Shown here one piece after another: positions 1 to 42,687 of a stretch of 42,687 bases of DNA. The stretch is from Cardiobacteriaceae bacterium (lineage in GTDB: Bacteria; Pseudomonadota; Gammaproteobacteria; Cardiobacteriales; Cardiobacteriaceae). The stretch's first letter is position 1; every line of letters begins with the position of its first letter. The notes beneath the pieces are model-generated. The model did no database searches, was not told the DNA's origin, and worked only from the letters and a program-made list of their open reading frames with translations. The position numbers and the translations under genes were made by a program. The stretch covers positions 1-42,687 of the forward strand of contig JAFUTP010000069.1 of NCBI GenBank assembly GCA_017484165.1. Reading direction: 5' to 3'.

Positions 1-190
1 ACCTCCGCCATCTGATGGCTTATTCTACCATCTTTTTGCGGATTTGTCAATAATTTTTTCATATAAATTTCCTGTTACAAATTAAAAAATACGCTTTATA
101 AATAAAGCATAAAGATTATAAATAGAAGAAATTCCGCCTGTCAAGAAATTTTTGCCTGTCGCGAAAAATGACGGGAAAACCGCAAACAAT

Positions 191-254
191 GACCGTCATC
201 CTGAGCGAAGCGAAGGATCTGTCGATAGATTTTTCGCTGCGCTCAAAATGACGG
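191..254. repeat. REP-like stem-loop repeat, variant copy
   Basis: The arms gtcatcctgagcgaagcgaa and ttcgctgcgctcaaaatgac form a long imperfect inverted repeat around a gatctgtcgatagattt centre. The same design, with ctcag/aatgacg ends and a ggcagat core, recurs at 25724, 27711 and 36076, always between genes. It is probably a non-autonomous palindromic element. Confidence 0.7.
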
Positions 255-268
255 CATAGCAAACACGC

Positions 269-297
269 GTAGGGTGGGCAACTTGTTGCCCACGCGG
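269..297 (+). repeat. GTGGGCAAC palindrome, copy 1
   Basis: The sequence gtgggcaac-tt-gttgcccac (274-293) is a perfect 9-bp inverted repeat embedded in a longer unit, gtagggtgggc...cacgc. A second copy lies at 395-422 in the opposite orientation, so the two could also pair with each other. Confidence 0.7.
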
Positions 298-394
298 TTT
301 TAATTTTTTCGTTTTAATTTTTCAGCTAGTCCGAAAGAGTTTTGTTGCCATTTTTACCGTGAAGCAGAGCAATCCCAACAACAACCATATTTCA

Positions 395-422
395 GCGTGG
401 GCAACAAGTTGCCCACCCTACG
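395..422 (-). repeat. GTGGGCAAC palindrome, copy 2 (inverted)
   Basis: This unit, gcgtgggcaac...ttgcccacccta, is the reverse complement of the copy at 269-297. It is followed by cggcgcaaaatgac, similar to the end of the REP-like element, so the two repeat types appear to be nested or adjacent by insertion. Confidence 0.7.
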
Positions 423-547
423 GCGCAAAATGACTGCGATGGTTGTGAGTTGCCATTGCTCGCAATGGCGATTATTTTGGTGGAAGGATGCCCACCTTAC
501 GGCTCAAAATGACGGAAAAGATGGCGGGAATTGACGGTAAAAATAAA

Positions 548-575
548 AAATCCGCCGTGTAAAAACGGCGGATTT
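548..575 (-). terminator. Rho-independent terminator of rnr
   Basis: A perfect 10-bp stem (aaatccgccg / cggcggattt) with an 8-nt loop lies 40 bp beyond the rnr stop. On the minus strand it is followed by a run of T, as expected for the end of the dapE-rnr transcript. Confidence 0.85.
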
Positions 576-615
576 GTTTTGTAAAAATACCGCAAACGGT
601 ATTTGTAGGTGCAAA

Positions 616-3027
616 TCAAGATCTGCTCCCGCTCGCAGCGGGTCGGTGCTGGCGACTGAATTGCATTTCGAAATCAACTTTTCGTTCTTGTTTATTTACG
701 GCGGCGACGATGACTTTGACTGTATCGCCGATTTTGTAAGTTGTTCTAGTTTTTTCGCCGAAGAGAGTCATAGTTTCGGGTTTGAAGTAATAGTAATCGC
801 TGGGGAAGACGCGGGAAATATGCACCAAGCCGCTGATGAACAATTCATTTAGTTCGACAAAGATGCCGAAATGGGTGATGCCTGTGATTGTGCCTGTGAA
901 TTCTTCGCCGAGTTTATTGCTTAAATATTCGCATTTGAGATATTCGACGGCTTCGCGGCTCGCGGTATCGGCGCGGATTTCTGCCAATGTGCTTTGGGTG
1001 GCGAGTTCGAGCATTTTTTTGTCGGTATAGAAATAATTTTCCCGCAATCCGTTTTGCAGAATAAAACGGATTGCGCGGTGCAGGAGTAAATCTGGATAAC
1101 GGCGGATTGGCGAGGTGAAATGTGCGTAATTATCTAGTGCAAGCGCGAAATGACCGTGATTTTCATTGGAATAAACCGCTTTTTCGAGGCTCATCAGCAT
1201 CATTTTGGCAATCACTTGAAATTCTGGACGATTTTTAGTTTTTTCCATAACTTCGGCAAATGCCGCTGCTTTGTGAAAATCTTTGGGAATTTGCAGATTG
1301 CGTCCGAGGGTTTTTGTCAAAAACTTGCGTAATTCATCGATTTTTAGATCTTGTGGCTTGTCGTGAATGCGGTAGAGCGCGGGGATATTTGCTTTGGCGA
1401 CGAATTCGGCAGCACAAGCATTGGCAGCGAGCATACATTCTTCGATGAGGCGGTGTGAATTAAGCCGCGCTTTGCAGTGGATTTCCGCGATTTTTCCTTC
1501 TGCGTCATAAATAAATTCCGCCTCTGGAATATCAAAATCGATTGAACCGCGGCTTGCACGCAATTTGGTTCTTAATTCGAAAATTTCTTTTAGAACGGTG
1601 AGCGACGGTAGAACTTTGGCAAATTGCGCTTCGAGTTCGGGATTTTTTTCTGTGAAAACTAATTCTTCTACCGCTTGATAAGTCAGGCGAGCTGCGGAAT
1701 GAATCACCGTTTCGGCAAATTGATATTTTGTAATTTCACCTGTTGGGGCGATATCCATAATCGCGCTCATTGTCAAGCGGTCGCAGTCGGGATTGAGTGA
1801 GCAAAGACCGTTGGAGAGTTTCTCTGGCAGCATTGGAACTACGCGTTTGGGAAAATATACCGATGTGGCGCGGATTTCGGCATCTTTATCGACTGCGGAA
1901 TTGGGACGAACATAGTGCGAAACATCGGCGATTGCGACGAAAAGACGGTAGCCGTCGGCAGTTTTTTCGGCATAAACCGCGTCGTCGAAATCGCGGGAGT
2001 CGATGCCGTCGATGGTTACGAAGGGAAGGGCGCGCAAATCAAGGCGGTTTTGACAGTCAATTTCGCTGGGATTTTCGGGTAAATCGGCAACTTCCAAAAG
2101 GGTTTCGGGGGAAAAATCGGTCGGTATAGCGTGATTTTCAATCGCAAGAATGCTTTCAATCCCCGCAGTATGTTCTTCGTCGAGCACTTCTAAAAGCCGA
2201 ACTTCCCCGTCTTCGGTTTCTGTCGGATATTGAGTAATTTCCGCAAGCAGCAGAGATTTGCGATCAAATTCGATATTTGCGCTATCCGTAATGCGGAAAA
2301 GATAGTTGATTTGACGGTTGATAGGCAGGAGAAAATCGCCGTCATCTTCAATTTCGAGTTTGCCGACCAGGCGCGGAGTTTTGCGCTCCAAAATTTCCAC
2401 GACGCGGTAATTTTCGGCTTGACTTTGCGCGCTTTCTTCTTTGCGGCTCTGTGAGTGGTAATTAGCGGCAAGTTTGTTGGGCAGTTTTTCGACCAAGACG
2501 ACATCGCCGTGCATCGCACCGAGCTGAAAATTTTCTCCGACAAAACCCTGCGGCGATTTATCAAAAAATTCTGCCCAAGCATAATTTTCAGCTTGCGAAA
2601 CTAATATTGCTTTTTTTACACTCTTATTATTTTTATTCGTATCTATTTCATTATTTTTCTCATTATTTTTCTCATTATTTTTCTCATTATTTTTATTTTC
2701 CATATTTTGCTCTCCTTGTTGTATTAGATATTTTTTTGCTACTTTGAATATAAATTGTCCACTATTTTTATTTGCCTTTAATTCTCCGTCGCGCCGCATT
2801 GCTTTTAAGCGGTGAAAAAGAAATTTTTCTTCTTTTTCGTTGAGCTTAAAAATTGTGGCAAGTTCATCGGCAGTTACGGGAATTTTTATTTTTGCCAAAA
2901 CTTCGCGAATAAATTCACGGCTGGGAATAGCTATGCCGTTATATTTTTTACACTCTTCCTGATAATTTTTATCTAAATTTTTCCAGTTATAAAGTTCGTT
3001 AAAGGTTTGTAATTTGCTTTTATTCAT
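616..3027 (-). CDS. rnr: Ribonuclease R
   Basis: A 3'-5' exoribonuclease that degrades structured RNA and takes part in rRNA, mRNA and tmRNA-linked decay in the cytoplasm. The 803 residues show the family order: a winged-helix start (about 20-95), an odd Asn/Glu/Lys linker (about 108-135), cold-shock domains, the RNB catalytic domain with the acidic motif GIDSRDFDDAVY near residue 340, and a C-terminal S1 domain from about 707 (GTITGITHFGIFVEL). The basic tail common in enterobacterial RNase R is reduced to about 15 residues. It starts 16 bp after the dapE stop, so the two are probably cotranscribed. The identification rests on the whole domain order and the RNB motif and is secure. The linker is an in-frame tandem repeat, listed separately. 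Confidence 0.97.
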   Translation of the reverse strand: MNKSKLQTFNELYNWKNLDKNYQEECKKYNGIAIPSREFIREVLAKIKIPVTADELATIFKLNEKEEKFLFHRLKAMRRDGELKANKNSGQFIFKVAKKYLIQQGEQNMENKNNEKNNEKNNEKNNEIDTNKNNKSVKKAILVSQAENYAWAEFFDKSPQGFVGENFQLGAMHGDVVLVEKLPNKLAANYHSQSRKEESAQSQAENYRVVEILERKTPRLVGKLEIEDDGDFLLPINRQINYLFRITDSANIEFDRKSLLLAEITQYPTETEDGEVRLLEVLDEEHTAGIESILAIENHAIPTDFSPETLLEVADLPENPSEIDCQNRLDLRALPFVTIDGIDSRDFDDAVYAEKTADGYRLFVAIADVSHYVRPNSAVDKDAEIRATSVYFPKRVVPMLPEKLSNGLCSLNPDCDRLTMSAIMDIAPTGEITKYQFAETVIHSAARLTYQAVEELVFTEKNPELEAQFAKVLPSLTVLKEIFELRTKLRASRGSIDFDIPEAEFIYDAEGKIAEIHCKARLNSHRLIEECMLAANACAAEFVAKANIPALYRIHDKPQDLKIDELRKFLTKTLGRNLQIPKDFHKAAAFAEVMEKTKNRPEFQVIAKMMLMSLEKAVYSNENHGHFALALDNYAHFTSPIRRYPDLLLHRAIRFILQNGLRENYFYTDKKMLELATQSTLAEIRADTASREAVEYLKCEYLSNKLGEEFTGTITGITHFGIFVELNELFISGLVHISRVFPSDYYYFKPETMTLFGEKTRTTYKIGDTVKVIVAAVNKQERKVDFEMQFSRQHRPAASGSRS
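2650..2698 (-). repeat. 12-bp tandem repeat inside rnr
   Basis: About four copies of attatttttctc encode a repeated Asn-Glu-Lys-Asn tetrapeptide between the winged helix and the first cold-shock domain. The unit is a multiple of three, so copy changes would alter linker length without shifting the frame. Confidence 0.85.
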
Positions 3028-3043
3028 AATTTTGAGGTTATTC

Positions 3044-4204
3044 TTATTTTGTATTTTTGAAATGATTAAAGATATTTTGGGCGCAATCGAAATAAATTTT
3101 GCTAAGCGGTTCTAAATCTTGAATTTTTACCCATTCGTCGGCTTTGTGAATGCTGGCGTTGCAAACTCCAAATTCGACGACTTTTGCGCCGTGTTTTGCC
3201 AAAAATCTTCCGTCAGAAGTGCCGCCAGCGGTATTAAATTCCAGCGTATGAGCGAGATTTTGTTTTACCGCATCAGAAAGCGCATCGCAAATAATCTCAT
3301 CAGCGGTGGCAAAGGAATCTCCTGACAGCCGCCAAGAGAAATTTGCCGTTGTAGAGCTTTTTTCACAGACCTCTGCCACGATTTTTTCAACGATGCTACG
3401 GATTTTTTCTTCCGTGTAGAGCGGATTAAAACGCCAGTTGATTTTGGCAGTCGCTGTGCGTGGGACAATATTTTCCGCGCCCAGTCCAGCTTGAAAATTA
3501 CTCACCTGACAGGAAGTCGGCGGAAATTCTAAATATCCCGCATCCCAGACGATTTCCCCGAGCCGCGTCAAAATTTCTGCAAGCGGAAAAATCGGATTGC
3601 AAAGCTTTTCGGGATAAGCGATATGTCCTTCAATTCCCAGGATTTCCAGCTCTAAATTAAGCGAACCGCGTCGACCTTTACGGGCACAGTCTCCGAGATT
3701 TTCCCGCGCCGTCGGTTCGGCAACAATCGCATAATCAATTTTTATGCCGCGCTTTTCCAAAATCGGCATCACCGCCGCAATTCCGTTCAATCCCGTTGCT
3801 TCTTCGTCGGAGGTGATGAGTAGCGAAACCGTGCCCGTGATTTTTTCGCGCTCCATCAACTCTGCAAGATGTTTTGCCGCGATTACTGTTGCCGCAACTC
3901 CTGATTTCATATCCGCTGCACCGCGGGCGAAAATTTTGCCGTCTCGCTCGGTTGGAATAAATGGATTGCTCGTCCATTCCGCAGGATTTGCGGGCACAAC
4001 ATCAATATGTCCAACAAAGCAAATATGCGGAAAACCTTGTCCGTAGCTTGCAAATAAATTGGCGGTATCGGCTAAATCAATTCTCTGCAAATTAAAACCG
4101 TCTAATTCAGAGGCGACAATTTCCAAGCAACCCGCATTGTTCGGGCTAATTGACGGGCATTCGAGTAAGCGGCAGAGCAGATTTTTGATTTTTTGATATT
4201 CCAT
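3044..4204 (-). CDS. dapE: Succinyl-diaminopimelate desuccinylase
   Basis: A zinc peptidase-family M20 enzyme that hydrolyses N-succinyl-LL-diaminopimelate to LL-diaminopimelate and succinate, on the route to lysine and peptidoglycan. The 386 residues match the family length. The metal and catalytic residues are visible: H66 and D68 in VGHIDVVP, D98 in RGAADMKSG, the E134-E135 pair in TSDEEATG, and the C-terminal AGGTSDGRF block. It lies downstream of secB, with a terminator in between, and 16 bp upstream of rnr. The start gives a full-length N terminus, although no strong ribosome binding site is seen. Confidence 0.96.
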   Translation of the reverse strand: MEYQKIKNLLCRLLECPSISPNNAGCLEIVASELDGFNLQRIDLADTANLFASYGQGFPHICFVGHIDVVPANPAEWTSNPFIPTERDGKIFARGAADMKSGVAATVIAAKHLAELMEREKITGTVSLLITSDEEATGLNGIAAVMPILEKRGIKIDYAIVAEPTARENLGDCARKGRRGSLNLELEILGIEGHIAYPEKLCNPIFPLAEILTRLGEIVWDAGYLEFPPTSCQVSNFQAGLGAENIVPRTATAKINWRFNPLYTEEKIRSIVEKIVAEVCEKSSTTANFSWRLSGDSFATADEIICDALSDAVKQNLAHTLEFNTAGGTSDGRFLAKHGAKVVEFGVCNASIHKADEWVKIQDLEPLSKIYFDCAQNIFNHFKNTK

Positions 4205-4224
4205 AAGTGCTTGAGTAGAAATAA

Positions 4225-4259
4225 AAAAAACAGCAATTTTTTTGAGATTGCTGTTTTTT
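4225..4259 (-). terminator. Terminator after secB
   Basis: The stem aaaaaacagcaa / ttgctgtttttt with an 11-nt loop lies between the secB stop and the dapE start. On the minus strand it ends in a T run. Transcription of dapE therefore needs read-through or its own promoter. Confidence 0.85.
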
Positions 4260-4281
4260 GTTGAACTTAAAGCGGGAGGTT

Positions 4282-4779
4282 TTATGAATCAGAACCTTCA
4301 ACTGGTTCGGCTGGTTCTGCCGCTTGTTGTTGCTGCTGCTGGGCAAGTTGTTGCTGATAAATCGCTTCGAAGTTAATTGGCGCGAGATAAAGCGGAGGAA
4401 ATCCAGCATCAATAACCGCCGAGCTAACCGTTTCGCGAGCGTATGGATAAAGCGTAGTGGTGCAATAAACATTAAGCGCGTGATGCATATATCTTTCCTC
4501 CAAACCGCGAATTTCAAAAACACCGCCTTGTTCAGCTTCGATGAGATAAATAACTTTGTCATCGCTAGTATTTTTCGCGGTTACCGTCAAACGCAAACGA
4601 ATTCCGAAAAATCCTTCTTCTTTTAATTGCGCGATTTGATGAGAAATTCCCAGAGTGATTTGCGGATTTAATTCAGCATTGAAAATTTCAGGAGCATCAG
4701 GCACTTCGATTGATAAGTTGCCGAGATAAATTTTTCTCAATTCCAGAACAACTGGTTGTTGAGCTTGTTCTTCTGCCAT
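4282..4779 (-). CDS. secB: Protein-export chaperone SecB
   Basis: A tetrameric cytoplasmic chaperone that keeps precursor proteins unfolded and hands them to SecA. The 165-residue product shows the SecB core, including VLELRKIYLGNLSIEVP near the N terminus, LRLTVTAKN, HHALNVYCTTTLYPYARE and the FPPLYLAPINFEAIY end. The ATG at 4779 is preferred over an upstream in-frame ATG because AAAGGAT lies about 8 nt before it and family similarity begins just after it. The C terminus carries a run of glutamines (QQQLAQQQQQQ) before an acidic tail. SecB is characteristic of Proteobacteria. Confidence 0.96.
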   Translation of the reverse strand: MAEEQAQQPVVLELRKIYLGNLSIEVPDAPEIFNAELNPQITLGISHQIAQLKEEGFFGIRLRLTVTAKNTSDDKVIYLIEAEQGGVFEIRGLEERYMHHALNVYCTTTLYPYARETVSSAVIDAGFPPLYLAPINFEAIYQQQLAQQQQQQAAEPAEPVEGSDS

Positions 4780-4959
4780 AGTTCTATCCTTTGTTTGTGT
4801 TGAAAAGAAAGCGTGGGATTGTAAGCAAAACGCCGTAGATGGCATTTTTTGCAAAAAATAGCGTTTTTATAGGAATTTATGGGAATTTTTTCGCGCAAAA
4901 ATTCAGGGACGACCTTGAATTTCTTCTTTATTTCTGGGACGACCCAGACAGGGAAAAGA

Positions 4960-5278
4960 ATGTCTTGGCTTATTTTGCTAGTTGCAGGTTTATTGGAAAT
5001 CATCTGGGCGGTGGCTTTGAAATTTAGTGATGGTTTTTCGCGCATTTTGCCAAGCCTGATAACCGTTATTGCTTATTTATTAAGCTTGCTTTTACTCGGT
5101 ATATCGCTAAAAAATTTACCGCTTGGAATTGCTTATTCAATTTGGGTGGCTATCGGAATTTTGGGAGTAGCGGTCTGTGGCGGAATATTTTTTGCGGAAA
5201 ATGTCAATGTTTTCAAAATCATCGGTACGGTTTTTATTCTTATTCGGAATAATTTTTTTGAAAATTTCAGATGCTTGA
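4960..5278 (+). pseudogene. SMR (SugE/EmrE-type) transporter, frameshifted
   Basis: A small multidrug resistance family protein: four short membrane helices, typically about 105 residues, acting as a dimeric exporter of cationic compounds. The ATG at 4960 opens MSWLILLVAGLLEIIWAVAL, with the membrane Glu14 of the family, and later shows LPLGIAYSIWVAIG. The frame breaks in the last helix. One extra base at about 5245 (TTATTCGG) changes the expected FILIGIIFLKISDA end into a hydrophilic run. Dropping that base restores a 105-residue protein ending at the TGA at 5276-5278. As read, the frame instead runs on to 5421. This is a frameshift mutation or a sequencing error. I cannot tell whether the parent is Gdx/SugE or EmrE type. 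Confidence 0.8.
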
Positions 5279-5292
5279 AGGTATATACAAAT

Positions 5293-5421
5293 ATGCAAAA
5301 TTTAATGTCAGTTGAGAAACTTAAAAATAACCTCGAAGAAATGGGAAAAGATATTTCAACTCCGATGTTTATCGCTTCGGAAGATGAAATTAACTATGTG
5401 TTTTTGGAAAGAAATTCTTGA
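5293..5421 (+). CDS. Hypothetical 42-residue protein
   Basis: A short frame with two possible ATGs (5293 and 5305) follows the SMR gene by 14 bp, with gaagg upstream at a rather long spacing. The product is hydrophilic (EKLKNNLEEMGKDIS...DEINYVFLERNS) and matches no family I recognise. It lies in the same frame as the 5' part of the SMR gene, so in the sequence as given it is fused to it. It may be a real small gene, the remnant of a larger one, or chance coding. Confidence 0.35.
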   Translation: MQNLMSVEKLKNNLEEMGKDISTPMFIASEDEINYVFLERNS

Positions 5422-5499
5422 AATTAGAACTTTAAGCATCGTTGATAGCATAAAAATATAACTTTTTATAAATATTTTTCTTTTGGAGACTAAAAACAA

Positions 5500-7164
5500 A
5501 TGGCTCAATATGTTTATTCGATGAACCGTGTTGGCAAAGTTGTTGCGGGCGGTAAATACATTTTGAAAGATATTTCGCTTTCGTTTTTTCCTGGTGCAAA
5601 AATTGGGGTGCTGGGCTTAAACGGTGCGGGAAAATCGACGCTACTCAAAATTATGGCGGGAGTTGATACCGATATTTTGGGGGAAGCAATTCCGATGTCG
5701 GGATTAAATATCGGTTATTTACCGCAGGAACCGCAACTTGACGGTGACAAGACGGTAAAAGAAATCGTCTCCGAAGCACTCGGTGATATTGCCGCTTTGC
5801 AGGAAGAATTAAATGCCGTATATGCCGCTTATGCCGAACCAGATGCGGATTTTGATGCGCTAGCGGCACGGCAAGCGGAACTAGAAAACAAAATTGCCGC
5901 AGGCGGTGGAAATGACGGTGAAGTGCGAATGGAAATTGCTGCCGATGCTTTGCGTCTTCCGCCTTGGGAGCAAAAGGCAGCGACTTTATCGGGGGGAGAA
6001 CGCCGTCGGGTCGCGCTTTGCCGTTTATTGCTGTCTAATCCTGATATGTTGCTGTTAGACGAACCGACTAACCATTTAGACGCGGAGTCAATCGCTTGGC
6101 TGGAACGCTATTTGCACGATTTTCCTGGCACGGTTGTGGCAGTAACTCACGATAGATATTTCTTGGACAATGTCGCAGGCTGGATTTTGGAACTCGACCG
6201 CGGACAAGGTATTCCTTGGCAGGGAAATTATTCCAGCTGGCTCGAACAAAAAGAAAAACGCCTAGAAATCGAAGAAAAACAAGAATCCGCCCACCGTCGC
6301 GCTCTCAAACAGGAATTGGAATGGGTGCGCTCAAATGCCAAAGGACGGCACAGCAAAAGTAAAGCACGACTTGCTCGCTTTGAAGAATTGTCCAGCCGCG
6401 AATTTCAAAAACGCGCCGAAACCCAAGAAATCTACATCCCAACCGCTGACCGCTTGGGCGATAAAGTCATCATTGCCGACAATTTGGCAAAAAGCTTCGA
6501 ATTCAAATGCCTGTATGAAAATTTAAGCTTCAATCTGCCCAAAGGTGCGGTGCTCGGTATCATCGGACCAAACGGTGCAGGAAAATCAACCCTGTTCAAC
6601 ATCATCGCAGGCACAGAACAACCCGACGGCGGCACAATCGAAATCGGTGAGACGGTAAAACTCGCATTCGTCGGACAATTCCGTGATGCACTTGACAATT
6701 CCAAAACCGTGTGGGAAGAAATTTCCGACGGATTAGACAATATCACCGTCGGTAATTACACCATTCCGAGCCGCGCTTATATCGGTCGTTTTAATTTCAA
6801 AGGTGCGGATCAGCAAAAAAGAGTAGGGGATTTATCAGGCGGTGAGCGAAATCGCTTGTATCTTGCAAAATTGCTCAAAACGGGCGGAAATGTGCTCTTG
6901 CTCGACGAACCGACTAATGATTTGGATGTTGAAACGCTGCGAGCTCTGGAAGAGGCAATTTTGTCTTTTGCAGGCTGTGTGCTGGTTATTTCGCATGACC
7001 GCTGGTTTTTAGACCGTGTGGCAACGCATATTCTGGCGTTCGAAGGCGATAGCGAAGTGGTGTTTTACACGGGAACTTACTCCGAATACGAAGCAGATCG
7101 CCATAAACGCCTCGGTGCAGAAGCCGATCAACCGCATCGGATTAAATATAAAAAATTGAAGTAA
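5500..7164 (+). CDS. ettA: Energy-dependent translational throttle protein EttA (ABC-F)
   Basis: An ABC-F ATPase without membrane domains that binds the ribosomal E site and gates entry into the elongation cycle according to the ATP/ADP ratio. The 554 residues carry two ABC cassettes: Walker A GLNGAGKST at 39-47, signature LSGGERRR near 164, Walker B LLLDEPTNHLD near 186; then GPNGAGKST near 356, LSGGERNR near 444 and LLLDEPTNDLD near 466. The basic linker with ELEWVRSNAKGRHSKSKARL between them is typical of EttA. The opening MAQYVYSMNRVGKVV is also characteristic. TTGGAG precedes the ATG. It converges on aqpZ across a shared terminator. Confidence 0.97.
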   Translation: MAQYVYSMNRVGKVVAGGKYILKDISLSFFPGAKIGVLGLNGAGKSTLLKIMAGVDTDILGEAIPMSGLNIGYLPQEPQLDGDKTVKEIVSEALGDIAALQEELNAVYAAYAEPDADFDALAARQAELENKIAAGGGNDGEVRMEIAADALRLPPWEQKAATLSGGERRRVALCRLLLSNPDMLLLDEPTNHLDAESIAWLERYLHDFPGTVVAVTHDRYFLDNVAGWILELDRGQGIPWQGNYSSWLEQKEKRLEIEEKQESAHRRALKQELEWVRSNAKGRHSKSKARLARFEELSSREFQKRAETQEIYIPTADRLGDKVIIADNLAKSFEFKCLYENLSFNLPKGAVLGIIGPNGAGKSTLFNIIAGTEQPDGGTIEIGETVKLAFVGQFRDALDNSKTVWEEISDGLDNITVGNYTIPSRAYIGRFNFKGADQQKRVGDLSGGERNRLYLAKLLKTGGNVLLLDEPTNDLDVETLRALEEAILSFAGCVLVISHDRWFLDRVATHILAFEGDSEVVFYTGTYSEYEADRHKRLGAEADQPHRIKYKKLK

Positions 7165-7194
7165 AAAATTGAAGTAAGTCTGATTGCAATCAAT

Positions 7195-7225
7195 AAAAAA
7201 ACACGGTGTAAAACCGTGTTTTTTT
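7195..7225. terminator. Bidirectional terminator between ettA and aqpZ
   Basis: The stem acacggt / accgtgt is flanked by A6 on the left and T6 on the right, with a 5-nt loop. It serves both converging genes. Confidence 0.9.
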
Positions 7226-7247
7226 GATTCTGCAATTTTTGGATTGA

Positions 7248-7937
7248 TTATTTTTCGAGGAATTTGTAAGTAAAAGCTGCAAGAGCTGAACCGATAAATG
7301 GTCCGACAATAAATACCCATAAATCAACAAGAGCTTTTGATTCTGGATTATTCAATCCCGCAAGCAAAGCAGGACCAAATGAACGAGCTGGATTTACCGA
7401 AGTTCCAGTTAAACCAATGCCCAAAATATGCACCAAAACAAGAGTTAAACCAATTACCAAACCTGCAAATGAACCGTGTCCAGCTTTGTCGCTAGTAACG
7501 CCCAAAATTGCCAGCACGAAGATAAATGTCAAGACCACTTCAACCAAAACACCAGCAGCCGCATTGCCATTTACACCAGCTAAACCGTTAGAACCAAGTC
7601 CTCCAGTCATATCCGTTACGCCGCCAAGTTGGAAAATCGTCAGCAAAATTCCTGCGCCAACCAAAGCACCAACGCATTGCGAAATGACATAGCCGATAAA
7701 ATCATTTACCGTCATTTTTCCTGAAAGTAAAACTCCAAGCGAAACCGCTGGATTGATGTGGCAACCAGAAATATTGCCGATTGAATAAGCGGTAGCAACA
7801 ATCGCTAAACCGAAAGCCAAAGCAGTAAGTAAATAACCAGAGCCAGCAGCCGCATTACAACCAACTAACATTGCAGTGCCACAACCGACTACCACCAAAA
7901 TCATTGTGCCGATCATCTCGGCAATGTATTTATTCAT
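7248..7937 (-). CDS. aqpZ: Aquaporin Z
   Basis: A water channel of the inner membrane, 229 residues with six membrane helices. Both half-helix NPA motifs are present (residues 62-64 in GCHINPAVS and 182-184 in TSVNPARSFGPAL). The selectivity-filter residues typical of water-specific channels can be placed: H170 in LVLVH, T179 and R185. It is transcribed alone toward the shared terminator at 7195-7225. TGGAGT lies upstream of the ATG at a somewhat long spacing. Confidence 0.96.
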   Translation of the reverse strand: MNKYIAEMIGTMILVVVGCGTAMLVGCNAAAGSGYLLTALAFGLAIVATAYSIGNISGCHINPAVSLGVLLSGKMTVNDFIGYVISQCVGALVGAGILLTIFQLGGVTDMTGGLGSNGLAGVNGNAAAGVLVEVVLTFIFVLAILGVTSDKAGHGSFAGLVIGLTLVLVHILGIGLTGTSVNPARSFGPALLAGLNNPESKALVDLWVFIVGPFIGSALAAFTYKFLEK

Positions 7938-8121
7938 AAAAATAAAACTCCATTTTGAGAAAAAAATTGTTAAAAAAAAGTAATTTGCAGAACGAGCGCG
8001 ATTTTATTTCAGTGAAAAAAGCTGGCGGTTTTGAATGTTTGAATTGTTGCGATAAGTTTAACTGACTGTTTGTTTGTAAAAAGTTAGATTGCGGTTGAAT
8101 TAAGTAGGAAGTAAGCGAATT

Positions 8122-8130
8122 TGCTATAAT
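8122..8130 (+). promoter_or_regulatory. Extended -10 promoter for the 8.1-kb RNA
   Basis: TGC-TATAAT forms an extended -10 element. No good -35 hexamer lies at the usual spacing, which is common with extended -10 sites. The predicted start near 8137 is just before a densely structured segment. Confidence 0.55.
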
Positions 8131-8136
8131 GAGGAA

Positions 8137-8298
8137 ATGAGAAGGAGGCAAGGAGTTGCCGCTCCAAAACCTCCTAATCTTCTTAATAGACTGGTAGTGA
8201 TACCAGCAACAAAATTAGGAAGATGATTAGATAGATGAAATGTCGCTTCATCACTAATGCCCTCATGTTTGTAGCCCTGCCACACGGTAGGGCTTTTC
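8137..8298 (+). ncRNA. Candidate structured small RNA with terminator
   Basis: In the 425-bp gap between aqpZ and gluQ a promoter-like site is followed by a series of hairpins: ggcaa-ggag-ttgcc, enclosed by aggagg/cctcct; ctggta-gtga-taccag, with a GNRA-type loop; gatgaa-atgtcgc-ttcatc; and a final agccctgcc-acac-ggtagggct stem followed by TTTT, a good Rho-independent terminator (8273-8298). Segments cctaatcttctt and aattaggaagatgattag can also pair. The AGGAGG sequences are masked in this fold. Two short frames overlap it: 29 codons from the ATG at 8137 and 39 codons from the ATG at 8235, the latter running beyond the terminator. It may therefore be a regulatory RNA, a type I toxin-antitoxin locus or a small-peptide mRNA. 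I do not recognise the family. Confidence 0.55.
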
Positions 8299-8363
8299 CC
8301 GTTTTGAGCCCAACGCTCGCAGGAGATTTTAATTTGAGGGCAAAAGCGTTTTAATTTCTATCG

Positions 8364-9356
8364 TCAATTTTCAAGTTGATATTCAATTTCTTTCGGAATT
8401 TTTTCTTCGTTCCAGTTTTTTATCGCAATTGCAAGAATTTTCTCTGGCGGAAAGTTATCTTCAATACCGCTGATATCCTGATTTAAGCATTTGAGCACCG
8501 CGATTAAATTTTCGCTTGCCTTGGAATTATCCAAAGCAGGAGCTTGATTTTGCTTGCTTAATTTGCGTTTGTTTTTATCGGTAATTAGCGGCAGATGGAG
8601 ATATACGGGCGGCTTGATACCGAGGATTTCGTAAATTGCGATTTGTGTTGCGCTGGTGTCGAGTAAATCTCTACCGCGCACGACGGAATTTATGCCTTGA
8701 ATAATGTCATCTATTACAACCGCAAGGTTATAGGCAAAGTTGCCGTCGCGGCGAAGAAGTATCGGATCGGAAAAATCGCTTGCCGCACAAGAGCTAATTT
8801 CACCGTAAAGTCGGTCGGTAAACGATATTTTTCTATCGCCTAAAAATAAGCGTAGAGCTGCTGCTTGCGTTTGGATGTTTTCTGGCATTCCAGCTTCTGC
8901 GATTTTTCGCTTGATGAAAGATTTTTGCTCATCTTGTTCAAGCGCGTGCGGCGGTGAATATAGGCAAGTTCGTGGATAAATTGCTTGCTTGGGTGAATTT
9001 TGCCGTGTTTTACGGCTACAAAAACAGGGATAAAGTCGCGGTAAAAGTTGGATGAGAGCGGCACGGTAGTCAGCAAAGTGTTCGGATTGCAGGCGGATTT
9101 TTTTATCGGAATGAAAGCCGTGTGCGTGCAAAGCGTCGAGAATTTCCCGTGTATATTCGCTCTTGCAACGGACGGTATCGACATCTTCAATACGGATAAG
9201 CCATTTCCCCTGATGCGCCTTTGCATCGAGATAGCTCGCAGTCGCCGCGAGTAGCGAGCCAAAATGCAAACTTCCTGTCGGGGAGGGCGCAAATCTACCG
9301 ATGTATGTTGTTTGTCTTGCAAAATGCGTATTTTTGTATTCGTTTGTTGCGGTCAT
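8364..9356 (-). CDS. gluQ: Glutamyl-Q tRNA(Asp) synthetase
   Basis: A truncated GluRS paralogue, lacking the anticodon-binding domain, that attaches glutamate to queuosine at position 34 of tRNA(Asp). The 330 residues show RFAPSPTGSLHFGS at 21-34 (class I HIGH-type motif), the zinc-site cysteines in YPCFCSRK and YPRTC, and a KMSKS-type motif in RKLSKQNQ toward the C terminus. It ends there, as expected for the shortened enzyme. Its substrate depends on queuosine made through Tgt, and tgt lies at 10585-11703 on the other strand. Confidence 0.95.
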   Translation of the reverse strand: MTATNEYKNTHFARQTTYIGRFAPSPTGSLHFGSLLAATASYLDAKAHQGKWLIRIEDVDTVRCKSEYTREILDALHAHGFHSDKKIRLQSEHFADYRAALIQLLPRLYPCFCSRKTRQNSPKQAIYPRTCLYSPPHALEQDEQKSFIKRKIAEAGMPENIQTQAAALRLFLGDRKISFTDRLYGEISSCAASDFSDPILLRRDGNFAYNLAVVIDDIIQGINSVVRGRDLLDTSATQIAIYEILGIKPPVYLHLPLITDKNKRKLSKQNQAPALDNSKASENLIAVLKCLNQDISGIEDNFPPEKILAIAIKNWNEEKIPKEIEYQLEN

Positions 9357-9448
9357 AATTTTTTCTTGTGCTGCTGATGTTTTCGTTATTTTGGAAATAT
9401 TTTTCGATATTTATGCGCTTTTTTGCTAGGATAGCGAGCGATTTTTTT

Positions 9449-9472
9449 AAGCCTGCGATGCAGGTTTTATTT
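9449..9472 (+). terminator. Possible leader hairpin/attenuator
   Basis: The sequence aagcctgc-gat-gcaggttt followed by tattttttg is terminator-like. It lies about 16 bp after a possible TGC-TAGGAT extended -10 element and 105 bp before the next gene. It could end a very short transcript or attenuate the downstream gene. Confidence 0.4.
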
Positions 9473-9577
9473 TTTGTATTTCACTCGCATTCGTTTATAT
9501 GCGGATTTAATACAAAAGTATTATTTTGATATTCGCCATAATTTAGATAAGTAAAACAAGTCGAGGAACATCGTTTT

Positions 9578-10528
9578 ATGAGATCCACTATTTGCAAAAT
9601 TTTCGCTTCTGGTTCTGCCTTACTTTTAACCTCTTTAACTTCTCTTTCTGCACTAGCTCAAAATTCCAACAGTCTTTCAATTCCCGTTGCAAAAGCAGGT
9701 CAATGTCAAGCTTTGGTTGTGGTGCCTGCGCAATTTAAGGAAAGAATTGAGCATATTCCCATCAAAGAAGCGGCGAAAACTTATGAAATTCGCCCTGCTG
9801 AATATGAATGGATTGAAGAGCAGATAATGGTGAAGCCTGCTGGCGAAGAATTACGGATTATTCCTGCGACTTACAAAACTACTAACAAAGAAATTGAAGT
9901 TGAACCGCGCACAATCGAAAAAACCGTTGTTGATCCTGTTTTTACCGAAATTGATGATGAAATTGTTTCTCGTCCTTCTTATATGGTGGCTCGCGGACAA
10001 ACTAGCGGTGCATTTAATGCTGTTGGTGAAGCAGTGCGGCTAGAAGAAATTCCTGAACAGAAAGAAACTATCACGCGGATTGTGGTGAAAGAACCAGCGC
10101 GCATAGAAAATGTGGAAGTCGATGCTAAATACGAAACCGTTGCGATGCAGGAAATAGACCAAGAAGCGCGGGTGGAAAAAGTTCAAGTTGAGGCGGAATA
10201 TCAAACCGTGCGGGTGCGGAAAGAAATTCGTCCGCAAGAAGAAATTGAAGTAGAAATTCCAGCGGAATACGCCGAAGTAAAAGTTTTTGACAAAGTTGCT
10301 GATGCGCAAATGCGTTGGGAAGATGTGCTTTGCGATACGGCGGTAAATAGCGCGACGATTATCAATTTGCAAAAAGCTCTGAATGCTCGCGGTTACGATA
10401 CGGGAACTCCTGACGGTTCTTTGGGACCTGCCACTATGCGAGCTTTGGAAAAATATCAACGGGAGCATAATCTCGGTATCGGTGGGGTTACGCAAGAAAC
10501 GCTGCGCTCACTTGGCGTATCTCGTTGA
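9578..10528 (+). CDS. Secreted peptidoglycan-binding-domain protein
   Basis: Residues 1-28 form a Sec signal peptide (KIFASGSALLLTSLTSLSALAQ). The C terminus (about 262-312) is a PG_binding_1 module: INLQKALNARGYDTGTPDG, then LGPATMRALEKYQREHNL. The middle 200 residues are built of short alternating beta-type repeats rich in Val, Glu and Pro, of the pattern (P)A-x-Y-E-x-V/I, such as KPAGEELRIIPATYKTTNKE and AEYQTVRVRKEIRP. The protein probably sits in the periplasm bound to the cell wall. I know similar repeat-plus-PG-binding proteins only as uncharacterised envelope proteins. A terminator follows directly. Confidence 0.8.
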   Translation: MRSTICKIFASGSALLLTSLTSLSALAQNSNSLSIPVAKAGQCQALVVVPAQFKERIEHIPIKEAAKTYEIRPAEYEWIEEQIMVKPAGEELRIIPATYKTTNKEIEVEPRTIEKTVVDPVFTEIDDEIVSRPSYMVARGQTSGAFNAVGEAVRLEEIPEQKETITRIVVKEPARIENVEVDAKYETVAMQEIDQEARVEKVQVEAEYQTVRVRKEIRPQEEIEVEIPAEYAEVKVFDKVADAQMRWEDVLCDTAVNSATIINLQKALNARGYDTGTPDGSLGPATMRALEKYQREHNLGIGGVTQETLRSLGVSR

Positions 10529-10539
10529 TTTATAAATAA

Positions 10540-11703
<1,164 letters not shown>

Positions 11704-11787
11704 ATATATACTTTCTGTATGTTTTTGAAGTTTAACGATATATTTTAATTTTGCATGTAAAACATTCGACCGCCTAGCGTAAATATT

Positions 11788-12939
11788 ATGAATCAATATA
11801 TTGAAATTCCTGCATTTTTTGTGCGTGGTGGCACTTCTAATGGGGTGTTTTTTCGACTACAAGATTTACCGCCACAGGCTCAAACGGCAGGTGAGTTTCG
11901 CGATCGTTTGCTGTTGCGGTTAATCGGCAGTCCTGACCCTTACGGCAAGCAGATTGACGGTATGGGCGGCGGTTCGTCTTCTACCAGCAAAGCGGTGATT
12001 ATCAGCAAAAGCACGCAAAAAGACCACTATGTAGATTATCTATTTGGGCAAGTTTCGATTGATAAATCCTTTGTGGATTGGAGCGGTAATTGCGGAAATC
12101 TATCTGCCGCAGTAGGGGCGTTTGCGATTGAAAGCGGTTTGATTGCGGTGAAAATCTATAACGGCATACAAGAAGTTAAAATTTGGCAAGCCAATATCGG
12201 CAAAACCATTGTCGCCCAAGTGCCGATTGAAAACGGCTGTGTTAAAGAGCAGGGCGATTTTTTCTTGGACGGCGTAACCTTTCCTGCGGCGGAAACCAAG
12301 TTGTCGTTTTTGCAGCCGTCTGACGGTGCATTATTCCCCACAGGCAACACGATTGACGAAATTCAAGTTCCTGAAATAGGCAACCTGAAAACAACGCTGA
12401 TTAGTGCAGGCATTCCCACCGTGTTTGTTAATGCCGCAGATATTGGTTTGACAGGGCGAGAATTACAAAACGATATAAATAACAATTCTAATATATTGAA
12501 ATTATTAGAAAATATTCGTGCCGCAGGAGCGTTAAAAATGGGCTTAATTAGCGATTTAAGCGAAATCGCCAACCGCCAACATACGCCTAAAATTGCGTGG
12601 GTTGCACCGTCATCAGACTATATTGCGTCATCAGGAAAACAGATTTTATCAAATGAAATCAATTTATTAGTGCGTGCGATGTCAATGGGAAAAATGCACC
12701 ACGCTATGATGGGAACTGCCGCTGTAGCCATAGCCGCCGCCGCCGCTGTGCCGAATACTTTGGTAAGCAATGCCGCAGGCGGTGCGATTGAAAGCGTGTG
12801 CTTTGGACATCCGTCAGGCACGCTCACCGTTGGGGCAAATGTGGTTAAAGAAAACGGACAATGGCAAGCTCAAAGCGTTACAATGAGCCGATCGGCAAGA
12901 GTACTCATGCGTGGCTGGGTAAGAGTGCCTTGCGTGTGA
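11788..12939 (+). CDS. prpF: 2-methylaconitate isomerase PrpF-like protein
   Basis: PrpF isomerises 2-methylaconitate made by AcnD in the 2-methylcitrate cycle for propionate breakdown. The 383 residues show the family start (IPAFFVRGGTSNGVFF), DGMGGGSSSTSKAVII with the conserved Lys, and the late MGKMHHAMMGTAAVAIAAAA. In Neisseriaceae and many gammaproteobacteria prpF sits with prpB, prpC and acnD. None of these is here, so the gene is isolated. Its base use (GCC-rich Ala runs, caaa-rich Gln/Lys) differs from the left neighbour. A near-match to an uptake sequence (gccgtctgac at about 12315) lies inside. The PrpF family is diverse, so another substrate is possible. Confidence 0.85.
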   Translation: MNQYIEIPAFFVRGGTSNGVFFRLQDLPPQAQTAGEFRDRLLLRLIGSPDPYGKQIDGMGGGSSSTSKAVIISKSTQKDHYVDYLFGQVSIDKSFVDWSGNCGNLSAAVGAFAIESGLIAVKIYNGIQEVKIWQANIGKTIVAQVPIENGCVKEQGDFFLDGVTFPAAETKLSFLQPSDGALFPTGNTIDEIQVPEIGNLKTTLISAGIPTVFVNAADIGLTGRELQNDINNNSNILKLLENIRAAGALKMGLISDLSEIANRQHTPKIAWVAPSSDYIASSGKQILSNEINLLVRAMSMGKMHHAMMGTAAVAIAAAAAVPNTLVSNAAGGAIESVCFGHPSGTLTVGANVVKENGQWQAQSVTMSRSARVLMRGWVRVPCV

Positions 12940-12976
12940 AATATATTTTTTTAGTAGAAATAAAAAGGACAAAAAA

Positions 12977-13045
12977 ATGACGAACGAACGAACGAACGAA
13001 CGAACGAAATTATACACTGATTATCGCATCATTATTTCACGGTAG
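12977..13045 (+). CDS. Leader reading frame with tetranucleotide tract
   Basis: The ATG at 12977 has a good ribosome binding site (aaaggac, about 8 nt upstream) and opens a 22-codon frame whose first third is the CGAA repeat (M-T-N-E-R-T-N-E-R...). With seven repeats it stops at TAG 13043-13045, 9 nt before the next gene's ATG. Frame arithmetic for other copy numbers: six or nine repeats give a stop TGA at 13056-13058 that overlaps the next ATG as ATGA; five or eight give TGA at 13018-13020. The frame therefore looks like a coupling device rather than a functional peptide. Confidence 0.5.
   Translation: MTNERTNERTKLYTDYRIIISR
12981..13008 (+). repeat. CGAA x7 tetranucleotide tract
   Basis: Seven perfect tandem copies of cgaa lie just after the leader ATG. 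Tetranucleotide tracts of this kind change copy number by slipped-strand mispairing and drive phase variation in host-adapted Neisseriaceae and Pasteurellaceae. Confidence 0.9.
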
Positions 13046-13054
13046 GGGGTGTTT

Positions 13055-14359
13055 ATGACTATCTACCGTTGTAATCATTGTGGTTCTGTTGCAGAAACAA
13101 ATCTTGCTCCCAACACCACATCTAACTGCGCGAAATGTTCAAATGAAGTCAAAATTTATGATGCCGCGTTTTATGTGCAGTCTTTGTTGCAACGCTATTT
13201 TGCTTTAAACAAAGAGTTTAAACAATTACAAGAAACCCATCAGATTTTGGAAAATCAATCCAAGCAACTGCATGAACAAAATCAAGCTTTGGAAAGCCAA
13301 TTAAAAACAGGGCAAGCTGAAAACAAATCTGCTCCAAACAATAGCAAACCCAAGCTTCCGCAAGATATTGCGGATAAAATTAAATCCATTTTTAATGAAC
13401 AAGCGAATGTCAAACTGTCCGCTTTTTCCACCGACATTCGCAAAATTTTGCCTGATTTTGACCAAACAAAATATGGATTTAAGAAAAAATTCTTGGATTT
13501 TGTGCGTCAATGCGATTTTTTAGTTGTTAAAGGTGAAGCGGGTAATGCTGCGGTTTCTTTGAAAAAATCTCCTCAAAAGCAGCCTGAAAAAACGCCTGCC
13601 AAACCCAAAATCAATTTAAACGATACTGATTTATTTGCCAATCAAGAAACGGTTGAGAAAATTAAACAATATCTGAACAACAAAAATCTCACCGCGACCT
13701 TTGATTATGATGCTTTGGATATGTCTGGCTATTTCGATGAATCATCAGAAATCATCGGCGATAATTTTGCCCTATTAGAAAAACATTTGAAATCCATTCG
13801 TTATATGTATCACAACGACAAAGTGGGCTTGACGATTAATTGCGAAGATTTATCCAAAAATGAATCGCAAAAACTGCAAGAAATTTTCAAGCAACTGTTT
13901 GATTACACGATTTTTGCTAAATATTTTTATCACAATGACGACAAAAAAATTCGCATTACACTCAACACCGCTGAAAGTGTGAAAAAATTTATGTTAGGTG
14001 GCTGGTTGGAATGGTTTGCCGCCATCAAGCTTATCAAACAAGTGCATGGTAAAGGCAAAAAATTCGCCATCGCTCGTTAAGTAGTGGTCGAATATGAAAA
14101 CGGCGATAAAAACGAGTTTGATATAGTCTTTATGAGTGAAGATAACACGCCGATTTTTATCGAATGTAAATCAGGAGCATTTTGTCAGCATTTGGATAAA
14201 TTTATCCGCATTTGCAAAAAAATCAGTATACCCACAAGAAACTGGCTGGTTTTGGCCAGTGAAATCGACCAAAAACAAGCAAATGCTTTTGAAAAAATGT
14301 ACCCAGTCAGCTTCTGCGATTTGGAACACTTTTTAGAAAAAGTTAAACCGATGATTTAA
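13055..14359 (+). pseudogene. Zinc ribbon / LOTUS-like / PD-(D/E)XK nuclease, interrupted by TAA
   Basis: Residues 6-28 form a zinc ribbon (C6, C9, C25, C28) and about 44-85 a coiled coil. About 103-170 resembles an OST-HTH/LOTUS RNA-binding domain (KLSAFSTDIRKILPDFD, then YGFKKKFLDFV). Residues 315-320 (GGWLEW) supply the first acidic residue of a nuclease fold like the C-terminal domain of Card1/DUF1887 proteins. An in-frame TAA at 14078-14080 follows. The same frame then continues with NEFDIVF and PIFIECKSG, the D and ExK of the active site, to 14359. The stop thus splits the catalytic core. The second part has only a GTG at 14084 and no ribosome binding site. The start is ATG 13055 after tagggggt; a GTG at 13049 is also possible. 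It may act in RNA-linked defence, which is inference. Confidence 0.75.
13577..13588 (+). repeat. DNA-uptake-sequence-like 12-mer
   Basis: AAGCAGCCTGAA is one base from the Kingella-type uptake sequence AGGCAGCCTGAA and identical to the copy at 17007. Confidence 0.7.
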
Positions 14360-14369
14360 GGAATACACC

Positions 14370-15404
14370 ATGCAAGGAAAAATCGTCCGTTGGAATGAAG
14401 AACGCGGCTTTGGTTTTGTAAAAGAAGAAATCACGGGCACAGAAATTTTTATTCATATTTCCACCTTAAACATCCGCAATCCGCCACCAGAAATCGGTGA
14501 GGAAATCGACTTTGAAACCACTTTTGACGATAAAAAAGGCAAAACGGAAGTAAAAAAAGCAGTTTATTTAAATAGAACTGCTCCGTTATATGTTAAAAAA
14601 GAACAACACAAATATTCGTATACTAATTCAAACTCCGAAGTTAGCAATAAATATAACTTTGAAACTTGGTTTAATGAAGAAAATGGTAAAACCAAAGTAC
14701 AAAAACCAGTTTATTTAAATAGAACTGCTCCGTTATATGTTAAAAAAGAACAACACAAATATTCGCATACTAATTCAAACTCCGAAGTTAGCAATAAATA
14801 TAACTTTGAAACTTGGTTTAATGAAGAAAATGGTAAAACCAAAGTACAAAAACCAGTTTATTTAAATAGAACTGCTCCATCATCTAAAAAAGAACGAAAA
14901 AAATACTCGTCAAATCGCCAGTCTTATCAGCAAAAAACAGATAATATGCTAGGTTTGCTATTATTGATTGTTATTATAATTGTTTTGTCTTATTTCTTTG
15001 TTTTCAAAGTAAATAATCAAGACAGTATTGTTGAACAACAAGATATTACTGTTCATTCTGTTCCAAGTGATAATAGTGATGAAATTCATCGTTTATTTAC
15101 TCAACAACAAAATAATGTTTTTATTACTGGTCGTGGTGAAGTTCAAAAAGTTTTGCATGACGATAATGAGGGGGCTCGTCATCAAAGATTTATTTTACAA
15201 TTATCGAATGGACAAACTTTATTGATTGCCCATAATATTGATTTAGCCGATCGTCTGCCTAATTTACAAAAAGGTGATGAAGTGTCGTTTGCAGGCGATT
15301 ATATATATAACGATAAAGGCGGTTTAATACATTGGACGCACAAAGACCCACGCGGACAACACAAAGACGGTTATTTAATGTATCAAGGAAAAATTTATCA
15401 ATAA
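14370..15404 (+). CDS. Cold-shock domain / membrane segment / DUF3465 fusion protein
   Basis: Residues 1-70 are a cold-shock nucleic-acid-binding domain (GKIVRWNEERGFGFVKEE, then EIFIHIS). Residues 65-171 are two near-identical 49-residue repeats plus the start of a third. About 192-214 is a single membrane helix (LGLLLLIVIIIVLSYFFVF). The end from about 250 matches DUF3465 (GRGEVQKVLHDDN...GLIHWTHKDPRGQHKDGYL). The first domain should be cytoplasmic and the last outside the inner membrane. The ATG lies 10 bp after the nuclease frame, with aagga upstream, so the two genes form an operon. A nucleic-acid binder tied to a membrane next to a predicted RNA-binding nuclease suggests a joint role, but no function is known to me. 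Confidence 0.75.
   Translation: MQGKIVRWNEERGFGFVKEEITGTEIFIHISTLNIRNPPPEIGEEIDFETTFDDKKGKTEVKKAVYLNRTAPLYVKKEQHKYSYTNSNSEVSNKYNFETWFNEENGKTKVQKPVYLNRTAPLYVKKEQHKYSHTNSNSEVSNKYNFETWFNEENGKTKVQKPVYLNRTAPSSKKERKKYSSNRQSYQQKTDNMLGLLLLIVIIIVLSYFFVFKVNNQDSIVEQQDITVHSVPSDNSDEIHRLFTQQQNNVFITGRGEVQKVLHDDNEGARHQRFILQLSNGQTLLIAHNIDLADRLPNLQKGDEVSFAGDYIYNDKGGLIHWTHKDPRGQHKDGYLMYQGKIYQ
14562..14880 (+). repeat. 147-bp tandem repeat within the cold-shock fusion gene
   Basis: Units start at 14562, 14709 and 14856 (partial). The two full copies differ by very few bases. Each encodes 49 residues ending in FNEENGKTKVQKPVYLNRTAP, which resembles the end of the gene's own cold-shock domain (FDDKKGKTEVKKAVYLNRTAP). 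The array therefore seems to have grown from that segment. Confidence 0.9.
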
Positions 15405-15539
15405 TTGCAGCAAGGTATACTTTCCATCAGCAATTTCATTCGGTTTTGGCGCTGTTTCTTGTCCCCATAAATACTAGGAAAGCACTTTCTCTGCATAGTT
15501 ACCTTGCAAAGACAATGGTTGAACGGTTTTGTTTGTCAT
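15375..15539 (-). pseudogene. Remnant of an unidentified minus-strand gene
   Basis: An ATG at 15539 with AGGAG upstream opens a frame (MTNKTVQPLSLQGNYAEKVL) that meets TAG after 21 residues. It then continues in the same frame with protein-like sequence (YLWGQETAPKPNEIADGKY) until it runs into the end of the cold-shock fusion gene. The good start site and plausible residues on both sides of the stop suggest a decayed gene truncated by the neighbour's arrival. I do not recognise the family. Confidence 0.45.
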
Positions 15540-15583
15540 AAATAAACTCCTATATGTTAAAAAATGTAAGAATAATCTTACTG

Positions 15584-15757
15584 TTAGATTGTTCCTTTAT
15601 CTATCGGTTGTTTAGGAATACAAGATAATTCTTTCAAATATTGCTTGCGAATATAATCACCTTCTGTTTTACGCTTTGCTATTTTTTCTTCTACCCAATC
15701 ACAGCCAGTAAGCGGTAAAGTGAAAATCAAGAATAAAACAATCGTTTGAAGTTTTAT
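15584..15757 (-). pseudogene. Small lipoprotein with lost start codon
   Basis: A 57-codon minus-strand frame encodes a textbook lipoprotein signal (KLQTIVLFLIFTLPLTGC, lipobox LTGC, Cys19). A short charged tail follows (DWVEEKIAKRKTEGDYIRKQ, then YLKELSC). The codon where ATG is expected is ATA (15755-15757), with AGGA about 10 nt before it and a stop codon immediately upstream in frame. The start appears to have mutated from ATG to ATA, making this a pseudogene unless ATA is used. It lies upstream of the remnant at 15375-15539 on the same strand and probably formed one transcript with it. Confidence 0.6.
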
Positions 15758-16180
15758 CTAATTAAATCCTGTTTGAAGATGACAAATGACTGAACATTTC
15801 TGCGGCAGATACCATAAAAACATGGATATGCTATTGAATTTCATTCAAACAACATTTTCAGCCTGCTTGTTCATTTAGATGTTGGGTTGTATTTAGCATG
15901 GGTATCTTTATTCAAAATCACGCATTGCATTACCAACAACACAATCGATTATACATAGATATAAAAAAACCACAAAATCAAAACAAGAAAAAATTGACCG
16001 TAGCTGTAGATGTAGTAGTAGATCTGGCAAGGATTTGCGGTGATTTTTGGTTTGTTTTTGGCGTGTTACATTTTTGCGACAAAAAATATTTCAACTGGCG
16101 TTTAATGATCTAACAACTCATTTTTAAGTATCACTTTTGTCATATGATAAAATGCCAGAAATATTTAAGGATAAATCGTA
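15758..16180. other. Intergenic stretch before the restriction-modification cluster
   Basis: No convincing gene. The 71-codon plus-strand frame at 15898-16113 has low-complexity residues and no ribosome binding site. A degenerate uptake-sequence-like 12-mer (ttcagcctgctt, minus sense AAGCAGGCTGAA) lies at 15857-15868. AT-rich sequence with ttgtcatatgataaaat near 16137 may hold the promoter of the next gene. Confidence 0.5.
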
Positions 16181-16983
16181 ATGAACTTATGGACGCAAAA
16201 AAGCATAGATTTAGCGGGGCAAAGCAATTATTTAGACCAGCTTTATCGCATTTATCCGATGTCTGTTAATTTACGCCGTGAATTGTCTTTACAAACCCAA
16301 AATGAAATTCGCAATTATCTGAACAACAAAGATGGTAAAAATTTATTGAGAGTCTTATTAAAACAAGAAATTTTCCCTATTAAAGACAGTTATGTCTCCT
16401 ACTTAAAACGCGACAAAACCGCCCTTGAACGCGCAATCCTGCAACCGTTAGCCGCTTGGCTGGTATGTTAATTGAAATGGGTTTTGATGAAATTTTAGAT
16501 AAAACCACAACCCCCAAAGAAACCAATCGTCAAATTGGACCGATGTTTAAGAATTGGTTAGCAAGTGGTGTACTGGGTGTGCATGTTACGGATAATCCTG
16601 ATGAATTTTTGAATTATCAAAGCAATATTATTTTGAATACAAGTGATAGCGCGATGGCAAATTTTGCCAAAAAGCATTTGGGCTATCAACATCATAAAGG
16701 TCTTGATTTTATTGGAAAATTTAATCAAACGATGATTATTGGTGAAGCTAAATTGTTAAGTGATTTTGGCGGTCATCAAAACGCACAATTCAATGACGCT
16801 ATTGCCATTTTACGCACGGAATTATTACCTACTGAGCACAAAGTAAAAACAATCGCGATATTGGACGGTGTTTTGTATATCAAAAGCAATAATAAAATGT
16901 TTAATGAAATTTCAGCTTTTGCAGACGATGAAGTAGTAGTATCCGCGGTTTTATTGCGTGATTATTTATTTTCGGTGTCATAA
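16181..16983 (+). pseudogene. Type II restriction endonuclease, frameshifted
   Basis: The ATG at 16181 follows aaggat and starts a protein typical of type II restriction enzymes. The frame breaks near residue 84: read straight through it ends at 16471, but from about 16431 the +2 frame continues with RNPATVSRLAGMLIEMGFDE and runs to 16983. Removing one GC from acgcgcaat (16430-16434) joins both parts into a 266-residue protein. The second part holds a PD-(D/E)XK-like centre (GLDFIGKF...IIGEAKLLSDFGG). Its stop overlaps the methyltransferase ATG (TAATG), showing they form one R-M operon. The recognition site is unknown. A dinucleotide duplication is the simplest explanation; a sequencing error is possible. 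Confidence 0.75.
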
Positions 16984-18080
16984 TGATAGAGTTAAGTTAT
17001 TCCAACAAGCAGCCTGAAAGTCAGATTTTGCAACAATCGGCACAAATTTCGCCTATGAAATTGGACGAAACGCTATCGCTTTTGTTTGCATGCGATAATT
17101 TTCATGCATTATCTGTCCTGCTTAACAGCGGTTATCAAAAACGCATTGATTTAATTTACATTGACCCACCGTATAACACCCAACAGGTTTTTACCGTTGA
17201 TAATGACCGAATAAGCACCATTAGTCGTGCCAATAGCGGTGTTATTGCGTATTCCGATAAATTAAGTATGAACGAATATTTAGAATTTATGCGTGAACGA
17301 TTGATTTTAATGCGTGAATTGTTATCGGAATGCGGTTCTATTTATGTGCATATTGATAATAAAGTTGGGCATTATCTTAAAATTATTATGGACGAAATTT
17401 TTGGTGCGGAAAATTTCAAAAACGATATTGCACGAATTAAATCCAATCCCAAAAATTTTGCTCGCCGTGCGTTTGGTAATGAAAAAGACATGATTTTGTT
17501 TTATGCAAAAAATGCCAAGAAAAATATATTTAACAACATCACAATGCCATTAAGCGATGAAGATAAAGTAGAAATGTTTCACAAACTTGATGAAAATGGA
17601 CGGCGATATAACACCGTGCCTGTTCATGCACCAGGTGAAACACAAAATGGTGAAACAGGCGCAATGTGGCGTGGGCAATATCCACCAAAAGGCAGACATT
17701 GGCGTAGTTCGCCTAATGAATTGGATAAATTAGACGCGCAAGGCTTATTGGAATGGTCTAAAAACGGAGTGCCACGCATTAAGAAATTTGCCGATGAACA
17801 CAAAGGCAAAAAAATTCAGGATATTTGGCAATACAAAGACCCAGCATACCCCATTTATCCAACTGAAAAAAATACAGAAATGCTGAAAATGATTATTCAG
17901 CAATCGTCTAATCCTAGTTCCATCATATTGGATTGTTTTGCGGGTAGTGGTTCAACTTTATGGACCGCGCAATCTTTGCAAAGACGCTGGATTGGTATGG
18001 ATATTTCTAATATTGCCATTTCAATCATACAAAAACGCATGGGATTATTTCCTGTGCAAGTGATTGAATGCAGTAAATAA
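16983..18080 (+). CDS. Site-specific DNA methyltransferase (beta-type, DPPY)
   Basis: An S-adenosylmethionine-dependent amino-methyltransferase, most likely adenine-N6, of 365 residues. Catalytic motif IV IYIDPPYNTQQ is near residue 60 and the cofactor motif I LDCFAGSGSTLWTAQ near 319. The order IV before I marks the beta group. Between them is a long target-recognition region. It starts inside the stop of the upstream restriction gene, so it is the cognate modification enzyme, and it is intact while its partner is broken. An uptake-like 12-mer lies in its first codons at 17007. Confidence 0.9.
   Translation: MIELSYSNKQPESQILQQSAQISPMKLDETLSLLFACDNFHALSVLLNSGYQKRIDLIYIDPPYNTQQVFTVDNDRISTISRANSGVIAYSDKLSMNEYLEFMRERLILMRELLSECGSIYVHIDNKVGHYLKIIMDEIFGAENFKNDIARIKSNPKNFARRAFGNEKDMILFYAKNAKKNIFNNITMPLSDEDKVEMFHKLDENGRRYNTVPVHAPGETQNGETGAMWRGQYPPKGRHWRSSPNELDKLDAQGLLEWSKNGVPRIKKFADEHKGKKIQDIWQYKDPAYPIYPTEKNTEMLKMIIQQSSNPSSIILDCFAGSGSTLWTAQSLQRRWIGMDISNIAISIIQKRMGLFPVQVIECSK
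17007..17018 (+). repeat. DNA-uptake-sequence-like 12-mer
   Basis: AAGCAGCCTGAA, identical to the copy at 13577 and one base from the Kingella-type uptake sequence, read here as coding sequence (KQPES). Confidence 0.7.
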
Positions 18081-18086
18081 AAAACT

Positions 18087-18101
18087 TTCAGGTTTCCTGA
18101 A
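18087..18101. repeat. Imperfect uptake-sequence palindrome
   Basis: TTCAGG-TTT-CCTGAA is a 6-bp inverted repeat in the gap after the first methyltransferase. It has the same outline as the uptake sequences in this block but with a changed centre, and it could act as a weak hairpin. Confidence 0.45.
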
Positions 18102-18127
18102 AATATATATAATTAACAAGGACTAAC

Positions 18128-19174
18128 ATGCAAACTCATTTAGATCGTAAAGATACAATTAATTTAGGAAGTTTTTATACACCTAAATTTTGTGTTGAAA
18201 TTGCTTATCAAATATTAGAAAAAGCAACTGATTTAAATAATTTTTTATTATTGGATAACAGTTGTGGTTATGGTGATTTTTTTATTAAAGAATTAAAATA
18301 TTTAGGTGCAGATATTGACAGTCGAGCATTAGAAAAAGTCAATAAAAATATTCAAACTATTTGCACAAATTCTTTATTTGAAGTTAGTAGAAAAAAATAC
18401 AATATTTCAGATAATGAAAAATTGATTATCATCGGTAATCCACCTTACAATGATAAAACTTCTATCATTAGAAATGATATTAAACAAGATTTATTTCAAA
18501 TAGATGAAAACTTAAAACACCGTGATTTAGGGATTTCTTTTTTGCGTTCTTATAATATATTGCAGCCTGAATTTATTTGTATTTTACACCCATTATCTTA
18601 TTTGATTAAAAAGACAAATTTTAATGCTTTAAAAGAATTTAATAAAAATTATCGTTTGATTGACGGTGTTATTGTTAGTTCAGAAATTTTCACACCTAAT
18701 TCGAGTACATTTTTTCCAATTATTATTGCATTATATCAAAAAAATAAACAAGGTATGGATTATGAATTTATTAAAAATTATTCATTCAAAATTTATCCTA
18801 ATAACAAAATACTTCGTTTGAATAATTTTGATTTTATCAATAATTATGTTCAAAAATATCCAAACCATAAAGATACAAGACAAGAAGTCGCTTATTTTTA
18901 TACCTTACGAGATATAAATGCATTAAAAAGAAGTAAAACTTTTTTAGATAAACCGCAGGCAAATGCTATTAAAGTTTTTGCAGACAATTTAAAATATTAT
19001 TATTATATTCACCACTTTAAACAATTCGCTCATCAATTACCATTTTATTTTGGTAATTTAGATATTTTTATTAACAATGAAGAATTTTTATCTATTGCAG
19101 ATGATTTTTCTCAATTAAAACCAAACAATAAAGTTCAAATGTACTTTGAAAGATTATTTAAGGAGTATGTATGA
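18128..19174 (+). CDS. Adenine-N6 DNA methyltransferase (gamma-type, NPPY)
   Basis: 348 residues with the gamma-group order: an N-terminal GSFYTPKFCVEIAYQIL region, motif I LLDNSCGYGDFF near residue 42-53, and catalytic motif IV IIGNPPYND near 102-110. A target-recognition region rich in Asn, Lys and Tyr follows. It methylates adenine in a specific but unknown site. Aaggact precedes the ATG. Its stop overlaps the next start (ATGA), so the 232-residue protein downstream is its likely restriction partner. The segment is notably more AT-rich than the surrounding genes. Confidence 0.88.
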   Translation: MQTHLDRKDTINLGSFYTPKFCVEIAYQILEKATDLNNFLLLDNSCGYGDFFIKELKYLGADIDSRALEKVNKNIQTICTNSLFEVSRKKYNISDNEKLIIIGNPPYNDKTSIIRNDIKQDLFQIDENLKHRDLGISFLRSYNILQPEFICILHPLSYLIKKTNFNALKEFNKNYRLIDGVIVSSEIFTPNSSTFFPIIIALYQKNKQGMDYEFIKNYSFKIYPNNKILRLNNFDFINNYVQKYPNHKDTRQEVAYFYTLRDINALKRSKTFLDKPQANAIKVFADNLKYYYYIHHFKQFAHQLPFYFGNLDIFINNEEFLSIADDFSQLKPNNKVQMYFERLFKEYV

Positions 19175-19869
19175 AATACGAATTTCCATTAAGCCAAGCA
19201 ACTGGAAAAATCAGAATTAAAGAAAGGCTTGCTTTTTCTGATTATGGGCAACCTGTTGCTCCTACTAAAACCATTATCACGCCAAAGCATTATATTGAAT
19301 GGCAAATAGGGTATGATAGAATTGTAGAAAAAAATGAAACCGTACATTTTGTTGGTGCAAATGGTAAAAATAAACAAATTTATGAATTAAGTGAATTTTT
19401 GCAATTTGGATTGCAAGAAAATATCATCAAATATGATGAATTAAAAGAATTACGCAATACTATAAATCGTTATAGTATTTTTATTGATGAAAAGGAAAAA
19501 ATAAATAGAGAGCATTTTATTTCAGAAAATATCAATAACATAGAATTTTTGAAGTCAAGAGTTTCTTATCCGCTTTTAATTCACAAATTTCAAATTCAAG
19601 ATAGTTTGTGTGAAATTATTGTGCGTGAAAAACAAAGAGCAGTTGGTACAATGCCTATGCTGTATTTTTGTGTACCATTAAGTGTATTGCAAGATAAAGA
19701 CGGAAAATACAGTTTTATAGGTAGAAATATCAAAAGCAAAGAAAATGGTTATTTGTTAATTAACTCAAATAATATCAAAATGTTTATGAAAATGTTTCAA
19801 ATATTTGGTATGTTGAGTGTAAATCATCAAAAAGATTGTTTGTCAATTTTAGATTATTTATTGAAATAA
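19171..19869 (+). CDS. Probable restriction endonuclease partner (unrecognised family)
   Basis: A 232-residue protein whose start overlaps the end of the upstream N6-methyltransferase by 4 bp, with agga upstream. This tight link is typical of a restriction gene. The sequence has no clear PD-(D/E)XK, HNH or GIY-YIG motif that I can point to. Visible blocks are QATGKIRIKERLAFSDYGQ near the start, KHYIEWQIGYDRIVEKNETV, and EIIVREKQRAVGTMPMLYFC. It appears complete, ending in SILDYLLK. The assignment rests on context; it could also be an accessory protein. Confidence 0.55.
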   Translation: MKYEFPLSQATGKIRIKERLAFSDYGQPVAPTKTIITPKHYIEWQIGYDRIVEKNETVHFVGANGKNKQIYELSEFLQFGLQENIIKYDELKELRNTINRYSIFIDEKEKINREHFISENINNIEFLKSRVSYPLLIHKFQIQDSLCEIIVREKQRAVGTMPMLYFCVPLSVLQDKDGKYSFIGRNIKSKENGYLLINSNNIKMFMKMFQIFGMLSVNHQKDCLSILDYLLK

Positions 19870-19873
19870 TTTT

Positions 19874-19888
19874 TTCAGGTAGCCTGAA
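19874..19888. repeat. Exact Eikenella-type DNA uptake sequence
   Basis: TTCAGGTAGCCTGAA contains AGGCTACCTGAA on the minus strand (19874-19885), the uptake sequence dialect reported for Eikenella. It abuts the ATG at 19889. Confidence 0.75.
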
Positions 19889-20923
19889 ATGAATATTTTT
19901 TCTAATTTACCAAATGGAATATTAAAAATGATGAATAATGCAAAATCAACACGCAATAAAACAATCAATACTTCTATTGAAGAAGGACAAGACTATTTAA
20001 ATCAATGTGTTTCTATTTCTGATAAAGTAGAAAACATACAAACAATTAAAAATAAAACTATTTATGGCGATTTATTTAATATTATTCCTATGCTACCTGA
20101 AAAAAGTATGGATTTAATTATTGCCGACCCCCCATATAATTTAACCAAAAAATTTGGTGAAAATACTTTCAATAAGACAAATAATGATGAATATGAACAA
20201 TATACTCGTGATTGGTTAAACTTGGTTGTTCCATTATTAAAAGATAATGGTTCAATTTATATTTGTTGCGACTGGGAAAGTAGTTTAATTATTGGGCGTG
20301 TTTTATCGGAATATTTAACGGTACGCAATCGTATTTCTTGGCAAAGAGAGAAAGGGCGTGGTGCAAAATCAAATTGGAAAAATGGAATGGAAGATATTTG
20401 GTTTGCTACAAAATCAAAACAATACACATTTAATTTAGATGCAATAAAAGTGCGTAGAAAAGTGATTGCTCCGTATAAAATTGACGGCAAGCCAAAAGAT
20501 TGGACTGAAGATATGAATGGTAATTATCGTGATACTTGTCCGTCTAATTTTTGGGACGATATAACCATTCCCTTTTGGTCTATGCCTGAAAATACCGCTC
20601 ATCCAACGCAAAAACCTGAAAAATTGATTGCTAAATTGATTTTAGCAAGTTCAAATCAAGGAGATATAGTTTTTGACCCTTTTTTAGGTTCAGGTACTAC
20701 TTCGGTTGTGGCTAAAAAATTAGGACGGAACTATATTGGCATAGAAAAAGAACCACAATATTGTATTTGGGCAGAACAACGCTTAATAATGGCAGAAAAT
20801 AATCATTATATTCAAGGGTATACAAATGGTGTATTTTGGGAAAGAAATTCACTCTCTGAACAAAATGGTCAAAAAAGGCTAAATGTGCAAAGCAAAAATG
20901 AAGAGTTTGTTTTAATTGGATAA
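19889..20923 (+). CDS. Adenine/cytosine-N4 DNA methyltransferase (beta-type, DPPY)
   Basis: 344 residues. Motif IV LIIADPPYNLTKKFG is near 77-91 and motif I VFDPFLGSGTTSVVAKKLG near 260-280, followed by NYIGIEKE. This is the beta order. AHPTQKPEKL, typical just before motif I, is present. The ATG at 19889 touches the uptake sequence and has no ribosome binding site. The ATG at 19928 (MMNNAKS), after tggaat, is a credible alternative 13 codons later. It precedes a restriction-type gene by 11 bp and looks intact. Specificity is unknown. Confidence 0.88.
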   Translation: MNIFSNLPNGILKMMNNAKSTRNKTINTSIEEGQDYLNQCVSISDKVENIQTIKNKTIYGDLFNIIPMLPEKSMDLIIADPPYNLTKKFGENTFNKTNNDEYEQYTRDWLNLVVPLLKDNGSIYICCDWESSLIIGRVLSEYLTVRNRISWQREKGRGAKSNWKNGMEDIWFATKSKQYTFNLDAIKVRRKVIAPYKIDGKPKDWTEDMNGNYRDTCPSNFWDDITIPFWSMPENTAHPTQKPEKLIAKLILASSNQGDIVFDPFLGSGTTSVVAKKLGRNYIGIEKEPQYCIWAEQRLIMAENNHYIQGYTNGVFWERNSLSEQNGQKRLNVQSKNEEFVLIG

Positions 20924-20934
20924 GGAGAGCAAAA

Positions 20935-22089
20935 TTGTACTACAAAGCAAAAATTGATGAACTTGTATCTTTTATTCGTGAAAATAACGGCATTTCTGAT
21001 AAATCAAAATTAACAGATTTAGTTAAAACAAGATTTAATCTAACAAAAGATAGAAGTGTCTATTATTGTAATTTTTTTGCTATTCGTTTTTGTAAAGCAA
21101 ATAATCAAACTTTTAGTAATACAGTGCTATCATTATCTTCATTACAGAAATACGATAATAAACCATTTATTGTTTGTTTAGTTACAAATACTGAAAACTA
21201 TTTATTTTTGGCAAATACAACATTTTTAAATAAAATAAGTCATTCATCACAAACATTAAGAGTAGATAACATTAAAGGAAGTTTTAATGGAAGTGATATA
21301 ATGCGAAATTTTGAAGAATTTAAAAATATTCCAGAAAACTTTGAATTTTTATTTACTTCTCATGAAAATTATTCTTTTGAAGATAATTTAATTAGATTAG
21401 TGGAAAATACAAATAATATTTCTGCAACAGGTAGTAAATTTATTCCTAATGATATTGAATTGGAAAATATTAAAAATTCAATTCAACGAGCAAATGATTT
21501 TATTCATTCTAACTGTTTTAATCTTTTAGAAAATGAATTAGAACAGAAAGTCAGTAGTGTTTCATCTGAAATTGCAATCGCAGCATTTATTGAAAATGTT
21601 AATTTAAGGGGAAGAATTATTGAATACTTAATTACATCTCCTAATGATTTAAAAGTAGATTTAATTCAGGCATTGCATAATAATCAACCACTGCCTAAAA
21701 TTTATACCGCAGATAAATTAGGAGATTATGAAAAAATATTTCCTGATTTTCATACTCAAACAGATATAAAAACAAAAATAATGTTTTTATCAAGCAACCC
21801 CAAAGGTTACAATATTGATAAATTATTAGAATTTTTATCAAAAGAAAACACTGTTTATTTAATATTTATTGTTGCTATTAACGAACAAAAAGAAATAAAC
21901 ACGCAATTATGTTCAATTTTTAATCAATAATTACTCAAAGGGACACGAATAATAAAACATTGGGCTGGTAGAAATTCTCGTGGAGTTACACAATTTGACG
22001 GTAAAAATCTTATTGAAATTGTAACAGATTTTGATAATACAATTAACATAGATAAATCTATAAAGTTTATCGATGACTTTTTGAAATAA
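20935..22089 (+). pseudogene. Restriction endonuclease interrupted by in-frame TAA
   Basis: Translation probably begins at TTG 20935 (MYYKAKIDELVSFI) with AAGGAG 8 nt before it. The frame runs 331 residues to TAA at 21928-21930. In exactly the same frame it continues LLKGTRIIKHWAGRNSRGV, then TQFDGKNLIEIV and IDDFLK, to a TAA at 22087-22089. The HWAGRNSRGVTQFDG block is the kind of conserved C-terminal motif seen in restriction enzymes, so the first stop is most likely a nonsense mutation removing the last 52 residues. It follows the third methyltransferase by 11 bp and is its likely partner. Extremely AT-rich. The family is not recognised with certainty. Confidence 0.65.
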
Positions 22090-22092
22090 TTT

Positions 22093-22104
22093 TTCAGACA
22101 GCAT
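22093..22104 (-). repeat. Neisseria-type uptake sequence variant
   Basis: ATGCTGTCTGAA on the minus strand is one base from the Neisseria uptake sequence ATGCCGTCTGAA. It lies next to a terminator, a usual place for such sequences. Confidence 0.6.
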
Positions 22105-22112
22105 AAAAACAA

Positions 22113-22140
22113 AAAAATCCCCATTCAAATGGGGATTTTT
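22113..22140. terminator. Bidirectional terminator between the R-M cluster and glcB
   Basis: The stem aaaaatcccc / ggggattttt with an 8-nt loop serves the two converging transcription units. Confidence 0.9.
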
Positions 22141-22159
22141 ATCATCACAAGGCAATATA

Positions 22160-24331
22160 TTACTTACCGCCTTTGGCAACTCTTCTCCAGTGGTGCAACA
22201 ACGGTTCGGTATAGCCTGACGGTTGGGTTGTGCCTTTGAAAATCAAGTCGCATGCGGCTTGGAATGCTGGGGACTTATCAAAGCGTCCAACCATTGGGGT
22301 GTAGGCTGGATCACCTGCATTTTGTTTATCCACAATCGCTGCCATGCGTTCCAAAGTTTGGCGTACTTGTTGTTCGTTGGTAATGCCGTGATACAGCCAG
22401 TTGCACACATGTTGGCTAGAAATACGCAAAGTGGCACGGTCTTCCATTAAGCCGATATTGTTAATGTCAGGCACTTTGGAACAGCCCACACCTTGCTCAA
22501 CCCAACGCACCACATAACCTAACAAGCCTTGACAGTTATTGTCCAACTCTTGTTGAATTTCTTCGGCACTCCAATTTGTGTTTTCTGCCACAGGCACGGT
22601 GAGAATGTCGTCCAAAGTTTCAACAAAACCTTTTGCCGCAATCGCTTTTTGTACTTCAAATACATTGACTTGATGATAATGCAAAGCATGCAAAGTTGCG
22701 GCAGTAGGAGACGGCACCCATGCGGTGGTTGCACCTGCTTTGGGATGTCCGATTTTTTGAGCGAGCATTTCTGCCATCAAATCAGGCATTGCCCACATAC
22801 CTTTGCCGATTTGGGCTTTGGATACCAAACCGCATTTCAAACCGTTTTGAACATTGTTGATTTCGTATGCGGCAAGCCATTTGCTATTTTTCATCTCGCC
22901 TTTACGCACCATCGCACCTGCTTTCATCGAAGTGTGGATTTCATCGCCTGTGCGGTCTAAAAAGCCTGTGTTGATGAATACCAAGCGTTCGCTGGCGGCT
23001 TTGATACATGCTTTTAAGTTAAGCGTAGTGCGGCGTTCTTCGTCCATCACACCCATTTTGAGCGTATTTTTCGGCAGTTTGGTCAAAACTTCCACTGCGG
23101 CAAATAAATCGTTAGCAAATGCTACTTCTTCTGCACCTTGCATTTTGGGTTTGACAATATACACGCTGCCTGAACGGCTGTTTTTATTCTCGGTGCGAGA
23201 TAAATCAAACGGTGCGATTAAACCTGTCATCACGCAATCTAAAATGCCTTCAGGAATTTCGTTGCCGTCTTTATCCAAAACCGCAGGCGTAGTCATCAAA
23301 TGTCCGACATTGCGAATTAACATTAACGAACGACCGCCCAATTTAAATGTGCCTGAATTATCAGGTTTAGTGTATTCACGGTCAGGATTGAGTTTGCGGG
23401 TGAAAGTTTTGCCGTTTTTGGTAACTTCTTCGGTTAAAGTGCCTGTCATCAAGCCATACCAGTTGCGATACACTAGCGTTTTATCTTCGCCATCAACTGC
23501 GGCAACCGAGTCTTCGCAGTCCATAATCGAAGTCAAAGCCGCTTCCATAATAATATCTTTAATGCCCGCAGGGTCTTGACTGCCAATCGGCGTGGTTTTG
23601 TCGATGATAATATCGAAATGCAAACCGTTGTGTAAGAAAAGCAAAGAAGAAGGTGCGTCTGCCGTGCCGTTATAGCCCACAAACAAAGACGGCGTTTGAA
23701 GTTCTGTTTCTGCTCCTGCCACAACTACTTTCAGGCTGCCTGAAACCACTTTATACGCCGTTGCGTCTTTATGGCTGCCTGAAACCAACGGAATAGCGTT
23801 ATCCAAAAAGTCGCGTGCAAAAGCAATCACTTTCGCACCGCGTTTGGGGTTGTATTCACGACCCACAGCCAATTCGCCTGATTGTTCAATCGCATTTGTG
23901 CCGTACAAAGCGTCATACAACGAACCCCAACGCGCATTCGCTGCATTCAAAGCGTAGCGAGCGTTCATAATTGGCACAACCAATTGCGGACCTGCTTGGT
24001 GCGAAAATTCAAAATCCACATTTTCAGTGGTGATTTGAAAATCTGCTGGTTCGTCTTGCAAATAGCCAATTTCTTTCAAGAATGCTTTATAAGCGGCAGG
24101 GTCAGTGATTTTGCCTGGATTTTTTTCGTGCCAAGCGTCAATTTTGCTTTGCAATTCATCGCGTTTTGCAAGCAAGGCTTTATTGCGTGGTGCAAATTCA
24201 GCCACAATCTTGGCAAAACCGTCCCAAAATTCCGCGGACGACAAATTACCGCGTTTTGGCAAAATTTCTTCAATAAAATCATAAAGTTGTTTATCAGGTT
24301 GCAAACCTGATACAGATACTCTTTCAGTCAT
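22160..24331 (-). CDS. glcB: Malate synthase G
   Basis: It condenses glyoxylate and acetyl-CoA to malate, part of glyoxylate/glycolate use. The 723 residues equal the family length. Recognisable blocks include [19 protein letters not shown]-like [59 protein letters not shown] and [14 protein letters not shown]. No isocitrate lyase or glycolate oxidase gene is in the window. It carries two uptake sequences in one short coding stretch (23730-23783), reading VSGS twice, and ends next to another uptake-like site. The gene was therefore probably acquired from, or recombined with, a Neisseriaceae donor. The ATG follows an AAGGAAT site. Confidence 0.96.
23730..23744. repeat. Exact Simonsiella/Kingella-type DNA uptake sequences, overlapping
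   Basis: TTCAGGCTGCCTGAA reads AGGCTGCCTGAA on the plus strand (23733-23744) and AGGCAGCCTGAA on the minus strand (23730-23741), matching the Simonsiella and Kingella dialects exactly. Confidence 0.8.
23772..23783 (+). repeat. Uptake sequence with one mismatch
   Basis: TGGCTGCCTGAA differs by one base from AGGCTGCCTGAA and lies 39 bp from the exact copy, inside glcB. Confidence 0.65.
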
Positions 24332-24515
24332 AAAAATTCCTTTGTTGGTTTATTAAAGGGCGAAAAAAAGCGTGAGATTATCAGAAAACAATAATTTGCG
24401 TAAGCGATAATCACGAAGCTTACTATTTTTACCGTGAAAATATCTTTTGATAATAAATTCGACGGTAAGGAGAATTTTTTGCGGCAGGGTGAAAATATTA
24501 AATCAGGCATATTTA

Positions 24516-25604
24516 TTACTCACTATTAGGAATAATTTCTGCACCTGTCGGAGCAATTTGCAAGCGACTTAAATTTTTGATTTTTTCTGGCTGATATTTT
24601 TCGATTACGGCTTTTAAGTAATTCTCATCTTGGTGATAAATCAAAAGCATTCCCGCATTTTCACCCAATGTTGCGCCTGCACCGCTAATTTTTGCCGCAC
24701 CGCCTGTAGCTTCAATTTTGCGGATTAAATTTTGCGCTGCTTCGGGCACAACTCCGATTTTGCAAAGTAGGCGATGATTTTCCCGAATGGCGGAGATTAA
24801 ATTTTCGTCTTGTGGATTTTCGGTTTTGAGTAAATTGCAAATTTCCTTGCATACGGCACTGAAATCTCGCCATAAGGCGGTATCTTCTGCGAAATGTCTG
24901 CGGACAAAACTGACGCATTCGCCCGTGCTAGTAGCGGGAATTCCGTGTAAAAAAGTATGGAAATTTTCTTCTATATTTGCATATTTATCAGTTGCGAACT
25001 TTTCAGGTTTTGCGGCATTTAATTTAATTATTCCGCCGAAAGTAACGGTTGCTGCATCGAGCGCGGAACCTTTACCGTGCTGCAATCGTTCGCAAAAGCG
25101 CACGGTTTCGAAGAATTTTTCCGCATTCATTTCAGGCAAATCGAGTAGATGCAGGCTTAATTTCAACATTGCCGCAACCGCTGCTGCCGAAGAGCCCATT
25201 CCAGCACCGAGCGGAATATCGGATTTGCTTTCGATACGACCAGGTTCGGGTAGCGGAAGCGGTAAATGTGAAGCTGCGACGGTGAGGGAATAGAGCAATA
25301 AATCATCGGGGCGGCTCAAAATATTGCGCACGGGAAGATTGCCTTCTAGGAATAATTCAAAGCGTTTATCGAGTTTATTTTTTAATTTTTTCAATGCCCC
25401 GAATGGACGTGGTTTTGCTTTTTCACCGTTGATGGAAGTTTCGAGTTGATTTTCCCGTTTTATCGGGATAAATGAAACGGTTGTGTATTTTGCAACTGCG
25501 CAGGCAAGAGCTTCTGCACCGTAAAGCACGCTATGTTCGCCCGTAATGATGATTTTTCCTGGACTGCGTGCCGAGTTGTAAATCTTTTGTATTTCCTCTG
25601 TCAT
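24516..25604 (-). CDS. Mevalonate kinase-like GHMP kinase
   Basis: A GHMP-superfamily kinase of 362 residues that most resembles mevalonate kinase (ATP-dependent phosphorylation of mevalonate, isoprenoid route). Blocks: SPGKIIITGEHSVLYGAEAL at 14-33, the ATP-binding IPLGAGMGSSAAAVAA at 130-145, a GKGSALDAATVTFGG block with the catalytic Asp near 195, and a C-terminal KISGAGATLG. The mevalonate pathway is unusual in Proteobacteria, most of which use the MEP route. No other mevalonate gene is in this window. A related sugar or phosphomevalonate kinase cannot be ruled out. It is the first gene right of the uptake-sequence block and has no such sequences. Confidence 0.8.
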   Translation of the reverse strand: MTEEIQKIYNSARSPGKIIITGEHSVLYGAEALACAVAKYTTVSFIPIKRENQLETSINGEKAKPRPFGALKKLKNKLDKRFELFLEGNLPVRNILSRPDDLLLYSLTVAASHLPLPLPEPGRIESKSDIPLGAGMGSSAAAVAAMLKLSLHLLDLPEMNAEKFFETVRFCERLQHGKGSALDAATVTFGGIIKLNAAKPEKFATDKYANIEENFHTFLHGIPATSTGECVSFVRRHFAEDTALWRDFSAVCKEICNLLKTENPQDENLISAIRENHRLLCKIGVVPEAAQNLIRKIEATGGAAKISGAGATLGENAGMLLIYHQDENYLKAVIEKYQPEKIKNLSRLQIAPTGAEIIPNSE

Positions 25605-25673
25605 TGTGTAATTGCTAAATTTTTAATAGCCGTTAAATGCCGCTTTTTGTGATTATTTCAACACTTACAAATA

Positions 25674-25702
25674 AAAAAAACCGTTTGCGAGACGGTGTTT
25701 TT
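25674..25702. terminator. Hairpin with A/T flanks
   Basis: A7-accgt-ttgcgag-acggt-gtttttt forms a terminator-like stem upstream of the mevalonate-kinase gene and downstream of the region around 25870. It could end read-through in either direction. Confidence 0.6.
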
Positions 25703-25723
25703 TACTCAATATCACTATGAGCA

Positions 25724-25799
25724 TATCTAAAAATTCGTCATTTTGAGCCGTAGGTGAAAAATCTCTATCGGCAGATTCTTCGTCGCTCAGAATGACGAG
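25724..25799. repeat. REP-like stem-loop repeat, copy A
   Basis: Begins atctaaaaattcgtcatt, then gagccgtaggtgaaaaatct, and closes cgctcagaatgacga; the ends cgtcatt/aatgacg pair. It is closely related to the copies at 27711 and 36076. A further gtgtctaaaaatccg at about 25847 looks like a second end fragment. Confidence 0.8.
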
Positions 25800-25869
25800 A
25801 GTAAAAAATAAATGTATATGTGCCGATATATCAAAAAAAATAAAAAGGGCGTGTCTAAAAATCCGTAAG

Positions 25870-26460
25870 CTAGACGATAACTTCGACTTTACCGTCGCTT
25901 GTTATTTTTCGTTTTGGATATTTCGGTTTTGGCGGATAGGGCAGGATAGGGCGGATTTCTAACTCTGCTTTAACCTCTTCCCAGCTCCAAAGCGAAAAAT
26001 CATCGCGGGCATCAATACCGACATCGAGAGCTTTTCCAGAGAGTTGGATTGAACCGTGCGTATGACCGTAAATATGCCACCAACCGCGTTGTGCGTTGCG
26101 CCATTGGGCAAGCGGATAATGGAATAGCACGAGTTTTTGCTTGTCGATTTGGATTTCTTCGTAAGTTTTAATCCATTCGAAGCGTTCGCGGATATACGGG
26201 TCGCGGATGATTTCATCGTCGTGATTGCCAGCGATTAGACAAATTTTGCCGTTGAGTTCGGCAAGCAGGCGGTAAGTTTGCGCAAGTCCGCCGAAGGAAA
26301 CATCGCCCAAGTGATAAACCAAATCGCCTTTTTTAACTTGTTTATTCCAAAGGGCAATCATTGCTTCATTCATTTCTTCGGCGTTATGAAAAGGGCGATC
26401 GCAATGTTTGATGATGGCTTGATGGAAAAAATGCGTATCGGCGGTAAAAAAAATATTCAT
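25870..26460 (-). CDS. Calcineurin-like metallophosphoesterase
   Basis: A 196-residue single-domain metallophosphoesterase with all metal-binding blocks: FTADTHFFH (D7, H9), HLGDVSFGG, IAGNHDDE, the FHYPLAQW histidine and the final IYGHTHGS. Such short cytoplasmic proteins act on phosphodiesters or phosphomonoesters, and the substrate cannot be read from the sequence. Its ATG overlaps the end of yraN by 4 bp, so it is the second gene of that operon. It has no signal peptide. Confidence 0.88.
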   Translation of the reverse strand: MNIFFTADTHFFHQAIIKHCDRPFHNAEEMNEAMIALWNKQVKKGDLVYHLGDVSFGGLAQTYRLLAELNGKICLIAGNHDDEIIRDPYIRERFEWIKTYEEIQIDKQKLVLFHYPLAQWRNAQRGWWHIYGHTHGSIQLSGKALDVGIDARDDFSLWSWEEVKAELEIRPILPYPPKPKYPKRKITSDGKVEVIV

Positions 26461-26840
26461 AAAAACAAGCCTTTAATCCATTCGATATCTTGAAAATTGT
26501 CGCCGTCAGCGCTGATTAAAATCGCATCAAAACGGCAATCTGGCGGGGAGTCAAAATTTTGCGCTAAATATTCCGTAGCGGCAATTTTCCATTTGGCTTG
26601 TTTGGCTGCATTGATGGATTCGGCTGCGGATACCAGCGAATTTTTCTGCCGCATACGGACTTCAACGAAGACTAAAAATTCACCGTCTTGGGCGATTAAA
26701 TCGATTTCTCCGCGTCTGGTGCGAAAATTGCGTTCTAAAATTTTCACATTATGTTTTTTTAGAAAATCTGCGGCAAAATTTTCACCGCGTAATCCTCGTT
26801 CGAGATGTTTCGGGATTTTTTTGTTTTTTTTATTGAACAT
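26457..26840 (-). CDS. yraN: UPF0102 (YraN) family protein
   Basis: A 127-residue protein with a restriction-endonuclease-like fold. GLRGENFAADFLKKHN is followed by ILERNFRTRRGEIDLIAQDG and FLVFVEVRMR, giving the E...D...ExK-like pattern of the family (here ExR: VEVRMR). The usual Lys is replaced by Arg, which may affect catalysis. The cellular role is not established. It is transcribed divergently from rsmI with 42 bp between the starts, an arrangement also known from enterobacteria, and is followed by the metallophosphoesterase with a 4-bp overlap. Confidence 0.9.
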   Translation of the reverse strand: MFNKKNKKIPKHLERGLRGENFAADFLKKHNVKILERNFRTRRGEIDLIAQDGEFLVFVEVRMRQKNSLVSAAESINAAKQAKWKIAATEYLAQNFDSPPDCRFDAILISADGDNFQDIEWIKGLFL

Positions 26841-26882
26841 TGCTGAAAATATTTTTCTTTATTGGATTTATTTTGGATTTTT

Positions 26883-27734
26883 ATGACTGCGACACTTTTT
26901 GTCATTGCAACTCCCATCGGAAATTTGGAAGACATCAGCCGCCGTGCTTTGCGAATTCTACAAGAAGTCGAATTTATTGCCTGTGAAGATACCCGAGTTG
27001 CAAATAAGCTTTTAACGGCTTTGAATATTCCATCTAAACCGTTATTGCAATTGCATAAACATAATGAATTTGCCGTCTGTGAGCGGATTTTGCAAAAAAT
27101 CACCGACGGCGCGAATTGCGCTTTAATCTCTGACGCTGGCACTCCGCTTATTTCCGACCCTGGCGCGATGATTACCAAAATGGCACAGGAGCGAGGAATA
27201 AAAATTTCCCCAATTCCAGGAGCTTCTGCTTTAATTGCGGCTTTGTCAGCATCGGGATTTGCTGCCGATAAATTCTTTTTTGCGGGATTTTTACCGCATA
27301 AAAAAAACGAAAAATTTCTTTATTTGCAGCAATTTCAAAACTATCCGCATACAACTGTTTTTTACGAATCACCGCACCGTATTTTGGAGACGATGGAAAT
27401 TTTCCGTGAATTATTTCTGCCCGAACGAAAAATTTGTATTGCCCGTGAAATCAGCAAATTGTATGAAGAAATAATACAAATGCCATTATCTGAAACACAA
27501 AATTGGTTGCAGGAAAACGAAAATCGTGCTCGTGGTGAATTTGTGCTGATTTTGGAAAAGAGTAATGAAAAAGTGGAAGATGATGCGAAATTTTTAGAAT
27601 TTGCCCAGGAATTGCAAGAAGCTGGGCTAACAAATAAAACTATTTCGCAAATGTTGGCAAAATATTGCGGTGCAAATAAGAAAAATATTTACCGCTATTT
27701 ATGCGAGAGCTTGTCTAAAAATTCGTCATTTTGA
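26883..27734 (+). CDS. rsmI: 16S rRNA (cytidine-1402-2'-O)-methyltransferase
   Basis: It methylates the 2'-OH of C1402 in the 16S rRNA decoding centre, using S-adenosylmethionine. The 283 residues begin MTATLFVIATPIGNLEDIS; CEDTRVANKLL, LISDAGTPLISDPG and PGASALIAALSASG are all diagnostic. The ATG at 26883 is chosen because family similarity starts there; an upstream in-frame codon adds seven unrelated residues. The last eight or so residues (SLSKNSSF) and the stop are encoded by a REP-like repeat that begins at about 27711, so the natural C terminus was replaced by repeat sequence. Confidence 0.95.
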   Translation: MTATLFVIATPIGNLEDISRRALRILQEVEFIACEDTRVANKLLTALNIPSKPLLQLHKHNEFAVCERILQKITDGANCALISDAGTPLISDPGAMITKMAQERGIKISPIPGASALIAALSASGFAADKFFFAGFLPHKKNEKFLYLQQFQNYPHTTVFYESPHRILETMEIFRELFLPERKICIAREISKLYEEIIQMPLSETQNWLQENENRARGEFVLILEKSNEKVEDDAKFLEFAQELQEAGLTNKTISQMLAKYCGANKKNIYRYLCESLSKNSSF

Positions 27735-27789
27735 GCCGTAGGCGAAAAATCTCTATCGGCAGATCCTTCGCTGCGCTCAGGATGACGAG
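27711..27789. repeat. REP-like stem-loop repeat, copy B, overlapping rsmI
   Basis: Starts tgtctaaaaattcgtcattt and ends cgctcaggatgacgag. It overlaps the last 24 bp of rsmI and supplies its stop. Similarity to the copy at 36076 continues about 45 bp further (aaaaaatagaa, then taaat, tagatgcgc). Confidence 0.85.
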
Positions 27790-27873
27790 GTGAAAAAAAT
27801 AGAACTACTCTAAATTTAGATGCGCTCGCGAGTAAAAATGAATTAAATTGCAAAAAAAATCGGAGAACAAAAA

Positions 27874-28494
27874 ATGCAAGGTCAATTATGGATTGTTGCC
27901 GCACCATCTGGTGGCGGTAAAACTTCTTTAATCGCAGAAACCAGAAGAGTGTTAAATAATGTTGTCGAGAGTGTATCTTATACAACAAGAGAGCATAGAA
28001 ATGGTGAAATAAACGGTGTGCATTACCATTTTGTAACCAAGGAAGTTTTTGCCGTAATGAAAGAAAAAGGCGATTTTTTAGAATATGCAGAAGTATTTCA
28101 TAATTATTACGGCACATCGGAAAGTTATATCGACGGATTATTAAATCAAGGTTTAGATGTAATCCTTTCAATTGATTGGCAAGGAGCCCAACAGGTGAGG
28201 AAAAAACGCTCTGATGTGAAAACCGTATTTTTGCTGCCACCGTCGCTTTCCGCTCTACGAGAGAGATTAGAAAAACGCGGTCAGGATTTTCCCGATATTG
28301 TCGAAAAAAGAATGATTGAAGCAAAAGAGCAAATCAGCCATTACAAAGAATTCGATTTTGTGATTATTAACGATGATTTTAATGTTGCTGCCAAAAACTT
28401 ACAGTGCATAATTCAAGCCCATCGTTTGGAAAGAAAAAGACAAAATAACGAAATTGAATTATTGATAAAAAAACTAGAAACAGATAGATTTTAA
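27874..28494 (+). CDS. gmk: Guanylate kinase
   Basis: It converts GMP and ATP to GDP and ADP. The 206 residues start with QLWIVAAPSGGGKTSLI (P-loop APSGGGKT; Ala replaces the more usual Gly). GMP-binding blocks SVSYTTREHRNGEINGVHYH, DFLEYAEVFHNYYGTS and ILSIDWQGAQQVRKK follow. Then come VFLLPPSLSALRERLEKRGQ and the closing YKEFDFVIINDDF. CGGAG lies 7 nt before the ATG. The next gene starts 19 bp after it on the same strand. Confidence 0.97.
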   Translation: MQGQLWIVAAPSGGGKTSLIAETRRVLNNVVESVSYTTREHRNGEINGVHYHFVTKEVFAVMKEKGDFLEYAEVFHNYYGTSESYIDGLLNQGLDVILSIDWQGAQQVRKKRSDVKTVFLLPPSLSALRERLEKRGQDFPDIVEKRMIEAKEQISHYKEFDFVIINDDFNVAAKNLQCIIQAHRLERKRQNNEIELLIKKLETDRF

Positions 28495-28513
28495 GTATAA
28501 AACGGTGTGGAAA

Positions 28514-29143
28514 ATGAATATAAAAGATATAATTAAATCAACTCGTAAGGTAAAAAAAATAAATAGAAGAGAGCATAAAAAAGGGGCTGTTTATATTTTT
28601 GCTTGGTCATTTGCGCTAATGCTTTTGTTTAATGTCTGTTTTGTGGATACTTCGGAAGGCGCAAGAGGGAAGAAAAAAATGGATGAACCCTTTGCACCAA
28701 AAGAAGTAGTGCAATGTAGATTGACAAAAATTGTCGATGGCGACACGGTTGAAGGGCTTTGTAACGGTCGCAATTTACGCATTCGTTTGACGGGAATTGA
28801 TGCTCCCGAACGGGCGCAAAAACCGTGGGGGGCGCGCTCAACTAGCAATTTAAGAAAACTTCTGCCCGCAAAATCAAGCTTTTTACTAGTATCGCAAGGT
28901 GCGGATGTTTATCACCGCCAACTTGGAACGATTTACCAATTAACTTGTCCGCATCAAAATAATGAAAAATGCAATGTGAATTTGCAAATGATTACAACGG
29001 GTTATGCGGTTGCTTATAAGGGGGCGGATACTCCAATTGCTTATCGCAGAGCGCAGGAAAATGCGAAGAAAAAGAAAATTGGTATTTGGAGCAAACCAGG
29101 TTTGCAGCAAGACCCGAAAAAATATCGTCAGCAGACTAGATAA
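28514..29143 (+). CDS. Membrane-anchored or secreted thermonuclease-like protein
   Basis: A staphylococcal-nuclease-fold protein of about 209 residues. A basic N terminus is followed by a membrane segment (VYIFAWSFALMLLFNVCFVD) that acts as signal or anchor. The nuclease domain shows KIVDGDTVEGL, the active-site stretch IRLTGIDAPERAQKPWG, VYHRQLGTIYQL with the catalytic Arg, and GYAVAYKG. Such enzymes cut DNA and RNA with Ca2+ outside the cytoplasm. ATG 28514 is used; a GTG three codons earlier is in frame. It follows gmk closely. Confidence 0.85.
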   Translation: MNIKDIIKSTRKVKKINRREHKKGAVYIFAWSFALMLLFNVCFVDTSEGARGKKKMDEPFAPKEVVQCRLTKIVDGDTVEGLCNGRNLRIRLTGIDAPERAQKPWGARSTSNLRKLLPAKSSFLLVSQGADVYHRQLGTIYQLTCPHQNNEKCNVNLQMITTGYAVAYKGADTPIAYRRAQENAKKKKIGIWSKPGLQQDPKKYRQQTR

Positions 29144-29164
29144 AAAATGATTGATAGGTAAAAT

Positions 29165-30127
29165 TTAGAATAAAGCCAGTTGAGTTAAACAGTGGTGATA
29201 GTGTGATTTTCCTTGCGCAAGAGGGGAAGAATAATTCGGTAATTTGATGGCATAAGTTAGCTTTAATTCCTCGGCTTCAATTATCCATTTAGCTAGCTGT
29301 GAAAGCCGTTCTTCAACCGAACCTTCTGCTTTGTCATAATCTAAAACGACTTCTTCTGAATTAAGTTCCCCGCTAAATTGCTTTACTAATAAATCTCCCG
29401 TTCTTGCTGATTGTTTCCAAGCAACTCGCGATAAGCTATCACCTTGGCGATATTGCCGTAAAGAGTCCAATTCTTCTTCGCCAAGAGAGTTAAATTTTAG
29501 CTGCTCATCCTTATTTTCTTCGCCCTGATAGTTGTAGGGAAGGGGTAAATTTCCGTCTGGTTTGGGATAAACAATAATTTCGCCTTTAAGTAAAAACCAA
29601 TTCCAAGAAATAAATAAATCAAGCGGAATGGTAGTTGCAATTTCCAAAGGTTGAAGTTTTAATCTGCCGCGAGTAGAAGTGTTTTGCCGTAAGAGTAGAA
29701 TTTTTTTTTCATCAGGGAGCAAGTTTTCACACTCAACACGGTCAAAATTATTTTTAATAAAAAAACTAGCGGTGCGATTTTTAGCTTTCACCGCAAGATT
29801 AAAAACCGCTTGCTCACCGCAAAAAACATTTGAACTTGTAAGACAATTTATTTCAATTTCCGCGAGATTGCTAGCGGTGATGGTCGCGGTAAAAATTCCC
29901 AAAACCGCGAGCATAAACACAAAAGCATAACCAAGATTGATTTGATGATTGGCAACCCAGAGAAATAAAACAATCAAAGTGCCGATATAAGCAAGCCCGA
30001 AATAAGTCGGCACAATCGGAATTCGTAGGGATTTTTTTACGGTATGAACCGCCACTTCTGAAGTTTTTCTAAAAGCGCGGTCGCGAATTTTTTCGATAAA
30101 ACCGCGTTTTTTTGCTTTTTTGCCCAT
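29165..30127 (-). CDS. DUF58 domain protein
   Basis: 320 residues with two membrane helices near the N terminus (YFGLAYIGTLIVLFLWVAN and LGYAFVFMLAVLGIFTATIT), a beta-rich middle and the DUF58 block DSLRQYRQGDSLSRVAWKQS, then ARTGDLLVKQF. DUF58 proteins are nearly always encoded with a MoxR ATPase, as here (25-bp gap), and are thought to work with it as a chaperone-like unit for membrane or periplasmic complexes. No transglutaminase-like third gene follows. The precise client is unknown. Confidence 0.9.
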   Translation of the reverse strand: MGKKAKKRGFIEKIRDRAFRKTSEVAVHTVKKSLRIPIVPTYFGLAYIGTLIVLFLWVANHQINLGYAFVFMLAVLGIFTATITASNLAEIEINCLTSSNVFCGEQAVFNLAVKAKNRTASFFIKNNFDRVECENLLPDEKKILLLRQNTSTRGRLKLQPLEIATTIPLDLFISWNWFLLKGEIIVYPKPDGNLPLPYNYQGEENKDEQLKFNSLGEEELDSLRQYRQGDSLSRVAWKQSARTGDLLVKQFSGELNSEEVVLDYDKAEGSVEERLSQLAKWIIEAEELKLTYAIKLPNYSSPLAQGKSHYHHCLTQLALF

Positions 30128-30152
30128 AAATTAAGCGTGAAGAGTGTAAAAA

Positions 30153-31076
30153 TTATAACGGAACAGCTGTGTTTTCAAGGATAGAGAGCACTTCTTTTTC
30201 AACATTTTGTAAATCAGAACTGCGAGTCGGAAGACGGTGCGCTACAACCGCTGGAAAAACTTTTTGAATATGCCGCGGTAATACGGCATTTTCAGTGTCT
30301 AAAAATGCTGCGGCTTTGGCAGCGCGAATAACACCTAAACCTGCACGAGTAGAAAGTCCGCGGATGAAGAAATTGCTTTCGCGGGTTGCGGTTAGAAGTT
30401 TTTGCACATATTCGGCGCAGTGTGCGGAAATTTGCACTTCATTTGCCTGTTTTTGTAAATCCAAAATCGCTGCGCTATCCAAAATCGGCTTAATTTCTTT
30501 CAAGAGCACTTCGCGGCTAGTTGCGCGCAAAATTTCAATTTCTGCCTGCTGTTCTGGATATCCCAAGGAAAGTCGCATCAAAAAACGGTCAAGTTGGCTT
30601 TCTGGCAAGGGATAAGTGCCGACTTGTTCAAGCGGATTTTGGGTAGCGATTACAAAAAACGGCTCTGGCAAAGGGCGCGTTTCCTGCTCTACGGTTACTT
30701 GCCGCTCTTCCATCGCTTCCAAAAGTGCCGATTGGCTTTTCGGCGAAGCACGGTTAATTTCATCGGCTAGTAACAACTGCACAAATATTGCACCTGTATT
30801 GAATGTTAATTCCTGTGTATGTTGATTTAATACAGAAAAACCGATAATGTCAGCGGGCAGCAGGTCGGAAGTGAATTGCACTCGTCCGAATTGCAATCCT
30901 AATGTTGCGGCGAAAGCCTTGGCAAGGGTGGTTTTGCCAGCACCGGGCAAGTCTTCGAAGAGAATATGTCCGCGAGCAAGCAGGCAAATCATCGCTAAAT
31001 CGATAATTTCATCTTTTCCGATAATGATTTTTTTGATTTGTTCGGAAGCGGCTTTTAATTTTTCAATATTTGACAT
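30153..31076 (-). CDS. MoxR family AAA+ ATPase
   Basis: A 307-residue AAA+ protein: Walker A LPGAGKTTLAKAFA near residues 40-53, Walker B LLADEINRASPKSQSALLEA near 105-124, then MEERQVTVE. Sensor I FVIATQNPLEQVGTYPLPES follows, then LDRFLMRL and the C-terminal lid. MoxR proteins act with DUF58 and von Willebrand-type partners as metal-insertion or assembly chaperones. The DUF58 gene follows directly on the same strand. Confidence 0.94.
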   Translation of the reverse strand: MSNIEKLKAASEQIKKIIIGKDEIIDLAMICLLARGHILFEDLPGAGKTTLAKAFAATLGLQFGRVQFTSDLLPADIIGFSVLNQHTQELTFNTGAIFVQLLLADEINRASPKSQSALLEAMEERQVTVEQETRPLPEPFFVIATQNPLEQVGTYPLPESQLDRFLMRLSLGYPEQQAEIEILRATSREVLLKEIKPILDSAAILDLQKQANEVQISAHCAEYVQKLLTATRESNFFIRGLSTRAGLGVIRAAKAAAFLDTENAVLPRHIQKVFPAVVAHRLPTRSSDLQNVEKEVLSILENTAVPL

Positions 31077-31189
31077 CAGTTTGGTTTTCCGTTTTAGGTT
31101 TTAATGTTGTTTTTATAGTTGCTCCAATTCAAAATAGACGAGGAAGTGAGGCGAAGCTAACGAAGTATTACTTTGAAGTGGAACTATTA

Positions 31190-31873
31190 TTAAGATAAAA
31201 AACTATTCAAAATTTCTCTACTCTTTGCGCTAATTTTTATCCCCTCTACCGCTTTTTTTAAGTCTGATTTTTGCGTATATTCAGCTAATATTGGACGGAT
31301 TGTGGAATATTCCATTTCTTCTTGGAATAAAAGCACAATTAATACTTTTTGCCGTAAAGTGGAATTTGTGAGGATTTCAATTATTTCCTTATCGATAATT
31401 TCTAACTCTTCTAATGCAATTTTAGCTTGCAAGGCGATGAATAGTTGTTCTTTTTCAGAGAGTTTTTTGAAATCAATTTTTTTATTTTTTATGAAGCAAG
31501 CTAAATTCGGATTATGTTTTTCGTCTAATAATTTAGTTAAATTACCGTGAAAAATAGTCATATCGTGGAGTAAAAAATCATCAACGCATTTTTCTAATAC
31601 TGGTGCGGTTATTTTTTCTAGGGCTGATACCGATATTTTTTTACACTCTTCCTTGATTTTTTTTACATCGTTGGCGTAAATTAAAAGTTCAGAAACATCC
31701 TTGCAAAATTCTATAGTTCTATATTGTGCAATCACATAACGGCAATTATTTGCAAGTTCTAATAAATCGGTATCTTTTGCGAGTTCTGCAATTCTTTTGG
31801 CAGCGGTGGCTTTAATTGAATTATTTACGGCATAACCGAATTGATTATAGATTTTTGGAGTATTTTCTGACAT
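31190..31873 (-). CDS. Hypothetical 227-residue helical protein
   Basis: I recognise no family. The product is predicted all-helical with many Leu, Lys and Glu, no signal peptide and no membrane segment. The C-terminal half carries repeated EL/LEELEII...EIIEILT heptad-like stretches. It lies 73 bp downstream of the GTPase gene and on the same strand, so it may be the last gene of the tsaB-thioesterase-GTPase unit. The opening SENTPKIYNQFGYAVNNSIK shows no catalytic motif. Confidence 0.65.
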   Translation of the reverse strand: MSENTPKIYNQFGYAVNNSIKATAAKRIAELAKDTDLLELANNCRYVIAQYRTIEFCKDVSELLIYANDVKKIKEECKKISVSALEKITAPVLEKCVDDFLLHDMTIFHGNLTKLLDEKHNPNLACFIKNKKIDFKKLSEKEQLFIALQAKIALEELEIIDKEIIEILTNSTLRQKVLIVLLFQEEMEYSTIRPILAEYTQKSDLKKAVEGIKISAKSREILNSFLS

Positions 31874-31946
31874 TTTTTTGAAGTCCTGATATTTTTTTGG
31901 AGTGCGAAATTATTTTTTATTTTCAATGAGTTAAGGATTATAGCAA

Positions 31947-33314
31947 TTATTTTTTCATTATTTGTTTAAGCGCGGTTTTAGCTTCTTCCATCAAAGATTG
32001 CTTATCCAAATCTTTGATGATTTCGTTAATGAGTTCTTTTGCACCGCCAGTTCCCCAAGATGCCCCTTGTTCGAAGTATTTTTCTGCTGCTTTACCGATA
32101 ACCGTTGAGCCGTAAAAAGCGACTCCTCCCTGTGCTCCTGCGGTAAAAATCGTTGATAAACCGCCAGAAAGTCCCTTCAAAACCGAGGACAAAATATGCA
32201 CGCCATAAACCGTTCCCATCAGCACCCCAGTTTGCACCGCAATAGTGCGTAGCAAGGTGCCAGCCTCGTTTTTGGTCATTTCAATGCCATAGACCTTGGA
32301 AAGGTGAAAAATCATTGCGCTATCGGCAGCAAGAGCGAGTAAATCTACGGCTGGGATTGGATTTACGGTTACTCCGACCGCTTTTATCAAGGCGTAATAA
32401 CGAATAATTCCGTCGGCGATGGATTTTTTGGCGCGCACGATTTCTGCGCCAATTTTTTCCGACAAGCGTCCTGCGAAAATTCCCGCGTTCAGCGCGGCAT
32501 AACTTTGACCGCCCGTTTGCAAAATTTGCCAGAGCGCACGGCGTAATTCTTCGACTTGCGGTGGGGGAGAAAAATAGCGTTCTTCTTCGCCGCCGTCGGG
32601 GAGTTCGATGATTTGCAATTGTTTTTCGGGCAGGGCAGCGGCGGCAATAACCGAATTTGCTCCGATTAAATCTTTGGCGCGCGATTGCAAATGCATTAGC
32701 AATTCTGAACATTCGCGCGCACCGTAACGGTCAGCCTTATTGAGCACCAAAACTATCGGACGGGAATTTTCATACAAGCTCTGCAAGGCATCAAGCTCAA
32801 TATCGGTCATATCACCATCGACGACAAACAGGATTATGTCGGCATTTTTCGCGACTTCCTCGGCAATTTGTGCCCGTTCTTTACCGTCAATTTCGTCGAT
32901 TCCAGGTGTGTCGATGAGAAAAACACCGCCCGAGTCGAATGTTTGCCAAAGCGTATGGGCACTTTGCTTGGTATGACCATTGAGAACGGATACGGAAAAA
33001 ATTTCTTCGCCAGCAAGCGCATTGAGTAGGGCGGATTTACCAACGCTTACTCGCCCGAATGCCGCGATGTAAATATGACCGCGATCTAACTTATCGAGCA
33101 GGCGTTGCAATTGACGAAATTCTTCCCCGAGCCGTGCTTTTCCTTCTTCTGTGATGCGTTTGTCAGAAATGAGTTTGGAGAGCGTTTCACGGGCTTTTTC
33201 AAGATGCCGTTTGCCTTGTTCGGCATTGGTTTCCACAATATTTTTTTTGCCGTTATTTGCCGTATGCGCCTGCGCTTGCGGTTTATTTTCGCTGGATTTT
33301 GAAGAGCTTTTCAC
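31947..33314 (-). CDS. GTPase with C-terminal hydrophobic (DUF697-like) domain
   Basis: 455 residues. After a charged N-terminal helix region, a GTPase domain shows G1 GRVSVGKS (87-94), G3 DTPGID (135-140) and G4 NKAD (192-195). The C-terminal half is hydrophobic and glycine-rich (KAVGVTVNPIPAVDLLALAA, LLRTIAVQTGVLMG), as in DUF697-type proteins that associate with the inner membrane. It is a paralogue of the gene 16 bp upstream, so the two probably work together, perhaps as a heteromer. The function is not known. The Ser/Ala/Gln-rich first 30 residues have low complexity. Confidence 0.8.
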   Translation of the reverse strand: MKSSSKSSENKPQAQAHTANNGKKNIVETNAEQGKRHLEKARETLSKLISDKRITEEGKARLGEEFRQLQRLLDKLDRGHIYIAAFGRVSVGKSALLNALAGEEIFSVSVLNGHTKQSAHTLWQTFDSGGVFLIDTPGIDEIDGKERAQIAEEVAKNADIILFVVDGDMTDIELDALQSLYENSRPIVLVLNKADRYGARECSELLMHLQSRAKDLIGANSVIAAAALPEKQLQIIELPDGGEEERYFSPPPQVEELRRALWQILQTGGQSYAALNAGIFAGRLSEKIGAEIVRAKKSIADGIIRYYALIKAVGVTVNPIPAVDLLALAADSAMIFHLSKVYGIEMTKNEAGTLLRTIAVQTGVLMGTVYGVHILSSVLKGLSGGLSTIFTAGAQGGVAFYGSTVIGKAAEKYFEQGASWGTGGAKELINEIIKDLDKQSLMEEAKTALKQIMKK

Positions 33315-33330
33315 GGCGTATTTCCTAGGA

Positions 33331-34842
33331 TTAAAGCTGATTGTTATTGTTAGAAGTGTTAGAAGTTGCGGATTTGAGTAAGGATAAAGCGCGCTGCTCT
33401 AAATTGTCAGCAAGTCGGGCATCGAATTTTTGCATAACTTCTGCCGCGGTAAGCGTTGATTGTCCCTGAACCTGTCCTGCCATCGCATCGGCTATTGCCA
33501 GTCCCAAACTATCAAAAATCAAACCGTAAGCGATTGCGTGTGTCGCACCGCCTAAAACCGTGCCCACACCAGGAAAAGCTTTGCAAATATTACCTGCAAC
33601 CGCAAGCAAAAGCGTGATATGCGTTTTTGCCTTGCCAGTTGCTTCGGTGAGTAAGGTTTGAATATCAACTTCCTTAATCGGAATACCGTAAAGCTTACCC
33701 AGTGATTTCACCATTCCCATACCGAGATAGCCTTGAATAATCACATCGGTACCAGGTCCCACCGCAGCCATACCGCCAAAAATCGCTTTTTGTGCATAAG
33801 CTTTCACAATCGCTTTGGCGCGGTCGGAGCGGAAATCGGCAATTTGTTTGCTCAAAGTTTCATCGGCAAGTTCAATCAAAGCTTGGCGTTGTTTTTCGCC
33901 GAGTTCGCCGCGCCGTCCTTCGATATCGGCAAAAACCTGCAACAGAGCCGCAACATTGCCTTTACTCATTCGCTCTTCGGATGCCATAGAACCGTCCGCG
34001 AGAACTTTATTTACCGTGCGTAAATAGCTACTTTCGGTAAAAACTAGCGGTGTGCCAGCTGGCAGCACAGCGGAAATATGCGCTTGCAAAAGTTCGCGAT
34101 CCTGTGCGCTGTAACGGTTAGCTTTATTGAGCACCGCGACCAAGGGCTTATTCCATTTATGCAAAAGTTCCAAAGATTCCTTGTCGGATGCGGTGATATC
34201 TTGATCCATCACATAGCAGACGATATGCATTCGGCGGGCATCGTTGAGCAATTCACTATCCAAATGTGCGACCGACTGCGCTAAATGCGTGCCAGGCATA
34301 TCGGATAAAGTTAAATCAAGATTGCCAAGACGGTATTGATATCGTTCGATTTCTGCGGTAGAGCCGCCGATAATCGAAACTTCGACTTTGGCATCGGGAA
34401 TAATCGTGCGAATTAGTGAACTCTTGCCCGTGCTGATTTTTCCGAAAAATGCAATTTCCAAACGCCGCGGTTCTTCGCCAGTTTCCGCTTCGATGGAATT
34501 TAGTTGCGTTTCAATTGCTAGTGCGGAAAAACCGCTCTCCCGTGCATCTTCGAGCTTTTCACGCACCGAATCGATTGTCGGACGAGTGAGTATTTCTTCT
34601 TTTTTTGCAATTGTTTCGGACTTGCCGAAGCGGTAGATTTTCCAAAATAGCCAGCCGATTGCCGCGCTAATCATAGAAATTAAAAGTAAATACGGTATCC
34701 ACCACCAAGCGGGCAAGCGTTGAATTCGCTCGTAAATACTCAATCCCAAATCGGTAATCTGAAAAATTACCAAACAGACCGCGGCGACCGTCATCACCGC
34801 CAGCAAAATAAATATTCGACGCAATAATTTGACGCTATTCAT
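33331..34842 (-). CDS. Membrane GTPase with DUF697-like domain, variant G4 motif
   Basis: 503 residues. Two N-terminal membrane helices (about 8-30 and 48-68) anchor a GTPase domain with G1 GKISTGKS (134-141), G3 DMPG (181-184) and, in the G4 position, NKAN (239-242) rather than NKxD. The C-terminal half (GPGTDVIIQGYLGMGMVKSL, LLLAVAGNICKAFPGVGTVL) is hydrophobic like that of the downstream paralogue. The ending is Asn/Ser-rich. Changing the G4 Asp usually weakens guanine specificity, so this copy may bind nucleotide differently. It begins 3 bp after the thioesterase stop. Confidence 0.8.
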   Translation of the reverse strand: MNSVKLLRRIFILLAVMTVAAVCLVIFQITDLGLSIYERIQRLPAWWWIPYLLLISMISAAIGWLFWKIYRFGKSETIAKKEEILTRPTIDSVREKLEDARESGFSALAIETQLNSIEAETGEEPRRLEIAFFGKISTGKSSLIRTIIPDAKVEVSIIGGSTAEIERYQYRLGNLDLTLSDMPGTHLAQSVAHLDSELLNDARRMHIVCYVMDQDITASDKESLELLHKWNKPLVAVLNKANRYSAQDRELLQAHISAVLPAGTPLVFTESSYLRTVNKVLADGSMASEERMSKGNVAALLQVFADIEGRRGELGEKQRQALIELADETLSKQIADFRSDRAKAIVKAYAQKAIFGGMAAVGPGTDVIIQGYLGMGMVKSLGKLYGIPIKEVDIQTLLTEATGKAKTHITLLLAVAGNICKAFPGVGTVLGGATHAIAYGLIFDSLGLAIADAMAGQVQGQSTLTAAEVMQKFDARLADNLEQRALSLLKSATSNTSNNNNQL

Positions 34843-34845
34843 CGT

Positions 34846-35286
34846 TTAAGAACCGTCAGTGTTTTTGAAATAGGGCGCGGCGTTTATCGAAAATTGGCTA
34901 TCGAGGCGACGAACTTTGCGTTTTTCATAATCGAAAGTTGCCATTTGCGTTGCTGCTCGCGCGATTTTGTTGTTTTTGCCGTCATAAACTTGATATTCCA
35001 AGGTAAAAGTTGCGGCAGTAACTTCGCTTACCAAAATTTCAACCCGCAATTTTTCGCCCAAAAAGGCTTCGTTGAAATATTCCACAAACAAACGCCGCAT
35101 AATCAAGCCGCAGCCGAAACAATCTTGCTCGCCTTTTGCACCGATGGCATCAAGAAAATTAAGTCTTGCTTGATGGAGCAAAGTTACTAAATTGTCGTGT
35201 CCAAGATGTCCGCCGTAGTTGATGTCGCCAATGCGCACCGTAATTAAAGTTGCAAAAGCTTGACTATTAGCTTGTGCTGAATGCAT
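34846..35286 (-). CDS. Acyl-CoA thioesterase (hotdog fold, 4HBT)
   Basis: A 146-residue hotdog protein: VRIGDINYGGHLGHDNLVTL carries the catalytic Asp and helix, followed by LHQARLNFLDAIGA, then FVEYFNEAFLGEKLRVEILV, and the closing ARAATQMATFDYEKRKV. The family hydrolyses acyl-CoA thioesters. The exact chain length cannot be deduced. It sits 41 bp downstream of tsaB and 3 bp upstream of a GTPase gene, on the same strand. Confidence 0.88.
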   Translation of the reverse strand: MHSAQANSQAFATLITVRIGDINYGGHLGHDNLVTLLHQARLNFLDAIGAKGEQDCFGCGLIMRRLFVEYFNEAFLGEKLRVEILVSEVTAATFTLEYQVYDGKNNKIARAATQMATFDYEKRKVRRLDSQFSINAAPYFKNTDGS

Positions 35287-35327
35287 TTTTTATCCTTCAA
35301 TTTTTTTATAAATGTTTTGAAATTTGG

Positions 35328-36020
35328 TTACCGCTTCGGTTTGTCGGCAACTTCATTACGCAGATAGTTTAATAAAACACTCTCACGGCAAGTCTGCCAA
35401 GAAACTAAATTAAGCAGGGAAAAAGCTTTTTCGGCATTCGGTAAAAGTTCAGGAAAAATAAATTCCGCTTTATCAGAGAGAAAATCCTGTGATAAATAAA
35501 CCGTTGCGGAACCGAGTATGAGCGCATTTTTCGTATTCGCAAGCTCTTCAAAATCTTGTTGATTTAATAATTTATCCGCCGCGATTTGCCGTAATTCACC
35601 ATTACAAACCTGATATTGCCCGCAGTAAATCTCGCTCATTCGGGCATCAAGGCAGGGGAGAATTATTTGATTTTCAGCCGCCGATATTTTTTCTGCCGCA
35701 AGGAGAGCTAAACTAGAAACTACGCCGAGTGGTAAATCACCCGCAATCGCCAAAGCACTCGCTGCCGCTGCCGCAACTCGCAAGCCCGTAAATCCACCAG
35801 GTCCAATTCCGACAATTACCGCTTCCAAATCAGCAATATCAATAGCAGCTTCTTTTAGCATCTCATCAATCAAATAGAGCAGAACTTCGGTGTGTTTTGC
35901 ACCGTTATCAGGACGGAAAAAACGGGAAATAATTTTGTTACCGTCAATTTGCAGAGCACAACTGGCATTTTGAGTTGAAGTATCAAGTGCGAGTAATGGT
36001 TGGTTGAAATTTAATTCCAT
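35328..36020 (-). CDS. tsaB: tRNA threonylcarbamoyladenosine biosynthesis protein TsaB
   Basis: A partner of TsaD and TsaE in making t6A37 of tRNAs that read ANN codons. The 230-residue ASKHA-fold protein shows LLALDTSTQNASCALQI, a conserved GAKHTEVLLYLIDEML, and AVIVGIGPGGFTGLRVAAAA, all typical. The C-terminal third is poorly conserved, as usual. It heads a minus-strand operon with a thioesterase and two GTPases. The upstream gap contains a REP-like repeat. Confidence 0.95.
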   Translation of the reverse strand: MELNFNQPLLALDTSTQNASCALQIDGNKIISRFFRPDNGAKHTEVLLYLIDEMLKEAAIDIADLEAVIVGIGPGGFTGLRVAAAAASALAIAGDLPLGVVSSLALLAAEKISAAENQIILPCLDARMSEIYCGQYQVCNGELRQIAADKLLNQQDFEELANTKNALILGSATVYLSQDFLSDKAEFIFPELLPNAEKAFSLLNLVSWQTCRESVLLNYLRNEVADKPKR

Positions 36021-36075
36021 AGAAGTATTTTTGAGAGAATATGCAAAATTGTTTATTGGGTATATACAAAAGGTT

Positions 36076-36154
36076 GTGTCTAAAAATGCGTCATTTTGAG
36101 CCGTAGGCGAAAAATCTCTATTGGCAGATTCTTCGCTGTGTTCAAGATGACGAG
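36076..36154. repeat. REP-like stem-loop repeat, copy C
   Basis: Starts tgtctaaaaatgcgtcattt and ends gttcaagatgacgag, with the same ggcaga core as the copies at 25724 and 27711. It lies between the divergent tsaB and azlC genes. Confidence 0.8.
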
Positions 36155-36217
36155 GGTAAAAAAAATAGAATTACCCTAAATAGATGCGCCCTTAAATCAA
36201 CAAGATATTAAATAAAA

Positions 36218-36928
36218 ATGGACATAAAAACCTTAAAAACCGCTTTTCATTTATCAATTCCCGTTTTAATGGGCTATATTCCGCTGGCGATGGCTTTTGC
36301 CGTATCTTGGTGTCAAGCTGATTTGCCCATTGTTTTGGCTTTGCTTGCCAGCTTGATTGTTTATGCGGGATCAGGTCAATTTTTATTAGTCGGATTATTA
36401 GCGGTTAGCACTCCGATTATTTCCATAATTATTGCCACTCTTGCGGTTAATTTAAGGCATATTTTTTACGGTTTATCATTTCCGAAAGATAGCTTTAACG
36501 GGCATAAATTTCTTTTGTCGTATTGCGTTTTTGCCTTAACCGATGAGGCTTTTTCTTTGATTTCTAGTTTAGATAAAAAAGCGGATTATCGACTTATCTT
36601 TTTTATTTCCCTCTTATGTCATTTTTATTGGGTTGTTGGCACAATTTTAGGTCTTATTCTCGGAGAATTTATACCTAAAAATATAAACGGTTTTGAATTT
36701 TCTTTAACCGCATTATTTGTGGTGATGTCGCTGAATTATTTACGCTACAAAAAATTGCGTCCTGCCTGCTTTATCGGCACGATTTCGGCGGTTTTTGCGT
36801 TATTTATAGTGTTTTTGTGTAATACAAGTAGCAATAATTTCCCCGCAATTGCGATTTGTATTCTACTCTTTCTATTATTTATCATACCTCGTCGCTATAT
36901 TTTTCACTACTCTGGCAGTCAAAAATGA
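36218..36928 (+). CDS. azlC: AzlC family branched-chain amino acid exporter, large subunit
   Basis: A 236-residue inner-membrane protein with about six to eight helices. It starts AFHLSIPVLMGYIPLAMAFA and has VYAGSGQFLLVGLLAV and the AVNLRHIFYGLSF block that define the AzlC/YgaZ family. Together with AzlD it exports branched-chain amino acids. The stop overlaps the next ATG (ATGA), marking a two-gene operon. The gene is AT-rich but normal for the region. Confidence 0.93.
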   Translation: MDIKTLKTAFHLSIPVLMGYIPLAMAFAVSWCQADLPIVLALLASLIVYAGSGQFLLVGLLAVSTPIISIIIATLAVNLRHIFYGLSFPKDSFNGHKFLLSYCVFALTDEAFSLISSLDKKADYRLIFFISLLCHFYWVVGTILGLILGEFIPKNINGFEFSLTALFVVMSLNYLRYKKLRPACFIGTISAVFALFIVFLCNTSSNNFPAIAICILLFLLFIIPRRYIFHYSGSQK

Positions 36929-37329
36929 TTATTCATAATTCCATCGATACGGTAATAAATCAAGATTATTTTCTAAATAATATCCTTCCAGAAAAAGGAA
37001 ATTATTATTTCATAAGCGCAATAATATTGGCAGCTCTTGCGACAGTTTTTTTACGCTCTTTGCCATTTTTATTGCTTAAAAAAGTCGAAAAATATAAAGC
37101 GCAAATTGATTTTATTGCTGCGGTAATGCCTGCGGGAATTATGCTAATTTTGGCAGCATATTGTTTGTTTTTTTCAGTGAGAAAGGGCAGTTTTTTAGAA
37201 ATTACGGTAAGCTTTATTTCATTATTTATCTTGATTTTTGCCGAATATCGCCTGCATCGTCCCGTATTTAGTATCTTGCTGGGATTATTTATTTATGTTA
37301 TGGGACAAAGTTTTATTGCAATACATTAA
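36925..37329 (+). CDS. azlD: AzlD family branched-chain amino acid exporter, small subunit
   Basis: 134 residues with four membrane helices. After a short hydrophilic leader come ISAIILAALATVFLRSLPFL, the AAVMPAGIMLILAAY block and a closing FSILLGLFIYVMGQSF. The ATG at 36925 overlaps the azlC stop and is preferred to an earlier in-frame codon inside azlC. It is the partner of AzlC. Confidence 0.9.
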   Translation: MIIHNSIDTVINQDYFLNNILPEKGNYYFISAIILAALATVFLRSLPFLLLKKVEKYKAQIDFIAAVMPAGIMLILAAYCLFFSVRKGSFLEITVSFISLFILIFAEYRLHRPVFSILLGLFIYVMGQSFIAIH

Positions 37330-37419
37330 AAAATGTCAAGTGTTTCATAAATAAATAATTGAAGCAACTTGCAAATTCTGCGACAATTTTTGTTCGTCAA
37401 AATAAAAATGCGACAAAAA

Positions 37420-37448
37420 TTGTCCCAGTGCGGCAAAATCTGTATAAT
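37420..37448 (+). promoter_or_regulatory. Sigma-70-type promoter for the nitronate-monooxygenase-like gene
   Basis: TTGTCC, a 17-nt spacer and a perfect TATAAT. The predicted start near 37455 lies after an earlier in-frame ATG (37408), which supports the ATG at 37501 as the true start. Confidence 0.7.
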
Positions 37449-37500
37449 CGCGACAATTTTTTTCACATTGATTTCAATCTTCTTACATTTTTTACTATTT

Positions 37501-38514
37501 ATGGCTTTTGTATCATCAGATTTGAGTGATTATTTGCAGTTTTCTATGCCGATTTGGCAAGCACCACTGCCGTTTGAAATTATTTCTGCTGAATTTTCAG
37601 GACAAATTTCTGACACAGGCGGTGTCGGAATTATCCGAGTGGGCGAAGCTGAAACCGCGGCAAATCTCGAAGAAAAACTGCAAAAATATTCAAAAAAACA
37701 TAAAAATCCCGCAATTTGCTTTACTCACCGTCTTCCGCATTATTCCGAATTCAAAAAATCAAATAGCCAGCATTTTGAACAACTTGCAAGACAATACTCC
37801 ATAGAAAGTATTGCGAATGGAGACAATTTCCTTGATTTACTAGACACCGCGCTTGGCTTTTCACCGCGGCTGGTCGGCTTTGCAAATGGTATTCCCGACC
37901 GTGATGTTTTAAGCTTTATCCGTAATTCAGGTGCTTTGACATTTGCAGTTTGTCATTCCTTGATGGAGGCTTTAACAGCGGAAGAATACGGCATATCCTG
38001 TGTCGTTTTACAAGGAACGGAAGCGGGCGGCGAGCAATTTCATTTTGCAAACAATTTGCCCGTAGAGCGTCAAAGTGGCTTGATACTTCTGCAACAATTA
38101 CGGCAATTGTCGAATATGCCGATTATTTTGTGGTCTCCGATAGCGCACGGTGCGGATATCGTTTCAGCGATAATTTTGGGAGCACAGGCGGTGATGGTAG
38201 ATAGAATTCTTGTTCGTTCGGCACTTTCCGAAAATGCGAGAAAGTATCTAGATAGTAAGACAGAATACGATTTACGCTGTGATACGCAATACACTGCACG
38301 CAAAATGCGCTACATTCCTGCGGAAAATGCAACTGTCTTACATTTGCCTGATATATCTTCAATTGAAAGAGAAATAATCGCAAGTGAATATTTACGGGCA
38401 AATCCAGAGCAAATTCCATATCCAGTATGTGTAAATAACAGCAATTTACCGACAAAATTATCAGAGCTTTTTGCAACTTTAAGCCAGCAAGCAGGAGAAA
38501 TTTTGCAAAGATGA
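37501..38514 (+). CDS. Nitronate monooxygenase / 2-nitropropane dioxygenase-like protein
   Basis: A flavin-dependent TIM-barrel protein of 337 residues. Family marks are MPIWQAPLPFEIISAEFSGQ at the start, ISDTGGVGIIRVGE, CVVLQGTEAGGE (the phosphate/FMN-binding block, usually VxQGxEAGGH), and GAQAVMVDRILVRS. The catalytic His after EAGG is replaced by Glu (EAGGEQF), so the usual substrate may differ. The start at 37501 fits both the upstream promoter and the family N terminus; translation from 37369 or 37408 would add an improbable hydrophobic segment. Its stop overlaps the mnmC start (ATGA). Confidence 0.8.
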   Translation: MAFVSSDLSDYLQFSMPIWQAPLPFEIISAEFSGQISDTGGVGIIRVGEAETAANLEEKLQKYSKKHKNPAICFTHRLPHYSEFKKSNSQHFEQLARQYSIESIANGDNFLDLLDTALGFSPRLVGFANGIPDRDVLSFIRNSGALTFAVCHSLMEALTAEEYGISCVVLQGTEAGGEQFHFANNLPVERQSGLILLQQLRQLSNMPIILWSPIAHGADIVSAIILGAQAVMVDRILVRSALSENARKYLDSKTEYDLRCDTQYTARKMRYIPAENATVLHLPDISSIEREIIASEYLRANPEQIPYPVCVNNSNLPTKLSELFATLSQQAGEILQR

Positions 38515-40358
38515 TTCTTGAATACGCAGATATTAGTTTTGATGAGCAGCAGGTCAAAAGTAATACTTATGACGACATATATTTCAACGCTGATGGAATT
38601 TCAGAGAGTCAAGCTGTTTTTATCGAAGGTAATAAATTAGTCCAGAGATGGAAGAAATTGCCGCGCCATAGTCGTTTTACGATTGCGGAAATTGGTTTTG
38701 GAACGGGACTTAATTTTTTCACTACCGCCTCGGAGTTCTTTAAGGAAGCACCAGAAGATGCAATTTTGAGTTACTGCGCGGTGGAGAAAAATCCGATAAA
38801 ACTGCAACAGTTGAAAAAATTACATCGCGGTTGGCGGCATCCGCAATTGCGTGAAGCTTTGTATGCACAGTATCCGCACAATCATGCAGGTTTTCATTTA
38901 ATCAAAATTCATCCGCGAATTGATTTAATTTTGCTTTTTGATGAGGCGGAAATTATTTTGCCTGAACTTGCCGCAAGAGTCGATGCATGGTTTTTAGACG
39001 GATTTGCACCGAGTAAAAATCCTGATTGCTGGACGGCATACTTAGCAAAAATTATGGCAAGCAAAAGTTGGAGAGGCACAACTTTGGCAACTTTTTCCGT
39101 TGCAGGTAGCGTGCGGGAAAATCTACAAGAAGCAGGATTTTCCGTGCATAAAGTGCCAGGATTCGGTGATAAAAAAGAAATGCTTGTTGGCGAATATCGC
39201 AATTCCAACAAAAATGATGCTTTTTGGACGGATTTACCAGTGCCGAAACAGACGGTTGCCAGAAGAGTGGCAGTTGTCGGAGCTGGATTTGCTGGTGCAA
39301 CGGTTGCAAATAGTTTGGCAGAAAAAGGTGTTCAAGTAGATGTTTTTCACGATCCGAAAAAATATCCGCCAGCTAGTGCTGTGCCGCTTGCAATTCCATA
39401 TTTTCAACCGTCCTTGGTGGATACACCGATGCGGCGTTTGCATTTGCAATCTTGGTTACATTCTAATCGCATTTTATCTTGGATTAGCCGTGATGTGAAA
39501 ATTTGGCAACCGCAGGCAATTACACTAGAAGCACTTGATGAAGTTGCAAGATTACGGCATAGAAGAATTTTCCAGCAGAAACTGTTAAATGACGATTATT
39601 GGCAACTTGATGCAAATGACAATATTGTTTTTTACGGTAGCGGAGTAATTCGTCCGCCGCAATTGATTAGATATTTGCTAAATCACGATAATATTATTGT
39701 TAAAAATGCAGCGATATCAAATTTGCATGAATTAGAACATTACGGATACGATGCGATTGTGTTAGCAACGGCATATCACAGTGAATTATTGCCAGCGAGA
39801 TATGCTTCGTTATTAAAACCGCTGTTTGGTCAAGCAGTTATTGTGAAAGCTGAATTTCAACCATCGGTAACATGTAACCGTTATAGTATTCTGCCAAGTC
39901 CAGATGGAAAACATGCATATGTTGGTTCAATATATGCACCGAATGAATTACAAACAACCGCAAATCTGCAATATAGGCAAGAACTTATGCAAGTGTTTGC
40001 GGGAACTTATCCAAATAAAAAATTTGAACATAGTGAAGATTTTGCAGCTATCCGCGCTTCTTCATCTGATTATTTTCCGTTTATTGGACCAATGCCGCAA
40101 GCGGAAGAAGTTATCAATGATTACGGTATTTGGAGTAAAGATAGAAATATTCCTGTCAATGCTCCGATGCAGTATGCTGAACCAATTTGTTATATGCATA
40201 GCGGTTTGGGAAGCAAGGGAAGTTTGACTTCATTTTTAGGCGGAGATATTTTGGCTGCAATGATTTGCGGGATTGCACTGCCAATTCCAGCTTCGCTTTT
40301 GCCGAATATATTACCTGTTCGTAGTATTATTCGCCAGATAGTAAGAGGAACAAGCTGA
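38511..40358 (+). CDS. mnmC: Bifunctional tRNA mnm5s2U34 enzyme MnmC
   Basis: It completes the 5-methylaminomethyl-2-thiouridine modification at the wobble base. The C-terminal FAD domain removes the carboxymethyl group and the N-terminal domain methylates the product. The 615 residues show the methyltransferase part first (IAEIGFGTGLNFF near 61-73, DAWFLDGFAPSKNPDCW near 158-174). The Rossmann FAD motif VAVVGAGFAGATVANSLAEK follows near 250, and HSGLGSKGSLTSFLGGD near the end. Its ATG overlaps the previous stop by 4 bp. Both domains look intact. Confidence 0.95.
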   Translation: MILEYADISFDEQQVKSNTYDDIYFNADGISESQAVFIEGNKLVQRWKKLPRHSRFTIAEIGFGTGLNFFTTASEFFKEAPEDAILSYCAVEKNPIKLQQLKKLHRGWRHPQLREALYAQYPHNHAGFHLIKIHPRIDLILLFDEAEIILPELAARVDAWFLDGFAPSKNPDCWTAYLAKIMASKSWRGTTLATFSVAGSVRENLQEAGFSVHKVPGFGDKKEMLVGEYRNSNKNDAFWTDLPVPKQTVARRVAVVGAGFAGATVANSLAEKGVQVDVFHDPKKYPPASAVPLAIPYFQPSLVDTPMRRLHLQSWLHSNRILSWISRDVKIWQPQAITLEALDEVARLRHRRIFQQKLLNDDYWQLDANDNIVFYGSGVIRPPQLIRYLLNHDNIIVKNAAISNLHELEHYGYDAIVLATAYHSELLPARYASLLKPLFGQAVIVKAEFQPSVTCNRYSILPSPDGKHAYVGSIYAPNELQTTANLQYRQELMQVFAGTYPNKKFEHSEDFAAIRASSSDYFPFIGPMPQAEEVINDYGIWSKDRNIPVNAPMQYAEPICYMHSGLGSKGSLTSFLGGDILAAMICGIALPIPASLLPNILPVRSIIRQIVRGTS

Positions 40359-40406
40359 TGCTTGTTGTATTGAACTTGTTAAGTTAAAAATAAAAGGGAA
40401 TAAAAA

Positions 40407-40955
40407 GTGAAAGCAATAATAATTATTGTCGCGATGTGCGCCGCGTATTATGGATTGAATTACTTCACACTTTCACAGGCAGCGATAGAAAGAATGGTTA
40501 AAAAAACATATATGCCATCAAAGGAAAGGGTTGAAGAACTTTGTTCATTTATTATACCAACAACAGAAGTTAATTATGTTGTGAAGGTAAATGATCATCA
40601 AGATGAGATTGCATCTAAATCAGCAGATACTTTGTGTAATTATTGGAAGTCATATGTTCCAAAAGGAAAAATTGATTGGCAAGATGTTACTGTGAAAAAG
40701 GTGAAAGTTGACAAAATAAATCAATTTCCTTATAATGCTGCCAACGCTGAAATTGATGTAAACTTGCGATATCAGGTTACTGGACATAGAATGAATAAAA
40801 CTACTCGCAAAAATGAGAAGTTTATTGATGTTATAACGATACACAGAACCGAAAAATTGCAATATCGTCGTGGATTTATGGGGGGGTATGAATATGTTAA
40901 AATTGATGGTCGCGATGAAGTTACTCGTCCAGAAGAGAAAAAGCGTCGCTACTAG
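40407..40955 (+). CDS. Hypothetical membrane-anchored protein
   Basis: Begins with GTG at 40407 after aaaggga. The 182 residues have a single N-terminal hydrophobic segment (AIIIIVAMCAAYYGLNYF) that could be a signal anchor. A Lys/Asp-rich domain with predicted beta strands follows: VNYVVKVNDHQDEIASKSAD, ANAEIDVNLRYQVTGHR, KFIDVITIHRTEKLQYRRGF. The C terminus is basic. It probably faces the periplasm. I recognise no family. It lies between mnmC and dps. Confidence 0.65.
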   Translation: MKAIIIIVAMCAAYYGLNYFTLSQAAIERMVKKTYMPSKERVEELCSFIIPTTEVNYVVKVNDHQDEIASKSADTLCNYWKSYVPKGKIDWQDVTVKKVKVDKINQFPYNAANAEIDVNLRYQVTGHRMNKTTRKNEKFIDVITIHRTEKLQYRRGFMGGYEYVKIDGRDEVTRPEEKKRRY

Positions 40956-40991
40956 AATTTGAATTTTTTGTTATAAATGAAGGAATATCCT

Positions 40992-41420
40992 ATGGAAACT
41001 AAACTTGTTGAAGCTTTGCATAAATTACTTGCAGATACATATGCTTTGTATATTAAAACGCAAAATTATCACTGGAATGTGGTTGATGTAAATTTTTATT
41101 CTCTGCATAAACTTTTTGAAGAACAATATTCTGATTTAGCTGAAGCAATTGATGAGATAGCTGAACAAATTAGAAAATTGGATCATAATGTAACCGCATC
41201 TTTATCAGAATTTTCAAAACTTACTTCAATATATGAACCGATAAAGTCATCTAATGCTGTTGATTTATTGCAAGATTTAATGAAAGATAATCAAACATTG
41301 ATTGCGAGTTGTAAAGCGGTTATTGCTGTTGGTGAGGGAAGCACAACTGCTGATTTAGTTGCTGAAAGAATAGCTCAACATGAAAAAAATATTTGGTTTT
41401 TGAAATCTTCTATTAAATAA
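40992..41420 (+). CDS. dps: Dps family DNA-protection/ferritin-like protein
   Basis: A mini-ferritin that forms 12-mers and oxidises iron with peroxide. The 142 residues keep the inter-subunit ferroxidase set with the family's spacing: H27 (NYHWNV), H39, D54 and E58 (EAIDEIAEQIR). The ATG at 40992 with aagga 7 nt upstream is preferred over an ATG 15 bp earlier. The N terminus is short, without the lysine tail that some members use to bind DNA. Confidence 0.92.
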   Translation: METKLVEALHKLLADTYALYIKTQNYHWNVVDVNFYSLHKLFEEQYSDLAEAIDEIAEQIRKLDHNVTASLSEFSKLTSIYEPIKSSNAVDLLQDLMKDNQTLIASCKAVIAVGEGSTTADLVAERIAQHEKNIWFLKSSIK

Positions 41421-41915
<495 letters not shown>

Positions 41916-41947
41916 AAATTTTCAGATGTTTTTGTATATCAGTGAAA

Positions 41948-41972
41948 AGCCGCCAAAAAATGGCGACTTTTT
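41948..41972 (+). terminator. Probable terminator after the helix-hairpin-helix gene
   Basis: agccgcc-aaaaaat-ggcgact followed by T5 is a 7-bp stem with one mismatch. Confidence 0.65.
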
Positions 41973-42048
41973 TAGTAATAGTGCTATGTCGTCGATAAAT
42001 TGTTGTTGATTTAGTCAATCTACATCAAAATTTGTGCTGTTTGTTTAA

Positions 42049-42076
42049 TAACAAAGCGGCAAAGCTGCCACTTTGT
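42049..42076 (-). terminator. Hairpin downstream of the frameshifted edge gene
   Basis: aacaaag...ctttgtt enclosing ggca-aagc-tgcc forms a two-part hairpin directly after the stop of the minus-strand gene. The T run is weak on that strand, so it may be only a partial terminator. Confidence 0.5.
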
Positions 42077-42083
42077 TAGATTA

Positions 42084-42481
42084 CTATTTCAACTTATCAT
42101 CAGCGTAGATATTAAGTCTTGCACTATCTGCTGCTAAACGAACACCATCGATTACTCTAATTCCTTGACCATCGTTGAGATCGTAAGAAAGTATTTCTCT
42201 GCAACAACCAATTGTGTGTTCGGTAACAGTGTATGTTCCATCGCTGTTTGGTGTGTGCATTTCCGTTACATTTCCAAAAACTGCATCTCGCAACAATGAC
42301 AAAGCAAAATCGTATAAAGCTTCACGGGAACTAAAAATAAGTTAGCGAAATCAGCACCAGGTGCATCACTTTGCTGTACTACAACTTTTAATTGATGACG
42401 CTGGTCATCAACAATTAAATCACCTGCATGATCTTCATCTGGCGACAATTCGATTATAGTGGGAAACCTTGTTTCATTCAT
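42084..42481 (-). pseudogene. Unidentified protein gene with frameshift
   Basis: The ATG at 42481 opens MNETRFPTIIELSPDEDHAG, then LKVVVQQSDAPGADFANLF. Near 42333-42337 (A5 on the plus strand) the reading shifts. The original frame ends after 71 residues, while the neighbouring frame continues as SSREALYDFALSLLRDAVFG, then GTYTVTEHTIGCCREILSYD and IYADDKLK to 42084. Adding one base to the A5 run, or removing two, joins both parts into a protein of about 132 residues. It is a frameshift mutation or a homopolymer sequencing error. The family is not recognised; the acidic, soluble character is like that of small immunity-type proteins, but this is only an impression. Confidence 0.65.
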
Positions 42482-42549
42482 TTCTACTTTTTCCCTTGAT
42501 TTGAGTAATGAGAAGTTTGTTTGATTTGTTCAATGAGAAGAAAATCAAA

Positions 42550-42569
42550 AGCGGAGCAAAAACTCCGCT
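42550..42569 (-). terminator. Terminator of the right-edge partial gene
   Basis: agcggag-caaaaa-ctccgct is a perfect 7-bp stem. On the minus strand it is followed by TTTGATTTT, just after the stop at 42584. Confidence 0.8.
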
Positions 42570-42583
42570 GTTTTGCATTTCAT

Positions 42584-42687
42584 TTAACCATAATACCAAG
42601 CAATATTAATGGCATCTGCTAACCAATCATCAAAATTGTTACGAAAATCGTGAAATGGTAGTTCATTTCTATCAATCACTATGACAC
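42584..42687 (-). CDS. C-terminal fragment of a gene cut by the window edge
   Basis: The minus strand is open from the edge to TAA at 42584-42586 and reads VIVIDRNELPFHDFRNNFDD, then WLADAINIAWYYG, a plausible protein end. A terminator follows. The rest lies outside the window and the family is not recognised. Confidence 0.55.
   Translation of the reverse strand, partial: VIVIDRNELPFHDFRNNFDDWLADAINIAWYYG

Follow-up and report, generated by a model that had tools for sequence, protein, structure and literature searches.

A probably decaying Can2/Card1-like nuclease gene with a LOTUS domain, next to an apparently unrelated gene for a cold-shock/DUF3465 membrane protein

The Can2 and Card1 nucleases are CARF-gated helpers of type III CRISPR systems. 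Can2 is a CRISPR-associated defence nuclease that acts as a cA4-activated DNase/RNase, and its residues E276 and D278 are essential (PMC7969007). Almost all bacterial OST-HTH domains are fused to DUF88 (Anantharaman 2010, PMC2848206), and the CoCoNuT type IV restriction systems bring together coiled coils, zinc ribbons, cold-shock domains and PD-(D/E)XK nucleases (PMC11090510).

The window analyzed here, a stretch of 42,687 nucleotides from a Cardiobacteriaceae bacterium, contains two adjacent genes, A and B, that combine domains of these kinds. An earlier note on this DNA had described them as a two-gene, RNA-linked defence module. The features of gene A and of the short reading frame that precedes it are as follows.

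12977..13045, plus strand: short open reading frame of 22 codons that contains the (ACGA)7.2 tract; its end lies 9 bases ahead of the gene A ATG
13055..14080, plus strand: N-terminal open part of gene A, 341 aa, up to a TAA
Gene A residues 1-35: zinc-ribbon-like CxxC/CxxC motif
Gene A residues about 41-90: coiled coil
Gene A residues 104-159: OST-HTH/LOTUS domain (Pfam PF12872)
Gene A residues about 190-305: mid domain
Gene A C-terminal part, followed by the TAA: start of a PD-(D/E)XK nuclease (GGWLEW)
14078..14080, plus strand: in-frame TAA interrupting the nuclease domain, at a place where the frame of homologues is open
14081..14359, plus strand: continuation of the nuclease frame over 92 codons, which include the E.D and ECKSG motifs

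The LOTUS-like domain that had been claimed for gene A was recovered by Pfam above the cut-off (27.1 bits against 23.8), and this wHTH probably binds RNA. The nearest solved LOTUS structure by sequence is NE0665 (2kpm), a weak match. The zinc ribbon claimed for the same protein is visible as two CxxC motifs, but its Pfam scores are sub-threshold and support it weakly.

To place the nuclease, the gene A protein was read through the stop. Its C-terminal part matched the PADLOC profile CARF_PDDEXK (1e-11), as did all of the gene A family members tested (7/7, window included). The match to Pfam Card1_endonuc was just below the cut-off (22.5 against 26.4), and relatives L090, L091 and L095 match this family (PF09002) above it. 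A family profile (A2), built from eight members, was compared with the PDB and matched Can2 (6.4e-7), Card1 (9.5e-7) and VC1899 (1.3e-4), and these matches (7bdv, 6wxw, 1xmx) cover the nuclease region alone. The single-sequence model of the gene A nuclease (pLDDT 46.6) has the expected alpha-beta-beta-beta-alpha-beta order, and Foldseek ranked Can2 at the top for this low-confidence model; for the mid domain, the single-sequence model (pLDDT 46.6) was too poor for a fold assignment. A CARF domain is absent from gene A, since the PDB and PADLOC matches are confined to the nuclease or C-terminal part, and no match to DUF88 was found with Pfam.

Relatives of gene A were found in 13 of 369 class genomes, window included, of which about 8 of the others are strong; the family was found in roughly 3% of the sampled Gammaproteobacteria. 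Most strong full-length members consist of a zinc ribbon, a coiled coil, the mid domain and the nuclease, in about 320-360 aa, and members without LOTUS include L038, L090-L093 and L095. The LOTUS domain was found in two members of the family, the window copy and one from L008 (27.2 bits), a goat-rumen MAG labelled Rhodocyclaceae; the LOTUS-nuclease gene of L008 runs off the contig end, and a search of the remaining L008 genome did not recover its missing rest. In one homologue (G003; L040:6641-7954) TerD replaces the usual front (PF02342, 73.5 bits), and in L054 and L059 the zinc ribbon and coiled coil stand without the nuclease, ahead of a hydrophobic segment recognized by eye. Most relatives are uninterrupted, for example those in G001 and G003. 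The homologue in G002 (L039:8359-9390) carries one internal TGA, at a position other than that of the window stop, so that two of the four nuclease-family copies in the window's bacterial family carry an interruption, each at its own site.

The relatives mostly adjoin housekeeping genes, and their neighbors differ from one to the next: gyrA with a methyltransferase, serS, a photolyase-related gene, a histidine kinase, yggT and band-7. These neighborhoods do not form a consistent defence-island pattern. A type II Cas9 gene lies a few genes downstream of the homologue in G213 (L093:5485-12001), and no type III CRISPR genes were noticed among the ORFs within a few kb of the homologues or by Pfam on selected neighbors. 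A viral or plasmid origin of gene A was also considered and was rejected, as no relatives were found in IMG/VR or PLSDB.

The window copy itself lies at the edge of an accessory block. As the earlier note had said, restriction-modification genes are adjacent, and three type II systems lie downstream.

16181..16983, plus strand: Tsp45I-like restriction endonuclease, frame-split in two overlapping frames (16181-16471 and 16456-16983)
16983..18080, plus strand: N6/N4 DNA methyltransferase of the Tsp45I-like system
18128..21930, plus strand: two further type II restriction-modification systems, one a methyltransferase with an R.Pab1-family enzyme, the other a methyltransferase with an endonuclease

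The block that the earlier note had called transferred is AT-rich: GC content is 33-38% at 13-18 kb and 24-32% at 18-22 kb, and the flanks are mostly at 38-48%. Within the window's family prpF, the left neighbor, was recovered from just one further genome, so that a comparison with sister genomes could not reveal an empty insertion site. Neisseriaceae, which had been proposed as the host, appears not to fit this DNA by kinship counts; in the genome set used, the window's order comprises 32 genomes in four families. Between gene B and the restriction-modification cluster, a short, degraded-looking frame with an internal stop was noticed by eye on the minus strand (15404-15540). Elsewhere in the window, a Guanidine-II (mini-ykkC) riboswitch (4901-4947, 42.9 bits) overlaps the start of an SMR transporter ORF listed as 4879-5421, so this gene probably starts downstream of 4947.

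The repeat tract reported upstream of gene A is present, as (ACGA)7.2 at 12980-13008. An in-frame fusion of the tract to gene A was considered and rejected, since none of the three repeat phases gives one. In one of the two alternative phases the stop of the short ORF overlaps the gene A ATG, and translational coupling to gene A could therefore vary. The ATG-tract-GAAATTATACACT cassette occurs at one other place in the window genome, where a second ATG-(ACGA)n-GAAATTATACACT copy lies on another contig ahead of a short open frame (L103:1495-1752, G000:C42).

The Card1-like nuclease gene of the earlier note is of the Can2/Card1 type by profiles but is not one open frame. The gene A frame contains a single TAA (14078-14080) and is then open until 14359. 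The stop leaves LOTUS and the mid domain on one side and the catalytic half on the other: the E.D pair and the ECK motif, which are invariant across the family, lie downstream of the TAA in the window, and family comparison shows that the invariant nuclease residues are all retained on the two sides of it. Because the stop falls inside the nuclease fold, this copy is probably inactive as assembled, and nuclease function has probably been lost in this genome. The segment at 14081-14359 could be a separate reading frame that starts at GTG 14084, or it could be dead.

If the segment is translated, whether translation reinitiates at GTG 14084 or reads through the TAA, gene A might be functional as assembled, as a two-piece nuclease with expression perhaps varied by the tract. 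The retention of every invariant catalytic residue after the stop, the position of the GTG 4 bases past it, and the overlap of the leader stop with the gene A start in one repeat phase would suit such an arrangement. We nevertheless regard it as improbable: GTG 14084 has no Shine-Dalgarno-like sequence ahead of it, the homologues are single-chain proteins, no repeat phase opens the tract frame into gene A, and the neighboring Tsp45I gene is split too. An unlikely, though more credible, alternative is that the stop arose in sequencing or assembly and that gene A encodes an intact LOTUS nuclease. The window genome is a draft in 77 contigs that is 86.6% complete, so that errors could account for the TAA as well as for the Tsp45I split, and gene A could be whole; the catalytic residues are intact, and the homologue in another draft (G002) likewise has one stop. 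On the other hand, other long genes of the window are open (e.g. 803, 723, 554 and 383 aa), and both split genes fall within 3 kb of each other in the accessory block.

Gene B follows gene A directly.

14370..15404, plus strand: gene B, 344 aa
Gene B residues 1-56: cold-shock domain (Pfam, 36 bits)
Gene B, after the cold-shock domain: repeated linker
14533..14878, plus strand: 147-bp tandem repeat inside gene B, 2.4 copies, in frame
Gene B residues about 192-213: membrane helix, placed by eye
Gene B residues 235-344: DUF3465 (PF11948, 153 bits against a cut-off of 25)

Both domains that had been claimed for the partner gene, the cold-shock domain and DUF3465, were thus confirmed by Pfam, and RNP1-like (RGFGFV) and RNP2-like (IFIHIS) motifs can be recognized by eye in the former. 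Through the 147-bp repeat, the last stretch of the cold-shock part is present more than once, together with the linker. Basic residues precede the membrane helix, which suggests that the DUF3465 part is periplasmic. The DUF3465 model (pLDDT 61) gave Foldseek matches to OB folds at E of about 3e-3, and an OB fold for this domain is suggestive only.

DUF3465 was found in 44 of the 369 class genomes, window included, in 52 of the 57 genomes of one other family, and in a few phage records and plasmids; in each set the matches are restricted to the DUF3465 part. The stand-alone proteins have a membrane helix followed by DUF3465, no cold-shock motif was seen in any of 40 other DUF3465 proteins inspected, and the fusion of the two domains was found only in the window. 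Cold-shock domains fused to DUF1294 were present in three scanned proteins of the window's family (L013, L016 and L017, from sister genera). Since this family fuses cold-shock domains to DUF1294 or to PF00545, gene B looks like a further product of a modular fusion pattern. The PF00545 case, in the same bacterial family (G005, L035:1495-2169), joins a cold-shock domain and a hydrophobic segment to a guanyl-type ribonuclease, and may be a nucleic-acid binder that is anchored in the membrane and exports its RNase part.

Genes A and B lie on the same strand, 10 bases apart, with a Shine-Dalgarno-like AAGGA ahead of gene B, an arrangement that suits co-transcription. Together with the restriction-modification neighbors, and with the role of Can2 as a CRISPR-associated defence nuclease (PMC7969007), this spacing is what favors the two genes as an RNA-linked anti-phage module, in which the LOTUS nuclease would work with the cold-shock membrane protein. 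Their distribution argues otherwise. Among the 369 class genomes, none but that of the window had matches to both gene A and DUF3465. In two genomes of sister genera the relatives are unlinked, being more than 600 kb apart in G001 and on different contigs in G002. Neither gene was found in a same-genus genome (G010, 72% complete), and the L008 genome yielded no DUF3465. Across the class sample and the sister-genus genomes the survey found no second pairing, and the module proposed in the earlier note was rejected on this distribution, by the survey criterion that the note itself had set. The near-universal presence of DUF3465 in the family of 57 genomes fits a housekeeping role, and the stop in gene A also weighs against a working module, which we consider very improbable, even more so than the two-piece nuclease. 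A young functional pair may still exist, because the arrangement is known from one genome only.

We therefore favor, with moderate confidence, the reading that gene A encodes a Can2/Card1-like nuclease without CARF, probably in decay, into which an RNA-binding domain has been swapped, and that it lies beside the gene of an unrelated membrane protein predicted to bind nucleic acid. Two unrelated nucleic-acid genes would then adjoin on the margin of the AT-rich cluster of restriction-modification genes. The sparse gene A family carries the Can2/Card1 catalytic half with a zinc ribbon and coiled coil, here joined by LOTUS, in the place of CARF. In an intact copy, the N-terminal part would recognize nucleic acid, which would be structured RNA where LOTUS is present; dimerization would involve the coiled coil as well as the mid domain; and the nuclease would nick or cut nucleic acid. 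Gene B, with a putatively cytoplasmic cold-shock domain and a putatively periplasmic DUF3465, is likely to engage nucleic acid at the envelope.

The domain combination of gene A is unusual. The earlier note knew of no described system with the combination of the two genes. In the literature searched, no fusion of LOTUS to a Can2-type nuclease was found; as this literature consisted of open-access papers, the absence is weak evidence of novelty. A broader proposal, which we advance tentatively and think rather unlikely, is that the intact copies of the family include a LOTUS-guided Can2-type nuclease activated by the direct binding of structured RNA and not by a cyclic nucleotide, a one-protein RNA-sensing defence or stress nuclease for which zinc ribbon, LOTUS and TerD would serve as swappable sensors. 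If true, the Can2/Card1 catalytic half would be coupled to other triggers outside CRISPR, through zinc-ribbon, LOTUS or TerD fronts, and the chromosomal gene A family would be a source of candidate direct RNA sensors. The copy in the window carries lower weight here, as it is probably broken.

Compared with the described systems, the locus resembles CoCoNuT in having a coiled coil, a zinc ribbon, a cold-shock domain and a PD-(D/E)XK nuclease in one defence setting, but no McrB/McrC GTPase genes were seen at the window locus, and LOTUS, present in gene A, is absent from the text of the CoCoNuT paper (PMC11090510). Gene B shares an N-terminal cold-shock domain followed by a membrane part with the cold-shock/DUF1294 membrane proteins, from which it differs by having DUF3465 instead and the 147-bp in-frame repeat; with the stand-alone DUF3465 proteins it shares the order of membrane helix and DUF3465, but those proteins have no N-terminal cold-shock domain. 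As in the bacterial OST-HTH fusions to the LK-nuclease (DUF88), a LOTUS wHTH is joined to a nuclease in gene A, but this nuclease is a Can2-type PD-(D/E)XK enzyme and not DUF88. The closest likeness in the catalytic part is to Can2, Card1 and VC1899 (DUF1887), with which the gene A family shares the PD-(D/E)XK nuclease and its GxWxE, E.D and ECK motifs. It differs from them in that the window copy is interrupted and in that the family, being without CARF, has an N-terminus made of a zinc ribbon and coiled coil, plus LOTUS or TerD.
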